This document shows, piece by piece, positions 1 to 64,000 of a stretch of 64,000 nucleotides of DNA; within the stretch, counting starts at the first letter, position 1, and the number at the start of each line of letters is the position of its first letter. Source of the stretch: Arthrobacter sp. StoSoilB5 (GTDB taxonomy: Bacteria > Actinomycetota > Actinomycetes > Actinomycetales > Micrococcaceae). The notes beneath the pieces are model-generated. The model was not told the DNA's origin. It saw nothing but the letters and a program-made list of their open reading frames with translations, and did not search any database. A program made the translations under genes and the position numbers. The DNA lies in the NCBI RefSeq assembly GCF_019977235.1, contig NZ_AP024646.1:4960001-5024000 (forward strand), read 5' to 3'.

Positions 1-519
1 TGAGAGCTCGAGGTTCCGTTCTTCCACCGGTTCGGCGATGAGCATGAGCGTGACACCCACGTTGGCCGCGAGGATGCTTCGTGCCGCTTCGCGGGGCGGC
101 ACATTGATCTGACCGGCGATAGCGGCCTTGTTCAGCATTTCCTCCAGAAGCGCTTCAGCATCGGACACGATTGCTGGGCGGCTTTCCGGCCTGATATTGC
201 CGAACATCACCAGATAAAGGTGGGGCTGGGTCAACCCGAACTGGACGTGGTTGTCCCACATCCGCCGGACGTCTTCCAACGGTTCCCCGGACGGTGCAAA
301 ATCCCGCTCCCCCGCCACGTACTCTTCAAAACCGGCAGAAACGACGGCGTCGAACAGTCCTTCTTTGTCGCCAAAGTGGTGGTAGAGCGTTGGCGCCGTA
401 ACGCCGGCCAACGCTGTGATCTGGCGCGTTGAGACCGCTGACCCCTCCGAATTTGCCAGCAACTCAGCAGCTGCGCGGAGCAACCGAATTTTTGGCGGAA
501 GCTGGTCATCGAAACTCAT
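1..519 (-). CDS. TetR family transcriptional regulator (3' end outside window)
   Basis: The reading frame opens at an ATG whose complement lies at 517-519 and stays open to base 1, so at least 173 residues are present and the stop lies outside the window. The N-terminal part has the TetR helix-turn-helix pattern: VSTRQITALAGVTAPTLYHH at about residues 28-47, followed by FGDKEGLFDAVV, the usual end of the DNA-binding domain. The rest is a helical ligand-binding domain that I cannot assign to a ligand. The gene is divergent from ptsI, and a 15-bp inverted repeat lies 19 bp upstream of its start codon, which suggests autoregulation. Whether it also controls ptsI is inference. Family call is secure; target genes are not known. 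Confidence 0.9.
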   Translation of the reverse strand, partial: MSFDDQLPPKIRLLRAAAELLANSEGSAVSTRQITALAGVTAPTLYHHFGDKEGLFDAVVSAGFEEYVAGERDFAPSGEPLEDVRRMWDNHVQFGLTQPHLYLVMFGNIRPESRPAIVSDAEALLEEMLNKAAIAGQINVPPREAARSILAANVGVTLMLIAEPVEERNLELS

Positions 520-537
520 AGCCGCTACCCTAGCACC

Positions 538-552
538 TATAGCGTTGCTATA
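538..552. promoter_or_regulatory. Candidate TetR operator
   Basis: TATAGC, a 3-bp spacer GTT, then GCTATA form a perfect inverted repeat of 15 bp between the divergent tetR and ptsI genes. The size and position fit a TetR dimer site controlling the regulator's own promoter. A TAGGCT hexamer at 578-583, within TGTAGGCTACA, is a plausible -10 for ptsI and lies just downstream of the site. Binding by this particular TetR protein is inferred from adjacency. Confidence 0.6.
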
Positions 553-648
553 TGAAGTGGCTCACAGCAGAATTTTGTAGGCTACATTCCGCAGGCTTGG
601 GGTGCCGTTGCCGCAGGGTCTGAACAACCAGCAGGAACAGAGGATTCA

Positions 649-2349
649 GTGCAGAATTTCCAAGGAGTAGGGGTAAGCCCTGGCCGCATCATTGGTTCCG
701 TCCGCCAGATGCCCAAACCGGTGAGTGAACCGCCGTCGGGCGAGCGGTTGGCCGCAGACGTCAGTCCGGAGGACGCCGTCGCGGGCTTGAAAGCCGCAGC
801 GCAAGCCGTCCACGACGAGCTCAAGGGGCGCGCGGATAGTGCCTCCGGCGACGGCAAAGCCGTCCTCGAGGCCACCGCGCTCATGGCCAAAGACACCATG
901 CTCCTGAAGTCGGCGGCCAAACTCATCAACGCGGGCTCGTCCGCGGAACGCGCAATCTGGGAAGCCGGCGCCTCCGTTTCCGAAATGCTGCACAACCTGG
1001 GCGGCTACATGGCCGAGCGCGCTACAGACGTGCTGGACGTCCGCGCCCGCATCGTGGCTGAGCTGCGGGGCGTTCCCGCCCCAGGCATCCCTTCCTCAGA
1101 CACACCCTTCATCCTGGTGGCCGAGGACCTCGCCCCTGCGGACACGGCAACACTGGATCCTTCCAAAGTCCTGGCACTTGTGACCTCTGGTGGCGGGCCG
1201 CAGTCACACACCGCGATCATCGCGCGCTCGCTCGGACTGCCCGCCGTGGTTGCCGCCCACGGCGTTGATTCCATTGCTGATGGCACAGAGGTTTACGTAG
1301 ACGGCGCTGCCGGATTCGTGGCTTCCCCGCCGTCGGAGGAGCAGCGCGCTGCTGCCACCGCTTGGGCTGAAACCTCGGCAACGCTTGCTGAGTTCGACGG
1401 AAACGGCACGACGGCGGATGGCCACCTGGTCCCGCTGCTCGCCAACGTCGGAGGTGCCAAGGATGCCGTGGCAGCTGCCGGTCTGGGCGCACAGGGTGTT
1501 GGCCTCTTCCGCACAGAGTTCTGCTTCCTGGAACGCGACACCGAGCCCTCGGTGGACGAACAGGCCGCCGCGTACAAGGCCGTGTTTGATGCGTTCCCAG
1601 GTAAGAAAGTTGTGCTGCGAACGCTCGATGCCGGCGCCGACAAGCCCCTCCCCTTCCTCACGGACGCCACCGAACCCAACCCTGCTTTGGGTGTTCGCGG
1701 CTACCGGACGGACTTCACCACGCCCGGTGTTTTGGAGCGTCAACTGGAGGCCATTGCCCGGGCTGCTTCCGAGTCCGAGGCCGACGTCTGGGTCATGGCC
1801 CCGATGATCTCCACGGCTGCGGAGGCAGGCAGGTTCGCCTCAATGTGTGCTGCTGCCGGCATCCAAACGCCCGGCGTCATGGTGGAAGTTCCCTCGGCTG
1901 CTTTGACCGCCGCCTCAGTGCTCCGTGAAGTTAGCTTCGCTTCTCTCGGTACCAACGATCTCACGCAGTACGCCATGGCCGCCGACCGTCAGCTCGGACC
2001 CCTCGCTGAACTCAATACACCGTGGCAGCCCGCCGTCCTGCGGCTCGTGCAACTCACTGTGGAAGGCTCCGTTCTGGAAGGATCGGGCCGGGAGGGCAGC
2101 ACCAAACCCGTGGGCGTGTGTGGTGAGGCGGCCGCTGACCCGGCCCTCGCCGTCGTACTTACCGGACTCGGCGTTAGCACGCTGTCCATGACCGCCCGCT
2201 CGCTGGCCGCAGTGGGGACTGTGCTGAAAACCGTCACTCTGGAGCAGGCCCAGGAACTCGCCCGGCTGGCGCTCACCGCGCCGAGCGCAACGGAGGCCCG
2301 CGAGTGGGTCCGGGCAAAACTCCCCGTGCTCGAAGAGCTCGGCCTCTAA
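649..2349 (+). CDS. ptsI: PTS enzyme I (phosphoenolpyruvate-protein phosphotransferase)
   Basis: Enzyme I takes phosphate from PEP and passes it to HPr, the first step of the sugar phosphotransferase system in the cytoplasm. The 566 residues match the usual length of about 570. The phosphohistidine site is visible as GGGPQSHTAIIARS with the histidine near residue 187. The C-terminal PEP-binding barrel shows GVGLFRTEF, RTLDAGADKPL, LGTNDLTQY and the catalytic cysteine in VGVCGEAAAD near residue 490. The start is GTG, preceded by the Shine-Dalgarno-like CAGAGGA. ptsH follows after 35 bp, so the two are probably one transcript. No sugar-specific enzyme II gene is in the window. Confidence 0.97.
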   Translation: MQNFQGVGVSPGRIIGSVRQMPKPVSEPPSGERLAADVSPEDAVAGLKAAAQAVHDELKGRADSASGDGKAVLEATALMAKDTMLLKSAAKLINAGSSAERAIWEAGASVSEMLHNLGGYMAERATDVLDVRARIVAELRGVPAPGIPSSDTPFILVAEDLAPADTATLDPSKVLALVTSGGGPQSHTAIIARSLGLPAVVAAHGVDSIADGTEVYVDGAAGFVASPPSEEQRAAATAWAETSATLAEFDGNGTTADGHLVPLLANVGGAKDAVAAAGLGAQGVGLFRTEFCFLERDTEPSVDEQAAAYKAVFDAFPGKKVVLRTLDAGADKPLPFLTDATEPNPALGVRGYRTDFTTPGVLERQLEAIARAASESEADVWVMAPMISTAAEAGRFASMCAAAGIQTPGVMVEVPSAALTAASVLREVSFASLGTNDLTQYAMAADRQLGPLAELNTPWQPAVLRLVQLTVEGSVLEGSGREGSTKPVGVCGEAAADPALAVVLTGLGVSTLSMTARSLAAVGTVLKTVTLEQAQELARLALTAPSATEAREWVRAKLPVLEELGL

Positions 2350-2384
2350 CCCCTTTTACTGCGTCTACTCATAAGGAGAAACCC

Positions 2385-2663
2385 ATGCCCGAACGCACCG
2401 CCACCATCGCCAGCCGCTCCGGCCTGCACGCCCGTCCGGCCGCCCTCTTCGCAGAGGCCGCGGGAGAACAGCCGGTGGAGGTCACCATCGCCATGCAGGG
2501 CCAACCCGCCGATGACGCGCTCGACGCCGCCAGCATCCTTTCGCTTATGACACTCGGTGCCGCTAAGGGAGACGTCGTCGTGCTGAGGGCTGAGGGCGAC
2601 GGCGCGGATGCAGCCTTGGACGCGCTGGTGGCGTTGCTGGAGACGGATCTGGACGCGGAGTAG
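2385..2663 (+). CDS. ptsH: PTS phosphocarrier protein HPr
   Basis: HPr receives phosphate from enzyme I on a histidine and delivers it to enzyme II complexes. The 92-residue protein has the signature SGLHARPA with His15 as the phosphorylation site. A serine near residue 50 in AASILSLMTLG aligns with the regulatory serine region of HPr proteins. The ATG at 2385 follows a good ribosome binding site, AAGGAG, 8 bp upstream. A longer frame starting upstream would overlap the end of ptsI and lacks HPr similarity, so the ATG was chosen. It forms a pair with ptsI. Confidence 0.97.
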   Translation: MPERTATIASRSGLHARPAALFAEAAGEQPVEVTIAMQGQPADDALDAASILSLMTLGAAKGDVVVLRAEGDGADAALDALVALLETDLDAE

Positions 2664-2723
2664 TCCTTGCTGGCGGGCTTGGCTTGGCTGGCTTGGATGC
2701 CCGATCTGGCCGATCTGGCCGCC

Positions 2724-2787
2724 TCGATGATGCGCTGCACACTAGACGGTAGGAGCCGTCTGGTCTGCAGCGAGTCATCGAATCGGG
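2724..2787. repeat. Hairpin (REP-like) dispersed repeat, copy 1
   Basis: This stretch between the convergent ptsH and murR-like genes folds into a nested hairpin. TCGATG pairs with CATCGA, CGCTGCA with TGCAGCG, and AGACGG with CCGTCT around TAGGAG. The same sequence family occurs at 10371-10424 and 22811-22876, each ending in ATCGAATCGGG or a close variant. Here it could also serve as a bidirectional terminator, although no T-run follows. Confidence 0.75.
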
Positions 2788-2797
2788 TGACTCAGCG

Positions 2798-3703
2798 CTA
2801 CTTCCGGGGCGTTTGGGGCAGCCGTCGGGACTGAATGGCTGCGTGCGTCTTGCGGAGTGCGCTGATGGATGCGTCATAAGAACGCTGCGCCACGCCGACG
2901 AAGAGGACGTCGATCACCATCATCTGCGCGATGCGGCTGCCCAGCGCACCGGGTCGGAAGGGCGTCTCCCGCGCGGCAGTGCTGAGCAGGATGTCAGCTT
3001 CCCGCCCCAATGGCGAATCAGCATGGTTGCTGATGACGATTGCGGTTGCGCCGGCCGATTTGGCGATCCGCAGAAATTCAACCGTGTCCATGGTGGTCCC
3101 GGAATGCGAGATAGCCACCACCACACACGTGGAATCGAGCAGTGACGCCGATGTCCAGGCTGCATGCGCTTCGGACCAACTGAAGGCCACTTTGCCGATC
3201 CTGTGCAGTTTCTGCTGCAGGTCCTGGCCCACGAGGGCGCCTGCGCCGACACCGAACACCTCGGTCCTTCGCGCACCGGAAATTGCGGCCACCGCCTCTT
3301 CCAGCTTCCCGACGTCCAGAAGTTGTGCGGTGTCCGCGATGGACATGCTCTCATTGAAGGCGATCTTGGACACCACATCCTGCAGGGAATCCGACTTGTC
3401 GATGTCCTCGTAGACGTCAGCAGGAACATTGTTGACCACGCTCTCGCGCGTTGCTTCCCGCGCCAAATCAAGGCGGAATTCCGAGTATCCGGCGTAGCCC
3501 ACCTTCTTATAGAAGCGCACCACGGAAGTGGTAGACGTCCCGCACTGTTCTGCCAGGTCCCCAATGGACATAGTGGCAACTTTCGATGGCTCTGCGAGCA
3601 CCACTTCAGCGATGGCACGCTCGGAGGGCCGCAACGCGGGCAAGATCGCGCGGATCCTGACCAGGACGGTCCGCGACGATTCCTCGTTCATGAGCCCTTC
3701 CAC
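2798..3703 (-). CDS. RpiR/MurR family transcriptional regulator (HTH + SIS domain)
   Basis: The 301-residue protein has an N-terminal RpiR-type helix-turn-helix (SIGDLAEQCGTSTTSVVRFY near residues 46-65) and a C-terminal SIS sugar-phosphate-binding domain (EVFGVGAGALVGQDLQ; VVVAISHSGTTMDTVEFLRIA). SIS regulators of this type sense phosphosugars; in E. coli MurR senses MurNAc-6-phosphate and represses the murQ operon. Divergence from murQ and a near-palindrome over the murQ promoter at 3809-3827 support the same role. The start at 3703 is used; a second ATG lies four codons downstream at 3691. The ligand is inferred from context. Confidence 0.88.
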   Translation of the reverse strand: MEGLMNEESSRTVLVRIRAILPALRPSERAIAEVVLAEPSKVATMSIGDLAEQCGTSTTSVVRFYKKVGYAGYSEFRLDLAREATRESVVNNVPADVYEDIDKSDSLQDVVSKIAFNESMSIADTAQLLDVGKLEEAVAAISGARRTEVFGVGAGALVGQDLQQKLHRIGKVAFSWSEAHAAWTSASLLDSTCVVVAISHSGTTMDTVEFLRIAKSAGATAIVISNHADSPLGREADILLSTAARETPFRPGALGSRIAQMMVIDVLFVGVAQRSYDASISALRKTHAAIQSRRLPQTPRK

Positions 3704-3808
3704 ACGACCTCCTTCTGGCGCCCCGCCTTCTGCGGACCGTCATGGAACACGCTACCCGGTGGCGGGCCCCCGCCGGATGTACAAATCTTACCTAAGTTGA
3801 TGACTTCG

Positions 3809-3847
3809 TGTAAATCATTGACATACATGTGATCCGGGTCCTACCGT
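3809..3847 (+). promoter_or_regulatory. Putative murQ promoter with overlapping operator
   Basis: A -35 TTGACA at 3818-3823 and a TACCGT -10 at 3842-3847, spaced by 18 bp, lie 46 bp upstream of the murQ start. Bases 3809-3827 form a 19-bp near-palindrome of pattern TGTAnnTCAnTGAnnTACA that covers the -35. A repressor bound there would block polymerase. The likely binder is the divergent RpiR/MurR-type regulator. Confidence 0.6.
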
Positions 3848-3892
3848 CGTAGTCAGAACAGTCAGCACCACCGAACGACAGTTAGGACAACG

Positions 3893-4828
3893 ATGGGCAC
3901 GGAACTGCGCCACAAGGAGAACTCTGCCTGGCTGGAAATCAGCACCGAGGCACGCAATGAACGGACCCTTGACCTGGACAAGCGCACCACGTTGGAGATC
4001 CTCACCGCCCTCAACGATGAAGACCGGTTGGCGCCGGAAGCCGTTCGCGGGATCCTGCAGACCATGGCCGGGCTCGTTGATGCGGCGGCCGATTCCGTGC
4101 AGAACGGCGGCCGCGTCCACTACTTCGGCGCGGGAACGTCTGGGCGGCTGGGCGTCCTGGACGCAGCGGAACTGAAACCCACATTCAACCTGCCCGACAA
4201 CATCGTCATCGCCCACCATGCAGGCGGCGCCGACGCCCTGGTCCGCGCCGTCGAGAATGTTGAAGACTCGTGGGAAGCCGGGGCCGAAGCGGCATCGGAT
4301 GTCCAAAGCGGGGACATCGTTGTAGGCATCGCAGCCTCCGGAAGGACGCCTTATGTTGGCGGAGCACTGACGGCGGGCCGCGAGCGCGGGGCTGTGACTG
4401 CCCTGATCGCCTGTGCCACGGATCCCCAACTCGGTCCTCTCGCCGATTTCGTGCTGGCCGCCGATACTGGCCCCGAAGCTTTGGCCGGCTCCACCCGGCT
4501 CAAGGCTGGGACTGCCCAGAAGCTCATGCTCAACGGATTCTCCACTGCGCTCATGATCAAACTCGGCCGCACGTGGTCCAACCTCATGGTGTCCATGGTA
4601 GCCACCAACCAGAAGTTACGCTCCCGCACGGTCAGGATCCTCATGGAGGCCACCGGCGAGAATGAAGAACGCTGCCGCGAGGCTCTTCAATCAGCCGACG
4701 GCGAGCTGAAGGTTGCTCTCACAGCCATGCTCTCTGGTGCGGTCACAACAGAGGCCCGCGATGCCTTGGAAGCTACTTTCGGCAATGTCCGCAGCGCCAC
4801 CGCTGCCCTCATCAAGCGAGCGCGTTGA
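3893..4828 (+). CDS. murQ: N-acetylmuramic acid 6-phosphate etherase
   Basis: MurQ cleaves the lactyl ether of MurNAc-6-phosphate to give GlcNAc-6-phosphate and D-lactate in the cytoplasm, the key step in reusing muramic acid from the cell wall. The 311-residue length is typical. The SIS-fold signature GAGTSGRLGVLDAAE is near residues 76-90, and GIAASGRTPYV and STRLKAGTAQKLMLN are present further on. A Shine-Dalgarno-like AGGACA precedes the ATG. The next gene follows after 6 bp, and the cluster continues with a transporter and anmK, all in one direction, so this is probably the first gene of a four-gene operon. Confidence 0.96.
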   Translation: MGTELRHKENSAWLEISTEARNERTLDLDKRTTLEILTALNDEDRLAPEAVRGILQTMAGLVDAAADSVQNGGRVHYFGAGTSGRLGVLDAAELKPTFNLPDNIVIAHHAGGADALVRAVENVEDSWEAGAEAASDVQSGDIVVGIAASGRTPYVGGALTAGRERGAVTALIACATDPQLGPLADFVLAADTGPEALAGSTRLKAGTAQKLMLNGFSTALMIKLGRTWSNLMVSMVATNQKLRSRTVRILMEATGENEERCREALQSADGELKVALTAMLSGAVTTEARDALEATFGNVRSATAALIKRAR

Positions 4829-4834
4829 GCAAGA

Positions 4835-7780
4835 ATGTCAATACGGACAAAGCACCTTGGGCAGAGTACGCACCCGGCCCTGAGCGAATTCAGCGGCTAC
4901 TCCACGCGTGAGTTGGATCGCCTGGCATTGGCGCACGACGCTTCCCACTACCTGTTGGAGCCACAGGCCATTGTGGCGCCGATGGATCCGTCCGAGGTGG
5001 GACGGATCATGGCCGCGGCCGCTGCGTCCGGGATGCCTATGGTTTTCAGGTCCGGTGGGACGTCGTTGAGTGGACAGGGCATCACAGACGGCCTTCTGAT
5101 GGACGTGCGCAGGCACTTCCGTAAAGTGGAAGTGCTCGACGACGGTGCCCGGGTTCGCGTCGGACCCGGCGCCACAGTGCGGAGCGTGAATGCGCGATTG
5201 GCCGCTTATGGCCGCAAGCTCGGCCCTGATCCGGCGAGCGAGAGCGCCTGCACGATCGGCGGGGTGGTTGCCAACAACTCCTCTGGCATGTCCTGCGGCA
5301 CTGAGTTCAACACGTACCAGACGCTCGAATCCCTGGTGTTCGTCCTGCCCTCGGGAACTTTGATCGACACCGCGGACACCACGGCAGATCAGCTCTTGCG
5401 TGACAAGGAACCCGAGCTTCATGAAGGCCTCGTTCGTCTCCGGCGCCGTATCCTGGCCAACCCGGATTCGGTCCGCATCATCGAGCACCAGTTCTCCATG
5501 AAAAACACCATGGGCTACGGACTCAATGCTTTCCTCGATTTCGAGGAGCCGGTGAAGATCCTTGAGCACCTCATGATCGGCTCCGAGGGGACGCTGGGCT
5601 TCATCGCCCAAGCCACGTTCCGCACCATCCCATCCCTGCAGCACGCTGCCACTGGCCTGATGATGTTCCCTTCGCTGAACGCTGCCGCCTCCGCACTGCC
5701 GGAGCTCGTTGCCTCGGGACTTTCCACAGTGGAGCTGCTGGACGCCGCGTCGTTGCGGGTGGCCCAGCTCCAAGCCGGCACGCCCGCATCCCTGGCCGCA
5801 CTGAAGGTCCATCGCCACGCGGCGCTGCTGGTGGAGCACCAAGCCGCCACAGCCGCGGAACTCGACCGCAAGAGCGCCGAAAGCCAAGGGCTCTTCGACT
5901 CCCTGGACCTGGCCACGCCCTTCAATCTGTCCAGCAATCCCACCGAGCGCTCGGCCCTCTGGCACATCCGCAAGGGCCTCTATACCGCCGTCGCGGGCAG
6001 CCGCCCAGCCGGCACTAACGCGCTACTGGAGGACATCGCCGTTCCTGTCCCCGCACTTGCCGATACCTGCGAGGAACTCCTGGGCCTTTTCGATGTCCAC
6101 GGCTATCCGGACAGCGTGATCTTTGGCCATGCCAAGGACGGCAACATCCACTTCATGCTCACGGAGCGATTCGACGACGCGTCCCAGTTGTCCCGCTACG
6201 AAGCTTTCACCGAAGACATGGTGGATCTGGTCCTTCGCAGACAGGGCACACTCAAGGCGGAACACGGGACCGGCCGGATCATGGCGGCGTTCGTCGAGCG
6301 GCAATACGGCCGCGAACTGTATGAGGTCATGGAGTCGGTCAAGCGCCTGGCCGATCCCGTCGGCCTGCTGAATCCTGGCGTGGTCCTGTCCGAGGACCAC
6401 CGTTCCTACCTGGATCATTTGAAGACGGCGCCCGTGGTGGAGGAAGAGGTGGACCGCTGCGTCGAGTGCGGCTATTGTGAGCCGGTTTGTCCCAGCAAGG
6501 ACCTGACCATGACCCCGCGGCAGCGCATCGTGATCCGGCGGGAGATCGCTGCGGCGGAAGCGCGTGGCGACCACGAGCTTGCAGGCAAGCTCACCAAGGA
6601 CTACGAGTACGACGGCGTCCAGACCTGCGCGGCAGACGGTATGTGTCAAAGTGCCTGCCCTGTGCTCATCAATACCGGAGACCTCGTGCGGCGTCTCCGG
6701 GCTGAAAACAGCAACAGGCTCGCAGACAAGGGGTGGGCGGTAGCCGCGAAGCATTGGGGCGGCGTTTCCGCCGCCGGTTCGCTGGGCCTCAGCGCCGCCC
6801 AGGTACTCCCAGAGCCCTTGGTCAAAGCCGTCACCCAGGCCGGACGACTGGTCTTGGGCGCGGAGAACGTGCCGCTCTACAACGGCGCACTTCCCAAGGG
6901 CGGACACAAACGAACCAGCCATGAGCCGTCCGCACAAGGAAAGACCACGGCGGAGGCTGTCTACTTCCCCGCCTGCATCGGGGCGATGTTTGGTCCGGCA
7001 GGGTTTGGTCCGGCAGGGTTTGGTCCAGCCAACGACGGCGGACGCGGCACCGGGGAAGGCGTCACCAAGGCATTCATGAACCTCGCAGGACGGGCCGGCG
7101 TCGAAGTGGTCATTCCGGAGGGAATCGGCGACTTCTGCTGCGGAACGCCTTGGAAGTCCAAGGGGTTCACCTCCGGTTACAACTCCATGCGGGACACGGT
7201 CCTTCCGGCACTCTGGGAAGCGAGCGATCACGGGCGCCTGCCGATCGTCTGCGATGCCTCGTCCTGCACGGAAGGGCTGGAGACCTTCCGGTACGCGGCC
7301 GCATCGGGCGACACACGCCGGGAGTACTCGCGGCTTCGGTTCATCGACGCCGTCGAGTTCGTCCAGGAGCACTTCCTGCCACATCTCGGGACACCGCGGC
7401 GCATGGACTCCCTTGCGCTGCACCCGACATGTTCGTCCACTCGGCTCGGCATCAACGATTCCCTCACCGCAGTTGCCGCTGCGTTGGCGGAGGACGTCTT
7501 CGTTCCTCCCAGCTGGGGCTGCTGCGCCTATGCCGGGGACCGCGGACTGCTGCATCCGGAACTCACGGCATCCGCAACAAACGTTCAAGCCGGAGAAGTA
7601 AACCAACGCCCACACACCGCGTACGCCTCAACCAACCGGACCTGCGAGCTAGGCATGACCCAAGCTACTGGCCATCAATACCGGCACATCCTGGAACTCC
7701 TGGACGAAGCACTTCAGGACCCAGAACCCCCCAAGACAGCCTTCCCACAATCCCCACCACACCAAAGAGGACCCTCATGA
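4835..7780 (+). CDS. Fused FAD/Fe-S D-lactate-type dehydrogenase (Dld-II-like)
   Basis: The 981-residue protein joins a GlcD-like FAD oxidase (FRSGGTSLSGQG and GGVVANNSSGMSCG in the first 160 residues; C-terminal oxidase part ending near residue 520) to a GlcF-like iron-sulfur half. Two 4Fe-4S motifs, CVECGYCEPVCP near 542 and CAADGMCQSACP near 597, are followed by two cysteine-rich redox domains including DFCCGTPW near 768. This architecture is shared by the Shewanella D-lactate dehydrogenase Dld-II and by E. coli YdiJ, a D-2-hydroxyglutarate dehydrogenase. Being 6 bp downstream of murQ, whose product is D-lactate, favours lactate oxidation to pyruvate with electrons passed to the respiratory chain. 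The exact substrate is inference. A short FGPAG tandem repeat interrupts the first cysteine-rich domain. Confidence 0.88.
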   Translation: MSIRTKHLGQSTHPALSEFSGYSTRELDRLALAHDASHYLLEPQAIVAPMDPSEVGRIMAAAAASGMPMVFRSGGTSLSGQGITDGLLMDVRRHFRKVEVLDDGARVRVGPGATVRSVNARLAAYGRKLGPDPASESACTIGGVVANNSSGMSCGTEFNTYQTLESLVFVLPSGTLIDTADTTADQLLRDKEPELHEGLVRLRRRILANPDSVRIIEHQFSMKNTMGYGLNAFLDFEEPVKILEHLMIGSEGTLGFIAQATFRTIPSLQHAATGLMMFPSLNAAASALPELVASGLSTVELLDAASLRVAQLQAGTPASLAALKVHRHAALLVEHQAATAAELDRKSAESQGLFDSLDLATPFNLSSNPTERSALWHIRKGLYTAVAGSRPAGTNALLEDIAVPVPALADTCEELLGLFDVHGYPDSVIFGHAKDGNIHFMLTERFDDASQLSRYEAFTEDMVDLVLRRQGTLKAEHGTGRIMAAFVERQYGRELYEVMESVKRLADPVGLLNPGVVLSEDHRSYLDHLKTAPVVEEEVDRCVECGYCEPVCPSKDLTMTPRQRIVIRREIAAAEARGDHELAGKLTKDYEYDGVQTCAADGMCQSACPVLINTGDLVRRLRAENSNRLADKGWAVAAKHWGGVSAAGSLGLSAAQVLPEPLVKAVTQAGRLVLGAENVPLYNGALPKGGHKRTSHEPSAQGKTTAEAVYFPACIGAMFGPAGFGPAGFGPANDGGRGTGEGVTKAFMNLAGRAGVEVVIPEGIGDFCCGTPWKSKGFTSGYNSMRDTVLPALWEASDHGRLPIVCDASSCTEGLETFRYAAASGDTRREYSRLRFIDAVEFVQEHFLPHLGTPRRMDSLALHPTCSSTRLGINDSLTAVAAALAEDVFVPPSWGCCAYAGDRGLLHPELTASATNVQAGEVNQRPHTAYASTNRTCELGMTQATGHQYRHILELLDEALQDPEPPKTAFPQSPPHQRGPS
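6989..7030 (+). repeat. In-frame 15-bp tandem repeat (FGPAG) within the dehydrogenase
   Basis: The unit TTTGGTCCGGCAGGG occurs twice exactly and a third time as TTTGGTCCAGCC, coding FGPAG, FGPAG, FGPA near residues 719-732. The near identity at DNA level suggests recent slippage expansion. It lies right after the CIGAMF motif of the first cysteine-rich redox domain, in what should be a loop. Confidence 0.85.
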
Positions 7781-9099
7781 GTAATTCCACGCTCGTCAAG
7801 CAACCACCTGCCAAGCAAGCCCGGCGCGCCCTGGTGGCCGGTTCGGTGGGCAACTTCATCGAATGGTACGAGTTCGGTATCTACGGATCGTTCGCCACCA
7901 TTATTTCCGCTAACTTCTTCACCACTGCAGGGGCCACCGACTTCGAGGCCCTCATCAAGACCTACGCTTCCTTTGCGATTGCGTTCTTCTTCCGTCCCGT
8001 GGGCGCCTGGATCTTCGGCCGGATTGGAGACAGGATCGGCAGGCGTCCCACCCTGATCATCGTCCTGTTGCTTATGACCGGAGCCACAACGCTCATCGGC
8101 GTCCTCCCCAATTACGCAACGTTGGGCATCATGGCCCCCATCTTGCTGACCTTGGTGCGCATTCTCCAGGGGCTCTCGGCTGGCGGGGAGTTCGGCGGGG
8201 CGGTATCGCTCATGACCGAGTTCGCCCCCACGGGCAAGCGCGGCATCTATGGAGCATGGCAGTCATTCACTGTCGCATTGGGCCTCTTGGCCGGTGCCGG
8301 TGTTGCTGCCCTCCTGTCCTCGGCGATGAGCGCAAAGGACCTCTCTGACTGGGGCTGGCGCCTCCCCTTCCTCTTTGCACTTCCCCTCGGCCTCGTGGCA
8401 CTGTACCTGCGGCTGAAACTCGAAGAGACCCCCAACTTCCAGCGGACCGTAGCCGCCGAGCGGAACCCGGGTTCCGCCGTCGTTGTTGTGCACCCCAGCA
8501 AGGCTGAAACCGCGAAGGCAATCCTGCTCGGAATCGGTCGTCTCATGGGTTGGTCGGCCGCCGGCTATACCTTCCTGGTGGTCCTTCCGTCCTACCTGCA
8601 GACCAGCCTGAACGCCACGTTCCAAGCCGCGCTGATCGCCACCGTCCTGGCCAATGCCGGTTTCGCCGCCTCCATCATTCCCAGCGGCATGCTCAGCGAC
8701 CGTTGGGGACGCCGGCCCGTGATGCTCGCCGGTGCAGTCCTCATTGCCGTGCTGGCGCTGCCGCTCCTGAAGGTCCTGCAGGACCCCACGAGTTCGCCAT
8801 GGCTCATGGGCGCAGGAGTTTTCCTTGCCGGAGCGATCGTTGGCATGCTGGCCGGTCCCGGACCCGCCATGCTTTCGGAAATGTTCCCCACCACCGTCCG
8901 TTACACCGGTCTGGGCTTGGCATACTCGCTGTCCAACGCCGTGTTCTCAGGATCCGCCGGGCTCATCATCACCGGCCTCATCGCTTCCACCGGCAACAAG
9001 GACATTCCGGCCTACTACGTCATGGCCACCTGCGTTGTCAGTGTCTTCGCGCTGGCCACCCTGCGCGGTTCCGCCCACAAGAAGGCGCTGCGGGACTAA
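7777..9099 (+). CDS. MFS transporter, metabolite:H+ symporter type
   Basis: The 440-residue protein has about 12 hydrophobic segments. It starts with the MHS-type sequence GSVGNFIEWYEFGIYG and has the MFS loop motif GRIGDRIGRRPTL between helices 2 and 3, and SDRWGRRPVM in the second half. Members move organic acids, betaines or related solutes with protons. The ATG at 7777 overlaps the previous stop as ATGA, so it is translationally coupled to the dehydrogenase. A longer upstream frame lies inside the dehydrogenase gene and was not used. Position between murQ-dld and anmK suggests import of anhydro-MurNAc, MurNAc or a lactate-like compound; the substrate is inference. Confidence 0.9.
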   Translation: MSNSTLVKQPPAKQARRALVAGSVGNFIEWYEFGIYGSFATIISANFFTTAGATDFEALIKTYASFAIAFFFRPVGAWIFGRIGDRIGRRPTLIIVLLLMTGATTLIGVLPNYATLGIMAPILLTLVRILQGLSAGGEFGGAVSLMTEFAPTGKRGIYGAWQSFTVALGLLAGAGVAALLSSAMSAKDLSDWGWRLPFLFALPLGLVALYLRLKLEETPNFQRTVAAERNPGSAVVVVHPSKAETAKAILLGIGRLMGWSAAGYTFLVVLPSYLQTSLNATFQAALIATVLANAGFAASIIPSGMLSDRWGRRPVMLAGAVLIAVLALPLLKVLQDPTSSPWLMGAGVFLAGAIVGMLAGPGPAMLSEMFPTTVRYTGLGLAYSLSNAVFSGSAGLIITGLIASTGNKDIPAYYVMATCVVSVFALATLRGSAHKKALRD

Positions 9100-9151
9100 G
9101 CCCTCCAGCCGCCAGCCGACCACACAGAGAATCAGATAAGGGAGCAGTGCC

Positions 9152-10363
9152 ATGCGTATCATCGGCATGATGTCCGGAACGTCCTACGATGCGATCGACG
9201 CCGTAGCCGTCGACGTCGACAGGGACGGCGATGCCTTGGTGCTGACCCTCCTGGGTACTGTCAGCGAGTCCTACCCGGTCGAGTTGCGGGCGGAAGTGGC
9301 GGCACAATTGCCGCCCGCAACCAGCTCCATGGAACAGGTCTGCAAACTCGATACGCGGATTGGGCAGGCTTTCGCCAGGCTCGCTGTCCGGGCCAACGAC
9401 GAACTCTGCAAGGGGCGGGCAGAACTGATCGCCTCCCATGGCCAAACCATGTTCCACTGGGTGGAGTCCGGCGGGGTCAAGGGAACACTCCAGCTCGGCG
9501 AACCGGCCTGGATCGCAGAAGCGACGGGCTGCACCGTGGTGTCCAACTTCCGTACGCGGGATGTAGCCGCCGGCGGCCAAGGCGCACCCTTGGTCAGCCT
9601 CTTCGACACACTGTGGCTTCGGGGACTGCCGGGAACGCCCGTGGCGCTGAATCTGGGAGGCATCGCCAACATCACGGTGGCTTCCGGCGAGCCAACGGCG
9701 TTTGACACGGGTCCGGCCAACGCGTTGATCGATGCTGCCGTCACGTCCATGACCGCAGGACAGCAGCAATACGACCACGACGGCGAACTCGGCGCCCGCG
9801 GCAGCGTCAGCTCCGCTTTGCTCGACGAGTTGCTTGCCGAACCGTACTACCGCCTGCCGGCCCCCAAATCGACCGGCAAGGAACTGTTCCACTTGCCCTA
9901 CCTGGAAAGGGCCATGGACGCTACCGGAACCAAGAGCCTGCCTATCGAGGATGTCGTGGCAACGCTGGTAGCGCTCACCGCCCGCACTGTCGCGGACGCC
10001 GTGGCCGTCGCAGGAGGAACGTCTGTCATTGCCTCCGGCGGCGGAACGCGGAATCCCACGCTCATGGGCACTCTGCGCGGGGAACTCGGCCGTTCCGGAG
10101 CAGCCGGCGTCGAGCTTTTGACGTCCGACGAGCTCGGCCTGCCTTCCTCCGCCAAGGAGGCCGCGGCATTCGCCATTCTGGGGTACCTGACGGTAAACAA
10201 CTTCCCCGGTACGGTAGCCAGCTGCACGGGGGCACGCCATGCCAGCATCCTTGGTTCGATCACGCCGGGCTGGCAGGGCTTCCAACCGACGAATTCCGCG
10301 GGCTCCCCGGCCTCCGCGCCCGGGGCGCCCACGAACCTCAGGATCCAGCAACCCGCCGATTAG
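9152..10363 (+). CDS. anmK: Anhydro-N-acetylmuramic acid kinase
   Basis: AnmK opens the 1,6-anhydro ring of anhydro-MurNAc and phosphorylates it to MurNAc-6-phosphate, the substrate of MurQ. The N-terminal MIGMMSGTS-type motif (IIGMMSGTSYDAID), the DTGPANALID segment near residue 190, and the ASGGGTRNPTLM phosphate-binding segment near 295 are characteristic. The 403 residues are slightly longer than the usual 370, the extra part being a Pro/Ala-rich tail. A ribosome binding site AAGGGAG precedes the ATG, 52 bp after the transporter. Last gene of the muropeptide-sugar cluster. Confidence 0.95.
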   Translation: MRIIGMMSGTSYDAIDAVAVDVDRDGDALVLTLLGTVSESYPVELRAEVAAQLPPATSSMEQVCKLDTRIGQAFARLAVRANDELCKGRAELIASHGQTMFHWVESGGVKGTLQLGEPAWIAEATGCTVVSNFRTRDVAAGGQGAPLVSLFDTLWLRGLPGTPVALNLGGIANITVASGEPTAFDTGPANALIDAAVTSMTAGQQQYDHDGELGARGSVSSALLDELLAEPYYRLPAPKSTGKELFHLPYLERAMDATGTKSLPIEDVVATLVALTARTVADAVAVAGGTSVIASGGGTRNPTLMGTLRGELGRSGAAGVELLTSDELGLPSSAKEAAAFAILGYLTVNNFPGTVASCTGARHASILGSITPGWQGFQPTNSAGSPASAPGAPTNLRIQQPAD

Positions 10364-10370
10364 ACCGTTC

Positions 10371-10424
10371 CCTGCGCACTAGACGGTAGGAGTCGTCTGG
10401 TATGCAGCGAGTCATCGAATCGGG
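10371..10424. repeat. Hairpin (REP-like) dispersed repeat, copy 2
   Basis: This copy matches 2735-2787 over most of its length, including CACTAGACGGTAGGAG, GCAGCGAGTCATCGAATCGG and the inner arms AGACG/CGTCT and CTGC/GCAG. The outer left arm is lost. It lies between the convergent anmK and levanase genes, the same setting as copy 1. Confidence 0.75.
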
Positions 10425-10446
10425 CTCACCCGCTTGGATGCCAGGC

Positions 10447-13400
10447 CTACGGCAGTGCCGTCACCACCACATCCTGGTAGGCCGCCCTGCCGTCGAACAC
10501 GTTGACGCCAACCTTCCCGGAAACAAGGGCAGAATCCGTGACGTCGATCAGTTGCGTTCCATCCACGGACACTGTGATCCTGTTGCCAACAACCGAAGTG
10601 TCCAGCGCATAGCTCACCCCGTGACTCAAGGCCGCCGGAACGCTCGCGAGCACCGTAAAGACACCGTTGTTCAGCGAGAAAACCCGCACCACGCGGAGAT
10701 TCGGGTCCAGATTCACGTAATAGGCACTGGATCCATCGGCGGAGGATCTGAGCAACACCGAGCCCGCGCCCCCGTACCCTTTCTCCGGAGCCAGGTCCCG
10801 GTTGAGCATCTCGCCAGCGAAGGGATCCCCACCGAAACGAACGGTTGCCTGCACGCGGACGTCAGTGAAGGCAGCCGGACTCATGGCCGTCGAGTCTTTG
10901 TCGAACGTACCTGCCAGGCCTGCGCCCGTGCTCTCCCATTTGCCGCCCGGGACCACTGAATAAGTGCCGAGGTTGTGTCGAGCCGTCCCGCCCGAAGCCG
11001 GCAGAACGTCCGACGGCGGCGCGGTAGTCAGGCGCGCAGTGTCGCTGAGCTGGTGTACTTTGACGGACACCAGCCGGGCATTCCCCCCGCCCGCCGAAAA
11101 GGACAAACCTGTGGAGGACGGGTCCGGGAAGATCAGCGAAGTGATGGCAGCCGTGCCGTCACCGCCGAAGACTTCCACGGAGGATGCGTCCACCAGGATT
11201 CGGAGCTTCACGCGGCGCTCGGAACCTACCAGGGTGGAACTCCATGGCGCCGAGGAATTGTCCGCCTCAGACCCCGCGAAGTACCGGGTGAAGTCCTCCC
11301 GACCGGCCGTGCCGCGGTCCACGGTGAGTGCGGCAGCACCGGCGTCGTACTTCACTGTTGTTTCTTGAGCGCCCGTTGATCCGGTCCCTTTCCTTAGCCC
11401 GAACGCGAAGGACGTGGCACCTCCGGAAGAAGGAATCCCGACCTCCGCCTCAAGCTCGAAGGAGCGACCGGAAACACCCGCAAGCGCATTCGCGGAGCTC
11501 GGCGTCACAGTCACATCGGAGGCCTGCCAGGTTGATGTCCGCAGGGACTCTTCCTCCACAACGGGAGCCTGCGTCAGCCGGAGCCCGGCGCCGGGAACGT
11601 CAACAAGCTTGAGCTCACGTGGGATGGACAATTGGCCATTCCATCGGCCCGTTGGAGGGCTGAAAGCGTAGTCCCAATTGCTCATCCAGCCGATCATGAT
11701 CCGTCGGCCGTCCGGGGCACCGAAGAAGCTCATGGCCGCGTAGTAGTCCCTGCCGTGATCCGCTTGAAGCACCTGGGAGGCAGGAGTGTCCGGCGCAAAC
11801 ACCGTGCCGTTCCACGTGCCCGTCACATACTGTGCCGCTGAACCGTTCGTGGCTCGGACAGCTCCCGTGCTCCACCACAGCACCCAGCGCTTCACGCCGG
11901 GCTGGCCTTCCACGGGCATTTCGAAGAGGTCCGGGCACTCCCAGACGCCGCCGCGGATCCAGTCGCCGTAGCCGAAGCTGCCTTGAAAGGTCCAGTGGAT
12001 GAGGTCTGTGGAGGAGTAGAAGCGGATATGGTCGCCGGCTGCCACCACCATGACCCACTTGCTGGACCCGGCGTCCCAAGTGACCTTAGGGTCGCGGAAG
12101 TCCCAGCCGCCGTCGGGACCGCCCGGGTTTTCCACCACAGGAGCGGCTTGGACTATCTGCCAGGTGCGGCCTTGGTCCTTGCTGTAGGCGGCGCGAACGG
12201 ACTGGTTTCCGTTCCAGGCATCATGGTTGAAGCTCGTGTAGTAGGCGATCAGGCCGGAGCCGCCGTCGAACAATCCACTCGCATCCGAGGCGTCCACCAC
12301 TGCCGAACCGGACCACGACTCCCCTGCTGCCATGTGCGGCAGGGCGATGGGTTGCTGCTTCCAGTGCAGCAGGTCGGAGCTGACGGCGTGCGCCCAGCGT
12401 CCGCGGTCCTGGTGGAACAGGTGGTACTCCCCCTGGAAGTACACCAGCCCGTTGGGGTCCGAACTGCTGCCCGAGTTCTGGCTGTAGTGGTAGCCCGGCT
12501 GGTAGAGCCCATTCATGTACTGGTCCACGCTGTCCGCGCGAACGTTCTGGAACCAGGCTGATCCTGTGGCCAGCAGGGCGAAGCCCGTGCCGGTCGCCAC
12601 GGACACAGCGCCATTTAGCACAGGCGTGCCATTAATCAGCACGGAGGCCTCGGTCCCCCGAACTGTGAGCTGAACGCGGTTGAGTTGCCCGGCCTTGAAG
12701 CTCGTGGCAGGCAAGGTTCCGGAGTGCAGCAACGCTGAAGTGGCCCGGTCGTACAGCTTCGCGGTGCCCGCTCCGGGATCGATCCGGAGTTCGGTACCGC
12801 CGGTGCCGTCCGCCCCGCTGCGGGCCACCACTGAGGCAGTGGCCGGTGAGGTGACGGTCAGGTCCAAGGAGGCTACGACGTCGGACGCCACCGCCGGGAT
12901 GTACCTCACTGCGGTGCCGCTAGTCACCGAAGCCCGGAGACCCTTGGAGTCGGGCTCCCACGAACCTGCGGAGCTCCGCCAACCCTGCAGGGACGTCTCC
13001 AGTCCGCGCAGCGTCATGCTCTGGAACGCGGCGGTGCCGTTGTAGGAACCGAGGCCCACATGGCCGGACGCTTGCGAGGCATCCGTGGCAGTGATGGCGG
13101 GCATGGTGCCGTTCGGGTCAAGGAAATCGGTCTGCCAGTAGACAGCCAACTGGTTTCCGAGCGCCGTGACCCGAAGGCGGTAGACCTTGTTGAGCGTGAT
13201 GGCTGTGGTGAACGTGCCGAGCGTGGCGTTGTCCGAGACCCGGTACAGGCGCAAGCGGCCAGCGTTGGGGTCGACCTCCGCGGCGTAGCCGGACGTTCCC
13301 GATGCATTGGTTCGAAACAGGGCTGTGCCCACGCCGTATTGAGCCGTGACCTGGACGTCAGTGGAGAAATCGACGTCGGCGGGCGACTCCCCGGTAGCGA

Positions 13401-14109
13401 TGGCGCGGATGTTCGTGCCGGCTGGGGCCGCGCCGCGGAAGCCTGTGGCGGTCGCTGACCAGCCCGCACCGGTGACTGCCCAGCCGCTGACATTCGCGTC
13501 GATGGTCCGCACACCGGGCGTGCCGAAGACCACGGTTCCGTTGTAGGCGTGCAGGCCCACTCGGCCCGATTCGTAACGGCGGTCCGTGGCGTCAATCCTG
13601 GCAACCCCGTCCACTGCCACGAAGATCCGGGGCCCGTCCACGTGGACGTCCACGCTGTAGGACTGTCCCGCGGTGAGGGCTACGGTTGCGGGGGTTACGA
13701 TGTCCTCGCCCGTCGCGAGGTCGAACAGCCTCACGCGGTCCAGGTTGGGGTCGATCGTCGCCGCGTATCCGGCGCCGGCGTCGGGAGTCGCGCGGAAGAC
13801 GAGCGCGCCCACAGCGTAGGGACTCCCGGCGTCGACCTTTACTTCGACCGTGTAGCGGGCGGTGCCCGCCACACGCTGTTCACTGACCGCAGCGATGTTC
13901 TGTCCGGAAGGCGCGACGGCGGTGTACCCGCCTTCCGCTGACCGGGTCCAGGAACCACTGACTCCGACGACATCTGGAATGGGGCTGGTGGTGCTGTTGA
14001 GTGTGACTGGCGCGGGGTCCAGGGCCACCGCCGGAGCAGTGACCCCCGTTCCCGCGAAACCAACACCCAGGACTGCGGCCGCGAGGCCGGCAACTATTCT
14101 CTTGTGCAT
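10447..14109 (-). CDS. Secreted multidomain GH32 fructanase (levanase/inulinase type)
   Basis: A 1220-residue exported glycoside hydrolase. The first 30 residues form a Sec signal peptide (MHKRIVAGLAAAVLGVGFAG, then an alanine-rich cleavage region). About residues 35-520 contain three concanavalin/laminin-G-like sugar-binding repeats. The GH32 catalytic module starts near residue 540, with the nucleophile in SSSDPNGLVYF, the transition-state aspartate in WDFRDPKV and the acid/base glutamate in WECPDLFEM. A GH32 C-terminal beta-sandwich and a final concanavalin-like domain follow. It should cleave beta-fructans outside the cell. No sortase motif is seen, so surface retention would rely on carbohydrate binding. 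It is the last gene of the fructan operon. Confidence 0.93.
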   Translation of the reverse strand: MHKRIVAGLAAAVLGVGFAGTGVTAPAVALDPAPVTLNSTTSPIPDVVGVSGSWTRSAEGGYTAVAPSGQNIAAVSEQRVAGTARYTVEVKVDAGSPYAVGALVFRATPDAGAGYAATIDPNLDRVRLFDLATGEDIVTPATVALTAGQSYSVDVHVDGPRIFVAVDGVARIDATDRRYESGRVGLHAYNGTVVFGTPGVRTIDANVSGWAVTGAGWSATATGFRGAAPAGTNIRAIATGESPADVDFSTDVQVTAQYGVGTALFRTNASGTSGYAAEVDPNAGRLRLYRVSDNATLGTFTTAITLNKVYRLRVTALGNQLAVYWQTDFLDPNGTMPAITATDASQASGHVGLGSYNGTAAFQSMTLRGLETSLQGWRSSAGSWEPDSKGLRASVTSGTAVRYIPAVASDVVASLDLTVTSPATASVVARSGADGTGGTELRIDPGAGTAKLYDRATSALLHSGTLPATSFKAGQLNRVQLTVRGTEASVLINGTPVLNGAVSVATGTGFALLATGSAWFQNVRADSVDQYMNGLYQPGYHYSQNSGSSSDPNGLVYFQGEYHLFHQDRGRWAHAVSSDLLHWKQQPIALPHMAAGESWSGSAVVDASDASGLFDGGSGLIAYYTSFNHDAWNGNQSVRAAYSKDQGRTWQIVQAAPVVENPGGPDGGWDFRDPKVTWDAGSSKWVMVVAAGDHIRFYSSTDLIHWTFQGSFGYGDWIRGGVWECPDLFEMPVEGQPGVKRWVLWWSTGAVRATNGSAAQYVTGTWNGTVFAPDTPASQVLQADHGRDYYAAMSFFGAPDGRRIMIGWMSNWDYAFSPPTGRWNGQLSIPRELKLVDVPGAGLRLTQAPVVEEESLRTSTWQASDVTVTPSSANALAGVSGRSFELEAEVGIPSSGGATSFAFGLRKGTGSTGAQETTVKYDAGAAALTVDRGTAGREDFTRYFAGSEADNSSAPWSSTLVGSERRVKLRILVDASSVEVFGGDGTAAITSLIFPDPSSTGLSFSAGGGNARLVSVKVHQLSDTARLTTAPPSDVLPASGGTARHNLGTYSVVPGGKWESTGAGLAGTFDKDSTAMSPAAFTDVRVQATVRFGGDPFAGEMLNRDLAPEKGYGGAGSVLLRSSADGSSAYYVNLDPNLRVVRVFSLNNGVFTVLASVPAALSHGVSYALDTSVVGNRITVSVDGTQLIDVTDSALVSGKVGVNVFDGRAAYQDVVVTALP

Positions 14110-14133
14110 TCAGATCGCCTTTGATCTCAGGGG

Positions 14134-14213
14134 TGAGAGAGCGTTCGCCAAAACCTCCCATGATCTGAGAGAGGATCGGCGAAAAACGCTTGGGATGTGA
14201 GAGAGGATCGGTG
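14134..14213. repeat. Three 32-bp-period direct repeats (TGAGAGAG family)
   Basis: TGAGAGAG recurs at 14134, 14166 and 14198, exactly 32 bp apart, with the wider core GATNTGAGAGAGGATCGG in the last two. The first copy is degenerate. They fill the 104-bp gap between the two GH32 genes. The same core, with the same 32-bp period, occurs at 37627-37690. There are no unique spacers, so this is not a CRISPR array. Confidence 0.8.
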
Positions 14214-15761
14214 TTAGGGGAAGAGGGGACGCGGGCCTTTCCAGGAGTCGGCCATGGTCCAGGCGTCGAAGCTCGCCAGGGTGACGGTTCCCTCCGCTGC
14301 CGCGAGGGTCACGCGCTCCCCGCCCAGCGTCGGGTACACACGGGCCGTGAGCGGCTTGCCATTCGCGAAAATCTCGACGGCGGACCGGTCCACCAGGACG
14401 CGCAGGCGCACCCGTCCGTCAGGCATTGGGAGCGGGCCGGACTTGTCCTCCACATCCACGTCAGGGTCAAGGCTGCTCCGGGTGCGGTCGAGTCGGAGGG
14501 TGCCGTTTTCGCCCTCAAGGAAGCGGCTGAGTTCGATGACCGTCTCCTCAGCACCATCCTCCGACCCCAGGATGCCCAGTTGCAGCACAGCTCCCGGTGC
14601 CAATTGCACGTCCAGCTCAAGGTCCAACTGGTTACCGGACACTCCCGTATCCAGGGGCTTGCCGGAGCCCACCAGGACTTGTCCCGGAACGCTGACGTGA
14701 TCCCGGCGGAGCTTCTCCACTTCAGGGACAGGCGCAAAAGCCAGGGTTCCGTCGTCGGCCAGAGTGGTGACGCGCGGCAGGCTCATCACGCCCGACCATC
14801 CGGCCTCCACCATCGCGGCGTCGCTGCGTCCTTCCTGCATCCAGCCGAACATGATACGCCGCCCGGACTCGTCCTCGAACGACTGCGGTGCGTAGAAGAA
14901 CCGACCGCCGTAGTCGAGCCGGTGCAGGGCTGCAGGCTCGAAGGTGTCCCCCGCGTAGCGACCGGTCCAGTACAGCGGGTGGCGGGTGTCGCCGTTGTCC
15001 CAGGCGGAGAAAACCAGCACATCAGGATCGGCGTCGGCAGAAAGTTCGGTGGTCAAACCCAGGGAACCGCCGCCCGCGCGGAACATGTCCACGCACTCCC
15101 ACATGGTGCCGGTCCAGTCGGTGTCTGCCGGATCTCCCTGCGAGGCGTCGCCGATGAACAATGGACCGATGTAGTCCCACGAGCGCAGGTCCTCCGACTC
15201 GTAGAGGAACGCCGTGCCGCCGCGCCCACGAATGCCCGAGCCCACCAGCTGCCGCCACTTGGTGCCCTCGCGCCACACGCAGTGGTCCCTGTACGCGGTG
15301 ATGTCCACACCCGCCGGAGGGGCTGCGATGACCGGGTTTTCGGGCACTTTGGTCCAGGTCATGAGGTCCGCAGATCCCACGGCAACGCAGGGCAGCTCAC
15401 GCTCGTCGAGTCGTCCCGAGTACACCAAGGTGGGCGTACCGCCGTCGTTCACCAACACACCGGACCAGCAACCGTCGGCGTCCGGACCCCCCGACGGCTC
15501 CAAGGCCACCGGCTGGTCCGTCCAGGTGACGAGGTCGGTGCTGGTGGCATGGCCCCACTGGATCCGGTGGTGGAACGCGCCCTCCGGGTTGTACTGATAG
15601 AAGAGGTGGTACACGCCGTTCCACTGGCTCACGCCGTTGGGATCGTTGAGCCAGCCCGCCGGGGAAACAAAGTGGAATCGCGGCCGGAGGGGATCGGCCT
15701 CGGCGCGGGAAACCAGCTCGTCACGCGGAACGGTGGCGAGCGGGTGGGTCAGTTCAGTCAT
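14214..15761 (-). CDS. Cytoplasmic GH32 beta-fructosidase (sucrose/fructo-oligosaccharide hydrolase)
   Basis: The 515-residue protein has no signal peptide. GH32 motifs are clear: the nucleophile motif GWLNDPNG near residue 36, a following QYNPEGAFHHRIQWGHA segment, and the acid/base glutamate in MWECVDMF. The usual RDP motif reads YRDHCVW, keeping the aspartate but replacing proline with histidine. The family hydrolyses terminal beta-fructosyl bonds of sucrose, sucrose phosphate or oligofructosides. The start overlaps the stop of the upstream ATPase gene by 4 bp, which ties it to the importer and suggests it degrades imported fructo-oligosaccharides. Confidence 0.93.
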   Translation of the reverse strand: MTELTHPLATVPRDELVSRAEADPLRPRFHFVSPAGWLNDPNGVSQWNGVYHLFYQYNPEGAFHHRIQWGHATSTDLVTWTDQPVALEPSGGPDADGCWSGVLVNDGGTPTLVYSGRLDERELPCVAVGSADLMTWTKVPENPVIAAPPAGVDITAYRDHCVWREGTKWRQLVGSGIRGRGGTAFLYESEDLRSWDYIGPLFIGDASQGDPADTDWTGTMWECVDMFRAGGGSLGLTTELSADADPDVLVFSAWDNGDTRHPLYWTGRYAGDTFEPAALHRLDYGGRFFYAPQSFEDESGRRIMFGWMQEGRSDAAMVEAGWSGVMSLPRVTTLADDGTLAFAPVPEVEKLRRDHVSVPGQVLVGSGKPLDTGVSGNQLDLELDVQLAPGAVLQLGILGSEDGAEETVIELSRFLEGENGTLRLDRTRSSLDPDVDVEDKSGPLPMPDGRVRLRVLVDRSAVEIFANGKPLTARVYPTLGGERVTLAAAEGTVTLASFDAWTMADSWKGPRPLFP

Positions 15762-16855
15762 GCGGAAGCCTTCTTGTCTGTCTTCTCGGTCGCCAGGGGT
15801 TCATTAGCCAGCGCATGTCCGCCCGCTCCAGCCCGCGGCCGGTAGAGGTGGCAGCGGACCCAGTGGCGGTTCGCGGGATCGCCAACCTGGTGGCGTACGG
15901 GTTCGGTGTCCGAGCAGGCCTGGTCAGGGTCGCCGTCGAATGCGCAGTGCGGGGAAGCCATCACGGCTTGGCGCAGTTCGGCCCGGCGAACGGGATCGTA
16001 GGAGCCAGCGCGGGCCGGGTCCGGTACAGCGGACACAAGCAGCTGGGTGTACGGGTGGGCCGGGTTGGCCAGCAGGTCAAGGGACTCGCCCTCCTCCACG
16101 AGTTCACCGGCGAACATGACCGCTGTCCGGTCTGCCAAATAGCGGGCCGAGGCGAGGTCGTGCGTGATGTACAGCATGGAGATGCCCTGCTCGTCGCGGA
16201 GCTTGCGCATCAGGTTCAGCACGCCGATCCGCACTGAAACATCCAGCATGGATGTGGGCTCGTCAGCCAGGATGACCTGCGGCTCCACAGCGAGCGCACG
16301 GGCGATCGCGACGCGCTGACGCTGGCCGCCTGAGAGCTCGTGGGGGTAGGAGTTCAGCATGTCGGCCTGCAGGCCAACGGTGGTCATGAGTTCCTCGAGC
16401 CGCCGCTGGGTGTCGGACTCCGAACCGCCTTTCCCGTGGATCGCCAGCGACCGGCGCAGGAAGTGTTCGATCCTGTGGGCTGGATTGAGCGAGCCGAAGG
16501 GGTCTTGGAAGACCATCTGCAGCTGTGACCGGAAAGCACGGGACGCTTGGAACCGGTCACGCTTGAGGACGTCGACGCCGTCAACCAGGATCGCGCCGGT
16601 GCTCGGCTTTTCGAGCCGGGCAACACAGCGGGCCAGCGTGCTCTTGCCGGAGCCGGACTCCCCCACGAGTGCCACGATTTCGCCGCGGCCAATGGTCAGG
16701 TCAACGCCGTGCAGGGCCCGGACAGACTGACGGGAGAAGAGGCCGCCGATGGGAAACGACTTACCCAGACCGCGGACTTCGAGGGCGGGCGTGTCGCTGG
16801 CAACGGCAGGACGTGCGGCACTTTCGGGATTGGGGGAAAGTACTGAGTGGCTCAT
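15758..16855 (-). CDS. Opp/Dpp-type ABC transporter ATP-binding protein (DppF-like)
   Basis: The 365-residue ATPase has a Walker A motif GESGSGKST near residue 66, signature LSGGQRQRVAIARAL, Walker B VILADEPTS and the C-terminal oligopeptide/dipeptide-type extension (NPAHPYTQLLVSAVPDP) with cysteines in the tail. It drives import with the partner ATPase encoded just upstream. Its start overlaps the previous stop by 4 bp and its own stop overlaps the GH32 start by 4 bp. Although the family is named for peptides, Opp-type importers also carry oligosaccharides, and the neighbours favour oligofructosides. Confidence 0.93.
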   Translation of the reverse strand: MSHSVLSPNPESAARPAVASDTPALEVRGLGKSFPIGGLFSRQSVRALHGVDLTIGRGEIVALVGESGSGKSTLARCVARLEKPSTGAILVDGVDVLKRDRFQASRAFRSQLQMVFQDPFGSLNPAHRIEHFLRRSLAIHGKGGSESDTQRRLEELMTTVGLQADMLNSYPHELSGGQRQRVAIARALAVEPQVILADEPTSMLDVSVRIGVLNLMRKLRDEQGISMLYITHDLASARYLADRTAVMFAGELVEEGESLDLLANPAHPYTQLLVSAVPDPARAGSYDPVRRAELRQAVMASPHCAFDGDPDQACSDTEPVRHQVGDPANRHWVRCHLYRPRAGAGGHALANEPLATEKTDKKASA

Positions 16856-17832
16856 CGTGCGACTCCTTCCAGGATCGCGGGATCAACGGCCGTGGTGCCG
16901 GCAACCGCCAAAGCGTCGGCACCAAACGGTGCCACGAGGTGGCCGGGCGCCACTTCGGCGAGGTCTGGGATGTTCTGGAACTTCACGCCGTCGGGCAGTC
17001 CCGTCAGCGGAACCCGCGGACCGGTGAGCGGCGGGAAGGCGCCCATGAGCGCCTGCGTGTAGGGGTGGCGCGGGTTGGCGTAGATGTCCTGGGCCTTGGC
17101 CGTTTCCACGATCCGTCCGCCGTACATGACGGCCATGCGGTGCGAGAGCTCCACCATGAGGGACATGTCGTGCGTTATGAAGAGGACGGAGAAGCCCAGT
17201 TCGCGCTGGAGTTCCTTGATCTGCGCCATGATTTCCTGCTGCACCACCACGTCCAGTGCGGTGGTGGGCTCGTCCAGGATCAACAGCGACGGCTTGAGGG
17301 CGACGGCCATGGCGATGACCGCCCGCTGCCGCATGCCGCCCGAGAGCTGATGCGGGTAGGACTTCAGGCGCGCGGGATCGATCCTCACGAGTTCCAGCAA
17401 CTCGCCCGCCCGGCGGAGCGATTCCTTGCGGGAGTAGCCGGCGTGGGTGGTGAAGATGTCCACGATCTGCTCGCCGATGGTCAGGACCGGATTGAGCGAG
17501 TTCATGGCCGACTGGAACACCATGGCCACGTCTTGCCAACGGAAGCGCCGCAGTTCCTCCGGGCTCATGGCCATCACGTCCTTGCCGCCAAAGGAGATGC
17601 TGCCCCCGGAGATCTTGGCGGGATCCTTCAGCAGGCGCATGATCGAGTTGGCGATAGTGGACTTGCCGCAGCCGGACTCGCCCGCGAGGCCGAACACTTC
17701 GCCGGTGCCGATGCTGAAGGAAACGCGATCGACGGCGGTGGTGGAGCGGGTATCGCCCACGTACTTCACGGTGAGGTTCTTGACGTCCAGGACGGGTTCG
17801 TGGGAGCCGAAGGAGACTTGGGAGATGGTCAT
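16852..17832 (-). CDS. Opp/Dpp-type ABC transporter ATP-binding protein (DppD-like)
   Basis: The 326-residue ATPase shows Walker A GESGCGKST near residue 54, signature LSGGMRQRAVIAMAL, Walker B LLILDEPTTALD and the oligo_HPY tail NPRHPYTQALMGAFPPL. It pairs with the DppF-like ATPase. Four-base overlaps join it to the permease gene before it and the ATPase gene after it, so the module is translationally coupled. Confidence 0.93.
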   Translation of the reverse strand: MTISQVSFGSHEPVLDVKNLTVKYVGDTRSTTAVDRVSFSIGTGEVFGLAGESGCGKSTIANSIMRLLKDPAKISGGSISFGGKDVMAMSPEELRRFRWQDVAMVFQSAMNSLNPVLTIGEQIVDIFTTHAGYSRKESLRRAGELLELVRIDPARLKSYPHQLSGGMRQRAVIAMAVALKPSLLILDEPTTALDVVVQQEIMAQIKELQRELGFSVLFITHDMSLMVELSHRMAVMYGGRIVETAKAQDIYANPRHPYTQALMGAFPPLTGPRVPLTGLPDGVKFQNIPDLAEVAPGHLVAPFGADALAVAGTTAVDPAILEGVAR

Positions 17833-18755
17833 TTTGCGGCGCTCGTTTCGATGTCTTTCGGGGTCTTGATCTTTCGCAGCCGCGGATTAGTAACCTCGTC
17901 CACGGCGTAGTTGATGAGGGCAAGGGCGAACGCGACCAGTGCTATGCACACGCCTGAGGGCACAAAGACCCACCAACTTCCGGTGAGCAGGGCACCCTCG
18001 TTGCCAGCCCAGAAGAGGTTGTTGCCCCACGAGACCGTGCTGACATCGCCCAAGCCCAGGAACTCCAGGCCTGCTTGCGCGCCGATGCCGTAGATGACGC
18101 AAGCCAGCAGGGTGCCCATGACGATCGAGGCCATGTTCGGCAGGATCTCGCGGAACATGATCCGGCCAGCCCGTTCGCCCGACACCACGGCGGCGGCCAC
18201 GAAGTCCTTGGAACGGATGGACAAGGCCTGCGAGCGCAGCACGCGGGCCGAACCGGCCCAACCTGTGACCACGAGTACCAGGATTACGGTGCCCAGGCCC
18301 GGCGGCAGGAACGCGGCCAGGATAACCAGCAACGGCAGGCCGGGAAGGAGCAGGAAGACGTTGGTCACCAAGGAGAGTGCTTCGTCGATGAACTTGCCGA
18401 AGTAGGCAGAAGCAAGGCCCACCAGGATGCCGACGAACGTGGACGCGAAGCCTACGGTCAGCCCGACGAACAGGGAACTCCGTGAGCCGTGGACGGTCAG
18501 CGCGAGCACGTCCTGTCCCTTGGCGGTGGTGCCCAGCCAGTGCTCGGCGGAGGGTTCCAGCGAGGCCATCCCGGTGATCCGCGACGGGTCGCCAGGGAAG
18601 AGCACGGGCGCCAGCAACGCAAGTGCGATGAACACGAGCATCACGGTCAGGCCCAGCATGGCCTTCTTATTGGTGAGGAGTCCGTGGACGAAGCTGCGGT
18701 TGGGCTTGCGGACAGCCGGGGTTGGAGTTGGCTGCTTCAGAAGTGCGGTTGTCAT
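17829..18755 (-). CDS. ABC transporter permease (DppC-like)
   Basis: The 308-residue membrane protein has a short cytoplasmic N-terminus followed by about six hydrophobic segments. The inner-membrane component motif of binding-protein-dependent permeases is visible as ASIVMGTLLACVIYGIGAQ and the EAA loop as VVSGERAGRIMFREILPN. The first large periplasmic-type loop has FPGDPSRITGM and HWLGTTAKGQDVL, typical of DppC proteins. It follows the DppB-like gene by 10 bp and overlaps the DppD-like gene by 4 bp. Confidence 0.92.
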   Translation of the reverse strand: MTTALLKQPTPTPAVRKPNRSFVHGLLTNKKAMLGLTVMLVFIALALLAPVLFPGDPSRITGMASLEPSAEHWLGTTAKGQDVLALTVHGSRSSLFVGLTVGFASTFVGILVGLASAYFGKFIDEALSLVTNVFLLLPGLPLLVILAAFLPPGLGTVILVLVVTGWAGSARVLRSQALSIRSKDFVAAAVVSGERAGRIMFREILPNMASIVMGTLLACVIYGIGAQAGLEFLGLGDVSTVSWGNNLFWAGNEGALLTGSWWVFVPSGVCIALVAFALALINYAVDEVTNPRLRKIKTPKDIETSAAK

Positions 18756-18765
18756 GATCAGTCCT

Positions 18766-19743
18766 CTAGTTGCTGCGCACGCGCGGGTCGAGGCGGACGT
18801 AGAGGATGTCCACCAGGAAATTCGCCAGCAGCACGGCGGCGGTGATAGTCAGGAACAGACCCTGCATGAGGGGGTAGTCCAGGCCTTGGACGGCGTTGAG
18901 GAGTTGGTAGCCCACGCCGGGATACGCGAACACCACCTCGGTGAGCAGCGCACCTCCTACCACGAAACCCAGCCCCATGCCGAAGCTCGTGACGGACGGC
19001 AGCATGGCATTCCGGGCTGCGTACCGGAGCATGATGCGGCCTGGACGGAGCCCCTTGGCCTCGGCCATGGTGATGTAGTCCTCCGAGTTCGTGGCGATCA
19101 TGGTGTTGCGCATGCCCAGCATCCAGCCGCCAATGGAAACCAGCACGATCGTCAGTGCCGGCAGCGCGAGGTGCGCACCGACGTCGCCGATGAACTCCCA
19201 CGTAAACCCGGGTTCCAAACCATCCGTGAACGCGTGGCGGATCGGGAACCAACCCAGCACTACGCCGAACAGGTACAGCGCACCCATCGCGAGCCAGAAG
19301 TACGGGAACGAGCCGATGAACACCAGCACCGGAGGCAGTGCCGAGTCGATAGCGCCGCCCCGCCGCCAAGCGGCCAGGATGCCCAGCAGGTTACCCACGA
19401 CGGCGGCAATCACCAGCGCGGTTCCGCCCAGCAGGAGGGTCCAACCGATCTGGGAGGAGATAACCTCTGTGACCGGTGTTGGGAAACGGGAGATGGAGAC
19501 GCCCATCTGGCCCGTGAAGATGTTGTGCATGTAGTCGACGTATTGCTCCCAAATGGGCCGATCGTCCACGCCAAGAAGCTTGCGCAGGGCCTCGATCTGT
19601 TCGGGCTGCATTCTGTCCTGGGAGCGGGCAAACATGCGGGAGACGGGGTCGCCGGGCATGAAGCGCGGGAGCAGGAAATTCAGGGTGATGGATGCCCAGA
19701 AGGCGATCAGGTAGAAACCCAGGCGGCGCAGGATGAAGCGCAC
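18766..19743 (-). CDS. ABC transporter permease (DppB-like)
   Basis: The 325-residue protein starts with MRFILRRLGFYLIAFWASIT and has the N-terminal RFMPGDPVSRMF motif typical of DppB/OppB permeases. It has six predicted hydrophobic segments and the EAA-like loop EAKGLRPGRIMLRYAARNAMLP. The gene is separated from the binding-protein gene by 120 bp that contain a strong hairpin. Confidence 0.92.
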   Translation of the reverse strand: MRFILRRLGFYLIAFWASITLNFLLPRFMPGDPVSRMFARSQDRMQPEQIEALRKLLGVDDRPIWEQYVDYMHNIFTGQMGVSISRFPTPVTEVISSQIGWTLLLGGTALVIAAVVGNLLGILAAWRRGGAIDSALPPVLVFIGSFPYFWLAMGALYLFGVVLGWFPIRHAFTDGLEPGFTWEFIGDVGAHLALPALTIVLVSIGGWMLGMRNTMIATNSEDYITMAEAKGLRPGRIMLRYAARNAMLPSVTSFGMGLGFVVGGALLTEVVFAYPGVGYQLLNAVQGLDYPLMQGLFLTITAAVLLANFLVDILYVRLDPRVRSN

Positions 19744-19780
19744 GGTTTCCCTCCATTCGGGAATTACGGAAAGTTTGGGG

Positions 19781-19827
19781 GCACGCCCGGCGGGGTTGAC
19801 CGGGTGGCGGTTCGCCGCCGGGCGTGC
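19781..19827 (-). promoter_or_regulatory. Intercistronic hairpin after the binding-protein gene
   Basis: GCACGCCCGGCGG at 19781-19793 and its exact complement at 19815-19827 form a 13-bp GC-rich stem in the gap between the binding-protein gene and the first permease. No T-run follows on the minus strand. Such structures commonly protect or partly terminate mRNA so that binding protein is made in excess over membrane parts. That role here is inference. Confidence 0.6.
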
Positions 19828-19863
19828 AGTGTGCGGGCTGGCCGCCGGTTGCGGCCGGCTACG

Positions 19864-21540
19864 CTACTTGCGCGGTTCGAGCGTGGTCAGCACCAGCACC
19901 GTGGTGGGTGACCGTACCGAGAGGGTTGCGTACGGGTTGCCCTCGGTGGGCCAGCCGGTGAAGCGGGTGTCGTTGAAGGCACCCCATTCCGGGCCGGAGA
20001 ACAGCGGCACCAGCGGCGCAACGTCGTTGTACTCTTCCTGCAGCTTGTTGGCGATGTCCTTCTGCTTGGACTCGTCGGCCTCTGCGGCGAAGTCGGCCAG
20101 CAGCGCGTCGGCCTTGGCGTCGCCGAAGCGGTGGTAGTTGTCGAACGTCTTGGTACCCACCGGCTTCACCGTGGCAGTCCCCATGGAGGTGTTGAAGTAC
20201 TTGTACGGGCTGGGGTCGTTGGCGCTCCACACGATGCCGGAGTCGAAGTCGCCCGTCTCGTAACCTGCAACCACGGCTGCCCAGTCCGGGGAGTCAACCT
20301 TTGCCGTGACGCCGACCTCGGCGAGGTTCTGCGAGATCACGTTGGCTACTGAAAGCCAGTCGGAGGACGAGGCGCCAACGGAGATCTTGAATTCAAACGG
20401 CGAGCCGTCCTTCAGCTTGCGCTTGCCATCAGCACCCTTGGCGTAGCCGGCCTTGTCCAGCAGCTCGTTGGCCTTCTGCACATCCAGCTTGGTCCAGGTG
20501 CAGTTGTCCTTGACCTCGGAGTTCTTCCACTTCTCGTAGTTCCCGGAAAGGCCGGTGCAGTCGGCAGGCTTGGCGTAGCCGCTCATGCCGATCTTGGTGA
20601 CTTGGTCGCGGTCAACGGCCATGCTCAGCGCCTTGCGGACATCCACATCGTTGAACGGTGCTTTGGTGGTGTTGAGCTGCCAGTTGATCATGGCGCCGGT
20701 TGCCGGGAACCAGTACTGGCGGTGTTCCTTGTCCTTGGAAACGAACGTCTTTTCAATGTTCGGGATGTACTGTGGAGCCCAGTCCACGTCCCCGTTCGCA
20801 GCGGCGAGGTTGGCGCCGTCGTTGCCTGCAAAAGCGAGCATCTTGATGCCGGCGATCTTCTGCTTTTCCGGCTGCCAGTAGTTGGGGTTCTTCTTCAGTA
20901 CGAAGGACTGGGCCTGGAAGCTGTCCACTTCTGTGTAGGGGCCGGTGCCCACGGGCTTGGCGTTGGCGTCCTTCTCCGGGTCCGCCAGCGCGGACCAGAT
21001 GTGCTTGGGCAGGATGCTGAGCTGTCCGACGTCGTAAAGGGCCGGCGACCATGGCTTATTGAAGTTGAACGTGACTTTGTTGGTTCCCTCGGCGGTCACC
21101 GTGTCCAGGTAGTCGTAGCCACCCTTGATCTTCTTCTGAAGCTCGAACGTGTAAGCAACGTCGTCAGCGACCAGCGGCTTGCCGTCGGACCACTTCACTC
21201 CGTCACGCAACGTGAAGGTGATCGATTTGCCGTCGTCGGCTGCCTTCCACTCAGTTGCGAGCCACGGCACAGTGTCTCCCTTTGCCGGGTTGAAGATCAG
21301 CAAGGACTCGTAAATGGACTGCTGGACCATCGGGTTGACGGTGGGCGCGAACGGGTTGAAGTTCTGCACGAACGTGCCCATGTCCTCACGCGGGATGGTG
21401 AGGAACGCACTCGCGTTTGCTGCGGCGTCGGTGCCGGCGGTCTTATTGACGGTGGCGGCACAGCCGGTCAGCAGCATCGCGCCCACCGCCAGTCCGGCCG
21501 CCGTGATGCGGGCAGACCTCAGGAATCGGGGTTGTGTCAT
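19864..21540 (-). CDS. ABC transporter substrate-binding lipoprotein (Opp/Dpp family 5)
   Basis: The 558-residue protein begins with a lipoprotein signal peptide ending in the lipobox LLTGC near residue 26. The extracellular part has the family 5 solute-binding pattern, including the ATEWKAADDGKSITFTLRDG segment and PVGTGPYTEVDSF. The ATG at 21540 was chosen because GGAAAGAGA lies just upstream and the signal peptide then starts properly; an earlier in-frame ATG at 21573 would add 11 charged residues. It probably captures oligofructosides released by the secreted GH32 enzyme; substrate is inferred from context. Confidence 0.92.
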   Translation of the reverse strand: MTQPRFLRSARITAAGLAVGAMLLTGCAATVNKTAGTDAAANASAFLTIPREDMGTFVQNFNPFAPTVNPMVQQSIYESLLIFNPAKGDTVPWLATEWKAADDGKSITFTLRDGVKWSDGKPLVADDVAYTFELQKKIKGGYDYLDTVTAEGTNKVTFNFNKPWSPALYDVGQLSILPKHIWSALADPEKDANAKPVGTGPYTEVDSFQAQSFVLKKNPNYWQPEKQKIAGIKMLAFAGNDGANLAAANGDVDWAPQYIPNIEKTFVSKDKEHRQYWFPATGAMINWQLNTTKAPFNDVDVRKALSMAVDRDQVTKIGMSGYAKPADCTGLSGNYEKWKNSEVKDNCTWTKLDVQKANELLDKAGYAKGADGKRKLKDGSPFEFKISVGASSSDWLSVANVISQNLAEVGVTAKVDSPDWAAVVAGYETGDFDSGIVWSANDPSPYKYFNTSMGTATVKPVGTKTFDNYHRFGDAKADALLADFAAEADESKQKDIANKLQEEYNDVAPLVPLFSGPEWGAFNDTRFTGWPTEGNPYATLSVRSPTTVLVLTTLEPRK

Positions 21541-21620
21541 GATGGTTATCTCTTTCCTATCTTCATCGTCCAAGGTGAAGGGGTGGGTAAGGGGTTTGCT
21601 CTTCGAAGTTGATTTCGCGG

Positions 21621-22682
21621 TCAGACCGAAGAGCGTTCTAGCAGCGGACAGTCGACCAATTGCTGGTCGGCAATGATCGGCTGTCCTGCTGTAAGAGCGG
21701 CGAGCGTCTGGACTCCCAGGGCTCCCATTTTTTGGAACGGCAAGGCAACGGTGGTCAGCTTTGGCCTCAGGTAGGCCGCAATCAGCTCCTGGTTATCGAA
21801 GCCGATCACTGCGATGTCTCCGGGGATGGTCAGGCCCCGTTCCTTGATGGCGTCATAAGCACCCATCGCCATGCGGTCATTGAGGCAGAACAGTGCGGTT
21901 GGCCTGTTCTTGTGGTCCAGGATCCGGCACGCGGCTTCGTAGCCGCCGTCGGCCGTTGCGTATCCGGACACCACGAGTTCCGGGTCCAGCTCCAGTCCTG
22001 CGACGGCCAGTGCTTCGCGGGCACCGTCCAATCGCCCGACTGCTGCCGGAATGACCGGGTCAAGGTTGATGATTCCGATCCGGGTGTGGCCGGCTTGAAG
22101 CAAGCGCTCGACCGCGACCCTGCCACCCGCACGCTCGTCAGGGACGATCGAGGGCAGGTTTCCGTCCGCGTCGAAGCAGTTGATCAAGACGGTTGGTACT
22201 TCGTTGGCACTCTGCGGAACGTGCACGCCCCGGTGAAAGGTTGCTGCGTAGAGAAGTCCTTCCACTCGTTGTTCCAGCAGCTTTTCAATGGCGGCATCTT
22301 CCAAGCCCTTGTTGGGTCCTACGGCATCGGCCTGGTCGGAGGGCGCGATGAGCAGGAACCGACGATCAAGCCAGGCTTGGTCCTGGGCTCCTTTGATGAT
22401 GTCGACGGCGAACGGTGCCGTCACGATCTCGGTGACAAGCCCGTACCAATCACTGCGCTGGGATGCCAGGGCCCGTGCTCCGGCGTTCGGGCGGTAGCCC
22501 AGTGCCTGCACGGCATCGTTGATACGGGTGCGGGTTTCCTCGGAGATGCTGGCGTTTTCGCGGTTGCTCAGCACGAACGAGACTGCGGTCCTTGATACAC
22601 CGGCGTGCTTGGCGACGTCATTCATGGTGACACCCCGCTGCCGCACAGCTGCGGCCTTGTTGGGGGAGGTGCTTTTCGCCAT
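21621..22682 (-). CDS. LacI family transcriptional regulator of the fructan operon
   Basis: The 353-residue protein has the LacI helix-turn-helix TMNDVAKHAGVSRTAVSFVL at residues 19-38, the hinge-region pattern YRPNAGARALAS and a periplasmic-binding-protein-like sugar domain with PGDIAVIGFDN. It is the first gene of the minus-strand operon; the binding-protein gene follows after 80 bp with no separate operator. Two LacI-type palindromes lie upstream at 22734-22747 and 22766-22779, so it probably represses itself and the whole operon until a fructose-containing inducer binds. Confidence 0.93.
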   Translation of the reverse strand: MAKSTSPNKAAAVRQRGVTMNDVAKHAGVSRTAVSFVLSNRENASISEETRTRINDAVQALGYRPNAGARALASQRSDWYGLVTEIVTAPFAVDIIKGAQDQAWLDRRFLLIAPSDQADAVGPNKGLEDAAIEKLLEQRVEGLLYAATFHRGVHVPQSANEVPTVLINCFDADGNLPSIVPDERAGGRVAVERLLQAGHTRIGIINLDPVIPAAVGRLDGAREALAVAGLELDPELVVSGYATADGGYEAACRILDHKNRPTALFCLNDRMAMGAYDAIKERGLTIPGDIAVIGFDNQELIAAYLRPKLTTVALPFQKMGALGVQTLAALTAGQPIIADQQLVDCPLLERSSV

Positions 22683-22733
22683 TGAATGCTCCGCGTCTTT
22701 GTTCGGTGGGTCGAGGTTTTGCTCGGTGGATTG

Positions 22734-22779
22734 GTAACGCGCGTTACTTGGAACGTGTGACTTAGGTTACGCGCGTTAC
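22734..22779 (-). promoter_or_regulatory. Twin LacI-type operators upstream of lacI-family gene
   Basis: GTAACGCGCGTTAC at 22734-22747 is a perfect 14-bp palindrome with the central CG typical of LacI operators. GTTACGCGCGTTAC at 22766-22779 differs by one base. Their centres are 32 bp apart, about three helical turns, which would place bound dimers on the same DNA face. Both lie within 100 bp of the regulator's start codon. Confidence 0.85.
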
Positions 22780-22810
22780 CTGTTTGCTGTCAACAGCTTC
22801 TTTTGCGCCA

Positions 22811-22876
22811 TTTCGATGGCTCGCTGCGCACTATGCCGTACGAACCAGCGAGTACGCAGCGAACCATCGAAACGGG
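22811..22876. repeat. Hairpin (REP-like) dispersed repeat, copy 3
   Basis: TTTCGATGG at 22811-22819 pairs with CCATCGAAA at 22864-22872, and TCGCTGCG pairs with CGCAGCGA inside it. The CGCTGCGCACTA segment and the ATCGAAACGGG end match the copies at 2724 and 10371, while the centre differs. This copy sits in a divergent intergenic region rather than between convergent genes. Confidence 0.7.
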
Positions 22877-22907
22877 CGATCACCCCCAGGCCGGAGTGGG
22901 CGCAGGT

Positions 22908-22913
22908 TAGGCT
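22908..22913 (+). promoter_or_regulatory. Leaderless -10 hexamer TAGGCT
   Basis: TAGGCT ends exactly 6 nt before the ATG at 22920, and there is no Shine-Dalgarno sequence. This matches the actinobacterial pattern in which transcription starts at the start codon. The same spacing is seen before the genes at 23432, 26166, 48937 and 62475. Confidence 0.65.
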
Positions 22914-22919
22914 TCTGCC

Positions 22920-23351
22920 ATGGCATTGATAGCTCCCCGCGTCACGGCCGGCCTCCCCGCCGACGACGCCCGGAATCTCGCACGCTCCCTCCACGAGAGC
23001 AACGACATCACCGTGTTCGTGGACGGCACTGTCCACCGCCTGCCCGATCAGGCGAGGGACGCCGTCGTCGATCTCCTCGCCCGGCTCAGCCGCGGCGAAA
23101 CTGTGACGGTCAGCAGCGTGGAGGAAATGCTCACCACGTCCCAGGCAGCGGAACTCGCCGGTATCTCGCACACGTATCTGCGCAATATGACCGACCGCGG
23201 CGAGATCCCCGTTGAATACCGCGGAACGCACCGCCGGATCCGCCAGGCCGCCATCATCGCGTGGCTTGAAACGCAGAAGCGGAAGCAGGCCGAGGCCTCC
23301 ATTGCAGATGAAGCGGCAAATGACGCCGGAGATGACGCGCACGGCGACTAA
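22920..23351 (+). CDS. Excisionase-type HTH protein (orphan antitoxin-like)
   Basis: The 143-residue protein carries an excisionase/MerR-like winged helix-turn-helix near residues 66-116 (MLTTSQAAELAGISHTYLRN, then PVEYRGTHRRI). Proteins of this shape in actinobacteria are often the antitoxin partner of a PIN-domain toxin encoded directly downstream. Here the next gene, 80 bp away, is a small membrane protein with no PIN features, so it may be an orphan or a stand-alone regulator. The start is supported by a TAGGCT -10 placed for leaderless transcription. The acidic tail after residue 120 is likely disordered. Confidence 0.8.
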   Translation: MALIAPRVTAGLPADDARNLARSLHESNDITVFVDGTVHRLPDQARDAVVDLLARLSRGETVTVSSVEEMLTTSQAAELAGISHTYLRNMTDRGEIPVEYRGTHRRIRQAAIIAWLETQKRKQAEASIADEAANDAGDDAHGD

Positions 23352-23431
23352 AAGCGTCGGAGTGATAAGGATCAAGCAACGATCCCAGCCAACGGGCCAG
23401 CACCTGTTTAGCCCGGGGTTACGCTTGTTTG

Positions 23432-23683
23432 GTGGGCAATTTCAAAGGGTGGCATATCGTGGCCGGGGTGGCCGCAATGGCCCTTGCCGCACCCTTGGGA
23501 TCGGCCATGGGATTGAACTTCGTAGCCACCTTCATGTTTGCCTGCGTAGTGTTCGTGGCGGTTGCCATGTGGACAGAATCCAAGATTGCCCGACGCCGGG
23601 AAGCGGCTGAAGCTGCCGCCGCACCTGATGCTTCGCAGCCAACAGGCGACCCCGCCGAGTCCGATGACGCCACCCGCGACTAG
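23432..23683 (+). CDS. Small two-helix membrane protein, unknown function
   Basis: An 83-residue protein with two hydrophobic stretches (about residues 6-24 and 28-46), then a charged and alanine/proline-rich cytoplasmic-type tail. The GTG at 23432 was chosen because TACGCT lies exactly 6 nt upstream, the leaderless arrangement seen for several neighbours; the codon before it is TTG. I do not recognise a family. Nothing in the neighbourhood shows its role. Confidence 0.65.
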   Translation: MGNFKGWHIVAGVAAMALAAPLGSAMGLNFVATFMFACVVFVAVAMWTESKIARRREAAEAAAAPDASQPTGDPAESDDATRD

Positions 23684-23739
23684 GCCCCGGGGCGGGTCGG
23701 ACACCGGCAAACCCACGCCGGGACTGTTTCAATAGCGGT

Positions 23740-24579
23740 ATGCCATTGACTTCAGGAAAGCCGGCAACGCTCCTATCTGCCGACGTCGAGGCCCGCGGGC
23801 TGACTGGCCGGATTCTGTGGACGGAAGGAACGGCACCGCCGCAGCTGGGGAGCCATGCAAAACCTGGGCCCGCCGAAACCGGGGACCAGGCGGAGCCCGC
23901 TTACGTCCTTATCCATGGCATCGGCGTTTCGCACCGCTACCTTGCCCGCCTTCACGCCATTCTCGCCGCGGGCGCGCCTACCTATTCACTGGATCTTCCG
24001 GGCTTTGCCGGCACACCGAAACCGGGCGGGCAACTGTCCGTTGAGGAGCATGGGGCGTTCATTGCCGAGGCGCTGAAAGTGTGCGGCATCGAGTCGTACA
24101 TCCTGGTAGGGCACTCCATGGGCGTGCAGTTCGCCATCGAAGCGGCCCTTTACGAGCCCGAACGGGCCCGGAACCTGGTCCTCATGGGCCCCGTGGTGGA
24201 CTCCCGGCACAAGAACGTGGCACAGCAATCGCTGGCCCTATTCCTTGACGGGCTTCTCCGCGAAAGCCCATCGTCCAACTGGATTGTGATCACCGACTAC
24301 CTGCAATGCGGGCCGCGCTGGTACCTCACGGAGCTGCGGGTGATGATGAAGTACCCAACCGAGAAGCAGCTGGCCAAACTCCGAATTCCCGTGCTGGTGC
24401 TCCGCGGGAGCCGCGATCACGTGGCCGGACCGGACTGGGCGCTTCGCCTCTCGCGGGCAATCCCCCAAGGGCGGCTTGTGGAGATTCCAGGAGTGGGCCA
24501 CGTGGCTCAGCACATGCGTCCGAAAGCTGTTGCGGACGCTATCAGGAGCTTTGTCGCTGCCACCTCGCGCCAGAGTTAG
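23740..24579 (+). CDS. Alpha/beta hydrolase
   Basis: The 279-residue protein has the alpha/beta-hydrolase pattern: oxyanion-region VLIHGIGVSHRYLA near residue 57, nucleophile elbow GHSMGVQ near residue 126, an acidic residue in VLRGSRDHVAGP near 226 and the catalytic histidine in IPGVGHVAQH near 253. The fold covers esterases, lipases and C-C bond hydrolases, and I see no sign of which. It stands alone between small genes. No signal peptide is evident. Confidence 0.9.
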   Translation: MPLTSGKPATLLSADVEARGLTGRILWTEGTAPPQLGSHAKPGPAETGDQAEPAYVLIHGIGVSHRYLARLHAILAAGAPTYSLDLPGFAGTPKPGGQLSVEEHGAFIAEALKVCGIESYILVGHSMGVQFAIEAALYEPERARNLVLMGPVVDSRHKNVAQQSLALFLDGLLRESPSSNWIVITDYLQCGPRWYLTELRVMMKYPTEKQLAKLRIPVLVLRGSRDHVAGPDWALRLSRAIPQGRLVEIPGVGHVAQHMRPKAVADAIRSFVAATSRQS

Positions 24580-24694
24580 GCACTAACGCACGACGGCGGA
24601 GCCGGGCCCGGGTGCCCCTTGTTGGGCTTGCGACCGGGAGGTTAGGCTGGCCGGGCAGGCTCAATAGTAAGTTTGCTTAGGAAGGGGTTTCACC

Positions 24695-24970
24695 ATGACC
24701 AGCTATGACCCGGAAGACGATCCGCGGACCTTCGGGGCCTCGGGCGCAACCGAGCCGGTTGACACCGCCGGCGACACTGCGGGCGACCCGGGCGATGTCC
24801 ACGCCGATCCGGATATGCGCCAGGAAGAGGACAAGGACCCCGCGGCATCGTCCAACCCCGATCCTGCGGACGGGAACATCACGGGACTGGAGCCCGGTGG
24901 CGGGGTGCCCCCGGGAGAAACCCCGCCGGGCGAGGGCAGCATGAGCGGCGACCAAGGCCACGAAGAGTAG
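24695..24970 (+). CDS. Small acidic disordered protein, DUF6480-like motif
   Basis: A 91-residue, very acidic protein rich in Asp, Pro and Gly with no hydrophobic segment. The segment GLEPGGGVPPGETPP near residues 66-80 resembles a motif I associate with the actinobacterial DUF6480 family; those proteins often continue into a membrane helix, which is absent here. A good ribosome binding site GGAAGGGG precedes the ATG, and TTGTTG with TAGGCT (24643-24648) is a plausible promoter. Function unknown. Confidence 0.7.
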   Translation: MTSYDPEDDPRTFGASGATEPVDTAGDTAGDPGDVHADPDMRQEEDKDPAASSNPDPADGNITGLEPGGGVPPGETPPGEGSMSGDQGHEE

Positions 24971-25050
24971 GTCGTCTCCCAGCCGCTGTTTCGTCGCGGC
25001 CCAACAACGTAACAGCGGCCCAACGACGTAATAGCGGCGGCCGACTCCGG

Positions 25051-26118
25051 TTACGGCAGCCTCAGGATCTCCCCGAGGTCGTAATCAGCCGGCTCCTCCA
25101 GCTGGGAATAGGTGCAACTCTCCGGAGTCCGGTCCGGCCGCCACCGGCGAAACTGGGTGGTGTGCCGGAACCGCTCGCCCTCCATGTAGTCGTAGGCGAC
25201 CTCGATGACGAGCTCTGGCCGGAGGGGAACAAAGGAGAAGTCCTTGCCAGCGCTCCACCGGCTCTGTGCGCCAGGCATGCGGGAGCCAGTGGTTGCTGCA
25301 TCTCCTTGATCAGCCCACTGGCCCCAAGGATGTTCGCTGAACTCGGTCTGGTATGGCTCGAGTTCGGCCACCAGGCTTTCGCGCTTGGCCATGGGAAATG
25401 AAGCCACCACCCCGACGTGCTGCAGCTGGCCGGCGTCGTTATAGAGCCCGAGCAGCATCGACCCCACAACCTTTCCTGTCTTATGCCAGCGAAATCCAGC
25501 CACTACGCAGTCCGCGGTGCGTTCATGCTTGGTTTTGAACATGACCCGCTTATTCGGCTGGTATGTCCCGCCGAGCGGTTTGGAAAGTATGCCGTCCAGC
25601 CCAGCACCTTCCAGCTGCACGAACCACTCCTGCGCTTGGTCCAGTTCCGTCACCGCCGGCGTTACGTACACGGGCGCCTCAGCCTTGGCCAGGGCCTTCT
25701 CCAGGGCAGCGCGACGCTCGGAAAACGGCTTGTCCATGAGGTCCTCATCTCCTAGCGCCAGGGTGTCGAATCCAATGAAGGAGGACGGCGTCTTTTCAGC
25801 CAGCATCCGCACACGACTGTCGGCGGGGTGGATGCGCTGCTGAAGGCCTTCGAAGTCGAGCCTGTTGTCCGCTATGAGGACGATCTCGCCGTCGATGACG
25901 CACTTGTCCGGAAGGTTCTTCTTGAGGGCTTCCACCAGTTCCGGGAAATACCGTGTCATGGGGCGTTCGTTGCGGCTGCCCAGGATGATCTCGTCACCAT
26001 CTTTGAAAACAATGGTCCTGAACCCGTCCCACTTGGGCTCGTAATGCCCCACATCCGGAATGTTGGGCACGGACTTGGCGAGCATGGGCGAAACGGGCGG
26101 CATCACAGGCAGGTCCAT
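25051..26118 (-). CDS. ligC: ATP-dependent DNA ligase, LigC type
   Basis: The 355-residue enzyme has the ligase motif I with the adenylated lysine in PKWDGFR (Lys29), motif IIIa-like VIDGEIVL, and motif V-like RVMFKTKHERTADCVV, then an OB-fold C-terminal domain. LigC enzymes seal nicks in double-stranded DNA and in mycobacteria take part in repair with small primase-like partners; no such partner is visible here. The ATG at 26118 gives the usual N-terminus (MDLPVMPPVSPMLAK); an earlier start at 26205 would overlap the divergent gene. Divergent from the small membrane protein at 26166. Confidence 0.92.
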   Translation of the reverse strand: MDLPVMPPVSPMLAKSVPNIPDVGHYEPKWDGFRTIVFKDGDEIILGSRNERPMTRYFPELVEALKKNLPDKCVIDGEIVLIADNRLDFEGLQQRIHPADSRVRMLAEKTPSSFIGFDTLALGDEDLMDKPFSERRAALEKALAKAEAPVYVTPAVTELDQAQEWFVQLEGAGLDGILSKPLGGTYQPNKRVMFKTKHERTADCVVAGFRWHKTGKVVGSMLLGLYNDAGQLQHVGVVASFPMAKRESLVAELEPYQTEFSEHPWGQWADQGDAATTGSRMPGAQSRWSAGKDFSFVPLRPELVIEVAYDYMEGERFRHTTQFRRWRPDRTPESCTYSQLEEPADYDLGEILRLP

Positions 26119-26153
26119 AGGACTATGTCTACCGGCCAGTACATGCCGAAAGC

Positions 26154-26159
26154 TAGTCT
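26154..26159 (+). promoter_or_regulatory. Leaderless -10 hexamer TAGTCT
   Basis: TAGTCT ends exactly 6 nt before the ATG at 26166, with no Shine-Dalgarno sequence between. It belongs to the TANNCT-N6-start series in this window. Confidence 0.65.
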
Positions 26160-26165
26160 TGGGCG

Positions 26166-26399
26166 ATGGATATCTTGGCCGTTCTTGTGGCCGTACTGGC
26201 AGCACCTGCCCTCATTGCGGCCCTTTGGTTCTGGGTCTCGCGCCAGAACAGCAAGGGGAAAGTCCGGCGCGGCGCCACGGGTGGGATGCTGGGTGTGGCG
26301 GACGAAATTTTCCGACCCGAGACCCATTACGCACACCAAGTCCAAAGGATCCAGCACGAGCTGCCCGCCCCGGCTCCGGCCCCGGAGCCTAAGTCCTAA
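26166..26399 (+). CDS. Single-helix small membrane protein, unknown function
   Basis: A 77-residue protein with one N-terminal hydrophobic helix (about residues 4-22, ending in WFWVSR) and a soluble tail that ends in a proline/alanine run. The start is supported by the TAGTCT hexamer placed for leaderless transcription. The 48-bp gap to the divergent ligase gene leaves room only for back-to-back promoters. I do not recognise a family. Confidence 0.7.
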   Translation: MDILAVLVAVLAAPALIAALWFWVSRQNSKGKVRRGATGGMLGVADEIFRPETHYAHQVQRIQHELPAPAPAPEPKS

Positions 26400-26429
26400 C
26401 CGACCTTCGCTCTGGAAGACGTCCCGCCC

Positions 26430-26445
26430 GTTACATTAATGTGAC
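26430..26445. promoter_or_regulatory. Near-palindrome upstream of the c-di-AMP riboswitch
   Basis: GTTACATTAATGTGAC is a 16-bp palindrome with one mismatch. It can also be read as direct repeats GTTAC and GTGAC 11 bp apart, one helical turn. MtrA response regulators in actinobacteria bind GTNAC-type direct repeats near cell-wall hydrolase genes, so MtrA is one candidate. This is inference from pattern alone. Confidence 0.45.
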
Positions 26446-26499
26446 TTTAGTTTGCTGCTCATGTACCGTCGAAGAGCGACCCGTATCTCCGCTGGGCCG

Positions 26500-26675
26500 C
26501 TTCCGGGTTGACGCCGAGCTCTGCCGCAAACCGGAATCCGCCAGACTCGCGGCAGAGACGGGGGACCCAGAGTTCCCGGGCCTGATTCTCCATGGGCCCT
26601 TGGGGTGAAGCCGCCATGTGCGGCCGGACGGCCTCGTCCGAACCCGACAGCTAACCTCGCAGGCGTTGAGAGGCA
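26500..26675 (+). ncRNA. c-di-AMP riboswitch (ydaO/yuaA leader)
   Basis: The leader contains the hallmark conserved blocks of the ydaO/yuaA class in order: CCGGAATCCGCC, CGGCAGAGACGGGGGACCCA, CTTGGGGTGAAG, CCGAACCCGACAGCTAACCT and CGCAGGCG. These blocks define the two three-way junctions that bind two c-di-AMP molecules. The downstream coding start is at 26682, and the 3' edge with GAGAGG overlaps the likely ribosome binding site, so control of translation as well as transcription is possible. In actinobacteria this class usually precedes cell-wall hydrolases or resuscitation factors. The exact ends are approximate. Confidence 0.93.
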
Positions 26676-26681
26676 ACCACC

Positions 26682-27953
26682 ATGTCCCCAACCATGGATC
26701 AGCCGCGCCGCGCCCAAATAGCGCGCGAGCGTACCCAGCCAACCGGACGCCGTCGGGCCCAACCCAGCGGATCCTCCACCAGTGCGCCAGCAGCAGAAGC
26801 AGCGTCAACAAGCACGACGCCGGAACCCACCGCTGCTTCTAATCCCACCACCGCGGCACCCACTACGCGCGCGGCCGCTCGCGCCGCAGAGCGTGAGCGG
26901 GCAGCCCAGGCGGTCATCGCTCTTGCTGAAACAACGCCCGCGGACTCTGCTCCGTTGGAACCGGCAACGGCTGCGATTCCAACTGTTCAAGCTCCCGCAC
27001 CGATCGCCCCCGAACCGGCTTCCACTCCGGAGCCCACCACTGCCGCCATACCGACGGTGGATGCCGCTTCATCCACTCCGGAGCCCGCCACTGCCGCCAT
27101 ACCGACGGTGGCCGCTGCTTCACCGATGCCCTCTGCATCCCCGGCACAGGCGAAGAGCCCCGCCCAGCTGGCGGCAGCCGCCACCGCTGCGGCTGGCCTC
27201 GCAAGCCGGAAGGCCCTCCGCACGCGAGCAGCCCAGCCCTCGGCAGGCGGTGCCCCTACGTTCGGAGCTTCATCCTTGGGCGGGTCATCAGTGGGTGGAT
27301 CGTCCTTCAGCCACGAACCACACGCCGTCCTCACAAAGGCGGCCTCGGTCAAGACAATGGGCCAGCGCATGGCAGTCGTCGCCGGAGCTTTGGGCTTGGT
27401 ATTGACCGTTGGCACCGTGAGCCAGGCCTTCGAGCTTCCCTTCTTCGGGCAGGAAACACCGGCCCAGGAAGCCAGTGACGCAAAGACCGGTGGCGACAGC
27501 AGGCAGTCAACCTCGGCCACCCCCGCACCCAGCTCGTCCAACTCCACTGCTGCTTCGGCGGCCACCAGCGAGGCCGGACAGCCGGCAACTGTTGCAACGC
27601 AGTCGTCAGAAGAGGCACCCGCTCAGGGATCGCCGTCGTCCCTTCCGACTCCGCAAGTTTCACTCGCGGATCCTGTTTGGGTTCCTTCGGCAGTCCCGTC
27701 GGCTGTTGTTCCTGTGCCGGGCGTGACAACTCCTGTCCCAACCCAGCCAGCCCCGAGCCCGGTTCCGTCGGACACGGTTACCACCCCACCTGCCACGACG
27801 ACGCCGACCCCCACTGTCACTCCGGCGCCTACTCCAACACAGGCTCCGGCGCCAAAGCCAAAGCCGACCGGCAGTCCCAGCACCACGCCGTCCAATGGTT
27901 CAGCCCTGGACCTGGACGCCGTACTTGACGGCGCCACAGGGATTTTGAAGTGA
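26682..27953 (+). CDS. Ala/Pro/Thr-rich single-pass membrane protein under c-di-AMP riboswitch
   Basis: The 423-residue protein has a long low-complexity cytoplasmic part with a duplicated PEPTTAAIPTV / PEPATAAIPTV segment near residues 110-140. One membrane helix follows (MAVVAGALGLVLTVGTVSQA near residues 228-247), then a Ser/Thr/Pro-rich outer part typical of a cell-wall spanning linker, and a short end LDAVLDGATGILK. The N-terminal layout resembles actinobacterial NlpC/P60 or Rpf proteins controlled by the same riboswitch, but no hydrolase domain, catalytic Cys-His or transglycosylase motif is present. It may be a truncated descendant or a structural wall protein. Start at 26682; ATG 26694 is an alternative. 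Confidence 0.75.
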   Translation: MSPTMDQPRRAQIARERTQPTGRRRAQPSGSSTSAPAAEAASTSTTPEPTAASNPTTAAPTTRAAARAAERERAAQAVIALAETTPADSAPLEPATAAIPTVQAPAPIAPEPASTPEPTTAAIPTVDAASSTPEPATAAIPTVAAASPMPSASPAQAKSPAQLAAAATAAAGLASRKALRTRAAQPSAGGAPTFGASSLGGSSVGGSSFSHEPHAVLTKAASVKTMGQRMAVVAGALGLVLTVGTVSQAFELPFFGQETPAQEASDAKTGGDSRQSTSATPAPSSSNSTAASAATSEAGQPATVATQSSEEAPAQGSPSSLPTPQVSLADPVWVPSAVPSAVVPVPGVTTPVPTQPAPSPVPSDTVTTPPATTTPTPTVTPAPTPTQAPAPKPKPTGSPSTTPSNGSALDLDAVLDGATGILK

Positions 27954-28078
27954 GCACGCGACTTCCCAGGACCAGCACGCACGTCGGGTGGCACGGCCGG
28001 TACTGCAGCAGCAGCCGGACGGCCACGTTCCGCCGCCGGTTGGGCCGCTGGAGTTGCCAGCGGTTGCGGCGCGCCTAA
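27950..28078 (+). CDS. Possible 42-residue basic peptide overlapping the upstream stop
   Basis: A GTG at 27950 overlaps the stop of the previous gene as GTGA, a classical translational-coupling arrangement, and opens a 42-codon frame. The peptide is rich in arginine (about one quarter of residues) and has three cysteine-containing positions. It ends before a terminator at 28112. I know of no family. It may equally be chance in GC-rich DNA. Confidence 0.25.
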   Translation: MSTRLPRTSTHVGWHGRYCSSSRTATFRRRLGRWSCQRLRRA

Positions 28079-28111
28079 GGAATCAGGGCAACAAGAATCA
28101 CTGCAACAAGA

Positions 28112-28147
28112 GAGGCAGGCACCTACCCGGTGCCTGCTTCTTTCGTT
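28112..28147 (+). terminator. Rho-independent terminator after the riboswitch-controlled gene
   Basis: GCAGGCACC at 28115-28123 and GGTGCCTGC at 28129-28137 form a 9-bp stem with a TACCC loop, followed by TTCTTTCGTT. It ends the transcript that starts with the c-di-AMP riboswitch. The 28148-28232 stretch beyond it holds no gene that I can see. Confidence 0.85.
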
Positions 28148-28232
28148 CCGCGTGTCACTTGCATGTGACAAGAGTGCCAGAGGGGCGTCGACCCCGAGTG
28201 CGGCACTCGGCGACCCAGCCGCCCGGAACGCG

Positions 28233-29447
28233 CTAAATCCGGGGCCGAGAGGCCCACCTCCGGGCCTTCAGTGCGGCGTGCAACTCGAGCCGGATCGCGC
28301 CGCTCAACGGATCAGCTCCGATGAGTTGGCGGATCCGGCCGAGGCGGTTGTAGATGCTGCTCCTGTGGAGATGGAGTTTGGTGGCGACGTCCTGGACGGA
28401 GCCGTCGTTGTCATAGAGCAGTTCCAACACCGGCAGGAGTTCGCCGTTGCGGTCGTGGTCCTCCAGGGTCCGGTAGTGCACTGAGCCGGCATCGTCCCAA
28501 CCTCCGGGGGCCTGCAGACGGTCGAAGAGCTGGTAGACGCCCACGGCACGGCTGTCCACGAGTTCCCCCAGGGGCGCATCGACGGCTGCCGCCTGTGCAG
28601 CAACTTTCGATTGCCGGTACGCGCCAGCCAATTGGCGGATGACCTGAAACGGCTCACTGATGCCCAGGATCACCCGGTCCACCGCGCGGCCCGCCCGCTT
28701 GGCCAGCTCCAATTGATAGTGCACCAGAACTTGGGCGTGATCCGCCCGGCCAGTGGATTCCCGGAACAGGACGACGGAATGTGTCTCCGTCCCGGCACTG
28801 AACAACGCAGCGTTCACACCAATGGTGGACTGCAGCGCTGCTGTTCTGTGCGTTAGCGTTGCCGCTATGGGGTCGACGTCGGTTCCGCCGCCATCCGCGT
28901 CCAGGATGGTTACCAGTTGCCATGGGCCCCGGCCTTGGATCTCCTTCCAACCAGCCACCGCTGCCACTGCGTTCGATTCGCCACTGCATGCAGCCAGGAA
29001 TTCCTGCTCCCGCCGCCGCCTGAACTCCGATTCCGCGGTGTTTGAGTCGAGCAACAAGCCCGCCAACAGGTCCAGTTCGTCACGCACGCCGGGCAGCTCG
29101 GCGAGTATCGCCGTCGCGGTCTGCTCCTCAAGATCCTGCTGCACCCACAAGTAGCCCACCCGGAAACCGCGCACCAGCAGCGGGACGCAAACGCGGCCCA
29201 GCATGCCCAGTTCGTCGTTCGCGGGGACAACCACCGGGCGCACCGCCGTCGCGATGCCGTGCGAGAGCTGCCAGGCACTGACATCGCTGGGCACGCGTTT
29301 GCTGAGGAGGAAGTTCACGCGGACGCGGTCGGCGTGCGACTGGTTGGAACTGTAGGCGAGGAGGACGCCGTCGAGGTCCTCCAGGGACAGCCCCCTCCCA
29401 AGCTTGAGCGCCACGCGTTCAACGATTTGCTCCACGTCCTGCTGCAT
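28233..29447 (-). CDS. PucR/CdaR-type regulator, AdeR-like
   Basis: The 404-residue protein has a C-terminal PucR helix-turn-helix (DVATKLHLHRSSIYNRLGRI near residues 361-380) and upstream GGDEF-like and GAF-like regions usual for this family. It is divergent from ald. In Bacillus subtilis the PucR-type protein AdeR activates ald, so an activator of alanine dehydrogenase is the best guess. Two inverted repeats lie in the shared promoter region. The effector is unknown. Confidence 0.87.
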   Translation of the reverse strand: MQQDVEQIVERVALKLGRGLSLEDLDGVLLAYSSNQSHADRVRVNFLLSKRVPSDVSAWQLSHGIATAVRPVVVPANDELGMLGRVCVPLLVRGFRVGYLWVQQDLEEQTATAILAELPGVRDELDLLAGLLLDSNTAESEFRRRREQEFLAACSGESNAVAAVAGWKEIQGRGPWQLVTILDADGGGTDVDPIAATLTHRTAALQSTIGVNAALFSAGTETHSVVLFRESTGRADHAQVLVHYQLELAKRAGRAVDRVILGISEPFQVIRQLAGAYRQSKVAAQAAAVDAPLGELVDSRAVGVYQLFDRLQAPGGWDDAGSVHYRTLEDHDRNGELLPVLELLYDNDGSVQDVATKLHLHRSSIYNRLGRIRQLIGADPLSGAIRLELHAALKARRWASRPRI

Positions 29448-29465
29448 CCAGAAAGCGTACCAACA

Positions 29466-29505
29466 TCAGGCGACACCTGACGCTACAGCACTCGACAAAT
29501 GTCGA
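29466..29505. promoter_or_regulatory. Two inverted repeats between PucR-type gene and ald
   Basis: TCAGG and CCTGA separated by CGACA occupy 29466-29480. TCGACA and TGTCGA separated by AA occupy 29492-29505. Both lie just upstream of the regulator gene and about 150-190 bp upstream of ald, a fitting place for regulator binding. Which protein binds is inference. Confidence 0.45.
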
Positions 29506-29654
29506 TCATTGCGGCAGAAATTCCTTGAATTTCCGGGGTTCCCATTCAAGCGCGCTCCAGGATCCATGTCGCCTGCCTCACAGCCGGATTTATTCTGGAA
29601 CCACAGCCCGCAGCAAATATTCGGCCGAAAAGCCGCTAACGATGGAGCCAGCAA

Positions 29655-30773
29655 ATGATCATCGGCGTCCCCAAAGAAATCAAGAACAACGAGTTCCGCG
29701 TTGCCATCACGGCCGCGGGAGTACACGAGTTCCGCACCCACGGACACACCGTTCTGGTTGAGCGCGGCGCAGGCCTCGGCTCGGGCATCACGGATGAGGA
29801 ATACTCGATCGGGGGCGCAGAAATCGTTGCAGACGCGGACGACGTCTGGGGCCGGGCCGACATGGTCATGAAGGTCAAGGAACCCATCAAGGCCGAATAC
29901 CACCGCTTCCGCAAGGGCCTGATCCTCTTCACCTACCTGCACCTCGCCGCAGAGCCCGAACTCACCGCCGAGCTCATCAACTCCGGCGTCACGGCAATCG
30001 CCTACGAAACGGTCCAGGAAGGCCGCACCCTTCCGCTGCTCGCCCCGATGTCCGAGGTGGCAGGCCGCCTGTCCGTGGTGGTCGGTGCTTCATCGCTCAT
30101 GGCTCCAGCCGGCGGCAAGGGAATCCTCCTGGGCGGCGTACCGGGCGTCCGCCCGGCCAAGGTTGTTGTCCTCGGTGCCGGTGTTGCCGGAACCAACGCC
30201 GCCGCCATGGCGCTGGGCCTCGGTGCTGATGTCACCATCATGGACATCAACATCAACCGGCTGCGCGAATTGGATGCCCTTTACCAGGGCCGCCTGAAGA
30301 CCGTCGCCTCCAACGCCTACGAGATCGAGAAGTCAGTAGTCGACGCAGATCTCGTGATCGGCTCCGTCCTGATCCCGGGGGCCAAGGCTCCCAAGCTGGT
30401 CACCAACGAACTCGTGTCCCGGATGAAGCCGGGCTCGGTGCTGGTGGACATCGCCGTGGACCAGGGCGGTTGCTTCGAGGACACGCACCCCACCACCCAC
30501 CAGGAACCGACGTACAAGGTCCACAACTCGATCTTCTACTGCGTTGCCAACATGCCTGGCGCTGTTCCGAACACCTCCACGTACGCACTGACCAACGTCA
30601 CGCTGCGCTACGCCGTGGCACTGGCCAACCTGGGCGTCAAGGCCGCATTCGACCGCGACCCCGCCCTGGCCGCCGGCCTCAACATCGCTGCAGGCCACGT
30701 GGCACACCACTCGGTTTCGGAGGCGCACAACCTGCCCCTCGTCGCCGACTGGCACAGCCTGGTCACCGCCTAA
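29655..30773 (+). CDS. ald: Alanine dehydrogenase
   Basis: Ald catalyses reversible NAD-dependent deamination of L-alanine to pyruvate and ammonia. The 372 residues match the family length. The N-terminus [18 protein letters not shown] is characteristic, and the Rossmann motif is [14 protein letters not shown] near residues 172-185. The catalytic-site region includes [15 protein letters not shown] and TVDQGG-type sequence (VDIAVDQGG). A GGAG sequence precedes the ATG. The original terminator hairpin after the gene is split by an IS481 insertion. Confidence 0.97.
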
Positions 30774-30804
30774 CCCAGGAAGAGCGGCGCAAGACCCCGC
30801 CGAG

Positions 30805-30831
30805 ATGACAGTTGATCCCAATGTTCTACGT
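30805..30831. terminator. Left half of a terminator hairpin split by IS481
   Basis: ATGACA, G, then TTGATCCCAATGTTC form the left arm of a long hairpin whose right arm is at 32227-32248. Rejoining the flanks minus one copy of the 15-bp duplication gives a stem of 22 bp with one mismatch and a TACGT loop, placed between convergent ald and the anti-sigma-like gene. After insertion this arm has lost its partner next to ald. Confidence 0.75.
30817..30831 (+). repeat. IS481 target site duplication, left copy
   Basis: CCCAATGTTCTACGT is repeated exactly at 32212-32226 on the other side of the element. A 15-bp duplication is at the upper end of what IS481 family elements produce. Confidence 0.85.
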
Positions 30832-32211
30832 TGTCATGTCTCAGGACATTGAGGACACTTCGAGTCTCAGGACTTCGTGGACACTGTATGTCTCATGACG
30901 TCGTGGACACTTGGTTCGCCATGAAGCCGCGGGGTTTGTTGTTGCCTATGTATTTGGTTCCTCTTGGCGGGCGCGGATGGGAAATGATTTCGGTTCCGTG
31001 CCCGTCGAAGAACATGATGCGTTGTGCGTCGTAGAGGATGTGGATTGTTTCTCCGGCGCGGTCTCTGCCTACTTGGAAGTGCGTGCCCACGACCGTGACG
31101 ACGCCCAGGCGGCTGACGGTTCTTCGTACGGTTCGCCGGATCTGGGTTTTGATCTCAGAGATCACGGGGACCGAGGGGGCGGGCACTTTCTCGGTGGCTT
31201 CCCAAGCCTGTTGGGGAGTCATTCGGGCCGGCAGTGCCTGATGTTCACGCTCGGTGTTGTAGTAGTGGTCGAAGGTGTCGACCTGGGCTTGAAGATCCTT
31301 GATCGTTGAAGCCGGTTTTTGCTTGTGCAGAAACCGGTGCAGTGTGCGGTGGAATCGTTCGTTCTTGCCCTGGGTGGTGGGCTTGTAGGGCTTGCCCGTG
31401 ATCGGTTCGACTCCGAGAGATCTCAGGTAGTCCACCAATGCCCCGCTTCGTCCCCTGCGTGTGGGGTTCAGGGCCATGCCGTTGTCGGAGAGAAACTTCC
31501 GGGGAACCCCGTGTTTACTGATGGCATGTTTGACCACCCGCAGGGCCGCTTCGCTCGTTTCTCCGGCCGCAACCAGTGACGCCAAGGCCAAGCGTGAATG
31601 ATCATCAATGAGCTGGAAAATCACAACCTTCCGCCCGTTTTCCAGCTGCCATTCCGTGGCGTCGATCTGCCAGCAACAGTTCGGTGCGGGATATACGAAC
31701 CGGCGGTAAGCGCTTCGAGGCTTCTTCCGCGGCTCCGGAACCACCATGCCGGCCTTGGTAAAGAGCCGGGCAAGCGTTGCCCGGGACGGCGGTTCCACAC
31801 CGTCCCGGCGCATCCTTGCCTGAACGCTCAAAGGCCCATGGTCATGGCCTTGGGCCTCCAACGCTTCCCTCACATGCAAAGCCAACGCGGTGACCCCTGC
31901 GGGAGTAGCGTTAGGGCTGGTACGTGGCTTGGTCGAACGCATAGCCATCGCTTGTGCCGGCCCACCCGACACCGCAGCGGCCCTGACCTTATAGAACCAA
32001 GACCGTGAGACGTTGTGCTCGCGGCAGAAGGCTGCCACGGCACCTCGAGGACTCTCCTCAGGCCACGAGGCGACAAGATACCGGACCTTCATATCGGGTT
32101 TGAGTTCGCTCATGGAACGAGCAAAACCCGCACAAGTGCCCACGATGTCCCGAGACACACTGTCCACGATGTCCTGAGACAGAAGTGTCCATTAAGTCAT
32201 GAGACTCCACA
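30832..32211 (-). mobile_element. IS481 family insertion sequence, 1380 bp
   Basis: The element is bounded by exact 15-bp direct repeats and begins with TGT at both ends when the right end is read on the opposite strand. The ends share the pattern TGTnnnGTCTCAnGAC and then GGACACTT. Each end carries three iterated GTCTCA-GAC units about 25 bp apart (30838, 30864, 30890 on the left; 32147, 32171, 32196 inverted on the right), probably transposase-binding sites. One transposase gene fills the interior. The exact duplication suggests a recent insertion. Confidence 0.9.
30893..32113 (-). CDS. IS481 family transposase
   Basis: The 406-residue protein has an N-terminal helix-turn-helix (GAVAAFCREHNVSRSWFYKV) and an integrase-like DDE core: the first aspartate in QIDATEWQ, the second in FLSDNGMALN and the glutamate in GKNERFHRTLHRF. 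This layout and the TGT-ended element are typical of IS481. The ATG at 32113 was chosen; an earlier ATG at 32167 would put the start inside the terminal iterated repeats. The frame is intact, so the element may be active. Confidence 0.92.
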   Translation of the reverse strand: MSELKPDMKVRYLVASWPEESPRGAVAAFCREHNVSRSWFYKVRAAAVSGGPAQAMAMRSTKPRTSPNATPAGVTALALHVREALEAQGHDHGPLSVQARMRRDGVEPPSRATLARLFTKAGMVVPEPRKKPRSAYRRFVYPAPNCCWQIDATEWQLENGRKVVIFQLIDDHSRLALASLVAAGETSEAALRVVKHAISKHGVPRKFLSDNGMALNPTRRGRSGALVDYLRSLGVEPITGKPYKPTTQGKNERFHRTLHRFLHKQKPASTIKDLQAQVDTFDHYYNTEREHQALPARMTPQQAWEATEKVPAPSVPVISEIKTQIRRTVRRTVSRLGVVTVVGTHFQVGRDRAGETIHILYDAQRIMFFDGHGTEIISHPRPPRGTKYIGNNKPRGFMANQVSTTS

Positions 32212-32248
32212 CCCAATGTTCTACGTGAACATTGGGATCAATTGTCAT
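32212..32248. terminator. Right part of the split hairpin, still able to fold
   Basis: This segment starts with the second copy of the 15-bp target duplication and continues into the right arm AACATTGGGATCAA. Because the duplication restores part of the left arm, CCCAATGTTC can still pair with GAACATTGGG around TACGT. The minus-strand anti-sigma-like gene ends at 32245, inside the structure, so it keeps a shortened hairpin. Confidence 0.7.
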
Positions 32249-33072
32249 TTCGCGGGGTTGTTTGGGACCTCGGGGATCAGGTGCGTAGGAACGGGCACCG
32301 GAACGTCCGACGGTCCCACGGTGGGCGCCTCGATGCCCGGCGGGGTGATGGGTGTCGTTGGCGTCGGGACGTTGATGTTGCCCGGCTGACCGTTCCCGGG
32401 GAGCTTGGGTGCTTGGGGCGTTCCACCGTTGGGAACCTTGGACGAGCCGGAGTGCCCTGACGCGCCGTTGGTGCCGCCTTGTGGCTCCTGGCTTGGGTTG
32501 GCGCCATTTCCCGATGTGGCGTTGCCGGCTGGGTTGCGGCCGGAAGGGTACGGGGTCGCCGGAGTCACATTACGGCCACGCTGCTGGTCCGAGGGGGAGC
32601 CAGGATTCGGCCGCGTTCCATTGCCTGATCCCGGCGTAAGCTGCGAAACTACCGAGCCGATTGTGGAGCCCAGGTGTTGGAAAGCTCCCGGGATGCCGCC
32701 CTCGGAAGCGGCCGCAGCCGTAGCGCCGCCCGCCAATGACACAGCCACGGCGAATCCCGCGATGGCAGCGCGGCGCTTACGACGACGGCGGCCCGCGAGT
32801 TCATCAGTGGACGTTGGGTAGCCGGGGGTTGAGTCGCTTCCGCTGCTGACAACGGCGGCGCTGACAACCGGGTCGCTGACCATCAACGCCCGGACGGCGG
32901 CAGAGGGCGGCGGAGCTGTGCTGGCGAGGGATCGAAGCTCGAGAAGTTCGGCACGGATGTCGCGGGCGTCGTCGAGTCCGGCGTCGGCCAACAGGCGGTC
33001 AATGGCCTGCTCGCCAGCGCTCTCGCCGACGTGACCGCCTGGTCGTCCCGGCGGGGTGATGTGTTCACTCAT
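32245..33072 (-). CDS. Anti-sigma-like single-pass membrane protein
   Basis: The 275-residue protein has a helical cytoplasmic N-terminus, an arginine-rich stop (RRRRKRR near residues 95-101), one hydrophobic helix (AAIAGFAVAVSLAGGATAAAA) and an outer region rich in Pro, Gly and Asn. Its start overlaps the stop of the ECF sigma gene as ATGA. That coupling and topology are typical of anti-sigma factors, but I do not see a zinc-binding HxxxCxxC motif. It probably holds the sigma factor at the membrane; this is inference. Confidence 0.72.
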   Translation of the reverse strand: MSEHITPPGRPGGHVGESAGEQAIDRLLADAGLDDARDIRAELLELRSLASTAPPPSAAVRALMVSDPVVSAAVVSSGSDSTPGYPTSTDELAGRRRRKRRAAIAGFAVAVSLAGGATAAAASEGGIPGAFQHLGSTIGSVVSQLTPGSGNGTRPNPGSPSDQQRGRNVTPATPYPSGRNPAGNATSGNGANPSQEPQGGTNGASGHSGSSKVPNGGTPQAPKLPGNGQPGNINVPTPTTPITPPGIEAPTVGPSDVPVPVPTHLIPEVPNNPAK

Positions 33073-33617
33073 GGTGTGCCATTCTTTCGTAGTGCACTTT
33101 TCCTCAGTGCACTCAATGCCCTGCGCTGCAGTTGTTTTATGGCCCCTTGGGATTTGCCCATGATGGCCGCTGTTTCTTCCACGGAAAGGTCCGCGACCAC
33201 CCTCAGTGCCAGGACTTCGCGATGATCTGTTGCGAGGTCCTCCAGAAGTTCCGTAACGCCCAGGCTCCCGCGGCCAAATGCCTGGTCTTCTGCCGATGGT
33301 GCGCGGCGTGCATCCAACTCTGCCTCATAGGGTGACGAATCCGGGGACCGTTCCCGCTTGCGGTAATGGTCAACCATCCGCGCATGGGCGATCGAGAACA
33401 GCAGAGTCCTGGCACCTTGGAGGCCGCCCTGCAGGTCCGGCAGCTTCGGATACAGGGCGAGGAAGACGTCCTGCGTGACGGCTTCGGGATCGTCCACGCC
33501 CCTGGCGCGGAGGTAGCCGAAAACCGGCCCCGAGAACTGGTTGTAGGCATCGGTGAAGAGCAGAGCGGGATCGTCTTTGTCCGTCTGCACATATTCATCA
33601 GCTAATGGGTTTAGCAC
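33069..33617 (-). CDS. ECF-type RNA polymerase sigma factor
   Basis: The protein of about 182 residues has region 2 (AYNQFSGPVFGYLRARGVDDPEAVTQDVF, with helix 2.2-like ending) and region 4 (LPxx-type TDHREVLALRVVADLSVEETAAIMG, then SQGAIKQLQRRALSALRK). This two-domain layout is that of extracytoplasmic-function sigma factors. The GTG at 33617 is a likely start; a longer frame from 33695 adds a poorly conserved segment. It is coupled by a 4-bp overlap to the anti-sigma-like gene. A further exported-protein gene lies upstream on the same strand. Confidence 0.87.
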   Translation of the reverse strand: MLNPLADEYVQTDKDDPALLFTDAYNQFSGPVFGYLRARGVDDPEAVTQDVFLALYPKLPDLQGGLQGARTLLFSIAHARMVDHYRKRERSPDSSPYEAELDARRAPSAEDQAFGRGSLGVTELLEDLATDHREVLALRVVADLSVEETAAIMGKSQGAIKQLQRRALSALRKSALRKNGTP

Positions 33618-33742
33618 CCGTGGATGCCTCCATCCCGCGCAGCGCAGCGACCTTTCCGGACCACCGTCCCGGGTTGTTTTCCGGGCTCCGGGCATCCATG
33701 GCCACTGCCGTCTGTTACGTACGCCACCGTCGGTAAAGTGGC

Positions 33743-33772
33743 GGGGCTCCTTGTTCTAAACCAAGGAGCCCC
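33743..33772 (-). terminator. Terminator hairpin after the exported-protein gene
   Basis: GGGGCTCCTTG and CAAGGAGCCCC form a perfect 11-bp stem with an 8-nt loop. It lies just after the stop of the minus-strand gene ending at 33799, separating it from the sigma factor gene. The T-run that follows on the minus strand is short. Confidence 0.75.
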
Positions 33773-33798
33773 ACCCTTAAACCGTAACCGCTGGGTGC

Positions 33799-34491
33799 TT
33801 AGCGGACCGAATCGAGGCCTGCACCGGGAGCGGCAGGAACATCAGTGGGGACCTGCGTCGGCAGCGCGGGGGCGGCGGGCGTTGCAGGTACGGCAGGGAC
33901 AGCCGGCGCGCCGTCGGTTCCCGGAACAGCAGGAACGGCCGGAACAGCAGGAACCTTGGATTCAACGGAAGCGTCGACGTCGGCGTTTACCGAACCGTCA
34001 GCCTTCAGGCCGGCAGCCTTGCCGGCCTCGACTACGGCCTTGCAGTGCGATTCGACGTTGGCTTCGCCGCCTGCGGCTACAACCAGGGACTTGAAACCCG
34101 GCACCTTGGTGTCAGCCTTGAGTCCACCGTTGATGAAAGCGGTGCAAAGACCGAATGCTTCAGGCGTTGCGGCGACTGCCTTTTCAGCCTTTGACTTCGC
34201 AGCGTCGACAGCGTCAGTTGCCTTGTCTTCGCCAGCCTCGGCAGCGTCAGTTGCCTTTGCCTGGGCGGTCTCGACGGCGTCAGCCGCCTTGGCCTGGCCG
34301 GCTTCGGCCGCGTCTGCCGCCTTCGTGGCGAGGGGAGCAGGTGCGCCGACGAGGTCGTGGGCGCTCTGCTGGATTTCGGTGGGAAGAGCGCCATTGAAGG
34401 CAGCGACACCGGTTCCGCCGGCAGCTACAGCTCCGGCAGCCAGGACGCCCGCGGCGACTTTGCTGGTGGCAAGGACAGTGAACAAGGACAT
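33799..34491 (-). CDS. Exported Ala-rich protein with conserved two-cysteine domain
   Basis: The 230-residue protein starts with a hydrophobic signal or anchor (VAAGVLAAGAVAAGGTGVAAF). A helical region with repeated AADAAEAGQAKA-type units follows, then a small domain with two cysteines (FGLCTAFINGG and NVESHCKAVV) and a PAVPAVPAVP tail. The two-cysteine segment resembles outer domains seen in actinobacterial anti-sigma-type proteins, although I cannot name it. The ATG at 34491 was preferred over 34506 because the signal then begins at once. A leader hairpin lies at 34524-34548. Upstream of the ECF pair, it may be its regulon member or accessory. Confidence 0.72.
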   Translation of the reverse strand: MSLFTVLATSKVAAGVLAAGAVAAGGTGVAAFNGALPTEIQQSAHDLVGAPAPLATKAADAAEAGQAKAADAVETAQAKATDAAEAGEDKATDAVDAAKSKAEKAVAATPEAFGLCTAFINGGLKADTKVPGFKSLVVAAGGEANVESHCKAVVEAGKAAGLKADGSVNADVDASVESKVPAVPAVPAVPGTDGAPAVPAVPATPAAPALPTQVPTDVPAAPGAGLDSVR

Positions 34492-34523
34492 AAAAGCCTC
34501 CGACAAACGATGTGGGGATTGCC

Positions 34524-34548
34524 CCGGCAGCGTTTGGGTCGCTGCCGG
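34524..34548 (-). promoter_or_regulatory. Hairpin in the 5' leader of the exported-protein gene
   Basis: CCGGCAGCG and CGCTGCCGG pair perfectly over 9 bp with a 7-nt loop, 33 bp upstream of the ATG on the minus strand. It may stabilise or control the leader. No riboswitch class is recognised. The remaining gap to the divergent gene at 34781 holds the two promoters, which I cannot place. Confidence 0.45.
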
Positions 34549-34780
34549 ATGATCAGCGTGCGGACGTGGCCCGCACTCCCTTTACATCGTTCCGGGCGCC
34601 GCTGAGGTTACGTCTTCCTCGAAATTGTTTTCCGGGCAGCAAGACGGCTATGGGATTTCCACTGCCGATAGTTCTCCCCATCGCCACTTCCCGCGGCGGG
34701 CGATTATGCTCATGAGACGCCCGGCGCACCACTTTATGTCCGTCGGCGATCAACACGCCACGGCGTACAGGGGGAACGTT

Positions 34781-35962
34781 ATGGGACAAGGATTGGTCGG
34801 CGCCGACGTCGGAGATCTCCGGCGGCTATCGGCCGTGATGGACTCCGAGGCAGAGAAGATCACCAATCTGCAGCGGCAACTTGGCACGATGATTCAGAAC
34901 GGCCACTATTGGCGGGGCAACGATGCTGAACAGTTCCGCAACCAATGGAACACTGACCTCAATGGAAGGCTCGCAGCAGCAGCCCTTTGCTTGAAGACCA
35001 ACGCCCGCGCACTTCGCCTCAACGCGGAGCAGCAGGAACAGGCGTCCCAGGGACTTTCCGGAAGCGTTGGCAAGGAGCCGACCGGACTGCCCGGATTCAC
35101 CCTCGGTCCCCGCACGTATGGGCCGGTAACGGTAGAGGGCTCTGGAAATGTTGGCGCTGAAGCTACTGGCGAGGCACATGGTTCCGTGGGTCCCGGCGGA
35201 ATCTCCTTTGACGCTTCTGGTAAGGCCTCGGCGGGCGGCACCGTAACTTTCACCGCAGAGGGCGAACGCGGTCCGGTCAAGTCCACTATTACCAACGAGA
35301 CCTTCGCTGGGGCGCGCGCGGATGGCAAGCTTGAAGCGAACGTTCCCTTTGGCCTGGGCCTCCCGCGCTTTTCAGCCGACGGTGAAGCTTTCGTCGGTGT
35401 GGAGAACACCACCACGGTAAAGAGCGAATTCTTCGATGGCTGGGCCAACACCACCAGCACGGCAAGATTCATGACCGGCGCGGAAGCCAGCGCCCATGTC
35501 ACAGGAGAAAGCCCGTTCCTCTTCTCGCCCGGCGGCGAGGTATTTGCGGGCCAAAAGGTGACCCTCGGCAACGAGACCGAGGTGGCTGGCGGCCTGTTCG
35601 GCTTTGGCCAGGGCACCGAAGTTCGCGGCGGCGCCTGGGCAAGCGCCGGAGAAGGCGAAATCAACGTTAACAAGGCAGGAAACGTCACAGGCGCCGCAGC
35701 CAGCGCAGGCGTCGGTGGCGAGTTGACTGCGTCCCAATACGTTGAAGTACTCGGTCAAAGACTGTCCACATCAGCAACCGTTGCCGCGGGCGCCGGAGAG
35801 GGGCACTTCTTCAACGCCTCCCTTGATGAGGACGGCCTCACACTCGGCGTTGGGGCCAAGATCACCGCAGAGCTGGGCCTCGGCGCCGGAGCCCAGGTGA
35901 CCCTCAGCCCCTCCGGGTTTGTGGAATCCGTCACCGGATTCGTCGACTTCCTCAATAAGTAA
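34781..35962 (+). CDS. WXG-type N-terminal domain fused to glycine-rich domain; candidate secreted effector
   Basis: The 393-residue protein lacks a signal peptide. Residues 1-100 are helical with a WXG100-type turn, HYWRGNDAEQFRNQW near residues 44-58, as in type VII (ESX) secretion substrates. The remaining 290 residues are rich in Gly, Ala, Glu and Thr, with short recurring units such as GEA, SAGG and TAEG, suggesting a repetitive beta structure. No catalytic motif is recognised. The ATG at 34781 follows GGGGGAA. The next gene, 48 bp downstream, is a small soluble protein that may be a chaperone or immunity partner. Type VII core genes are not in this window. Confidence 0.75.
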   Translation: MGQGLVGADVGDLRRLSAVMDSEAEKITNLQRQLGTMIQNGHYWRGNDAEQFRNQWNTDLNGRLAAAALCLKTNARALRLNAEQQEQASQGLSGSVGKEPTGLPGFTLGPRTYGPVTVEGSGNVGAEATGEAHGSVGPGGISFDASGKASAGGTVTFTAEGERGPVKSTITNETFAGARADGKLEANVPFGLGLPRFSADGEAFVGVENTTTVKSEFFDGWANTTSTARFMTGAEASAHVTGESPFLFSPGGEVFAGQKVTLGNETEVAGGLFGFGQGTEVRGGAWASAGEGEINVNKAGNVTGAAASAGVGGELTASQYVEVLGQRLSTSATVAAGAGEGHFFNASLDEDGLTLGVGAKITAELGLGAGAQVTLSPSGFVESVTGFVDFLNK

Positions 35963-36010
35963 ACCCCTCAATCCCTGAGCTTTCCTCAAACAGCGCCGAA
36001 AGGGCTCCCC

Positions 36011-36499
36011 ATGACATCCCAGCAGGTTTTCCCGTCCAAGGCCTTCCCCGCATACCCCACCATCAGCGTCACGACGCCGGCCAATTGGACGGAGCAAGTG
36101 GTCCCGGACGCCCTCGGCGCGCTGACGGGGCCGGCCTCCGAGGGTGGTTACACACCCAATGTGGTGATCTCCGTGTCGCGTCGCTTGCCGGGCTACAAGT
36201 TGCAGGACATAGCTGCTTCCGTGGACGCTTTCATGGCCGGACTGCCAGACGCCGTTCTCCTGGGCACCGAACCGGTTGTCATCAACGGACGGGACTGGCA
36301 TGTGCGGGAGGCCCGCTACACGCACCCTCAAGCCGGTTCCCTGGCCCAGTTCACCGCCGTGACGGTGTTCCACCACGAGTCCGCCACCGACGTCGTACAG
36401 TTGACGGGCAGCTGCCAGCCCCTTGAAGGCAACGAGGACCTGAAGGCGATCTATTCGCTGGTTGCGAGTGCGGATGTCAACTCTGCAGGGCTGAACTAG
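36011..36499 (+). CDS. Small PsbP/LpqN-like (DUF1795-type) cytosolic protein
   Basis: The 162-residue protein starts with FPAYPTISVTTPANWTEQ and has the alternating strand pattern seen in the PsbP-like/LpqN/DcrB group, where mycobacterial LpqN is linked to secretion and envelope functions. It has no signal peptide here. It directly follows the WXG-fusion gene with an AAAGGG ribosome binding region. It could be a dedicated chaperone or an immunity protein, by analogy with paired genes next to WXG-type proteins. Family assignment is tentative. Confidence 0.6.
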   Translation: MTSQQVFPSKAFPAYPTISVTTPANWTEQVVPDALGALTGPASEGGYTPNVVISVSRRLPGYKLQDIAASVDAFMAGLPDAVLLGTEPVVINGRDWHVREARYTHPQAGSLAQFTAVTVFHHESATDVVQLTGSCQPLEGNEDLKAIYSLVASADVNSAGLN

Positions 36500-36525
36500 C
36501 CGTCTGATTCAGGAAGCCAGTCGTT

Positions 36526-37575
36526 TCAGGAAGCCAGTGCCCTGGCCTGTTCGATCAGCTTCAGCACCGCCACTGAGTCGGCCGGATCCACAGGTGCAGG
36601 ACGCGCGGACGCCTTGCCGCCGTCGTCGATCTTCTCAGCGAGGAGGCGATAGAACTCCGGGTAGGCGCCGCGCTCGGTAGCGATTGTTCTGCGCTGGCCG
36701 GCCGATTCAAGAGTCCCGTAATTCTCGGCAGGTTCGACGCCGTACGCAGCGTCCGTAGGCAGTCCACCGCCCTGGATATAGGGCTCCTGCGGATCGGTTC
36801 CGAATTTTACGAAACCGCCGTTGGTGCCCAGCACGCGGAATCGCGGTCCGTGGAGATGGCTGTTGAGGTTCAAGGTCACGTGGCTGACGACGCCGGATTG
36901 GTGCTGGAGCGCCATGAAAACGTCGTCATCGGCGTTCTCCTGAGGACGTCGGGCAGTGATCTCGGCATAGGTGACGCGCGCGGGCCCGAAGAACTGGACG
37001 GCCAAGTCCAGCACGTGTGCACCGAGGTCGAACAGGACGCCGCCGCCGTCCTCGGCAGTAGCGCTTGCCTTCCAGGCTTTGGCGATCTCCGGCGCCCAGC
37101 GCTCCATCCCCGCTTCAAACCTGGTCACCGTACCCAGCGTCCCGGCGTCGAGCAGCTTCTTCAGCGTGAGCGCGTCGCCGTCCCAGCGGCGGTTTTGGTA
37201 AACCGTGAGGACACGGCCCGCTTGCGCGGCGAGTTGGATCAGTTCCTCACCTTGCGGGCTGTGGACAACAAACGGCTTATCGACGACGACGTCGAGCCCG
37301 GCTTCCAGCGCGGCTTTCGCCAGCGGATAGTGGGTCGCAGGCGGTGTGCCAAGGACGACGAGATCCAGTTGGTCAGCTAGTGCCAGAATGTCCTGCGGCG
37401 TGTTGACTACTTTTGCCTGCGGGTATCGTTCGGCCGCTTTTGCCTGTCTTTGGGCGTCGGATGTGGCAATGACGGCAAGCTCGTACGAATTGTTGCTTGC
37501 AATGAAGGGCGCATGGAACACGCTGCCCGATAAACCAAAACCTGCGATGGCGGTACGTATCGGCCTGGAAGTCAT
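36526..37575 (-). CDS. Gfo/Idh/MocA family NAD(P)-dependent oxidoreductase
   Basis: The 349-residue protein has the N-terminal Rossmann pattern (TAIAGFGLSGSVFHAPFI), the EKP-type motif as VDKPFVVH near residue 97 and the C-terminal alpha/beta domain with GGGVLFDLGAHVLDLA. Members oxidise or reduce sugars, inositols or related compounds. The start FGLSGSVFH-type glycine pattern resembles the YhhX/YdgJ subgroup. It is a single gene, followed by the WXG-type region on the other strand. Confidence 0.93.
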   Translation of the reverse strand: MTSRPIRTAIAGFGLSGSVFHAPFIASNNSYELAVIATSDAQRQAKAAERYPQAKVVNTPQDILALADQLDLVVLGTPPATHYPLAKAALEAGLDVVVDKPFVVHSPQGEELIQLAAQAGRVLTVYQNRRWDGDALTLKKLLDAGTLGTVTRFEAGMERWAPEIAKAWKASATAEDGGGVLFDLGAHVLDLAVQFFGPARVTYAEITARRPQENADDDVFMALQHQSGVVSHVTLNLNSHLHGPRFRVLGTNGGFVKFGTDPQEPYIQGGGLPTDAAYGVEPAENYGTLESAGQRRTIATERGAYPEFYRLLAEKIDDGGKASARPAPVDPADSVAVLKLIEQARALAS

Positions 37576-37626
37576 GCCCCTAGGCTAATTCAGTAAACGT
37601 CCCGACGGTGCGCGCTGCGGAAGATC

Positions 37627-37690
37627 AGGATGTGAGAGAGGGATCGGGAAAAGGCCGCAGGATGTGAGAGAAGATCGGGAAAAGGCCGGG
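37627..37690. repeat. Two 32-bp direct repeats (TGAGAGAG family)
   Basis: Two adjacent 32-bp units, 37627-37658 and 37659-37690, both start AGGATGTGAGAGA and contain GATCGGGAAAAGGCCG. Core and period match the repeats at 14134-14213. They lie between the oxidoreductase start and the end of the ABC operon, directly before a terminator hairpin. Confidence 0.85.
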
Positions 37691-37748
37691 AACTTCCCCA
37701 AACCCTTTATAGGTTCGACCCTTTATAGGTTCGGGGAAGTTGCCGGCC
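37684..37748 (-). terminator. Terminator of the second ABC operon, with tandem repeat in loop
   Basis: GGCCGGGAACTTCCCC at 37684-37699 pairs with GGGGAAGTTGCCGGCC at 37733-37748 with one mismatch. On the minus strand the stem is followed by TTTTCCC. The loop contains two exact copies of ACCCTTTATAGGTTCG (37702-37717 and 37718-37733). It lies 26 bp after the stop of the binding-protein gene. Confidence 0.85.
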
Positions 37749-37773
37749 TTCTTGTGTTTATCCCTGGGGAGAG

Positions 37774-39501
37774 CTACTTCTTGGCGCCCTTTTCCCAGCC
37801 GAGAGTGGTCCAGTCCGGAACGTTGGACAGGCTCTTGAACAGGGACGGACCGTAATTGGCCAGGCCCTTACGGACAAACTGGATCTCCGGGCCGTTGAGG
37901 ACAGTTCCCATGGAGAAGTACTTCTCCATGTGCTTCTTTTCAACGTCCATGGCCGCCTTGTTGCGCTCGGTGTCATCTGCGATGGTTGCCAGGCGCTTGA
38001 TTTCGGCGTCGAGTTCCGCATCGCCCAGACCGTTCTCGTTGGTCTCGGAGTCGTAGAACTGCTTCACGGCGTCGGTGGCATCCGCGCCAACGGTGTAACC
38101 GGAAATGGTGACATCGAACTCGCGGCCACCGATGACCTTGCCGAAGTCGGCGTCACCGCGCTGGTCGATTCCAACATCCATGCCGGCTGCCTTCAGCTGG
38201 TTCTGCAGGGTCTGCGACGTTGCCGCAGTCGTGGGATCGTCACCGAAGTTGGTGATCTTGAAGGAAATGGGCACGCCATCCTTCGCCATGATGCCCTTGT
38301 CATTCGGGGCGTAGCCAGCATCGGTGAGGACCTTCTTGGCTGCGTCAGCGCCGGTGTCCTTCACGGGGTAGTTGTCCTGGTAGTACTCGGAGAACGGCAT
38401 GAGCATCATGGAGCCCGAGCTTTCCTCCGACCAGTTCAGGCCGTTGAAGCGGACATCGCGGATGGCCTTGCGGTCCACTGCGGTGAAGATCGCTTTGCGG
38501 ACGGCGACGTCGGTGAGCGCCGGTCGCTTGGCGTTCAGGTTGAGGCCACCTGCGAACAGGCGCTGGCCGCGGCGGACATCGGCGTCCTTGGTACCTTCAA
38601 GCTGCTTGTAGCGGCCGAGCGTACGGCCATTGGCGGCATCGATTTCGCCATTCTTGAAAGCGGCGATCGTAGCGCTCGGCTCCATTTGGCGCCATACGAC
38701 CTTGTCAAGGACCGGCTTCTGTCCCCACCACTTGTCATTGGGAACCATCGTGACCGTTTTTGCAGTGGTGTCGTAGTTTTCAACCTTGAACGGGCCAGCC
38801 ATCCATTCGGGGTGCATGTTGCCGGCGAAGCCCGTGTTGAAGATTTCCGGAGTGTTGATTGCAGGGTGGATCAGGCCGAAGAAGAGACCCTCCAGCGGGA
38901 AGACCGGCTGGGTAGTGGTGACAATGACTTCTTTGTCGTTGGCGCCGGCCTTGACCGAGTCCACGAAAGCGTAAGCGCCGGCGGAAACGATGTCGATGGA
39001 CTTATCTTCGCCCTTCAGCATCTTCCACGTATTCTCGAACGTCTTGACGTCAATCGGCGTTCCATCGTTCCAGGTCGCTTTGTCGTTCACCTTGATGGTG
39101 ATGGTCTGCTTGCCATCCTTGACTTCACTCTTGACCTCTTCGCAGAAGTCCTTGTTTGGCTCTGCCTTGCCGTTGAAGTCCAGCTTCCAGCAGCCGCCGA
39201 TGCCGCCGCTGTTGATGGAGGCCGTATTGACCGGAGTCATCAACGCGGAGTTGTCCGCGCTGTTGCCCACATTGGAGAAGCCGTTAAAGTCGGGGCCAAT
39301 ACTGCCTACAGCAAGGGTGACAGTGCCCCCCTGCTCAAGGTCTTTCGCTTCCTTGGCGTTGACGCTGATCAGCTTGCTGATGTCCCCGCCAGCTTCTTCG
39401 GCCTTTTGGGAGGCCGGACCCGACGGCGTTCCCCCGCCGCAAGCGGTGAGCATCAGTGCTGCTGCAACTGCTACGCCGCCGATCGTCGTGTACTTCTTCA
39501 T
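37774..39501 (-). CDS. ABC transporter substrate-binding lipoprotein (family 5), operon 2
   Basis: The 575-residue protein begins with a lipoprotein signal peptide ending in LTAC near residue 19, followed by a glycine-rich linker. The family 5 solute-binding pattern includes KVNDKATWNDGTPID and WMAGPFKVENYD. The ATG at 39501 starts the signal peptide; an upstream extension to 39741 would overlap the ATPase gene. It is the last gene of the operon, unlike the fructan operon where the binding protein comes first. Substrate unknown; peptides are the default guess for the family. Confidence 0.92.
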   Translation of the reverse strand: MKKYTTIGGVAVAAALMLTACGGGTPSGPASQKAEEAGGDISKLISVNAKEAKDLEQGGTVTLAVGSIGPDFNGFSNVGNSADNSALMTPVNTASINSGGIGGCWKLDFNGKAEPNKDFCEEVKSEVKDGKQTITIKVNDKATWNDGTPIDVKTFENTWKMLKGEDKSIDIVSAGAYAFVDSVKAGANDKEVIVTTTQPVFPLEGLFFGLIHPAINTPEIFNTGFAGNMHPEWMAGPFKVENYDTTAKTVTMVPNDKWWGQKPVLDKVVWRQMEPSATIAAFKNGEIDAANGRTLGRYKQLEGTKDADVRRGQRLFAGGLNLNAKRPALTDVAVRKAIFTAVDRKAIRDVRFNGLNWSEESSGSMMLMPFSEYYQDNYPVKDTGADAAKKVLTDAGYAPNDKGIMAKDGVPISFKITNFGDDPTTAATSQTLQNQLKAAGMDVGIDQRGDADFGKVIGGREFDVTISGYTVGADATDAVKQFYDSETNENGLGDAELDAEIKRLATIADDTERNKAAMDVEKKHMEKYFSMGTVLNGPEIQFVRKGLANYGPSLFKSLSNVPDWTTLGWEKGAKK

Positions 39502-39575
39502 GGTTTGCCCTTCATGTTTACGACTGGAAATCGTTACGAATTGAATACAGGGTTCAATCAATGAGTCATTTGTCG

Positions 39576-41723
39576 TCAGGCATGCACCACCAGCATGTCG
39601 GCATCTATTTCCCCATCCGGGAAGAAGCATGCAAACTCCTGTTGACCTTCTGAAGCAAGTGGCGGCTCCAGAGTAAGGCACTTCTCCTGCTTGGCGGCAG
39701 GTAGTGCGGCGAATACCGGACAACGCGTTGCGAAATTGCAACCCTTTGGCGCATCAAGCGGGCTGGGAAGGTCGCCCTGCAGGATGATGCGTTCACGCGT
39801 GCGTTCAAGATTGGGGTCGGGCACAGGAATCGCTGACAGCAGGGCCCTGGTGTAGGGGTGGCGGGGGTTGTCGAACACCTCGTCCACATCGCCCGTTTCC
39901 ACGATCTTGCCCAGGTACATCACTGCCACGCGATCCGAGATGTGCCGGACCACAGAGAGATCGTGGGCAACCATCAGGTAACTCAGGCCCAATTCCGCGC
40001 GGAGCTGGTCCAGGAGGTTGATAACACCAGCTTGGATGGAGACATCCAACGCAGAGACCGGTTCGTCCAGCACCACGAGTTTCGGATTCACGGCGAGCGC
40101 CCGGGCTATGCCGATGCGCTGGCGCTGGCCTCCGGAGAACTGGTTGGGGAAGCGGTTGACGTGGTCCGGTTGCAGGCCTACGAGCCGCATGAGCTCCATG
40201 ATCCGCTTCCTGACGGCGGCCTTGGGCATGCCCAGGTTTTCCAGCGGTTCTGCCAGGACCTCGTACACCGTGAAGCGCGGATCCAGTGCACCCGTGGGGT
40301 CCTGGAACACCATCTGCATTTGCTTGCGCATGGCCATCTTGGTTCTGGAGTCGGTGGCCACCTTATTGCTCACGCCGCTGATGACCACTTCACCCACTTG
40401 GTCCGGGTGGAATTCCATGATCTCCAGGAGCGTGGTGGTCTTGCCGCAGCCGGACTCGCCCACGATCGAGAGGCACTCGCCTTCGCGGATGTCGAAGCTC
40501 AGCCCATCCACGGCCTTGACGGTGCCTATGCGGCGCTTGATCAACGCGCCCTTGAGGAGCGGGAAGTGTTTCTTCACATCCTTGAGCTCAAGGACCACGT
40601 CCCGCTCAAGGCGAGCGACGCCGTCGAACTTTGAAACGGGCTTGGGTGGTGCTTGGAAAATCTCGTGCGCGTCCGCTTCGCCCGATAGTTGGTCCGTTTT
40701 GATGCAGGCGGCCCTGTGGCCTTCGGAACCCGGCACCGAAAAAAGCCCGGGCTCACCGTGTAGGCAGGCATCGCTGGCCAGGGGGCAGCGCGGCGCGAAC
40801 GAGCAGCCAGTTACAGGCAGGGTGAGGTTGGGCGGCGTGCCTTCGATGGGAACCAGTGACTGCTTGTTGGCACTGTCAACGCGCGGGACGGCGCCGAGGA
40901 GACCCATGGTGTACGGCATCCGCGGGTTGTAGTAGATGTCCTCCACAGTCCCGGTTTCCACCGGCTTTCCTGCATACATCACCATGATGTCGTCGGCCAT
41001 GCCCGCTACGACGCCGAGGTCGTGCGTAATCATGACGACGGCGGCGCCGGTCTCCTCTTGCGCTGTGTGCAGGACTTCGAGCACCTGCGCCTGGATGGTG
41101 ACGTCCAACGCCGTCGTCGGTTCATCCGCGATGAGTACCCGCGGATCATTGGCGATCGCGATGGCGATCATCACGCGCTGGCGCATCCCGCCGGAAAATT
41201 CGTGCGGGAAGGCTTTCAGCCGGTCCTTGGGACTGGGGATGCCTACCATCCGCAAAAGTTCGACGGCGCGGGCTTCTTTGGCCTGCTTGCTCATGGTGGG
41301 GTTGTGGACGGTCAGGGCCTCGATGATCTGGTTTCCCACGGTGTAAACAGGGGTCAGCGAGGAGAGCGGATCTTGGAACACCATGGCGATGTCGCTGCCA
41401 CGGTACTTGCACATGGCTTTGTCGCTCAGGCCGAGGAGTTCCTTGCCCTTGTATCGCACCGAACCGGAGATGTCCGCGGTCTCGGGGAGGAGTCCCATGA
41501 TGGCCATGGACGTCACGGACTTTCCGGAGCCCGATTCACCCACGATGCCAAGGGTCTTGCCGGGCATGAGGTCGAAGTCCACACCTCGCACTGCGTGGAC
41601 AACGCCGTTTTCAGAATTGAAGCGGACGTTCAGGTCCCGGACGCTGAGGACGGCGTCGCCGGGGGCATATAGTCCGGCATCGCGGAGGCGCTCGGCGGGT
41701 GTGTGGGAGATGTTGGTGCTCAT
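39576..41723 (-). CDS. ABC transporter with two fused ATP-binding domains (DppD-DppF)
   Basis: The 715-residue protein contains two complete ATPase domains: Walker A GESGSGKSV near residue 61 and GESGCGKTT near residue 420, two signatures (FSGGMRQRVMIAIAI and FSGGQRQRIGIARAL) and two Walker B motifs. Each half has the oligo_HPY-type cysteine segment (CSFAPRCPLASDAC and CNFATRCPVF). It replaces the two separate ATPases of the usual Opp/Dpp system. The start overlaps the permease stop by 4 bp. Confidence 0.94.
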   Translation of the reverse strand: MSTNISHTPAERLRDAGLYAPGDAVLSVRDLNVRFNSENGVVHAVRGVDFDLMPGKTLGIVGESGSGKSVTSMAIMGLLPETADISGSVRYKGKELLGLSDKAMCKYRGSDIAMVFQDPLSSLTPVYTVGNQIIEALTVHNPTMSKQAKEARAVELLRMVGIPSPKDRLKAFPHEFSGGMRQRVMIAIAIANDPRVLIADEPTTALDVTIQAQVLEVLHTAQEETGAAVVMITHDLGVVAGMADDIMVMYAGKPVETGTVEDIYYNPRMPYTMGLLGAVPRVDSANKQSLVPIEGTPPNLTLPVTGCSFAPRCPLASDACLHGEPGLFSVPGSEGHRAACIKTDQLSGEADAHEIFQAPPKPVSKFDGVARLERDVVLELKDVKKHFPLLKGALIKRRIGTVKAVDGLSFDIREGECLSIVGESGCGKTTTLLEIMEFHPDQVGEVVISGVSNKVATDSRTKMAMRKQMQMVFQDPTGALDPRFTVYEVLAEPLENLGMPKAAVRKRIMELMRLVGLQPDHVNRFPNQFSGGQRQRIGIARALAVNPKLVVLDEPVSALDVSIQAGVINLLDQLRAELGLSYLMVAHDLSVVRHISDRVAVMYLGKIVETGDVDEVFDNPRHPYTRALLSAIPVPDPNLERTRERIILQGDLPSPLDAPKGCNFATRCPVFAALPAAKQEKCLTLEPPLASEGQQEFACFFPDGEIDADMLVVHA

Positions 41724-42682
41724 TTGTTGGTCTTCTTTGCGGTCTTGGTCTTCGCCCGGCCGATGGAGCTGGAACTGGGGTCGAACGCGTCACGGAGGCC
41801 GTCGTTCATCATGGCCAGTGAACCGGTCAGGAGGAACATGACAGTTAGCGGAACCCAGAACATCCACGGGAACGAGGACACCTGGCCGGTGGCCTGGCCG
41901 ATGAGCACACCCAGGCTGACATCGGGGAGCTTGATGCCGATGCCGATAAAGGAGAACGCCACTTCGGCCAGCACGGCACCGGTGATACCGCGGGTGAAAT
42001 CGAGGACCAACAGCGAGCCGATGTTCGGGACGAGGTGACGCCACACAATCTTGCGGGACGGAACACCCATGTATTTGGCGGCTTTGACGTAGTCCCGCTG
42101 CATGAGGGACATCGACAATGAGCGCACCAGGCGGGCGGTGCCCATCCAGCTGAAGAACAGCAGAACGATGATCAGCAGGAGCCAGCTGGGAAGGTCCTTG
42201 AGTCCGCCGCCTCCACTGGTGGCCACTGCGACCACGAGGATGGCCGGCATCATGATGAGGGCTTCAAGGATGAACAACATGACGGCATCCACTTTGCCGC
42301 CGAAGAACGCCATGGTGCAGCCATAGACAGCGGAAAACAGGACAGATACGCCGCCTACAATCAGGCCGATGAAGATCGAGATCCGGGTGCCCTCAACGAT
42401 GAGGGCCATGAGGTCGATGCCGGCTTGCGACGTCCCAAGGAAGTGATCGGGCGATGGTCCCATGCCGATATTAAGGGGATCGATGGTGTCCTTGTCCCAT
42501 GGCGTCAGGAACCCGCCGAACAGGGAGAAGAGGAACAGCGCCAGGAAGATGAACAGACCGGCGACGGCGGTACGGTTCCGCATGAAGCGGCGGAAGATTA
42601 TGCGGGACTTGCCGATGACCACGTCCTGGTCGGCAACGCGGGCCTCGTCCAGTTCCGCAATGGGATCGATGATGTTCGTCAT
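41720..42682 (-). CDS. ABC transporter permease (DppC-like), operon 2
   Basis: The 320-residue membrane protein has a charged N-terminus then about six hydrophobic segments. The DppC loop DHFLGTSQAGIDLM and the EAA loop AAKYMGVPSRKIVWRHLVPN are visible. The ATG at 42682 overlaps the previous stop as TAATG. A longer frame exists upstream but lies inside the previous gene. Confidence 0.92.
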   Translation of the reverse strand: MTNIIDPIAELDEARVADQDVVIGKSRIIFRRFMRNRTAVAGLFIFLALFLFSLFGGFLTPWDKDTIDPLNIGMGPSPDHFLGTSQAGIDLMALIVEGTRISIFIGLIVGGVSVLFSAVYGCTMAFFGGKVDAVMLFILEALIMMPAILVVAVATSGGGGLKDLPSWLLLIIVLLFFSWMGTARLVRSLSMSLMQRDYVKAAKYMGVPSRKIVWRHLVPNIGSLLVLDFTRGITGAVLAEVAFSFIGIGIKLPDVSLGVLIGQATGQVSSFPWMFWVPLTVMFLLTGSLAMMNDGLRDAFDPSSSSIGRAKTKTAKKTNK

Positions 42683-43665
42683 TACTGGACCCTCACTCGT
42701 GGATCGACGAGCGTCGTGGCGAAATCGGCAAGGATGGCGCCGATCGCGAAGATTACCGAGCCGTAGGCCAGCGTGGCCGTGGCAACGTTGACGTCCTGAA
42801 GCCCGATTGCCTGGATACTCCACAGGCCGATTCCGGGCCACGCGAAGATAGCTTCGGCAAAGAAGCCGCCGGTAAAAATCGCGGGGATGGTGAAGGCGAT
42901 GCTCTGCGCCACCGGAATGAAGGACACCCGCAGGGCGTGCCGGCGGATGGCTTGGTTACGGGTGAGCCCTTTTGCCCTGGCTGTGCGGACGAAGTCTGCG
43001 TTCACGTTGTCCAGGAGATACTGCCGCTGCGCGATCTGGTAACCGGCCCAACCGAAGATGGTCATCGCGAACGTGGGCACGGCGTAGTGGGCTACGAGGT
43101 CAACGAAAGCCGGCCAACCCGGGTCGATCCCCGGCGTCGAGATTCCGGTGACGAAAAAGATGCGCTGGCCCACGGTCTCGTTGACGCTGATGGCGCCCAG
43201 CTGGACCAGGAAGTAAGCGATCGGGGCAGGAAGGATGTGCACCAGGTAGCTGTAGGACGTGATGACGCGGTCCTGGTACTTGTATTGCCGGGCGGCTGAG
43301 TACACGCCGAGCGCGACGCCGATGATCAGCGTAAGGATGATGGAGGCGATAAACAGCCGGGTGGAAACAAGCACCCGGTCAGCAAATTCTGCGTTGACGA
43401 AAGCCCCGTTCGGGCTGCGACCCCAGTCCCAGCGGGTAATGATGCCGCCGAGCCAGCCGATGTAGCGTTCCCAAGGACTGGCGTCAGGGTCCAGGCCAAG
43501 GCCGCGGAACGAGGCTGCCACCTGTTCCGGGGATGGCCGCGGAATCTTCTCCTGTTCCAGAACGGCGGGTTTGAGCGTTGATACTGCCAGGAAATAGCCC
43601 GCGCTCGTGGTCAGGAAGATCATGATCAGGTAGATGCCCGACCGCTTGGTCAGATATTTCAGCAT
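42682..43665 (-). CDS. ABC transporter permease (DppB-like), operon 2
   Basis: The 327-residue protein starts MLKYLTKRSGIYLIMIFLTT and has six hydrophobic segments and the loop ARAKGLTRNQAIRRHALRVS typical of DppB permeases. A periplasmic-type segment with PRPSPEQVAAS and DPDASPWERYIGWLG follows the first helix. It is the first gene of the operon, so the promoter should lie in the 305-bp region upstream. Confidence 0.92.
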   Translation of the reverse strand: MLKYLTKRSGIYLIMIFLTTSAGYFLAVSTLKPAVLEQEKIPRPSPEQVAASFRGLGLDPDASPWERYIGWLGGIITRWDWGRSPNGAFVNAEFADRVLVSTRLFIASIILTLIIGVALGVYSAARQYKYQDRVITSYSYLVHILPAPIAYFLVQLGAISVNETVGQRIFFVTGISTPGIDPGWPAFVDLVAHYAVPTFAMTIFGWAGYQIAQRQYLLDNVNADFVRTARAKGLTRNQAIRRHALRVSFIPVAQSIAFTIPAIFTGGFFAEAIFAWPGIGLWSIQAIGLQDVNVATATLAYGSVIFAIGAILADFATTLVDPRVRVQ

Positions 43666-43970
43666 GTCGGGCGGCTGCCCTGGATCGTGGCAAAACTCAA
43701 TGCTCGTCCTTCCGCGGTTCCCGGCTGTGGCCGGCGCCAGCTACGAATTGGCATGAGGGGTGATGGCCCCCCAAGACCCCTCCAGTGATCACCGCCCTTG
43801 TATGGCTTGGGTCACATTCAAGAGGAAACTACCACAATAACTGCTTCACGTTTCGCTCCGTTTGGTCCAGTTTCACGCCTGCAGCCAGATTGTTATGTGT
43901 AGACTGCGTCACGATTTCGACGTCGGAGGCACTGTGGCGCTTACAAAGGCCTAACGAGGACGGACTTGAT
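43666..43970. other. Gene-free region upstream of ABC operon 2
   Basis: No convincing gene is present. It lies between the tetR stop and the dppB-like start, both on the minus strand, so it should contain the ABC operon promoter. GGTGAT near 43757 and ATCACC near 43788 could pair as a loose inverted repeat. I could not assign -35/-10 elements with confidence. Confidence 0.5.
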
Positions 43971-44585
43971 CTAGGAAGATCGCATGAGGCGCGAGACGAG
44001 TTCGCCCCAGGATTCGGTGAGCCTCTTCGGTGAGATGCCGTGGACGCGTACGTCGTTGACGATTCGTTCCGGGTCCAGTGCGGAAAGCAACGACATCGCC
44101 ATGACCCACGGATCTGCGATGCCTGCCTCACGCAGCAGGACCTCGATATGTCGGTGTGCAAGGACAGTGGCCGGCACGTCAAAGCGATTGCGGGCATTGG
44201 TAGCGGCCGCTTTCAGGAGCTCGCCGTTTTCCAGGACGAAGTAAATGCGGCCCTCGCCGAAGGCCCTCAGGCGTTCGCTCGGTGTCGCGCCCGGGCCCAG
44301 GGGTGGCGGACCAAACATGAAGCCGCGCTGAAATTCAGATTCAGAGTCGCTCAGGAGGGTCATCATGAGGCCGGCCCTGCTCCCGAAGCGACGGAACACG
44401 GTTCCCTTGCCAACGTGGGCTTTGCAGGCAAGCGCGTCCATAGTGAGTGCTTCCACTCCGAACTCGTCAACCAGCTCGCGGGCAGCGCAGATCAACCGCT
44501 CGCGATTCCGGGCGGCGTCGCTGCGCTCATGCGGCGGACCGAAGGGCACGTCCGGCTGGATTGGGATCGAGCTCACAAAAAACAT
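43971..44585 (-). CDS. TetR family transcriptional regulator
   Basis: The 204-residue protein has the TetR DNA-binding pattern: ICAARELVDEFGVEALTMDA, then ACKAHVGKGTVFRRFGSRAGLM near residues 56-77. It is divergent from an FMN-reductase gene, with a palindrome between them at 44607-44620. The C-terminal half gives no hint of ligand. The ATG at 44585 is used; a start a few codons later is possible. It likely represses the reductase and itself. Confidence 0.9.
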   Translation of the reverse strand: MFFVSSIPIQPDVPFGPPHERSDAARNRERLICAARELVDEFGVEALTMDALACKAHVGKGTVFRRFGSRAGLMMTLLSDSESEFQRGFMFGPPPLGPGATPSERLRAFGEGRIYFVLENGELLKAAATNARNRFDVPATVLAHRHIEVLLREAGIADPWVMAMSLLSALDPERIVNDVRVHGISPKRLTESWGELVSRLMRSS

Positions 44586-44606
44586 TCTAGACCCGGGAAT
44601 AGAAAG

Positions 44607-44620
44607 CGGACCGTGGTCCG
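44607..44620. promoter_or_regulatory. Candidate TetR operator before the FMN reductase gene
   Basis: CGGACC, GT, GGTCCG form an inverted repeat between the divergent tetR and reductase genes, with further symmetry in the flanking AA/TT. It is followed by TTTAGTATCA, which contains a -10-like TAGTAT for the reductase. Binding would block that promoter. Confidence 0.65.
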
Positions 44621-44662
44621 TTTAGTATCAGTGAAGGTCCAAACGCTTACAAAGGAGACACC

Positions 44663-45229
44663 ATGTCAAAGAGCACCGTTCTTGCCCTCGTCGGCAGCCT
44701 CCGCGCTGATTCCCACAACAAGAAGCTCGCCGAAGCCATCCAGCTGAACGCGCCGGAGAACGTAGACGTCCAGATCCACGATTCCTTGGGCACCATCCCG
44801 TTCTACAACGAGGACATCGACGTCGAAGGCCAGGTTCCCGCCGAAGCTGCAGCCCTGCGCGCTGCTGCATCCAACGCCGACACCCTTCTCCTCGTCACCC
44901 CCGAGCACAACGGCACCATGCCCGCATCGCTGAAGAACGCCATTGACTGGCTGTCCCGCCCGTACGGCGCAGGCGCCCTCAGCGGCAAGCCGACCGCCGT
45001 CGTCGGAACCGCTTTCGGCCAGTTCGGCGGAGTCTGGGCCCAGGACGAGGCCCGTAAGGCTGTTGGCATCGCCGGCGCCAAGGTCCTTGACGAGGTCAAG
45101 CTGGCTGTCCCGGGTTCCATGATCCGCTTCGCCGAACTGCACCCGAAGGATGACGCCGAGGTTGTTGAGCAGATCAAGGCCATCTTCGAGCCCCTGACTG
45201 CCGTTCAGGAAGAAGAAGCAGCAGCCTAG
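44663..45229 (+). CDS. NAD(P)H-dependent FMN reductase/azoreductase family protein
   Basis: The 188-residue flavodoxin-fold protein has the FMN phosphate-binding start LVGSLRADSHNKKLAEA and the typical TPEHNGTMPASLKNAIDWLSRP segment near residues 80-101. Related enzymes reduce FMN, quinones or azo compounds using NAD(P)H. AAAGGAG precedes the ATG. Control by the divergent TetR protein suggests induction by a toxic or aromatic compound; this is inference. Confidence 0.93.
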   Translation: MSKSTVLALVGSLRADSHNKKLAEAIQLNAPENVDVQIHDSLGTIPFYNEDIDVEGQVPAEAAALRAAASNADTLLLVTPEHNGTMPASLKNAIDWLSRPYGAGALSGKPTAVVGTAFGQFGGVWAQDEARKAVGIAGAKVLDEVKLAVPGSMIRFAELHPKDDAEVVEQIKAIFEPLTAVQEEEAAA

Positions 45230-45246
45230 TTTTTCGCTATTCCTGC

Positions 45247-45289
45247 CCCCGCTCCGCGCCTGCGAATTCGCCGCGCGGGGTGGGGGCCT
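45247..45289 (+). terminator. Probable terminator after the FMN reductase gene
   Basis: CCCCCGCTCCGCGC and GCGCGGGGTGGGGG form an imperfect GC-rich stem about 20 bp after the stop codon. There is no clear T-run. The rest of the gap up to 45422 probably carries the promoter of the next gene. Confidence 0.5.
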
Positions 45290-45422
45290 CCGCGTTAACG
45301 CTGCGTACTGGGGCGCAGCGTGATCAACTCTTGTCCGAACCGTCACCGTAGCGGCATTTTGCCGTAGGTCGCACCGGCTTACCGTTGAACTACAGGTGGA
45401 CGGACAGGAGCGTGGGGCTGTC

Positions 45423-46259
45423 ATGCGTGCCGGGCGGAGACCAGAAAGTACGACGGCGATCCCGGCTGCCTGCCTCGTTTTGAGCCTGTTGCTGGCCGGC
45501 TGCACTTCCGGCCCGGGTCCTTTGCCATCGCCCGGGGCTGCTTCGTCTGTTCCTGCAGCGGGACCATCAGGTTCGGTGAATGAAGACAATGCTGCGGAGG
45601 ACGAATCTTCCGGTTCTCCGGCTGCGCCGTCAACCGAGGGCAGCACTGCGACTCGTCCAGATTCTCCAGCCCAGCCCTCCACCGGTTCGGGCGCTGGTAG
45701 CTCTGGCAGTTCTACCACGGGTACCCCTGGCATTGGGTCGGCCGAACCGCCTAAGCCACGTAACGCCGTCGAGCCTTTACCCAGCGCAACTCCAAACCCT
45801 TCACCCACACCCGTTGCTCCCGTGGCCCGGGCTGCGACCGTACCCCAGGAGGCCCTGAACCTGGGGCCGGCCGTGTACTACGTGGCAGTTGATGATGGCG
45901 GCGCCAGAGGTGTTCGATTCGGATGCAACGACAGCCTGGTGCCTGTCCGCGGCGCCTTGGCCCCCGGTGACCCTTTGACGGTAGCGCTGAGCCGCCTGCT
46001 GGAAGCTGGCATGCCTTTGGACACGAGCGCCGGCCTCTACGATTCACTGGCTAATTCCTCGCTGCGCTTCGTATCCGGCTATGTCAGCGGAGCAACAGTG
46101 GTGGTGAATCTGGAGGGGACGCTGCGGCCCGGCGGAGTGTGCGATATCCCGCGCATCGAGGCGCAGCTGACGCACACAATAGTCTCCGCCAGCGGGGCAT
46201 CCCGGGCCGAGATCTACGTCAATGGCAAGACGCTGGCTGAGGCGCTGAGCCAGCGATAG
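45423..46259 (+). CDS. GerMN domain lipoprotein
   Basis: The 278-residue protein begins with a lipoprotein signal peptide ending in LLLAGC near residue 26, then a long Ser/Pro/Gly-rich linker. The C-terminal 120 residues form a GerMN domain (LTVALSRLLEAG, VVVNLEGTL, then ETIVSASGA-type sequence and YVNGK). GerMN domains occur in actinobacterial lipoproteins such as LpqB and in spore germination proteins, usually on the cell surface. The ATG at 45423 was chosen because the signal peptide starts there. Confidence 0.85.
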   Translation: MRAGRRPESTTAIPAACLVLSLLLAGCTSGPGPLPSPGAASSVPAAGPSGSVNEDNAAEDESSGSPAAPSTEGSTATRPDSPAQPSTGSGAGSSGSSTTGTPGIGSAEPPKPRNAVEPLPSATPNPSPTPVAPVARAATVPQEALNLGPAVYYVAVDDGGARGVRFGCNDSLVPVRGALAPGDPLTVALSRLLEAGMPLDTSAGLYDSLANSSLRFVSGYVSGATVVVNLEGTLRPGGVCDIPRIEAQLTHTIVSASGASRAEIYVNGKTLAEALSQR

Positions 46260-46290
46260 CCCGTTTGGGACTGATGCCTCAGTTTTGGAC

Positions 46291-46830
46291 TCAAGCCGTC
46301 GCTATCGCCAGTACGCGCCGCAGTGCCCAGGCCACGCGGAGCAGCGCCAGCACCGACGCGAAGGTGAGAACGAGGACAACAGCCTCAGGGATCCAGAGCC
46401 CCCTGGGACCATCGCCCTCCAGCACAACAGTGACGAGGGCAGCCACCACCAGCAGGGCAAGCCCCGGGATAGCGAACAGGAACACCTCTCCAATTTGGCG
46501 ACGATGCGAGGCGGTCAGCTTCTCCAAGGGAAGCTCGCGCTGCCCCGGCGCGGCCTTTTTGCCGAGCACGTTGATAAGCATGGAGACGCTGGTGAGTGTA
46601 AGGCCGGCTGTAGCGCCAGCCAACGTGGCGAGGGTCTGGAACAGTGTTCGGCGGGCACCTGAATCGACGCCCTCCAGCATCAATGGCTGCCTTGAGAGCA
46701 ATGCCAGGCCAAGCCACAACAAGACGGCAACAACTGCCCACGCGTAATCTGCGGGCGGGTGCAGCAGAAACCACCGCCAAACCGGCCTGCGGCGACCGGT
46801 GCGCCCTACGTCAACCTCGTACAAGCTCAT
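46291..46830 (-). CDS. Four-helix membrane protein, partner of upstream unknown gene
   Basis: The 179-residue protein has four hydrophobic segments (near residues 29-44, 66-93, 117-140 and 149-170) and a short charged N-terminus. It starts inside the end of the upstream gene (20-bp overlap), so the two are translationally coupled. I do not recognise a family. The four-helix size and pairing with a soluble protein recall the membrane half of two-gene defence systems such as Kiwa, but I see no sequence match. Convergent with the GerMN gene. Confidence 0.75.
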   Translation of the reverse strand: MSLYEVDVGRTGRRRPVWRWFLLHPPADYAWAVVAVLLWLGLALLSRQPLMLEGVDSGARRTLFQTLATLAGATAGLTLTSVSMLINVLGKKAAPGQRELPLEKLTASHRRQIGEVFLFAIPGLALLVVAALVTVVLEGDGPRGLWIPEAVVLVLTFASVLALLRVAWALRRVLAIATA

Positions 46831-47863
46831 GTTCCGCGCTGCCTTCTGATTCCTCCGTCGGCTTGCCGCCCCCACGCTCCTCTTTTATTGCGGCCGCCAG
46901 GGCCTGCCGCACCGCGGCCACCCCTCCCGCGACGATGTCCGGCACCGAGCCGGAGTCCGCGGAGCCCTTGATTTCCGGGAGTGTCAGGGCGAAGAAGGCC
47001 TCGTTATCCCTGGCCTGTTTGCCGAGGATGGAGATGGCCTCAGCCGTGGACTTCCGGGGATCGTTGAACACATCAGGGTCTACTTCGATGTGCGAGATGA
47101 AACGCTCCTTCAGGAGATCGACAACCTCGCGGTCGCCGGTCAGGGAATCTTTGCCCTCGGCCACGACGTAGTCGAAGTGCTCAACGGATCCCGCCCTGCG
47201 GAACAGATCAATGAGTTGCTGGATTCGGTCCCGGATCCGTTGCTTGTCCTCGGCCCTTCCCGAACGGCCCACGCTGAGGGAAATCCGGAACGTTCCCTGG
47301 TTCATGAGGCGCGAGGCGCTGTCCAGGACGTCAGCCCACTCGCCTTCCATCAGCTTCCCCGAGAGGCGTTCAGCAGGAAGCGCGAACTCGAAGCGAGTCA
47401 CCTCAAGCCTATTAAGGATCTCCTCGATATCCTCGCGGACCACCGGAACCAATCCCAGCCCAAGCCCCAACATGCCCTCCAGGTACTCCGCCATCCTGGA
47501 AGCCCGTGGGCCATTGCCGCTGGTCAACACGGCGATGACGTTCCGTTTCAGGAAGGCAAAGTAGGTGGTTTCCAGAAGATGGTCACCCGGCGCCAAGGGC
47601 AGCGGCTTGCGGCGTCCAAGCGCATCCCCCACGCTGGGCAGGTTGGTATCGCGAACCCGATCCAGGAGGATAACCGGATGCGGCGAAAGTGATGCACTTT
47701 GAGCAACCAACACCGTGCCATCCACGCTGACGAAGTGCCGGTCGGTCCCAGCCTCTTGTGCCTTCTTGAGTACCTCGGCTACCCGGCGCGCCGGAAACGG
47801 GCGCCGCAGATCATCGCCATTAAGTTGCTCAATGCGCCAGAACTGCACGCTGCGTCTTGCCAT
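46811..47863 (-). CDS. Soluble protein of unknown function, DUF6731-like
   Basis: The 350-residue protein has no signal peptide or membrane helix. It starts with a strand-rich region (VQFWRIEQLNGDDLRRPF; then ILLDRVRDTNLPS; then NVIAVLTSGNGPRASRMAEYL near residues 108-128) that resembles a family I associate with DUF6731, found in phages and bacteria. The C-terminal half is mixed helix and strand and ends in an acidic tail. It overlaps the membrane-protein gene downstream. The pair is isolated between housekeeping genes. Function unknown; the family name is tentative. Confidence 0.7.
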   Translation of the reverse strand: MARRSVQFWRIEQLNGDDLRRPFPARRVAEVLKKAQEAGTDRHFVSVDGTVLVAQSASLSPHPVILLDRVRDTNLPSVGDALGRRKPLPLAPGDHLLETTYFAFLKRNVIAVLTSGNGPRASRMAEYLEGMLGLGLGLVPVVREDIEEILNRLEVTRFEFALPAERLSGKLMEGEWADVLDSASRLMNQGTFRISLSVGRSGRAEDKQRIRDRIQQLIDLFRRAGSVEHFDYVVAEGKDSLTGDREVVDLLKERFISHIEVDPDVFNDPRKSTAEAISILGKQARDNEAFFALTLPEIKGSADSGSVPDIVAGGVAAVRQALAAAIKEERGGGKPTEESEGSAEHELVRG

Positions 47864-47977
47864 CCGCCCTCCCCTACTTGCGGCCCTTTGCTACTGATTC
47901 CAAGCTAATGGCGAGGTCAGACATTAATGCCGGGTTCCGCCGTCGTGCGCTTTATTCTGTCCGCAAACCGGGCGGCA

Positions 47978-48826
47978 TCACGGCCTGTATTTGGGTCCCT
48001 GCGCGAAGAGCGCGTCCATCTCATCGTGGCTGCGCGTGCCCGCCAATCCTGCCCAGTTGCCGTCGCCCAGGATCTCCTTCGCCACCCGTGCCACCTTCGC
48101 GTAGGCAGCTTTCGCCGTGTTGCCACCGATGCTGATCCGCCGTATCCCGGCGTCGTGAAGTTCGAGCGGGGACGGTGCGCCTACCCCGGCTAGTGCATTA
48201 AGGGGCGCAGGGATCTTGCTGGAGAGTTCATGCAGGACGTGAAGGTCCAGGACTCCGGGAACGAAGATGCCGTCCGCGCCTGCCGTGAGGTAGGACTCGG
48301 CACGGCGCAGGGTTTCGTCGTAGGCGTCGTCCGGATACTGTCCCGACAGGTAAGTGTCCGTGCGGGCATTGATGAACAACGGGATCCCGCGCTCGTCCGC
48401 CACTGCGCGGATCAAGGCGATGCGCCGCGACTGTTCATTGATCTCCGTCAGTGGCTCAGCAGCCGAGTCCTCGATATTGATTCCTACCGCGCCTGTATCC
48501 AGCACTCCGTGCACGGTTGCCCTGAGTTCATCGTCCGTGCGCCCGTAGCCCGTTTCGATGTCTGCGGTCACCGGCAGGGTGGTTGCCCCTGCCACGCGCC
48601 CCAATGCCGCCATCGCCAGCCCCCACGGCACATGATCGCCGTCCCGGAAGCCCAGGCTCCAGGAAACCGCCGAACTGGAGGTGGCAATCGCCGTTGCGCC
48701 AGCCTCTTGAACAACGCGGGCAGAAGCAGCATCCCAGACGTTCACCAGGACGAGCGGTGTGGGCCCGGCGTCGTGAAGCTTGTGGAAGAGTTCGGCTTTG
48801 GTCACGGATCCCCTGTGCAGTGTCAT
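47978..48826 (-). CDS. Isocitrate lyase/PEP mutase family protein
   Basis: The 282-residue protein has the PEP mutase/isocitrate lyase barrel pattern: LVNVWDAASARVVQEAGATAIATSS near the N-terminus, LPVTADIETGYG with metal-binding aspartate and glutamate near 90-100, and GINIEDSA near 117. Members break or rearrange C-C or C-P bonds next to a carboxylate. The particular reaction cannot be read from the sequence. The ATG at 48826 was preferred over 48874 since the barrel begins soon after. Divergent from the aminotransferase. Confidence 0.9.
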   Translation of the reverse strand: MTLHRGSVTKAELFHKLHDAGPTPLVLVNVWDAASARVVQEAGATAIATSSSAVSWSLGFRDGDHVPWGLAMAALGRVAGATTLPVTADIETGYGRTDDELRATVHGVLDTGAVGINIEDSAAEPLTEINEQSRRIALIRAVADERGIPLFINARTDTYLSGQYPDDAYDETLRRAESYLTAGADGIFVPGVLDLHVLHELSSKIPAPLNALAGVGAPSPLELHDAGIRRISIGGNTAKAAYAKVARVAKEILGDGNWAGLAGTRSHDEMDALFAQGPKYRP

Positions 48827-48924
48827 AGCTACATTCCAGCCCCTAGCGTTCCCGGCGTAAAGGAAACCCGACAAACGCGGGCATTCTTGGAAACATATGT
48901 TGCCTCATTAGCAACCTTCAGGAG

Positions 48925-48930
48925 TATCCT
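48925..48930 (+). promoter_or_regulatory. Leaderless -10 hexamer TATCCT
   Basis: TATCCT ends exactly 6 nt before the GTG at 48937. With no Shine-Dalgarno sequence between, this fits leaderless transcription. Confidence 0.6.
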
Positions 48931-48936
48931 GTCTCT

Positions 48937-50247
48937 GTGACCCACGAAACATTGGATGCCGGCACCAAGCTGCCCGCTGAAGCCATCGACGCCATTGAGC
49001 GGGCCGCCACGGCCGCCGCCCACCCGCACGAGGAATTGTTCTCCGCGCGGGCCGCCAATATCAAACAGTCCGCTGTACGCGACGTCTTCGATATCTCGAT
49101 GCGGCCCGGCCTTGTCTCGCTCGCCGGCGGCAACCCCTACCTGCAGTCGCTGCCACTGGAAAAGCTTGGCCAGACCGCGGCCAGGATCATTTCCGAGGAG
49201 GGCATGACCGCACTCCAATACGGCGGAGGCCAGGGGACCGCGGAACTCCGCCAACAGATCTGCACGATCATGGCGGCCGAAGGCATCACGGACGCACAGC
49301 CAGAGAACATCGTGATCACGGCAGGTTCCCAGTCGGCACAGGATGTGGCCACCAAAGTCTTCTGCAATCCCGGCGATGTGGTCCTCGTTGAAAACCCCAC
49401 CTACGTTGGGGCCCTGAATACTTTCGAGGCTTACCAAGTGCAGGTGGAGCCCATTGAAATGGACGACGACGGCCTGGTACCTGAGCTGCTCGAAGCCAGG
49501 ATCGCCGCACTTCAGGCAGAGGGCAAAAGCATCAAGTTCCTCTACACGATCCCCAACTTCAACAACCCCTCGGGCATCACCCTGGCAGAAGCGCGCCGGC
49601 AACGAATCGTTGATATATGCCGCAATGCGAATATTATCGTCCTTGAGGACAATCCCTACGGCCTACTGCGGTTTGACGGCCATCCGATCGCGCCGATGCG
49701 GGCCGCGAATGCAGACGACGTTATCTACCTGGGGTCCTTCTCCAAGATCTTCGCGCCGGGTCTTCGCATCGGCTGGGCCCTGGTGCCCGCCCATCTGCAG
49801 CGTCGTTTCTACCTGGCCTCCGAAGCCGTCACGCTATGCCCACCCCCTCTGAACCAAATGCTTGTATCCGCATATCTGCGTGACTACGACTGGCGGGGGC
49901 AAATTGAAACCTATCGCGGCCTCTACGAAGAACGCTGCAAGGCCCTGCTCTCCGCCTTGGACGAATACATGCCAGCCGGGCTCTCGTGGACGCGCCCCGA
50001 GGGTGGGTTCTTCGTCTGGGTCACGCTTCCCCAAGGCGTGGACACCTACCCCTTGTTGAAAATGGCCATCGACGCAGGGGTTGTCTTCATCCCCGGCGCC
50101 GCATTCTCGCCGGCAGACGGACCCTCCAACAAGCTCCGCCTGGCCTTCAGCGCTGTACCGCCGGATACGATTGCCGAAGGCGTACGCCGTCTGGCCCCTG
50201 TTCTGGCAGAGGCCATCAAAGCCACCACTGAAGGAGCAGCACTATGA
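48937..50247 (+). CDS. PLP-dependent aminotransferase, class I (LysN/2-aminoadipate type)
   Basis: The 436-residue enzyme has the fold type I pattern: GGGQGTAELRQQI, the NPTYVGALNTF cofactor-binding region, PNFNNPSG and the PLP lysine in YLGSFSKIFAPGLRIGW near residue 270. It resembles the 2-aminoadipate/MocR-type aminotransferases but has no helix-turn-helix domain. The start is GTG with TATCCT six bases upstream. It overlaps the universal stress protein gene by 4 bp. Substrate not determined. Confidence 0.92.
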   Translation: MTHETLDAGTKLPAEAIDAIERAATAAAHPHEELFSARAANIKQSAVRDVFDISMRPGLVSLAGGNPYLQSLPLEKLGQTAARIISEEGMTALQYGGGQGTAELRQQICTIMAAEGITDAQPENIVITAGSQSAQDVATKVFCNPGDVVLVENPTYVGALNTFEAYQVQVEPIEMDDDGLVPELLEARIAALQAEGKSIKFLYTIPNFNNPSGITLAEARRQRIVDICRNANIIVLEDNPYGLLRFDGHPIAPMRAANADDVIYLGSFSKIFAPGLRIGWALVPAHLQRRFYLASEAVTLCPPPLNQMLVSAYLRDYDWRGQIETYRGLYEERCKALLSALDEYMPAGLSWTRPEGGFFVWVTLPQGVDTYPLLKMAIDAGVVFIPGAAFSPADGPSNKLRLAFSAVPPDTIAEGVRRLAPVLAEAIKATTEGAAL

Positions 50248-50672
50248 CCGGGGTTGTCATTGTAGGAGTAGACGGCAGCGAGACGGCGATGAGGGCGGCC
50301 AAGGCCGCCCAGCAACTGGCCATCGGGATTGGCGCCAGTCTTCGCGTGGTGAGCGCTTTCGATAGCAACAAGACCGAGGTAGTTGAGATCGGGACGGACA
50401 AATGGATCGTGTCCGACGCCGCCGAAGCCGAGGCTGTGGCCCGCACCGTGGCGGAGCGCCTGACTGACGAGCGTCTGGAGGTAACGTACTCAGCCGCCCG
50501 TGGCAAGCCCGGCGAAGCCTTGGTCAAGGAAGCAGAAATGCTCGATGCCCGGCTGATCGTGGTGGGCAACAGGCGGATGCAAGGCCTTGGCCGGGTCCTC
50601 GGAAGCGTTGCCAACACGGTGGCCCACAATGCTCCTTGCGATGTCTACATCGCCAAGACCGACCAACCGTAA
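50244..50672 (+). CDS. Universal stress protein (UspA family)
   Basis: The 142-residue protein has the UspA fold with start VVIVGVDGSETAMRA and the ATP-binding loop GNRRMQGLGRVLGSVANTV near residues 109-127, matching the G-2X-G-9X-G(S/T) pattern of ATP-binding members. Its ATG overlaps the aminotransferase stop by 4 bp, so the two are made together, an unusual pairing. A hairpin terminator follows. Confidence 0.94.
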   Translation: MTGVVIVGVDGSETAMRAAKAAQQLAIGIGASLRVVSAFDSNKTEVVEIGTDKWIVSDAAEAEAVARTVAERLTDERLEVTYSAARGKPGEALVKEAEMLDARLIVVGNRRMQGLGRVLGSVANTVAHNAPCDVYIAKTDQP

Positions 50673-50680
50673 GCGATCTG

Positions 50681-50726
50681 AATCACGCCGCCGGGTGGGG
50701 AGCCTCACCCGGCATTTGGCGTGATT
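50681..50726 (+). terminator. Terminator hairpin after the universal stress protein gene
   Basis: GCCGGGTG and CACCCGGC form an inner stem, and AATCACGCC pairs with GGCGTGATT outside it with a short bulge. The structure starts 8 bp after the stop and is followed by TTCGCCC. Confidence 0.8.
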
Positions 50727-50817
50727 TCGCCCTGCCCTCTGAAGTCATCGTTATAAAATTGAGATGCCCCCAATGGCGTGAGCCATCCTCCATCAACTGA
50801 CTTCAGGGGACTTTCTC

Positions 50818-51156
50818 TTGCTTACTTTGCAGCCGCGCCAGCGCGTCGGACACGACATCCTGCTTGCCCGCCACGGCAACAGCATCAGCACGATGCGTTT
50901 TGACCGCGCCAACGACCGCATCATCGCGATGCTCGACGACGGCTCCTGGGACAGCGCCCCCAATATGATTTCCCCGAGCCTGAACATGCCGGAGACTTTC
51001 GGAAGCATCATGCGTAAGGACTGGCGCTTCCTCTCCCTTGCCTGCGTCGCAATGATCACCTTCGCGGCCATGGCCATGGGCATCAGCGTGGAGATGGCAA
51101 ACCACATGTCCACCACGGAACTTCAGGCATTGCTGGTTAACTACCCCGCGTTCTAG
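50818..51156 (+). CDS. Small membrane protein, unknown function
   Basis: The 112-residue protein has one clear hydrophobic helix near residues 73-92 (LACVAMITFAAMAMGI). The TTG at 50818 is supported by an AGGGGA sequence 8 bp upstream; an in-frame ATG at 50893 is an alternative. I do not recognise it. It stands alone and is convergent with the PAP2 gene, with tandem repeats between the stops. Confidence 0.55.
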   Translation: MLTLQPRQRVGHDILLARHGNSISTMRFDRANDRIIAMLDDGSWDSAPNMISPSLNMPETFGSIMRKDWRFLSLACVAMITFAAMAMGISVEMANHMSTTELQALLVNYPAF

Positions 51157-51165
51157 GCAAGGCAG

Positions 51166-51235
51166 CAAACCGTTCCAGGCCGGCACCAAACCGTTCCAGG
51201 CAGGGCACCAAACCGTTCCAGGCAGGGCACCAAAC
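51166..51235. repeat. Short tandem direct repeat (about 21-22 bp)
   Basis: CAAACCGTTCCAGGC occurs at 51166, 51187 and 51209, with a partial copy CAAAC at 51231. Spacing is 21 then 22 bp, and GGGCAC or a close form joins the later units. The array fills the gap between convergent stop codons at 51156 and 51245. Confidence 0.8.
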
Positions 51236-51244
51236 AGCGGCCCC

Positions 51245-51931
51245 TCAGAGCATCCATTCCCGCAGCAGCCACCAGAAGCCTGCGATGAAGATGCCGCCGA
51301 ACAAGGAACCTGCAACAACCTGCCCGAGCGTGTGGGCGCGCAGCACGACCCGCGACCATCCCACCGCCGGCACTATGACCAGCAAAGGCAGCCAGGCCGG
51401 CCCGAACATCAACGCCACAATGACCGCAGCTGCGGCGATGGCCGACGCGTGACCACTCATTTTCCAAAAAGCGCTCACCACCGCCAGGACGGCAATGCCT
51501 CCGATCAGGGCGATGATCATCAGTGAAACGCTCACCGGACCCTTGATCAGCTGCAGCACCGCGAGGCCTGCCAGCACAGAAATCAATGCAAGCAGCAGCA
51601 GCGCGGGCCGCTGCCGGCGGTCGCTGACATGATGATCCGTGATCCTGCCCAGCTTTATCATCACCAGCACGTACGCCAACGGCAGGATGCAGACGAACAG
51701 TGCCCCCAGCAGCCCGAAGCCCATGGACCCGGGAAAGCCGGGTTCGATAGCCGGGCTGATTAACAGCAGTGCCGTCACTACGATGGGCGGCTGGAAGGCC
51801 TCCGTCAGAACCCTGGCAACCGTGCGCCAAGGTCCTGACAACATCCGGGCAGGCACGTGACCGGGTTTGTCGGCCGCCACGTCGGTGTTCGGCCTTGCGG
51901 CCAGGCGGGCAGTCGACGTCCGATCAGTCAA
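51245..51931 (-). CDS. PAP2 family phosphatase-like membrane protein
   Basis: The protein of about 228 residues has five or six hydrophobic segments. The PAP2 motifs are partly visible as [12 protein letters not shown] (SGH) and [17 protein letters not shown] (H-x6-G-like), while the first KxxxxxxRP motif is not clear. Members remove phosphate from lipids or polyprenyl pyrophosphates at the membrane. The start is uncertain: TTG 51931 overlaps the end of the E2 gene, and ATG 51844 is a shorter choice. Because it overlaps the E2 gene it may be co-transcribed with it. Confidence 0.8.
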
Positions 51932-53513
51932 GCAACAATGCCGGTTCTTCAAGAATGGCGGCGACATCAGCCATGAAGCGTGCCGAGAGGTCGCCGTCGA
52001 CGACGCGGTGGTCAAACGAACCACCCAAGGTGGTGATCCACCGCGGAATCACTTCCCCGTCCAGGACCCAGGGCTTCTGCTTGATGGTTCCGAACGCAAT
52101 AATGGCAACCTCGCCCGGATTAATGATGGGCGTACCCGTGTCAATGCCGAGGGCGCCGACGTTGGTGATGGTCAGGCTACCGCCCTGCATCTCGGCCGGC
52201 TGCGTCTTGCCCGCCCGGGCCTTGGTGGCGAGATCGTTCAGGGCAAGGGCCAACTCCTTGAGGGAGAGGTCCTGGGCGTCCTTGATGTTGGGCACCATCA
52301 AGCCACGCGGTGTCGCAGCCGCAATGCCCAGGTTCATGAAGTGCTTGATCTGGATCTCTGCACCGCCATTGCCATCAGCGTTGTCCACCCATGTGGCGTT
52401 GACACTGGGGTTCCGCGCCGCAGCCCAGATGACAGCCTTGGCCAAAATAAGCAGCGGGGACACCTTGATCCCCTCGAAGTCCCGCGAAACCTTCAGCCGC
52501 TTGACGAACTCCATGGTCCGGCTCGCATCCACATCAACAAAGATGCTGACGTGCGGTGCCGTGAACGCGGATTCCACCATGGCCTTGGCAGTTGCTTTAC
52601 GCACTCCCTTCACAGGAACGCGCTCGATCCTCTGATCCTGCGGCTTCTTTGAAGCACCCCAGAAAGACTCCGCCTGGTCAAGTTCAGCATCCCGCTGCGC
52701 CTGGTAGCTGACCAGGTCCTCGCGGGTTACCTCGCCGCGCTGTCCCGTGGCCACGACGTCGGCAAGGTCAATGCCGAGATCCCGGGCGAACTTGCGCACT
52801 GGCGGCTTCGCCAGGACTTTGTTGACGAGGCCGCTGATGGTACCGCTGATCGCGGCACCGCGCGATGCTGCGCTCTGTGGCGCAGAAACTCCCGGCGCTG
52901 TTGCTTCCGGCGTTTGGGTGACCGGCGTTTCAGTGACCGGCGTTTGGGTGACGGGCGCGACGGCGGCGCGTGCCGGCGTCGGGCGGTGAGGCCCCGGCGT
53001 CTGGGCTGCCTGGGCGGCCAGAACCGCTTGGTGGTCCTGAACTGTCCCTTCGGCACTTTCGGCGACCGTAACTGCCTCGACCGCCGCGCCGGTCGGACGC
53101 TTACGCGCGCGGCGCTTCACGGCGTCGGCCTTGGGGCCGGAGCCCACGAGCGGTCCGCCTGCCGGCCCATTCTCACCGCTGTCCGTATCAACAGGAAGCT
53201 TGCCGTAGAGGGGAGCTTCGACCGCGGGAGCAGCCGTCGGAGCCTGGGACGCGGGCGATGCATCCCCGGGCTGATTGTCCGAAACGGCAATAATGGCAGT
53301 GCCGACCTCCACCGTGATGCCTTCTTCGACCAACAACTCGGTTACCGTGCCGGCGAAGGGCGAAGGAAGCTCAACGAGCGATTTGGCTGTCTCGATCTCG
53401 CACAGGACATCGTTGATGGCAACGGTGTCGCCGGGCTTGACCTTCCAAGCCACTACCTCGGCCTCGGTCAGGCCTTCGCCGACGTCCGGCAAGTTGAATT
53501 TCTTTACAGTCAC
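51924..53513 (-). CDS. bkdC: Dihydrolipoamide acyltransferase (E2) of a 2-oxoacid dehydrogenase complex
   Basis: The 529-residue E2 has an N-terminal lipoyl domain with the modified lysine in [13 protein letters not shown] near residue 44, a Pro/Ala/Thr-rich linker with [16 protein letters not shown] repeats, a peripheral-subunit binding domain ([16 protein letters not shown]), and a catalytic core with [10 protein letters not shown] near 505 (HxxxDG). It forms the core that passes acyl groups to CoA. It follows the E1beta gene by 55 bp. No E3 gene is in the window. Whether the substrate is pyruvate or branched-chain 2-oxoacids is not settled; the E1 sequence leans to branched-chain. Confidence 0.92.
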
Positions 53514-53568
53514 AGTGGTCCTCGATTTCCGTCTGCCCGGCTGTGAAGCTGGACTGGATCAGGGCGGT

Positions 53569-54549
53569 TTAGTAAGCCAGGGAGCGGTCGAGCGCTTCGA
53601 GGATCTTGTCGATGTCCGGCAAGTAGTCCTCTTCAACCTTGGCCACGGGATACGGCATGTGGAAACCGCCAACGCGGATCACCGGGGCTTCAAGGTGAAG
53701 GAAAGCCCGCTCGCTGATGCGGGCGGCAATCTCTCCACCGATACCGCCGAAGGTGGGGGCTTCGTGGGCGACGATCAGACGGCCGGTCTTCTTGACCGAT
53801 GCCTCAACCGTGTCAAAGTCCAAAGGCGAGATCGAGCGGAGGTCGATGACCTCAATGCTACGTCCATCCTCGATGGCGGCGTCTGCAGCAGCGAGTGCAA
53901 CCGGAACCAGCGGCCCGTAAGCCACAATCGTGGCGTCAGTACCTTCGCGGACCACATGAGCCTTGAATGGGCCCTCGGATAGACCCGCGTTCTCGACATC
54001 CACCTCGCCCTTGAGCCAGTAACGGCGCTTGGGCTCGAAGAAGATCACGGGGTCCTGGCACTCAATGGCTTTCTGGATCATCCAGTAAGCGTCGTGGGCG
54101 TTGGAGGGCGAGATGATACGCAGGCCGGCTGTGTGGGCGAATAACGCCTCCGGCGACTCGGAGTGGTGCTCGATGGAACCGATGCCGCCGCCGTACGGGA
54201 TCCGAATAACCACAGGCACAGTCAGGCGGCCGTGGCTGCGGGCATGGATCTTGGCCAACTGGGTGGTGATCTGGTTGAAGGCCGGATATACGAACCCATC
54301 GAACTGGATTTCGCACACCGGCGCATAGCCGCGCAAGGCCAGCCCAATTGCCGTTCCAACAATGCCGGACTCTGCCAACGGGCTGTCGACTACGCGGTCG
54401 GCCCCGAATTCCTTGATAAGTCCATCCGTCACCCGATAAACGCCGCCAAGGTGCCCGATGTCCTCGCCCATCAGGAGGGACTTGGGGTTACTCTTCAGCG
54501 ATGCGCGGAGACCCTCGTTGATGGCCTTTGCAATGGTCATGGTTGCCAT
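53569..54549 (-). CDS. bkdB: 2-oxoacid dehydrogenase E1 component, beta subunit
   Basis: The 326-residue protein starts MATMTIAKAINEGLRASL and has the transketolase-like motifs MGEDIGHLGGVYRVTDGL, DSPLAESGIVGTAIGLA and YGGGIGSIEHHSESPEA, and a C-terminal transketolase domain. With E1alpha it binds thiamine diphosphate and decarboxylates the 2-oxoacid. The ATG at 54549 overlaps the E1alpha stop as TGATG; a longer upstream frame was rejected because it lies within E1alpha. Confidence 0.94.
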   Translation of the reverse strand: MATMTIAKAINEGLRASLKSNPKSLLMGEDIGHLGGVYRVTDGLIKEFGADRVVDSPLAESGIVGTAIGLALRGYAPVCEIQFDGFVYPAFNQITTQLAKIHARSHGRLTVPVVIRIPYGGGIGSIEHHSESPEALFAHTAGLRIISPSNAHDAYWMIQKAIECQDPVIFFEPKRRYWLKGEVDVENAGLSEGPFKAHVVREGTDATIVAYGPLVPVALAAADAAIEDGRSIEVIDLRSISPLDFDTVEASVKKTGRLIVAHEAPTFGGIGGEIAARISERAFLHLEAPVIRVGGFHMPYPVAKVEEDYLPDIDKILEALDRSLAY

Positions 54550-55742
54550 CAGTTGGCTGCCTCCTGGTCCGTTTCGAAGCCTGCCGAGTATTCCTCGAAC
54601 CACGCCTGTTCCTCCGCAATCAGCGGGTGTGCTTCGGCGTAAACGTTGGCGAAGGAATCGCGGATGTCCGGCACCTCGAGGCCGTGCGTGGTGCTGCGGA
54701 CGTACTTTGCCAGTTCGTCGCCGTCAGCCTGCACCTGCTCGAAGAAGGCTTCATCGGCGAGCCCTTCCGTCCTCAGGTACTTCTCCAGCCGGTCCAGGGG
54801 GTCCTTCTCCCGCCATGCGGCCTCTTCGGCCAGTTCGCGGTACTTGGTGGGGTCGTCAGCAGTCGTGTGTGCACCAACCCGATAGGTGTAAGCCTCAATA
54901 AGCACAGGGCCCCGACCCTCGCGGGCATGCTCAAGGGCCCATTCAGTGACGGCATGCACGGCAATAACGTCGTTGCCATCCACACGGATTCCCGGGAATC
55001 CGTAGCCCTTGGCGCGGTTGGCCAACGGGACCTTGGTCTGGACTTCGGTGGGAACGGAGATGGCCCAGTGGTTGTTCTGGCAGAAGAAGACGACCGGAGC
55101 GTCATACGAGGCCGCGAAAACCATTGATTCGTGGACGTCGCCTTCGGAACTGGCGCCGTCACCGAAGTAGGCAACGACTGCAGCCTTGGGGTCATTGGAA
55201 TCGCTGGCGAGCGCCAGCTTCTGGTCCCGCTGGATACCCATGGCGTAGCCCACTGCGTGCAGCGTCTGTGCGGCGAGGACCAGCGTGTAGAGGTGGAAGT
55301 TGTTCTCGCGCGGGTCCCACCCTCCGTTGGAGACTCCGCGGAACTGCTTCAGCAATTCCGCAAGGTCGACGTTGCGCACCAGCGCGACGCCGTGCTCACG
55401 GTACGTGGGGAAAATGTAATCCTGGGGCTGGCTGGCGTGAGCCGAGCCGATCTGGGCCGCCTCTTGACCGGTCAGCGGCACCCACAAAGCGAGTTCGCCT
55501 TGGCGCTGCAGGGCGGTGGCTTCCTGGTCAAAGCGCCGGATCCTGGCCATATCCGCATAGAAGACGCGGAGCTTTTCGGGGTCGATCCGCTTGGCATAGT
55601 CAGAGAAGACGGGATCGGTGCCTAGCTTTCCGTCAGGGCCGAGCAACTGGACCATCTCTACGGGTTCACCTGAGGCAGCTACTGCTGCTGAGGTTGCCGC
55701 CAGAGTTTCATCGGTCCCGGGGGGCAGTTGTGTCGAGCCCAT
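54549..55742 (-). CDS. bkdA: 2-oxoacid dehydrogenase E1 component, alpha subunit
   Basis: The 397-residue protein has the thiamine-diphosphate motif YFGDGASSEGDVHESMVFAA near residues 195-214 followed by FCQNNHWAISVPTEV, and the phosphorylation-loop-like TYRVGAHTTADDPTKYR. The NNHWAISVP form is typical of branched-chain 2-oxoacid dehydrogenases. The ATG at 55742 follows GGAGACGG. It is the first gene of the operon and is preceded by a perfect 42-bp palindrome at 55794-55835. Confidence 0.94.
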   Translation of the reverse strand: MGSTQLPPGTDETLAATSAAVAASGEPVEMVQLLGPDGKLGTDPVFSDYAKRIDPEKLRVFYADMARIRRFDQEATALQRQGELALWVPLTGQEAAQIGSAHASQPQDYIFPTYREHGVALVRNVDLAELLKQFRGVSNGGWDPRENNFHLYTLVLAAQTLHAVGYAMGIQRDQKLALASDSNDPKAAVVAYFGDGASSEGDVHESMVFAASYDAPVVFFCQNNHWAISVPTEVQTKVPLANRAKGYGFPGIRVDGNDVIAVHAVTEWALEHAREGRGPVLIEAYTYRVGAHTTADDPTKYRELAEEAAWREKDPLDRLEKYLRTEGLADEAFFEQVQADGDELAKYVRSTTHGLEVPDIRDSFANVYAEAHPLIAEEQAWFEEYSAGFETDQEAAN

Positions 55743-55793
55743 TCCGTCTCCTTGCTTGCCGCGGCTTGTGCCTGGGCAATGTCTGTCGCTGGG

Positions 55794-55835
55794 ATATATG
55801 CCCATTCCGGAATGCATTCCGGAATGGGCATATAT
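55794..55835. promoter_or_regulatory. Perfect 42-bp palindrome upstream of the E1alpha gene
   Basis: The sequence is its own reverse complement over 42 bp. It consists of two adjacent copies of the 12-bp palindrome CATTCCGGAATG flanked by ATATATGCC and GGCATATAT. It lies 52 bp upstream of the E1alpha start, in a 150-bp gap. It most likely binds two dimers of a regulator; an Lrp/AsnC or other branched-chain sensor is a reasonable guess. No regulator gene is adjacent. It could also form a cruciform. Confidence 0.8.
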
Positions 55836-55892
55836 TTTGGCTTTCGTCCTTACTTTATCGGCAGTAAGTAGCGTAGGCGCATTTGTTAACCG

Positions 55893-57011
55893 CTAGGAAC
55901 CGTGCGGAGCCTTTGTATAACCTGCACAGAGTTTGAGGAAGCGCGTATTGGCTTCCACTTCGCCGATACTGACCCGAACCCCCTCATTTCCGAAGGCACG
56001 GACAGACAAGGCTTGCTCGGCGGCCAACGCCGCAAATTCGGCACTGTTTTCACCCAGGTTCAACCAAACGAAGTTTCCCTGGGCTTCCGGTACGAACCAC
56101 CCAAGATCACGGAGACCTGAAGTGACGCGGTCCCTCTCATCCACCAGGCTTTGTACCCTTTCCACAACCTGATCGAAATTCTCGATGGATGTGATGGCGG
56201 CGCGTTCTGCAATTTGCGATACCGCGAACGGTGTTGCTGTGACGCGAAGGTGCTGGGTGAGCTGGGGGCCGGAAACACTGTAGCCAACACGCAGCCCGGC
56301 CAAGCCATGGGCTTTGGAGAAGGTCCTCAGCACCACAACATTGGGGTATTTCCGGTAGAGCTTGATTCCGTCTACGGCAGCTTGGTCGCGGACGAACTCC
56401 TGGTATGCCTCATCAATAACCACCACCACGTTGGGCGGCACCGACTGAATGAAGCGCTCTGTTTCCTCGGCGGTAAGGATGGGCCCCGTGGGGTTGTTCG
56501 GAGTGCAGAGCAAGATCACCTTGGTGCGCACCGTGACTGCCGCGGCCATCGTTTCGAGGTCGTGACGGCCGTCCGGAAGCAACGGGATTTGCACGCTGGC
56601 GGCCCCTGCAAGGCCCACACAGATGGGGTAAGCCTCGAACGAGCGCCAGGCATAGATCACTTCATCCGACTTGCCGTCATCGTTCTGGCCAGCAAAGGTG
56701 GCAAGAATTTGGTTCAGTGCACCCAGGCTGCCTGCACCCGTGACGACGTCGTCAGCCGGTACATCCAGGAAATCGGCCAAGGCATTGCGCAGCTTGGTTG
56801 CAAGGGGATCGGGGTAGCGGTTGATATCAGACTGGTCTGCGATGGCCTGCAACACTGCAGGGATCGGAGGCAGCGGGTTTTCATTGGACGACAATTTGTA
56901 GCTGGTGAGGCCCTCAATCGCAGCGGGGGGTTTACCAGCCGCGTACTTGGGGAGCCTGTCCACGACCGGTCGAGGGAGTACCCCCTCCGGTGCGTTGTCA
57001 GTAGTAGTCAT
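55893..57011 (-). CDS. Histidinol-phosphate/aromatic aminotransferase family (HisC2/Pat-like)
   Basis: The 372-residue enzyme has the HisC-type pattern: KLSSNENPLPPIPAVLQA near residues 43-60, the DEAYQEFV segment and the PLP lysine in RTFSKAHGLAGLRVGY near residue 231. Related actinobacterial enzymes act as phenylalanine/aromatic aminotransferase (Pat) rather than in histidine synthesis; no his genes are near. TAGGCT lies 7 nt before the ATG, a leaderless-type promoter. It is upstream of the 2-oxoacid dehydrogenase genes on the same strand, separated by the palindrome. Confidence 0.9.
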   Translation of the reverse strand: MTTTDNAPEGVLPRPVVDRLPKYAAGKPPAAIEGLTSYKLSSNENPLPPIPAVLQAIADQSDINRYPDPLATKLRNALADFLDVPADDVVTGAGSLGALNQILATFAGQNDDGKSDEVIYAWRSFEAYPICVGLAGAASVQIPLLPDGRHDLETMAAAVTVRTKVILLCTPNNPTGPILTAEETERFIQSVPPNVVVVIDEAYQEFVRDQAAVDGIKLYRKYPNVVVLRTFSKAHGLAGLRVGYSVSGPQLTQHLRVTATPFAVSQIAERAAITSIENFDQVVERVQSLVDERDRVTSGLRDLGWFVPEAQGNFVWLNLGENSAEFAALAAEQALSVRAFGNEGVRVSIGEVEANTRFLKLCAGYTKAPHGS

Positions 57012-57148
57012 GACTTCAAGCCTACTTGCACCCCTACGGCGTTTGGGGTGTTCGGGAGCCAACCAAGATCCATCATTCCTCCTCATCGAGCTACCTGTCT
57101 CCAGTGATGCCTCAGCTGGGCCACAGACGAGTGTGAAACCATGGGCGC

Positions 57149-57577
57149 ATGGGTTCATTCATCGTTCGCGTCCTCATCAATGGTCTAGCTCTGTGGATCG
57201 CCAGTTGGCTGTTGGAGGGTCTGGAGATCTCCTCGTCTGCCACAGAAAAAGCGGCAGCCAACGCTGGGATCACCCAAGGCGCCGACGCAGCGGGCATCGT
57301 CGTGGCCTATCTCTTCATTGGCCTGATTTTTGGGGTGGTCAACGCGTTCGTGCGGCCACTGGTCAAGATTCTGTCCCTCCCCGTAACCATCCTGACCCTG
57401 GGGCTGTTCACCATCATCATCAATGCGGCAATGCTGTACCTGACCGCTTGGCTGAGCAGCTTCACCCCGGTGCACCTCACCATTGACTCGTTCTTCTGGA
57501 CAGCGATCCTCGCCTCGATCATCATCAGCATCATCAGCATGGTGGCCGGCCTTATCCCAGGTGCCCGCAAGCGCTAG
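57149..57577 (+). CDS. Phage holin family 4-like membrane protein
   Basis: The 142-residue protein has four hydrophobic segments and the pattern typical of the phage_holin_4_2 family (IVRVLINGLALWIASWLL at the start; FGVVNAFVRPLVKILSLPVTILTLG in the middle). These proteins are widespread in bacterial chromosomes outside prophages, and their function is mostly unknown. No phage genes are near. The ATG at 57149 gives the usual N-terminus. Confidence 0.87.
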   Translation: MGSFIVRVLINGLALWIASWLLEGLEISSSATEKAAANAGITQGADAAGIVVAYLFIGLIFGVVNAFVRPLVKILSLPVTILTLGLFTIIINAAMLYLTAWLSSFTPVHLTIDSFFWTAILASIIISIISMVAGLIPGARKR

Positions 57578-57585
57578 AGTTGCTC

Positions 57586-58926
57586 TCACCGCGCGCCGGC
57601 CGTAGATCTACTCTCCGGAAGATGGGGATTCTGCAGGATCTGCCTTTTGTCCGGCAAGGGTGACCGTTCCAGCTTGAAGTGCGTCACCCGGGCCGTGCCT
57701 CCCACACCCACAACACCCGCGAAGGCTGCACTGGAAGCTGCAAGTGACGGATCCTGGCTCGCTGTGACCAGTTCGGCGCCTGCGGCGTAGTTCTCCAAGC
57801 GGTGACCCGGCCCCAGGCCAGGGTCTTCCCCTTCCGGCGTTTTGACTTCGTTGTTCAGCGTTACCGTAACCCTGTCCTTCGTATCAGGATTCACCCGGCC
57901 ATCGGTTCCCGGGACGAAGTCCTGGATATGCTCCAAGTGCAACGTACTGATTCCGGGTTCCGGGCTGATACCGCCAACGGGCGCCCCAGCCGTCAGGACG
58001 TACTTGAGGTCGAATTCGCTCAGGAATGCCTTGTTCTGACTGAGGTTCATGGCATGTGCACCTCCTTGACTGTGCCCGACTGCCACCACTTGGTCGCCGG
58101 CTTCAGCGCCGGCTTCCCTCAACGCCTGGCCAATGGCCGGGACCACTTCTTCAGAGTCGTAGCCGAGCGCTTCGCCAACTCCCGGTATGTCGAAAGGATT
58201 GGAATCCGGCGCATCGGGTTGTGTTCCCGGAATCAACACCATCCAGGAGGCTGAGCCATCGCGGTCCAGCTGGATGATCTCAATTTCGCCATCGCCCCGG
58301 GCATGGAGGCTTTCGAGTCGCCGGATGCTCTGCGCCATGGATGGATCCACTTGCTCGATCGACTCGTCGATCTTCTCGATGGTTACCGGGCGCGGCCTCA
58401 GTCTGGGGACAAGGGGTGACTGCAGCAGTCCACGCATGATGCCCCGCGCCCCCATCCCCGGTGGAATGATGCTTGTGACCACGTTGTGCGTGATGTCCCG
58501 GCCAGGTACCCAGGGTGCACCTGACATCTTCATCTCATCAAGCGCCAACATCCGCGGGAAAAGGTTCTTGACCTCTGTTTGGACGTAATCGTGATGACTG
58601 GAACGCACGCTCGCACTGATCCCGACCAATTCCTGACGCACCCTGCCTACCTCCCCCCTGCTTTCAGCAACGGCGTCGATAGCGGCACAACCTGAGGCGT
58701 ACGAGTCGTAAAGGTAAGGCCCCAGATCAGCCTGCACGGCACGGGCTTCTGATTCCACCCCGATGAGTTGCTGGACCAAATCGTCAAGCAGTGCCGCTCC
58801 ACGCAGGAGCTCTTCCAACTGGCAGGACACTCCTCCCACTCCCCCACGGATGCTGAGGATCCCATCCGGGGCTGGCGCTGTGGGTTGAGGGGCCGAACCC
58901 GCGCCGATTGGAGCAACATCAGCCAT
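57586..58926 (-). CDS. Alpha/beta-hydrolase (lipase-like) with helical N-terminus, WXG100 partner
   Basis: The 446-residue protein has a helical N-terminal 130 residues without signal peptide, and a C-terminal hydrolase domain with the nucleophile elbow VAVGHSQGGAHAM near residue 287 and likely oxyanion region SWMVLIPGTQPDA near 229. It directly follows a WXG100-like gene and its start overlaps that gene's stop. This is the layout of type VII-associated toxins or lipases with a WXG100 partner. The start at 58926 follows GGGAGGGG. Export by an ESX system is inference; no ESX core genes are in the window. Confidence 0.78.
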   Translation of the reverse strand: MADVAPIGAGSAPQPTAPAPDGILSIRGGVGGVSCQLEELLRGAALLDDLVQQLIGVESEARAVQADLGPYLYDSYASGCAAIDAVAESRGEVGRVRQELVGISASVRSSHHDYVQTEVKNLFPRMLALDEMKMSGAPWVPGRDITHNVVTSIIPPGMGARGIMRGLLQSPLVPRLRPRPVTIEKIDESIEQVDPSMAQSIRRLESLHARGDGEIEIIQLDRDGSASWMVLIPGTQPDAPDSNPFDIPGVGEALGYDSEEVVPAIGQALREAGAEAGDQVVAVGHSQGGAHAMNLSQNKAFLSEFDLKYVLTAGAPVGGISPEPGISTLHLEHIQDFVPGTDGRVNPDTKDRVTVTLNNEVKTPEGEDPGLGPGHRLENYAAGAELVTASQDPSLAASSAAFAGVVGVGGTARVTHFKLERSPLPDKRQILQNPHLPESRSTAGAR

Positions 58927-59237
58927 CAGTGCCCCCTCCCACCGGAGACCGAGACGTTCTGGGAATGACGGAGGACCGAGGCGGCTGCGTCTTCCAGTGA
59001 TTCGCGTGCCCGCATTAACGCAGACGCATGAAGGGCGATGGTTGTCCTGTAAGCACTTCCGGCGGGAGACTGCCACTCTTCCAACTGGGTCCGCCGCAAA
59101 GTTGCCAGGACAACGTCCGTTTGATCCACACAGGACTTGATTCGCCAGGCGAGCCTCTGGACTTCATGGCTGCGCGAGGCACACTCCAGGGGATCGAAAA
59201 TAGGTGGGTTGGCTGCAGGCATCAAGCTGACGCTCAT
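58926..59237 (-). CDS. WXG100-like small helical protein
   Basis: The 103-residue protein is two helices around a WXG-type turn, EEWQSPAGSAYRTTI near residues 52-66, with the tryptophan kept and GSA in place of G alone. This size and shape are those of ESX/type VII substrates or chaperone partners. Its stop overlaps the start of the lipase-like gene (TGATG), so the two are coupled. The ATG at 59237 is used; 59252 is an alternative. Confidence 0.72.
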   Translation of the reverse strand: MSVSLMPAANPPIFDPLECASRSHEVQRLAWRIKSCVDQTDVVLATLRRTQLEEWQSPAGSAYRTTIALHASALMRARESLEDAAASVLRHSQNVSVSGGRGH

Positions 59238-59320
59238 GTCCGTGTACTCCATTGATTGTTCTGCTGATCGGTAGGTATGACGCTACGGAGCGGGGGAACC
59301 GGGCGGAAGCGCAGCTGTCG

Positions 59321-59355
59321 GCTATGTGGATAACGCTGGCGGCTGTCCACATAGC
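59321..59355. promoter_or_regulatory. Two DnaA-box-like sites in inverted orientation upstream of purB
   Basis: GCTATGTGGA and TCCACATAGC form a 10-bp inverted repeat. Within it, TGTGGATAA at 59325-59333 is the exact complement of the DnaA box TTATCCACA, and CTGTCCACA at 59343-59351 differs from TTGTCCACA by one base. The pair lies 48 bp upstream of purB. This suggests DnaA-linked control or simply a stable hairpin. Confidence 0.55.
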
Positions 59356-59403
59356 GCAGTCATCAACTCGGGTGCCTCCTCGGAACATGAAAGAATAGGC
59401 CCC

Positions 59404-60810
59404 ATGGCTGAATCCCCTCGCGTGTCCCTCGCTTCCGAACCCCTCGCTCTTGGCGCCCTCGACGGCCGCTACCGTGCCGCCGTCGCGCCCCTTGTTGACT
59501 ACTTGTCCGAGGCGGCATTGAACCGCGATCGCGTTCACGTTGAGGTTGAGTGGCTGATCCACCTGACCAGCCAGTCCGTGCTGCCTGGCGCCGGCCCCCT
59601 GAGCGAAGAGCAGGTGTCCCAGCTCCGTGCCATCGTCAGCGAGTTCAATGCCGCGTCGGTCAACGAACTCGCCGAGATCGAGGCCGTCACGGTCCACGAC
59701 GTCAAGGCAGTTGAGTACTACATCGGCCGCCGCCTGCCCGCCATTGGCATCGAAAACCTGACAGCCATGGTTCACTTCGGCTGCACGTCCGAGGACATCA
59801 ACAACCTCTCTTACGCCGTTGGCATCAAGGGCGCGGTAGAGGACGTGTGGCTCCCCAACGCCACCGCGCTGGTGCAGCAGATCGAGGCCATGGCCGAGGC
59901 AAACCGCTCTGTGCCCATGCTGTCCCGCACGCACGGCCAGCCCGCCACCCCCACCACGCTCGGCAAGGAACTGGCTGTCATCGCGCACCGCCTGAACCGA
60001 CAGCTGGCACGCATCGCCAAGACCGAGTACCTGGGCAAGATCAACGGCGCCACCGGAACGTACGCTGCCCATGTTGCTTCGGTTCCGACTGCCGATTGGG
60101 AAGCCGTCGCCAAGACCTTCGTCGAAGGACTGGGCCTCACCTGGAACCCGCTCACCACGCAGATCGAAAGCCACGATTGGCAGGCCGAGCTCTACGCCGA
60201 CATCGCCCGCTTCAACCGCATCCTGCACAACGTGTGCACGGACATCTGGAGCTACATCTCCATCGGCTACTTCCGCCAAATTCCCGTTGCCGGTGCCACT
60301 GGCTCGTCCACCATGCCGCACAAGGTCAACCCGATCCGCTTCGAAAACGCCGAGGCCAACCTGGAAATCTCCAACGGCCTGCTGGACACCCTGGGCGCGA
60401 CGCTGGTTACTTCCCGCTGGCAGCGCGACCTCACGGACTCCTCTTCGCAGCGCAACATTGGCGTCGCCTTTGGTCACTCCCTGCTGGCAATCTCCAACGT
60501 CGCCAAGGGCCTGAAGGCCCTCGACGTCGCCGAGGAAGTCCTCGCGGGCGATCTCGACACCAACTGGGAAGTCCTGGGCGAAGCCATCCAGATGGTCATG
60601 CGGGCTGAAGCCATTGCCGGTGTGGAAGGCATGGAAAACCCGTACGAGCGCTTGAAGGACCTCACCCGGGGCCAGCGCGTAGATGGCGCCCGGATGCAGG
60701 AGTTCGTCCAGGGGCTCGGCCTGTCCGCCGACGCCGAGGCGCGCCTGCTCGCCCTCACCCCGGGCAAGTACACCGGCATCGCCGACAAATTGGTGGACCA
60801 CCTGAAGTAG
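59404..60810 (+). CDS. purB: Adenylosuccinate lyase
   Basis: PurB cleaves adenylosuccinate to AMP and SAICAR to AICAR in purine synthesis. The 468 residues have the fumarase/aspartase superfamily signature GSSTMPHKVNPIRFEN near residues 300-315, plus TSEDINNLSYA and SRTHGQPATPTTLGKE. The ATG at 59404 starts MAESPRVSL; an upstream extension lacks similarity. A long hairpin terminator follows. Confidence 0.97.
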   Translation: MAESPRVSLASEPLALGALDGRYRAAVAPLVDYLSEAALNRDRVHVEVEWLIHLTSQSVLPGAGPLSEEQVSQLRAIVSEFNAASVNELAEIEAVTVHDVKAVEYYIGRRLPAIGIENLTAMVHFGCTSEDINNLSYAVGIKGAVEDVWLPNATALVQQIEAMAEANRSVPMLSRTHGQPATPTTLGKELAVIAHRLNRQLARIAKTEYLGKINGATGTYAAHVASVPTADWEAVAKTFVEGLGLTWNPLTTQIESHDWQAELYADIARFNRILHNVCTDIWSYISIGYFRQIPVAGATGSSTMPHKVNPIRFENAEANLEISNGLLDTLGATLVTSRWQRDLTDSSSQRNIGVAFGHSLLAISNVAKGLKALDVAEEVLAGDLDTNWEVLGEAIQMVMRAEAIAGVEGMENPYERLKDLTRGQRVDGARMQEFVQGLGLSADAEARLLALTPGKYTGIADKLVDHLK

Positions 60811-60821
60811 CAACAAACGCT

Positions 60822-60866
60822 CGCCGACGGCGGGCCGGGGCTGGATCCCTCGGCCCGCCGTCGGCG
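60822..60866 (+). terminator. Terminator after purB
   Basis: GCCGACGGCGGGCCG and its exact complement at 60851-60865 form a stem of 15-16 bp with a 13-nt loop, followed by TTTAAA. The remaining gap to 61046 contains no gene I can support; TTGACC near 60963 may be a -35. Confidence 0.9.
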
Positions 60867-61046
60867 TTTAAACTAGTGGACACCTGGCGCATTCCTGCCC
60901 ACTTCGTCAGCGGGCAAGCCCTTCCAGGTGCGGAGACACGGCGTGTCGGGGCGTTCACTTGCGTTGACCGCTGATTGGCTGGAAGTAACTGGGCAGGAAC
61001 GCGCGGGCAAAACAGATAAGGCAACGACGTGAGGAGCGGAGCACCC

Positions 61047-61703
61047 ATGAAGCTCCTACTGATCAGGCACGGACAGACCCCCGGCAACGTTGCGGGCCAA
61101 CTGGATACGGCCTTTCCTGGTCCAGGGCTCACGGAACTCGGCGAGCGGCAAGCGGCCGCCCTGCCCGAAGCTCTTGCAGATGAGTCCATTCAGGCCCTCT
61201 ACACCTCCACGTTGCTCCGGACCCAGCGGACGGCGATACCACTGGCCACGGCAACTGGGCTGGAACCGGAAATCCTGGACGGCGTACACGAGATCGAGGC
61301 GGGTTCGCTGGAGAAGAAGACGGATCATGAGTCGCATATGCGCTATATGAGCACGGTCTTCGCCTGGTCCGACGGCGACCTCGAGGTTCGGATGCCGGGC
61401 GCCTTCAACGGACACGACTTCTTTGCCCGCTTCGATGCCTCTGTGGAAAAGGTTGCGGCAGCAGGACACTCGACGGCGGCAATCGTCAGCCACGGGGCCG
61501 CTATCCGCTGCTGGGCAGGGCGCAGGGCGGAAGACATCGACACACTCTTCGCCGAGACGCACCAGTTGCCCAACACGGGAATCGTGGCCCTCGAAGGGGA
61601 TCCCGAAACTGGCTGGCGGGTGCTGCATTGGGACCAGATTCCAGTGGGGGGCCTGGCATTGGCAGACCAAACTGCCGAGGACCCCACGGGCGAGGCGTTC
61701 TAA
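61047..61703 (+). CDS. Histidine phosphatase family protein
   Basis: The 218-residue protein starts MKLLLIRHGQTPGN with the catalytic RHG motif at residues 7-9, and the second histidine lies in VSHGAAIRCW near residue 155. The family includes phosphoglycerate mutases and broad phosphatases; which is not clear. The ATG at 61047 follows GAGGAGCGGAG; a GTG six codons earlier would be inside that ribosome binding site. Monocistronic, ended by a hairpin. Confidence 0.92.
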   Translation: MKLLLIRHGQTPGNVAGQLDTAFPGPGLTELGERQAAALPEALADESIQALYTSTLLRTQRTAIPLATATGLEPEILDGVHEIEAGSLEKKTDHESHMRYMSTVFAWSDGDLEVRMPGAFNGHDFFARFDASVEKVAAAGHSTAAIVSHGAAIRCWAGRRAEDIDTLFAETHQLPNTGIVALEGDPETGWRVLHWDQIPVGGLALADQTAEDPTGEAF

Positions 61704-61712
61704 GCATGGTGT

Positions 61713-61763
61713 GGGGCCTGCTTTGCGTGAAAAAACCTCGCGAGAGGGCGCAAAGCGGGCCCC
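61713..61763 (+). terminator. Terminator after the histidine phosphatase gene
   Basis: GGGGCCTGCTTTGCG and CGCAAAGCGGGCCCC form a 15-bp stem with one mismatch. The loop contains GAAAAAACC. It begins 9 bp after the stop codon. Confidence 0.85.
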
Positions 61764-61895
61764 GCAACGCAAGTGCCACGGCAAATAGTGAGCAATTCTC
61801 CCGAAGCTTACGCGCAGGAAACACCGCGGTAACCACAGCTTCCTAGGCTTAAGACGCATAAACACCTCAGCGAAACCAAGCGAAATGAGGCATCG

Positions 61896-62399
61896 ATGCA
61901 GACCAATCCCCGGCTCAACATCCGGCAGGTCACCTGGGCAAACCCTGTGGGCGCCGACCTCCGTGCCGCGCAACAGGCAGAACTGGATGCCCGGTTCGGG
62001 ACCACGGATCACGAAGCCGGTCCCCCACCCTCCGAAGCTGACACAGCAGTATTCGTTGTTGCTTACGAGAAATGCTCGGGACAACCACTCGGATGTGGCG
62101 GCCTGCGAATGCTGGACGAGAAGACAGCCGAGATCAAGCGCCTGTACGTGGTTCCCTATGCACGGGGATCAGGAGTCGCGAGCTCCATCCTTGCGGCGCT
62201 CGAAGCCCAGGCCCACTCCCACGGCTTCAGCGTGATCGCAGCTGAGGCAGGATCGGCCCAGTCCGACGGACGGAGCTTCTACGTAAGCGCCGGGTTCGCC
62301 GAAGTCCCCAACTTTGGACCCTACATCGGCATCAATGGATCGTATTGCTACTCCAAGCGGATCGACTCCCACAGCGCGTCCCACACGGCGATGGCGTAA
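61896..62399 (+). CDS. GNAT family N-acetyltransferase
   Basis: The 167-residue protein has the GNAT fold: CGGLRMLDEKTAEIKRLYVVP, then ARGSGVASSILAALEAQA near residues 90-107, the acetyl-CoA pyrophosphate-binding (R/Q-x-x-G-x-G/A) motif, and YVSAGFAEVPNFGPY at the end. The acceptor is unknown. It stands alone downstream of a terminator. Confidence 0.9.
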   Translation: MQTNPRLNIRQVTWANPVGADLRAAQQAELDARFGTTDHEAGPPPSEADTAVFVVAYEKCSGQPLGCGGLRMLDEKTAEIKRLYVVPYARGSGVASSILAALEAQAHSHGFSVIAAEAGSAQSDGRSFYVSAGFAEVPNFGPYIGINGSYCYSKRIDSHSASHTAMA

Positions 62400-62462
62400 A
62401 ACACAGGCACGCAGCAGCAGCCAACTGTCACGCAACATCCGGCACCGGAGGCGGCAGTTCGA

Positions 62463-62468
62463 TAATCT
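62463..62468 (+). promoter_or_regulatory. Leaderless -10 hexamer TAATCT
   Basis: TAATCT ends exactly 6 nt before the ATG at 62475, without a Shine-Dalgarno sequence between. It matches the TANNCT-N6-start series in this window. Confidence 0.65.
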
Positions 62469-62474
62469 CGGAAA

Positions 62475-62909
62475 ATGGAAAAAGCAGACATCACCTTCCG
62501 CACCCGCAAATGGGTGCGGCCCGAGGACCTCAACGCCAACGGCACACTCTTTGGTGGCAGCCTGCTGAAGTGGATCGATGAAGAGGCCGCGATCTACGCC
62601 ATCCTCCAGTTGGGCAATGGACGCGCCGTCACCAAGTACATCTCCGAGATCAACTTCGTGAGCTCAGCGGTGCAGGGCGACCTCATCGAGATGGGGCTGA
62701 CGGCGAAACGCTTCGGCCGCACGTCGTTGACCATGCGCGCCGAGGTCCGGAACATGATCACCCGGCAGAGCATCCTGACCATCGAGGAGATCGTGTTCGT
62801 GAACCTCGGCGCGGATGGGCGCCCGCAGCCGCACGGCTACACGGAAATCACCTACGATCGCGACCGCATCCCCACGCACCACCTCACGGAGACCCTGCAC
62901 GAGGACTGA
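62475..62909 (+). CDS. Acyl-CoA thioesterase (hotdog fold)
   Basis: The 144-residue protein has the YciA/acyl-CoA thioesterase pattern NANGTLFGGSLLKWIDEEAAI near residues 16-36, with the catalytic aspartate in this helix, and YISEINFVSSAVQGDLIEM. Such enzymes hydrolyse acyl-CoA to free acid and CoA. The start is fixed by TAATCT six bases upstream. It stands alone. Confidence 0.93.
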   Translation: MEKADITFRTRKWVRPEDLNANGTLFGGSLLKWIDEEAAIYAILQLGNGRAVTKYISEINFVSSAVQGDLIEMGLTAKRFGRTSLTMRAEVRNMITRQSILTIEEIVFVNLGADGRPQPHGYTEITYDRDRIPTHHLTETLHED

Positions 62910-63054
62910 GCCACCCGGCGTCGTGCGCTATACAGAGCCGTCGCGGCGCTCCTTCCCGGTTAGTGCGCCCGGCACGCCAGATGCCCGCCAAGCAGGCCCC
63001 GGAATCCCGCGGATGGCCCGGGGTATCCGGGAAAGAACGCACGGTTAAACGGGT

Positions 63055-63084
63055 GCTGGCGGCCGCGAGAGCGCGGCCGCCAGC
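63055..63084. terminator. Bidirectional terminator-like hairpin
   Basis: CTGGCGGCCGCG and CGCGGCCGCCAG form a perfect 12-bp stem around AGAG, extended by one more pair, between the convergent thioesterase and SDR genes. On the plus strand it is followed by TTATGTTTTCC. It can serve both genes. Confidence 0.85.
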
Positions 63085-63145
63085 TTATGTTTTCCGGCGA
63101 CGGGAGTGAGTGCCACCGGAACCTATGGGGCGCCTGGCCGAAAAG

Positions 63146-63895
63146 CTAGCGCCGGTCGAACGTCAGGCCGCCGGGCACCTGGAACGTCGGCATGAGCTCA
63201 AGCATGCCCACGTTGACGTGGCGCGGCGTTTCGATCGCGTAATCCAGGGCATTAACGATGTCGTCGGTGGTCAGCGACTCATAGCCCTCGTAGTAGGTCT
63301 TCCAGGCTTCTTCCATGGCCTCGGGTGTGCCGCCCATGTTGCGCCCGAAGATCTCGGTTTCCACCCGTCCCGGGCAGATCTCGGTGACGCGGATGCGCTT
63401 ACCCACGGTGTCGTTTCGGAGCTGGCGGGAGATCTGGTGCACAGCCGCCTTGGTGGCGTGATAGACGGTGTGGCCGTAGAAGTTGTAGACGCCGGCAATC
63501 GAGCTGATGTTGATGACGTGGCCAAGGTCCCGCTCCACCATGCCCGGCAGCACCAGACGGGTCAGCTGAAGCAGGCCGCGAAGATTCACATCCACGAGCT
63601 CGTCGATGTCCTCTTCGGACGAGTCCAGGATGTTGCCCGGCCGGGAAACTCCGGCGCAGTTCACCAGGACGTCCACCTTGAGTTCGCTCACGACGGCGGC
63701 CAGCGCGGCTGTGTCGGTCAGGTCCACCACGTGTGGGACTGCCCCGGTGCGGTCGGCCAGTTCGGCGAGGCGTTCCTCGTTGCGGGCCACGGCGTGGACG
63801 GTCAGGCCGCGCTTGGCGAGGCGTTCAGCGATGGCTGCACCCATACCGGTCGAAGCTCCGGTGACAAGGGCGGTGGTGTAGTCGGAAAAAGACAT
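63146..63895 (-). CDS. Short-chain dehydrogenase/reductase (SDR)
   Basis: The 249-residue classical SDR has the cofactor motif TGASTGMGAAIAERL near residues 12-26, NCAGVS, the active-site serine in NISSIAG and the catalytic YHATKAAV (YxxxK) near residue 150. Substrate unknown. A short gap separates it from an upstream gene on the same strand that runs out of the window. Confidence 0.93.
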   Translation of the reverse strand: MSFSDYTTALVTGASTGMGAAIAERLAKRGLTVHAVARNEERLAELADRTGAVPHVVDLTDTAALAAVVSELKVDVLVNCAGVSRPGNILDSSEEDIDELVDVNLRGLLQLTRLVLPGMVERDLGHVINISSIAGVYNFYGHTVYHATKAAVHQISRQLRNDTVGKRIRVTEICPGRVETEIFGRNMGGTPEAMEEAWKTYYEGYESLTTDDIVNALDYAIETPRHVNVGMLELMPTFQVPGGLTFDRR

Positions 63896-63935
63896 TGGTC
63901 CTCCAAAAGGTGGGGAATCGGTAGGGCTCTGGTGG

Positions 63936-64000
63936 CTAGGCGTCGCGCAGCGGTTCGTGGGCGCGGTCCTTGACCGTGCTGACGGCGATCAGCGTGCCCA
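63936..64000 (-). CDS. C-terminal end of a probable transporter (5' end outside window)
   Basis: Only the last 20 or so codons are visible, reading GTLIAVSTVKDRAHEPLRDA and then stop. The form, a hydrophobic end followed by a short charged tail, resembles the C-terminus of MFS metabolite:H+ symporters, like the one at 7777. The assignment is weak because so little is present. It would be co-directional with the SDR gene, 40 bp apart. Confidence 0.4.
   Translation of the reverse strand, partial: GTLIAVSTVKDRAHEPLRDA

Follow-up and report, generated by a model that had tools for sequence, protein, structure and literature searches.

We think it fairly likely that the locus described here is an operon of two genes under the control of c-di-AMP, and that its main product, a membrane-to-wall protein without enzymatic activity, descends from a probable wall enzyme. 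The locus occupies positions 26430-28147 of a 64,000-nt stretch of DNA from Arthrobacter sp. StoSoilB5 (assembly GCF_019977235.1, contig NZ_AP024646.1, positions 4,960,001-5,024,000, forward strand), hereafter the window, and its features are collected in Table 1. Pfam identifies an ATP-dependent DNA ligase, a PucR-type regulator and an alanine dehydrogenase as neighbours. The latter two are present in 25 of 26 named records from Arthrobacter and Paenarthrobacter and the ligase in 18 of 26; L099, on a contig of 6.4 kb, has neither the regulator nor the dehydrogenase beside it. No description of the window gene was found among the open-access papers listed for c-di-AMP riboswitches in Arthrobacter and Paenarthrobacter. 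It is conserved without a hydrolase domain, though the riboswitch-linked genes read in this analysis are mostly hydrolases, and a new small gene came along with it. If our reading is true, the locus would offer a testable case of an enzyme that became a structural or signalling partner while control by the second messenger was retained.

Table 1. Features of the locus, with positions in the 64,000-nt window.
Feature	Position	Strand	Evidence or remark
Candidate MtrA box, GTTACATTAATGTGAC	26430..26445	+	GTTAC and GTGAC around ATTAAT; two GTnAC repeats with a period of 11 bp; the aptamer follows about 99 nt downstream
c-di-AMP riboswitch aptamer (RF00379, ydaO/yuaA)	26529..26679	+	75.6 bits, gathering score 38, E 9.5e-16
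GCCUC, 3'-hairpin loop, putative anti-Shine-Dalgarno strand	26631..26635	+	Loop/tail covariation
GAGAGG, Shine-Dalgarno sequence	26668..26673	+	GAGGC at 26670-26674 complementary to the GCCUC loop
Large gene: 423-aa single-pass membrane protein, no hydrolase domain	26682..27953 (stop 27951-27953)	+	Transmembrane-block pN/pS 0.16 (20 sequences) and 0.18 (9)
Conserved helix around RAAARAAERERAAQA, residues 63-83	26868..26930	+	pN/pS 0.20 and 0.14 over 13 codons
T-A-A-I-P-T-V, three copies (Thr 96, 120, 137), candidate Ser/Thr-kinase sites	26967..27110	+	Motif counts against shuffles
Transmembrane segment, about residues 230-250	27369..27431	+	Homologous to the signal segment of the riboswitch-linked AggPromo-domain protein
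C-terminal LDLDAVLDGATGILK, residues 409-423	27906..27950	+	L415 and A418 invariant in 23 sequences; modelled helix 411-422
42-aa gene, WHxRxC...RxxRWxC	27950..28078 (frame 27950-28075, stop 28076-28078)	+	Purifying selection; profile matches
Terminator-like hairpin, intrinsic type	28106..28146 (about)	+	-27.5 kcal/mol, z -5.7; equalled by none of 200 shuffles

The riboswitch and the upstream box

The leader had been read in an earlier note on this DNA as a c-di-AMP riboswitch of the ydaO/yuaA class, and this was borne out by the RF00379 covariance model. The match covers the full model (1-134) and is the sole Rfam match above the gathering score within the window. RF00379 has five matches in the genome, with that of the window scoring best. 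The four remaining matches precede the genes of an M23 peptidase (L002, PF01551), of the AggPromo-domain protein L003 (NF052397) and of two proteins of the NlpC/P60 type, L004 and L005 (PF00877; 26.4 bits for L005 against a cut-off of 23). A diadenylate-cyclase domain is also present in the genome. Nearly all ydaO-preceded genes of Actinobacteria appear to be cell-wall related, according to the consulted part of PMC9960051. The aptamer lies directly upstream in all 29 fetched relatives of the window gene and in all eight members of a third clade of cousins described below.

The loop/3'-tail pseudoknot of RF00379 is found in the window switch as GCCUC/GAGGC. We assessed this pairing over 29 representatives of 63 sequences, with the window family reduced to one. 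The score for each loop with its own tail averaged 14.93, as against 13.33 (sd 0.38) with swapped partners. Among 5000 permutations, which ignore kinship, none reached the observed score, none the duplex energy and seven the paired length. This covariation fits loop/tail pairing in either ligand state. The ATG of the large gene begins two bases behind the aptamer model, a distance of 1-4 nt across the window family.

Two known systems may be set beside this arrangement. For the nlpC switch of C. glutamicum, the passages of PMC9960051 drawn on here report decreased reporter output at unchanged transcript and put forward a CTCC/GGAG pairing as an idea. The window switch has in common with such ydaO/yuaA switches an aptamer above the cut-off, loop/tail complementarity and a Shine-Dalgarno sequence in the 3' tail, but it precedes a non-hydrolase protein and a coupled 42-aa gene. 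The sequence of the crystallised ydaO RNA given in PMC5393176, the consulted part of which also mentions its pseudoknot, carries CUCCUUCG and CGAAGGAG at places that by our reading match loop and tail; in the window switch the 3' pseudoknot strand is the Shine-Dalgarno sequence itself. Because of the covarying GCCUC/Shine-Dalgarno pairing and the C. glutamicum precedent, the window riboswitch is probably a translational OFF switch, with the effect of the ligand taken over by analogy from nlpC. The aptamer would fold and, with c-di-AMP bound, the GCCUC loop would pair with the GAGGC of the Shine-Dalgarno sequence, so that translation of the large gene is blocked. The block would then be passed on to the 42-aa gene via the GTGA overlap of the two genes. 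If our reading is true, the locus would also add a comparative argument for the ways in which such switches can act on translation.

The box upstream of the aptamer agrees with the motif given for MtrA in the consulted parts of PMC6265350 and PMC11215152, namely two GTnAC-type repeats with a 4-bp spacer between 7-bp units. One MtrA scored above the cut-off in the genome. Counting the strict form (GTnAC-N6-GTnAC) and a loose form separately, we found the former before 18 of the 30 aptamers of the window family and the latter before all 30. At the other riboswitches of the same genome the strict box precedes L003, L004 and L005 and the loose form L002, and all 12 aptamers of L100-L110 are preceded by a box. 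Such a box is not universal, since among 29 loci sampled across the family (L036-L064) the strict form precedes two, L043 and the family member L044, and the loose form is also absent before six. The Dietzia paper, as far as consulted, gives a different, TCG-rich motif (PMC9599347). The conserved box fits the MtrA motif as a candidate site, and transcription would probably start at a promoter with this MtrA-type box. A consensus scan listed no sigma-70-type promoter, and it listed the stem of the terminator-like hairpin on the minus strand only. Directly behind the terminator, a second GTnAC-type palindrome, GTCACTTGCATGTGAC, is present at 28154-28169; the closest relative, L007, shows none within 260 nt downstream of its gene.

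Selection on the RNA likely extends into the large gene. Codons 2-30 (26685-26771) are nearly frozen at synonymous sites, with pS of 0.10 and 0.11 compared with 0.57 and 0.36 in the membrane block. The freeze is strongest at codons 2-7 and about 20-26 and is seen in both clades. This pattern points to an RNA-level role over some 90 nt of the coding sequence. An anti-aptamer pairing of codons 23-25 (GUCGGG) with the aptamer core (CCCGAC) was considered and rejected, as no enrichment was found in 32 other riboswitch genes: their mean longest complement was 5.03 in the first 150 nt vs 4.94 and 5.29 further on. None of the pairings tried accounts for the freeze.

The two genes

The large gene encodes, as the earlier note had it, a membrane protein with Ala/Pro-rich sides and no hydrolase domain. 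A single hydrophobic segment separates an Ala/Pro-rich N-terminal half (229 aa, 19 K+R) from a Pro/Ser/Thr-rich C-terminal half (168 aa; 19% Pro, 30% Ser/Thr). The protein gave no Pfam or NCBIfam match at E<=1 and thus neither an NlpC/P60 nor an M23 domain, whereas three other proteins of the riboswitch regulon (L002, L004 and L005) do match one of these Pfam domains. In the structure prediction, which the note had recommended, the AlphaFold2 model has a mean pLDDT of 51, i.e. the protein is predicted to be mostly disordered, and it places helices at residues 63-83, 160-173, 229-243 and 411-422, with a mean pLDDT of 75-76 over the helical residues 61-80.

We surveyed 150 genomes of the genus, own genome included. 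The 423-aa protein was matched in 44 of them at E<=1e-3. A profile of the 56-residue membrane block matched 34 genomes at E<=3.0e-29 and a further eight, which make up the third clade, at E-values from 1.2e-24 to 3.4e-18; the two of the 44 outside both sets are G128, with an AggPromo-type protein, and G029, where the match lies within a 1144-aa frame. From the 34 genomes, 29 relatives besides the own copy were taken as loci. All 30 copies have intact frames, with the 29 relatives spanning 341-482 aa, and their alignment contains no frame that continues into a hydrolase (Pfam was run on the window protein alone). The note's alternative of a frameshifted hydrolase was therefore dropped, and a frameshift or sequencing error in the window genome is ruled out by these 30 intact frames of similar length. 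The C-terminal LDLDAVLDGATGILK piece is missing from L035. In L096 (Arthrobacter sp. Hiyo8) the large gene has another C-terminus and the small gene is absent, reflecting either a recent break or an assembly error.

The large gene had been described as the only sizeable one before the terminator. A second, small gene had been missed there, as had the MtrA-like box, the pairing of the loop with the Shine-Dalgarno sequence and the cousins that retain a vestigial domain. Its GTG start (ATG or TTG in other genomes) overlaps the stop of the large gene as GTGA. The 42-aa gene is under purifying selection as judged from pN/pS, which is 0.18 (19 sequences) and 0.31 (8) in its frame vs 0.98-2.27 in the other two; these values come from 27 of 30 rows, L017, L029 and L035 being omitted for length or absence. 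A small-gene profile matched 33 of the 150 genomes at E<=1e-8. All 33 are among the 34 genomes with the large gene and all matches fall within 100 bases of it, G122 being the genome with the large gene alone. Nine more genomes matched at only E 0.001-0.01, which we take as chance, and in the named set 25 of 26 records have the small gene. The protein has nine invariant columns (R7, W14, H15, R17, C19, R30, W34, C36 and R41), no Pfam or NCBIfam family and no PDB match by sequence; its model (mean pLDDT 64) suggests a helix and two strands. Among plasmid records the small gene was found in one, from Arthrobacter: in Arthrobacter sp. StoSoilB13 it lies at NZ_AP024648.1:355065-355187, a 1.35-Mb record filed under plasmids, with 92.7% identity.

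Probable descent of the large gene and competing explanations

The profile of the membrane block (A3) also matched an AggPromo paralogue in the same genome, L003, at G000:C1:782377-782517 with E 2.1e-6; the aptamer of L003 is at G000:C1:782598-782755. Sixteen genomes matched this profile only via other proteins. Weaker matches that were read, in G111 and in G005, G128 and G146 of these sixteen, proved to be full AggPromo-type genes behind an aptamer, confirmed by NF052397 for G111, G128 and G146; in some of the remaining genomes among the sixteen the match (E about 5e-4) lies in a frame of 477-487 aa. NF052397 scored 121.3 bits with L003 and 110.9 with the full protein of G111. Pfam assigns no family to L003, and a PDB search with its sequence gave one low-complexity match at E 0.97. 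We take AggPromo proteins to be lysozyme-like enzymes. L003 has the MtrA-like box, the aptamer and the membrane block in common with the window locus, but unlike the window protein it retains the whole domain and is without the long cytoplasmic half.

Intermediates are provided by the third clade, i.e. L100-L107 from eight genomes with a riboswitch-linked relative, seven of them complete. Like the window family, these proteins have the aptamer, the long N-terminal half and the ELPFFGxE block (seven of eight; L104 reads ELRFFGEE). Unlike the window family, five of the seven complete members carry a vestigial AggPromo domain, and in none of the clade did the small-gene profile find anything at E<=0.01. 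L100, L101, L102, L104 and L105 end in this shortened domain, from which 33 central residues are missing. The stretch SSGAYGIVQSLP is deleted in all five, and WEKESNW is changed to WDTxxKW in four copies and to WNSEENW in L100, which retains one Glu, the second of WEKES. The altered stretch (SSGAYGIVQSLP, WEKESNW) presumably resembles the SLT lysozyme-like signature. With NF052397 the vestigial copies fall below the cut-off of 40 (L100 31.0, L101 30.1, L104 29.0 and L105 32.7 bits), and neither L107 nor the window protein gave a match. L103 and L107 have lost the domain, and L106 is cut by a contig end. G111 has a tandem pair made up of one reduced and one full member, both preceded by an aptamer of their own; no coupled small gene was found behind the full member of L100 or behind L108-L110.

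Trees were built on chosen representatives (40 and 26 rows). In the leader tree, the window family, the third clade and the AggPromo leaders of the genus group at 94/98, apart from NlpC and M23 leaders. The AggPromo-type leaders L054 and L062 from other genera (115.8 and 119.0 bits) fall outside this group, and the tree carries a long-branch warning. The protein tree of the 56-residue block is poorly resolved, with the window family as one clade (98/99) and the full member of L100 within the third clade. The fork uniting the third clade with AggPromo leaders to the exclusion of the window family has weak support (81/85); given this and the low resolution of the protein tree, either one or two domain losses would fit. 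The leader and the signal/transmembrane segment held in common with the AggPromo protein, together with the intermediates, argue that the window protein descends from a riboswitch-linked protein with an AggPromo domain: the gene would have been duplicated, a disordered cytoplasmic half would have grown and the domain would have been lost, after which the remainder was maintained. The Glu retained in L100, the two AggPromo leaders outside the group and the lack of any recognisable piece of the domain in the window family weigh against this descent. Hence the window protein probably lost its domain in evolution, and the cousins seem to record this loss step by step. The earlier note had offered a lost hydrolase or a new type of envelope protein as alternatives; the evidence suggests both, one after the other, the enzymatic nature of the ancestor being our assumption.

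The same observations bear on other explanations. An unrelated disordered membrane protein could have been captured behind a copied riboswitch, taking over only the AggPromo leader, start and signal segment. This would suit the fact that these three parts alone are in common and that no piece of the AggPromo domain is recognisable in the window family, but it leaves the third clade, with its long N-terminal half, ELPFFGxE block and vestigial domains, without a place, and we consider such convergence distinctly unlikely. Nor do we give much weight to a decaying gene in which the remainder drifts after domain loss and the riboswitch is a relic. Lengths do change rapidly (341-482 aa), the halves are of low complexity and L096 has another C-terminus and no small gene. 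Against this stand the 30 intact frames, the low pN/pS of the membrane block (0.16-0.18), the aptamer retained in 29 of 29 relatives and the purifying selection on the small gene of the operon, which together render decay highly improbable.

Another explanation concerns the membrane segment, which might be a signal peptide that is cleaved off and has an exceptionally long n-region. The protein would then be a plain secreted wall protein whose Pro/Thr-rich half is released to act as an adhesin or spacer in the wall. Homology links the segment to that of a riboswitch-linked protein which is presumably exported, the composition of the outer half would suit such a role, and [SG]-Q-A at the segment end would permit cleavage by signal peptidase I. 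However, 229 residues with a conserved helix and Thr motifs in front of the segment would be useless in a signal peptide, and the ANAA stretch of L003 is absent from the window family. We judge this explanation unlikely, and retain descent from an AggPromo-domain protein to a membrane-anchored one as the preferred reading.

Threonine motifs and a possible function

The motif T-x-[AS]-I-P occurs in 82 copies in the 30 proteins, is present in every one of them and is never found behind the transmembrane segment. Shuffled sequences gave a mean of 0.95 and a maximum of 5 copies, with the reservation that tandem duplication would also inflate the real count. A Glu stands at -3 in 55 of the 82 copies. 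As a coding pattern, E-P-x-T-A-A-I-P was found at three places in the genome, all in the window gene, and not at all in the reversed control. The looser T-x-A-I-P-x-V showed no enrichment, with seven places (three in the window gene) vs eight in the reversed control; of the four outside it, one falls close to the C-terminal end of a 511-aa frame, and the others are in frames of 81-171 aa that are perhaps not genes. Kinase sites favour hydrophobic residues at +3 and +5, and two PASTA PknB-type kinases scored above the cut-off in the genome. According to the consulted part of PMC5845002, the loss of phosphorylation seen in M. tuberculosis upon inhibition of PknA/PknB is associated with the motifs Glu-X-X-Thr(P) and Thr(P)-X-Pro; the window motif matches Glu-X-X-Thr and not Thr(P)-X-Pro. 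The T-A-A-I-P repeats are thus candidate kinase sites.

From here we infer, as the weakest step of our reading, that the window protein may be a non-enzymatic adaptor between cytoplasmic kinase/FHA signalling and the wall. The cytoplasmic Thr motifs would receive phosphate from a PASTA kinase or be recognised by an FHA protein, the Pro/Thr-rich outer half would reach into the wall, and the adaptor would be made alongside the hydrolases of the regulon at low c-di-AMP. In its fullest form, a former wall-enzyme gene would now encode a disordered, bitopic phospho-adaptor under the control of c-di-AMP and MtrA. As many as four Thr motifs of the kinase/FHA type would lie on its inner side and a tail spanning the wall on its outer side, and with its Cys-containing 42-aa partner it would link PASTA-kinase signalling to the regulon hydrolases. 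We regard this full version as doubtful.

Elsewhere in the family, an RF00379 aptamer precedes a 416-aa Pro/Ser-rich protein with one apparent transmembrane segment and no Pfam or NCBIfam family (L053:432-1880, in G183, a genome of another genus with nine RF00379 matches). Like the window protein, it is aptamer-led, apparently single-pass, Pro/Ser-rich and without a family; by eye, the two sequences are not related, and L053 is probably an independent non-hydrolase target of the riboswitch. Many riboswitch-linked exported proteins of the family (L002-L064) carry a GRRRA or GRHRA motif near the N-terminus.
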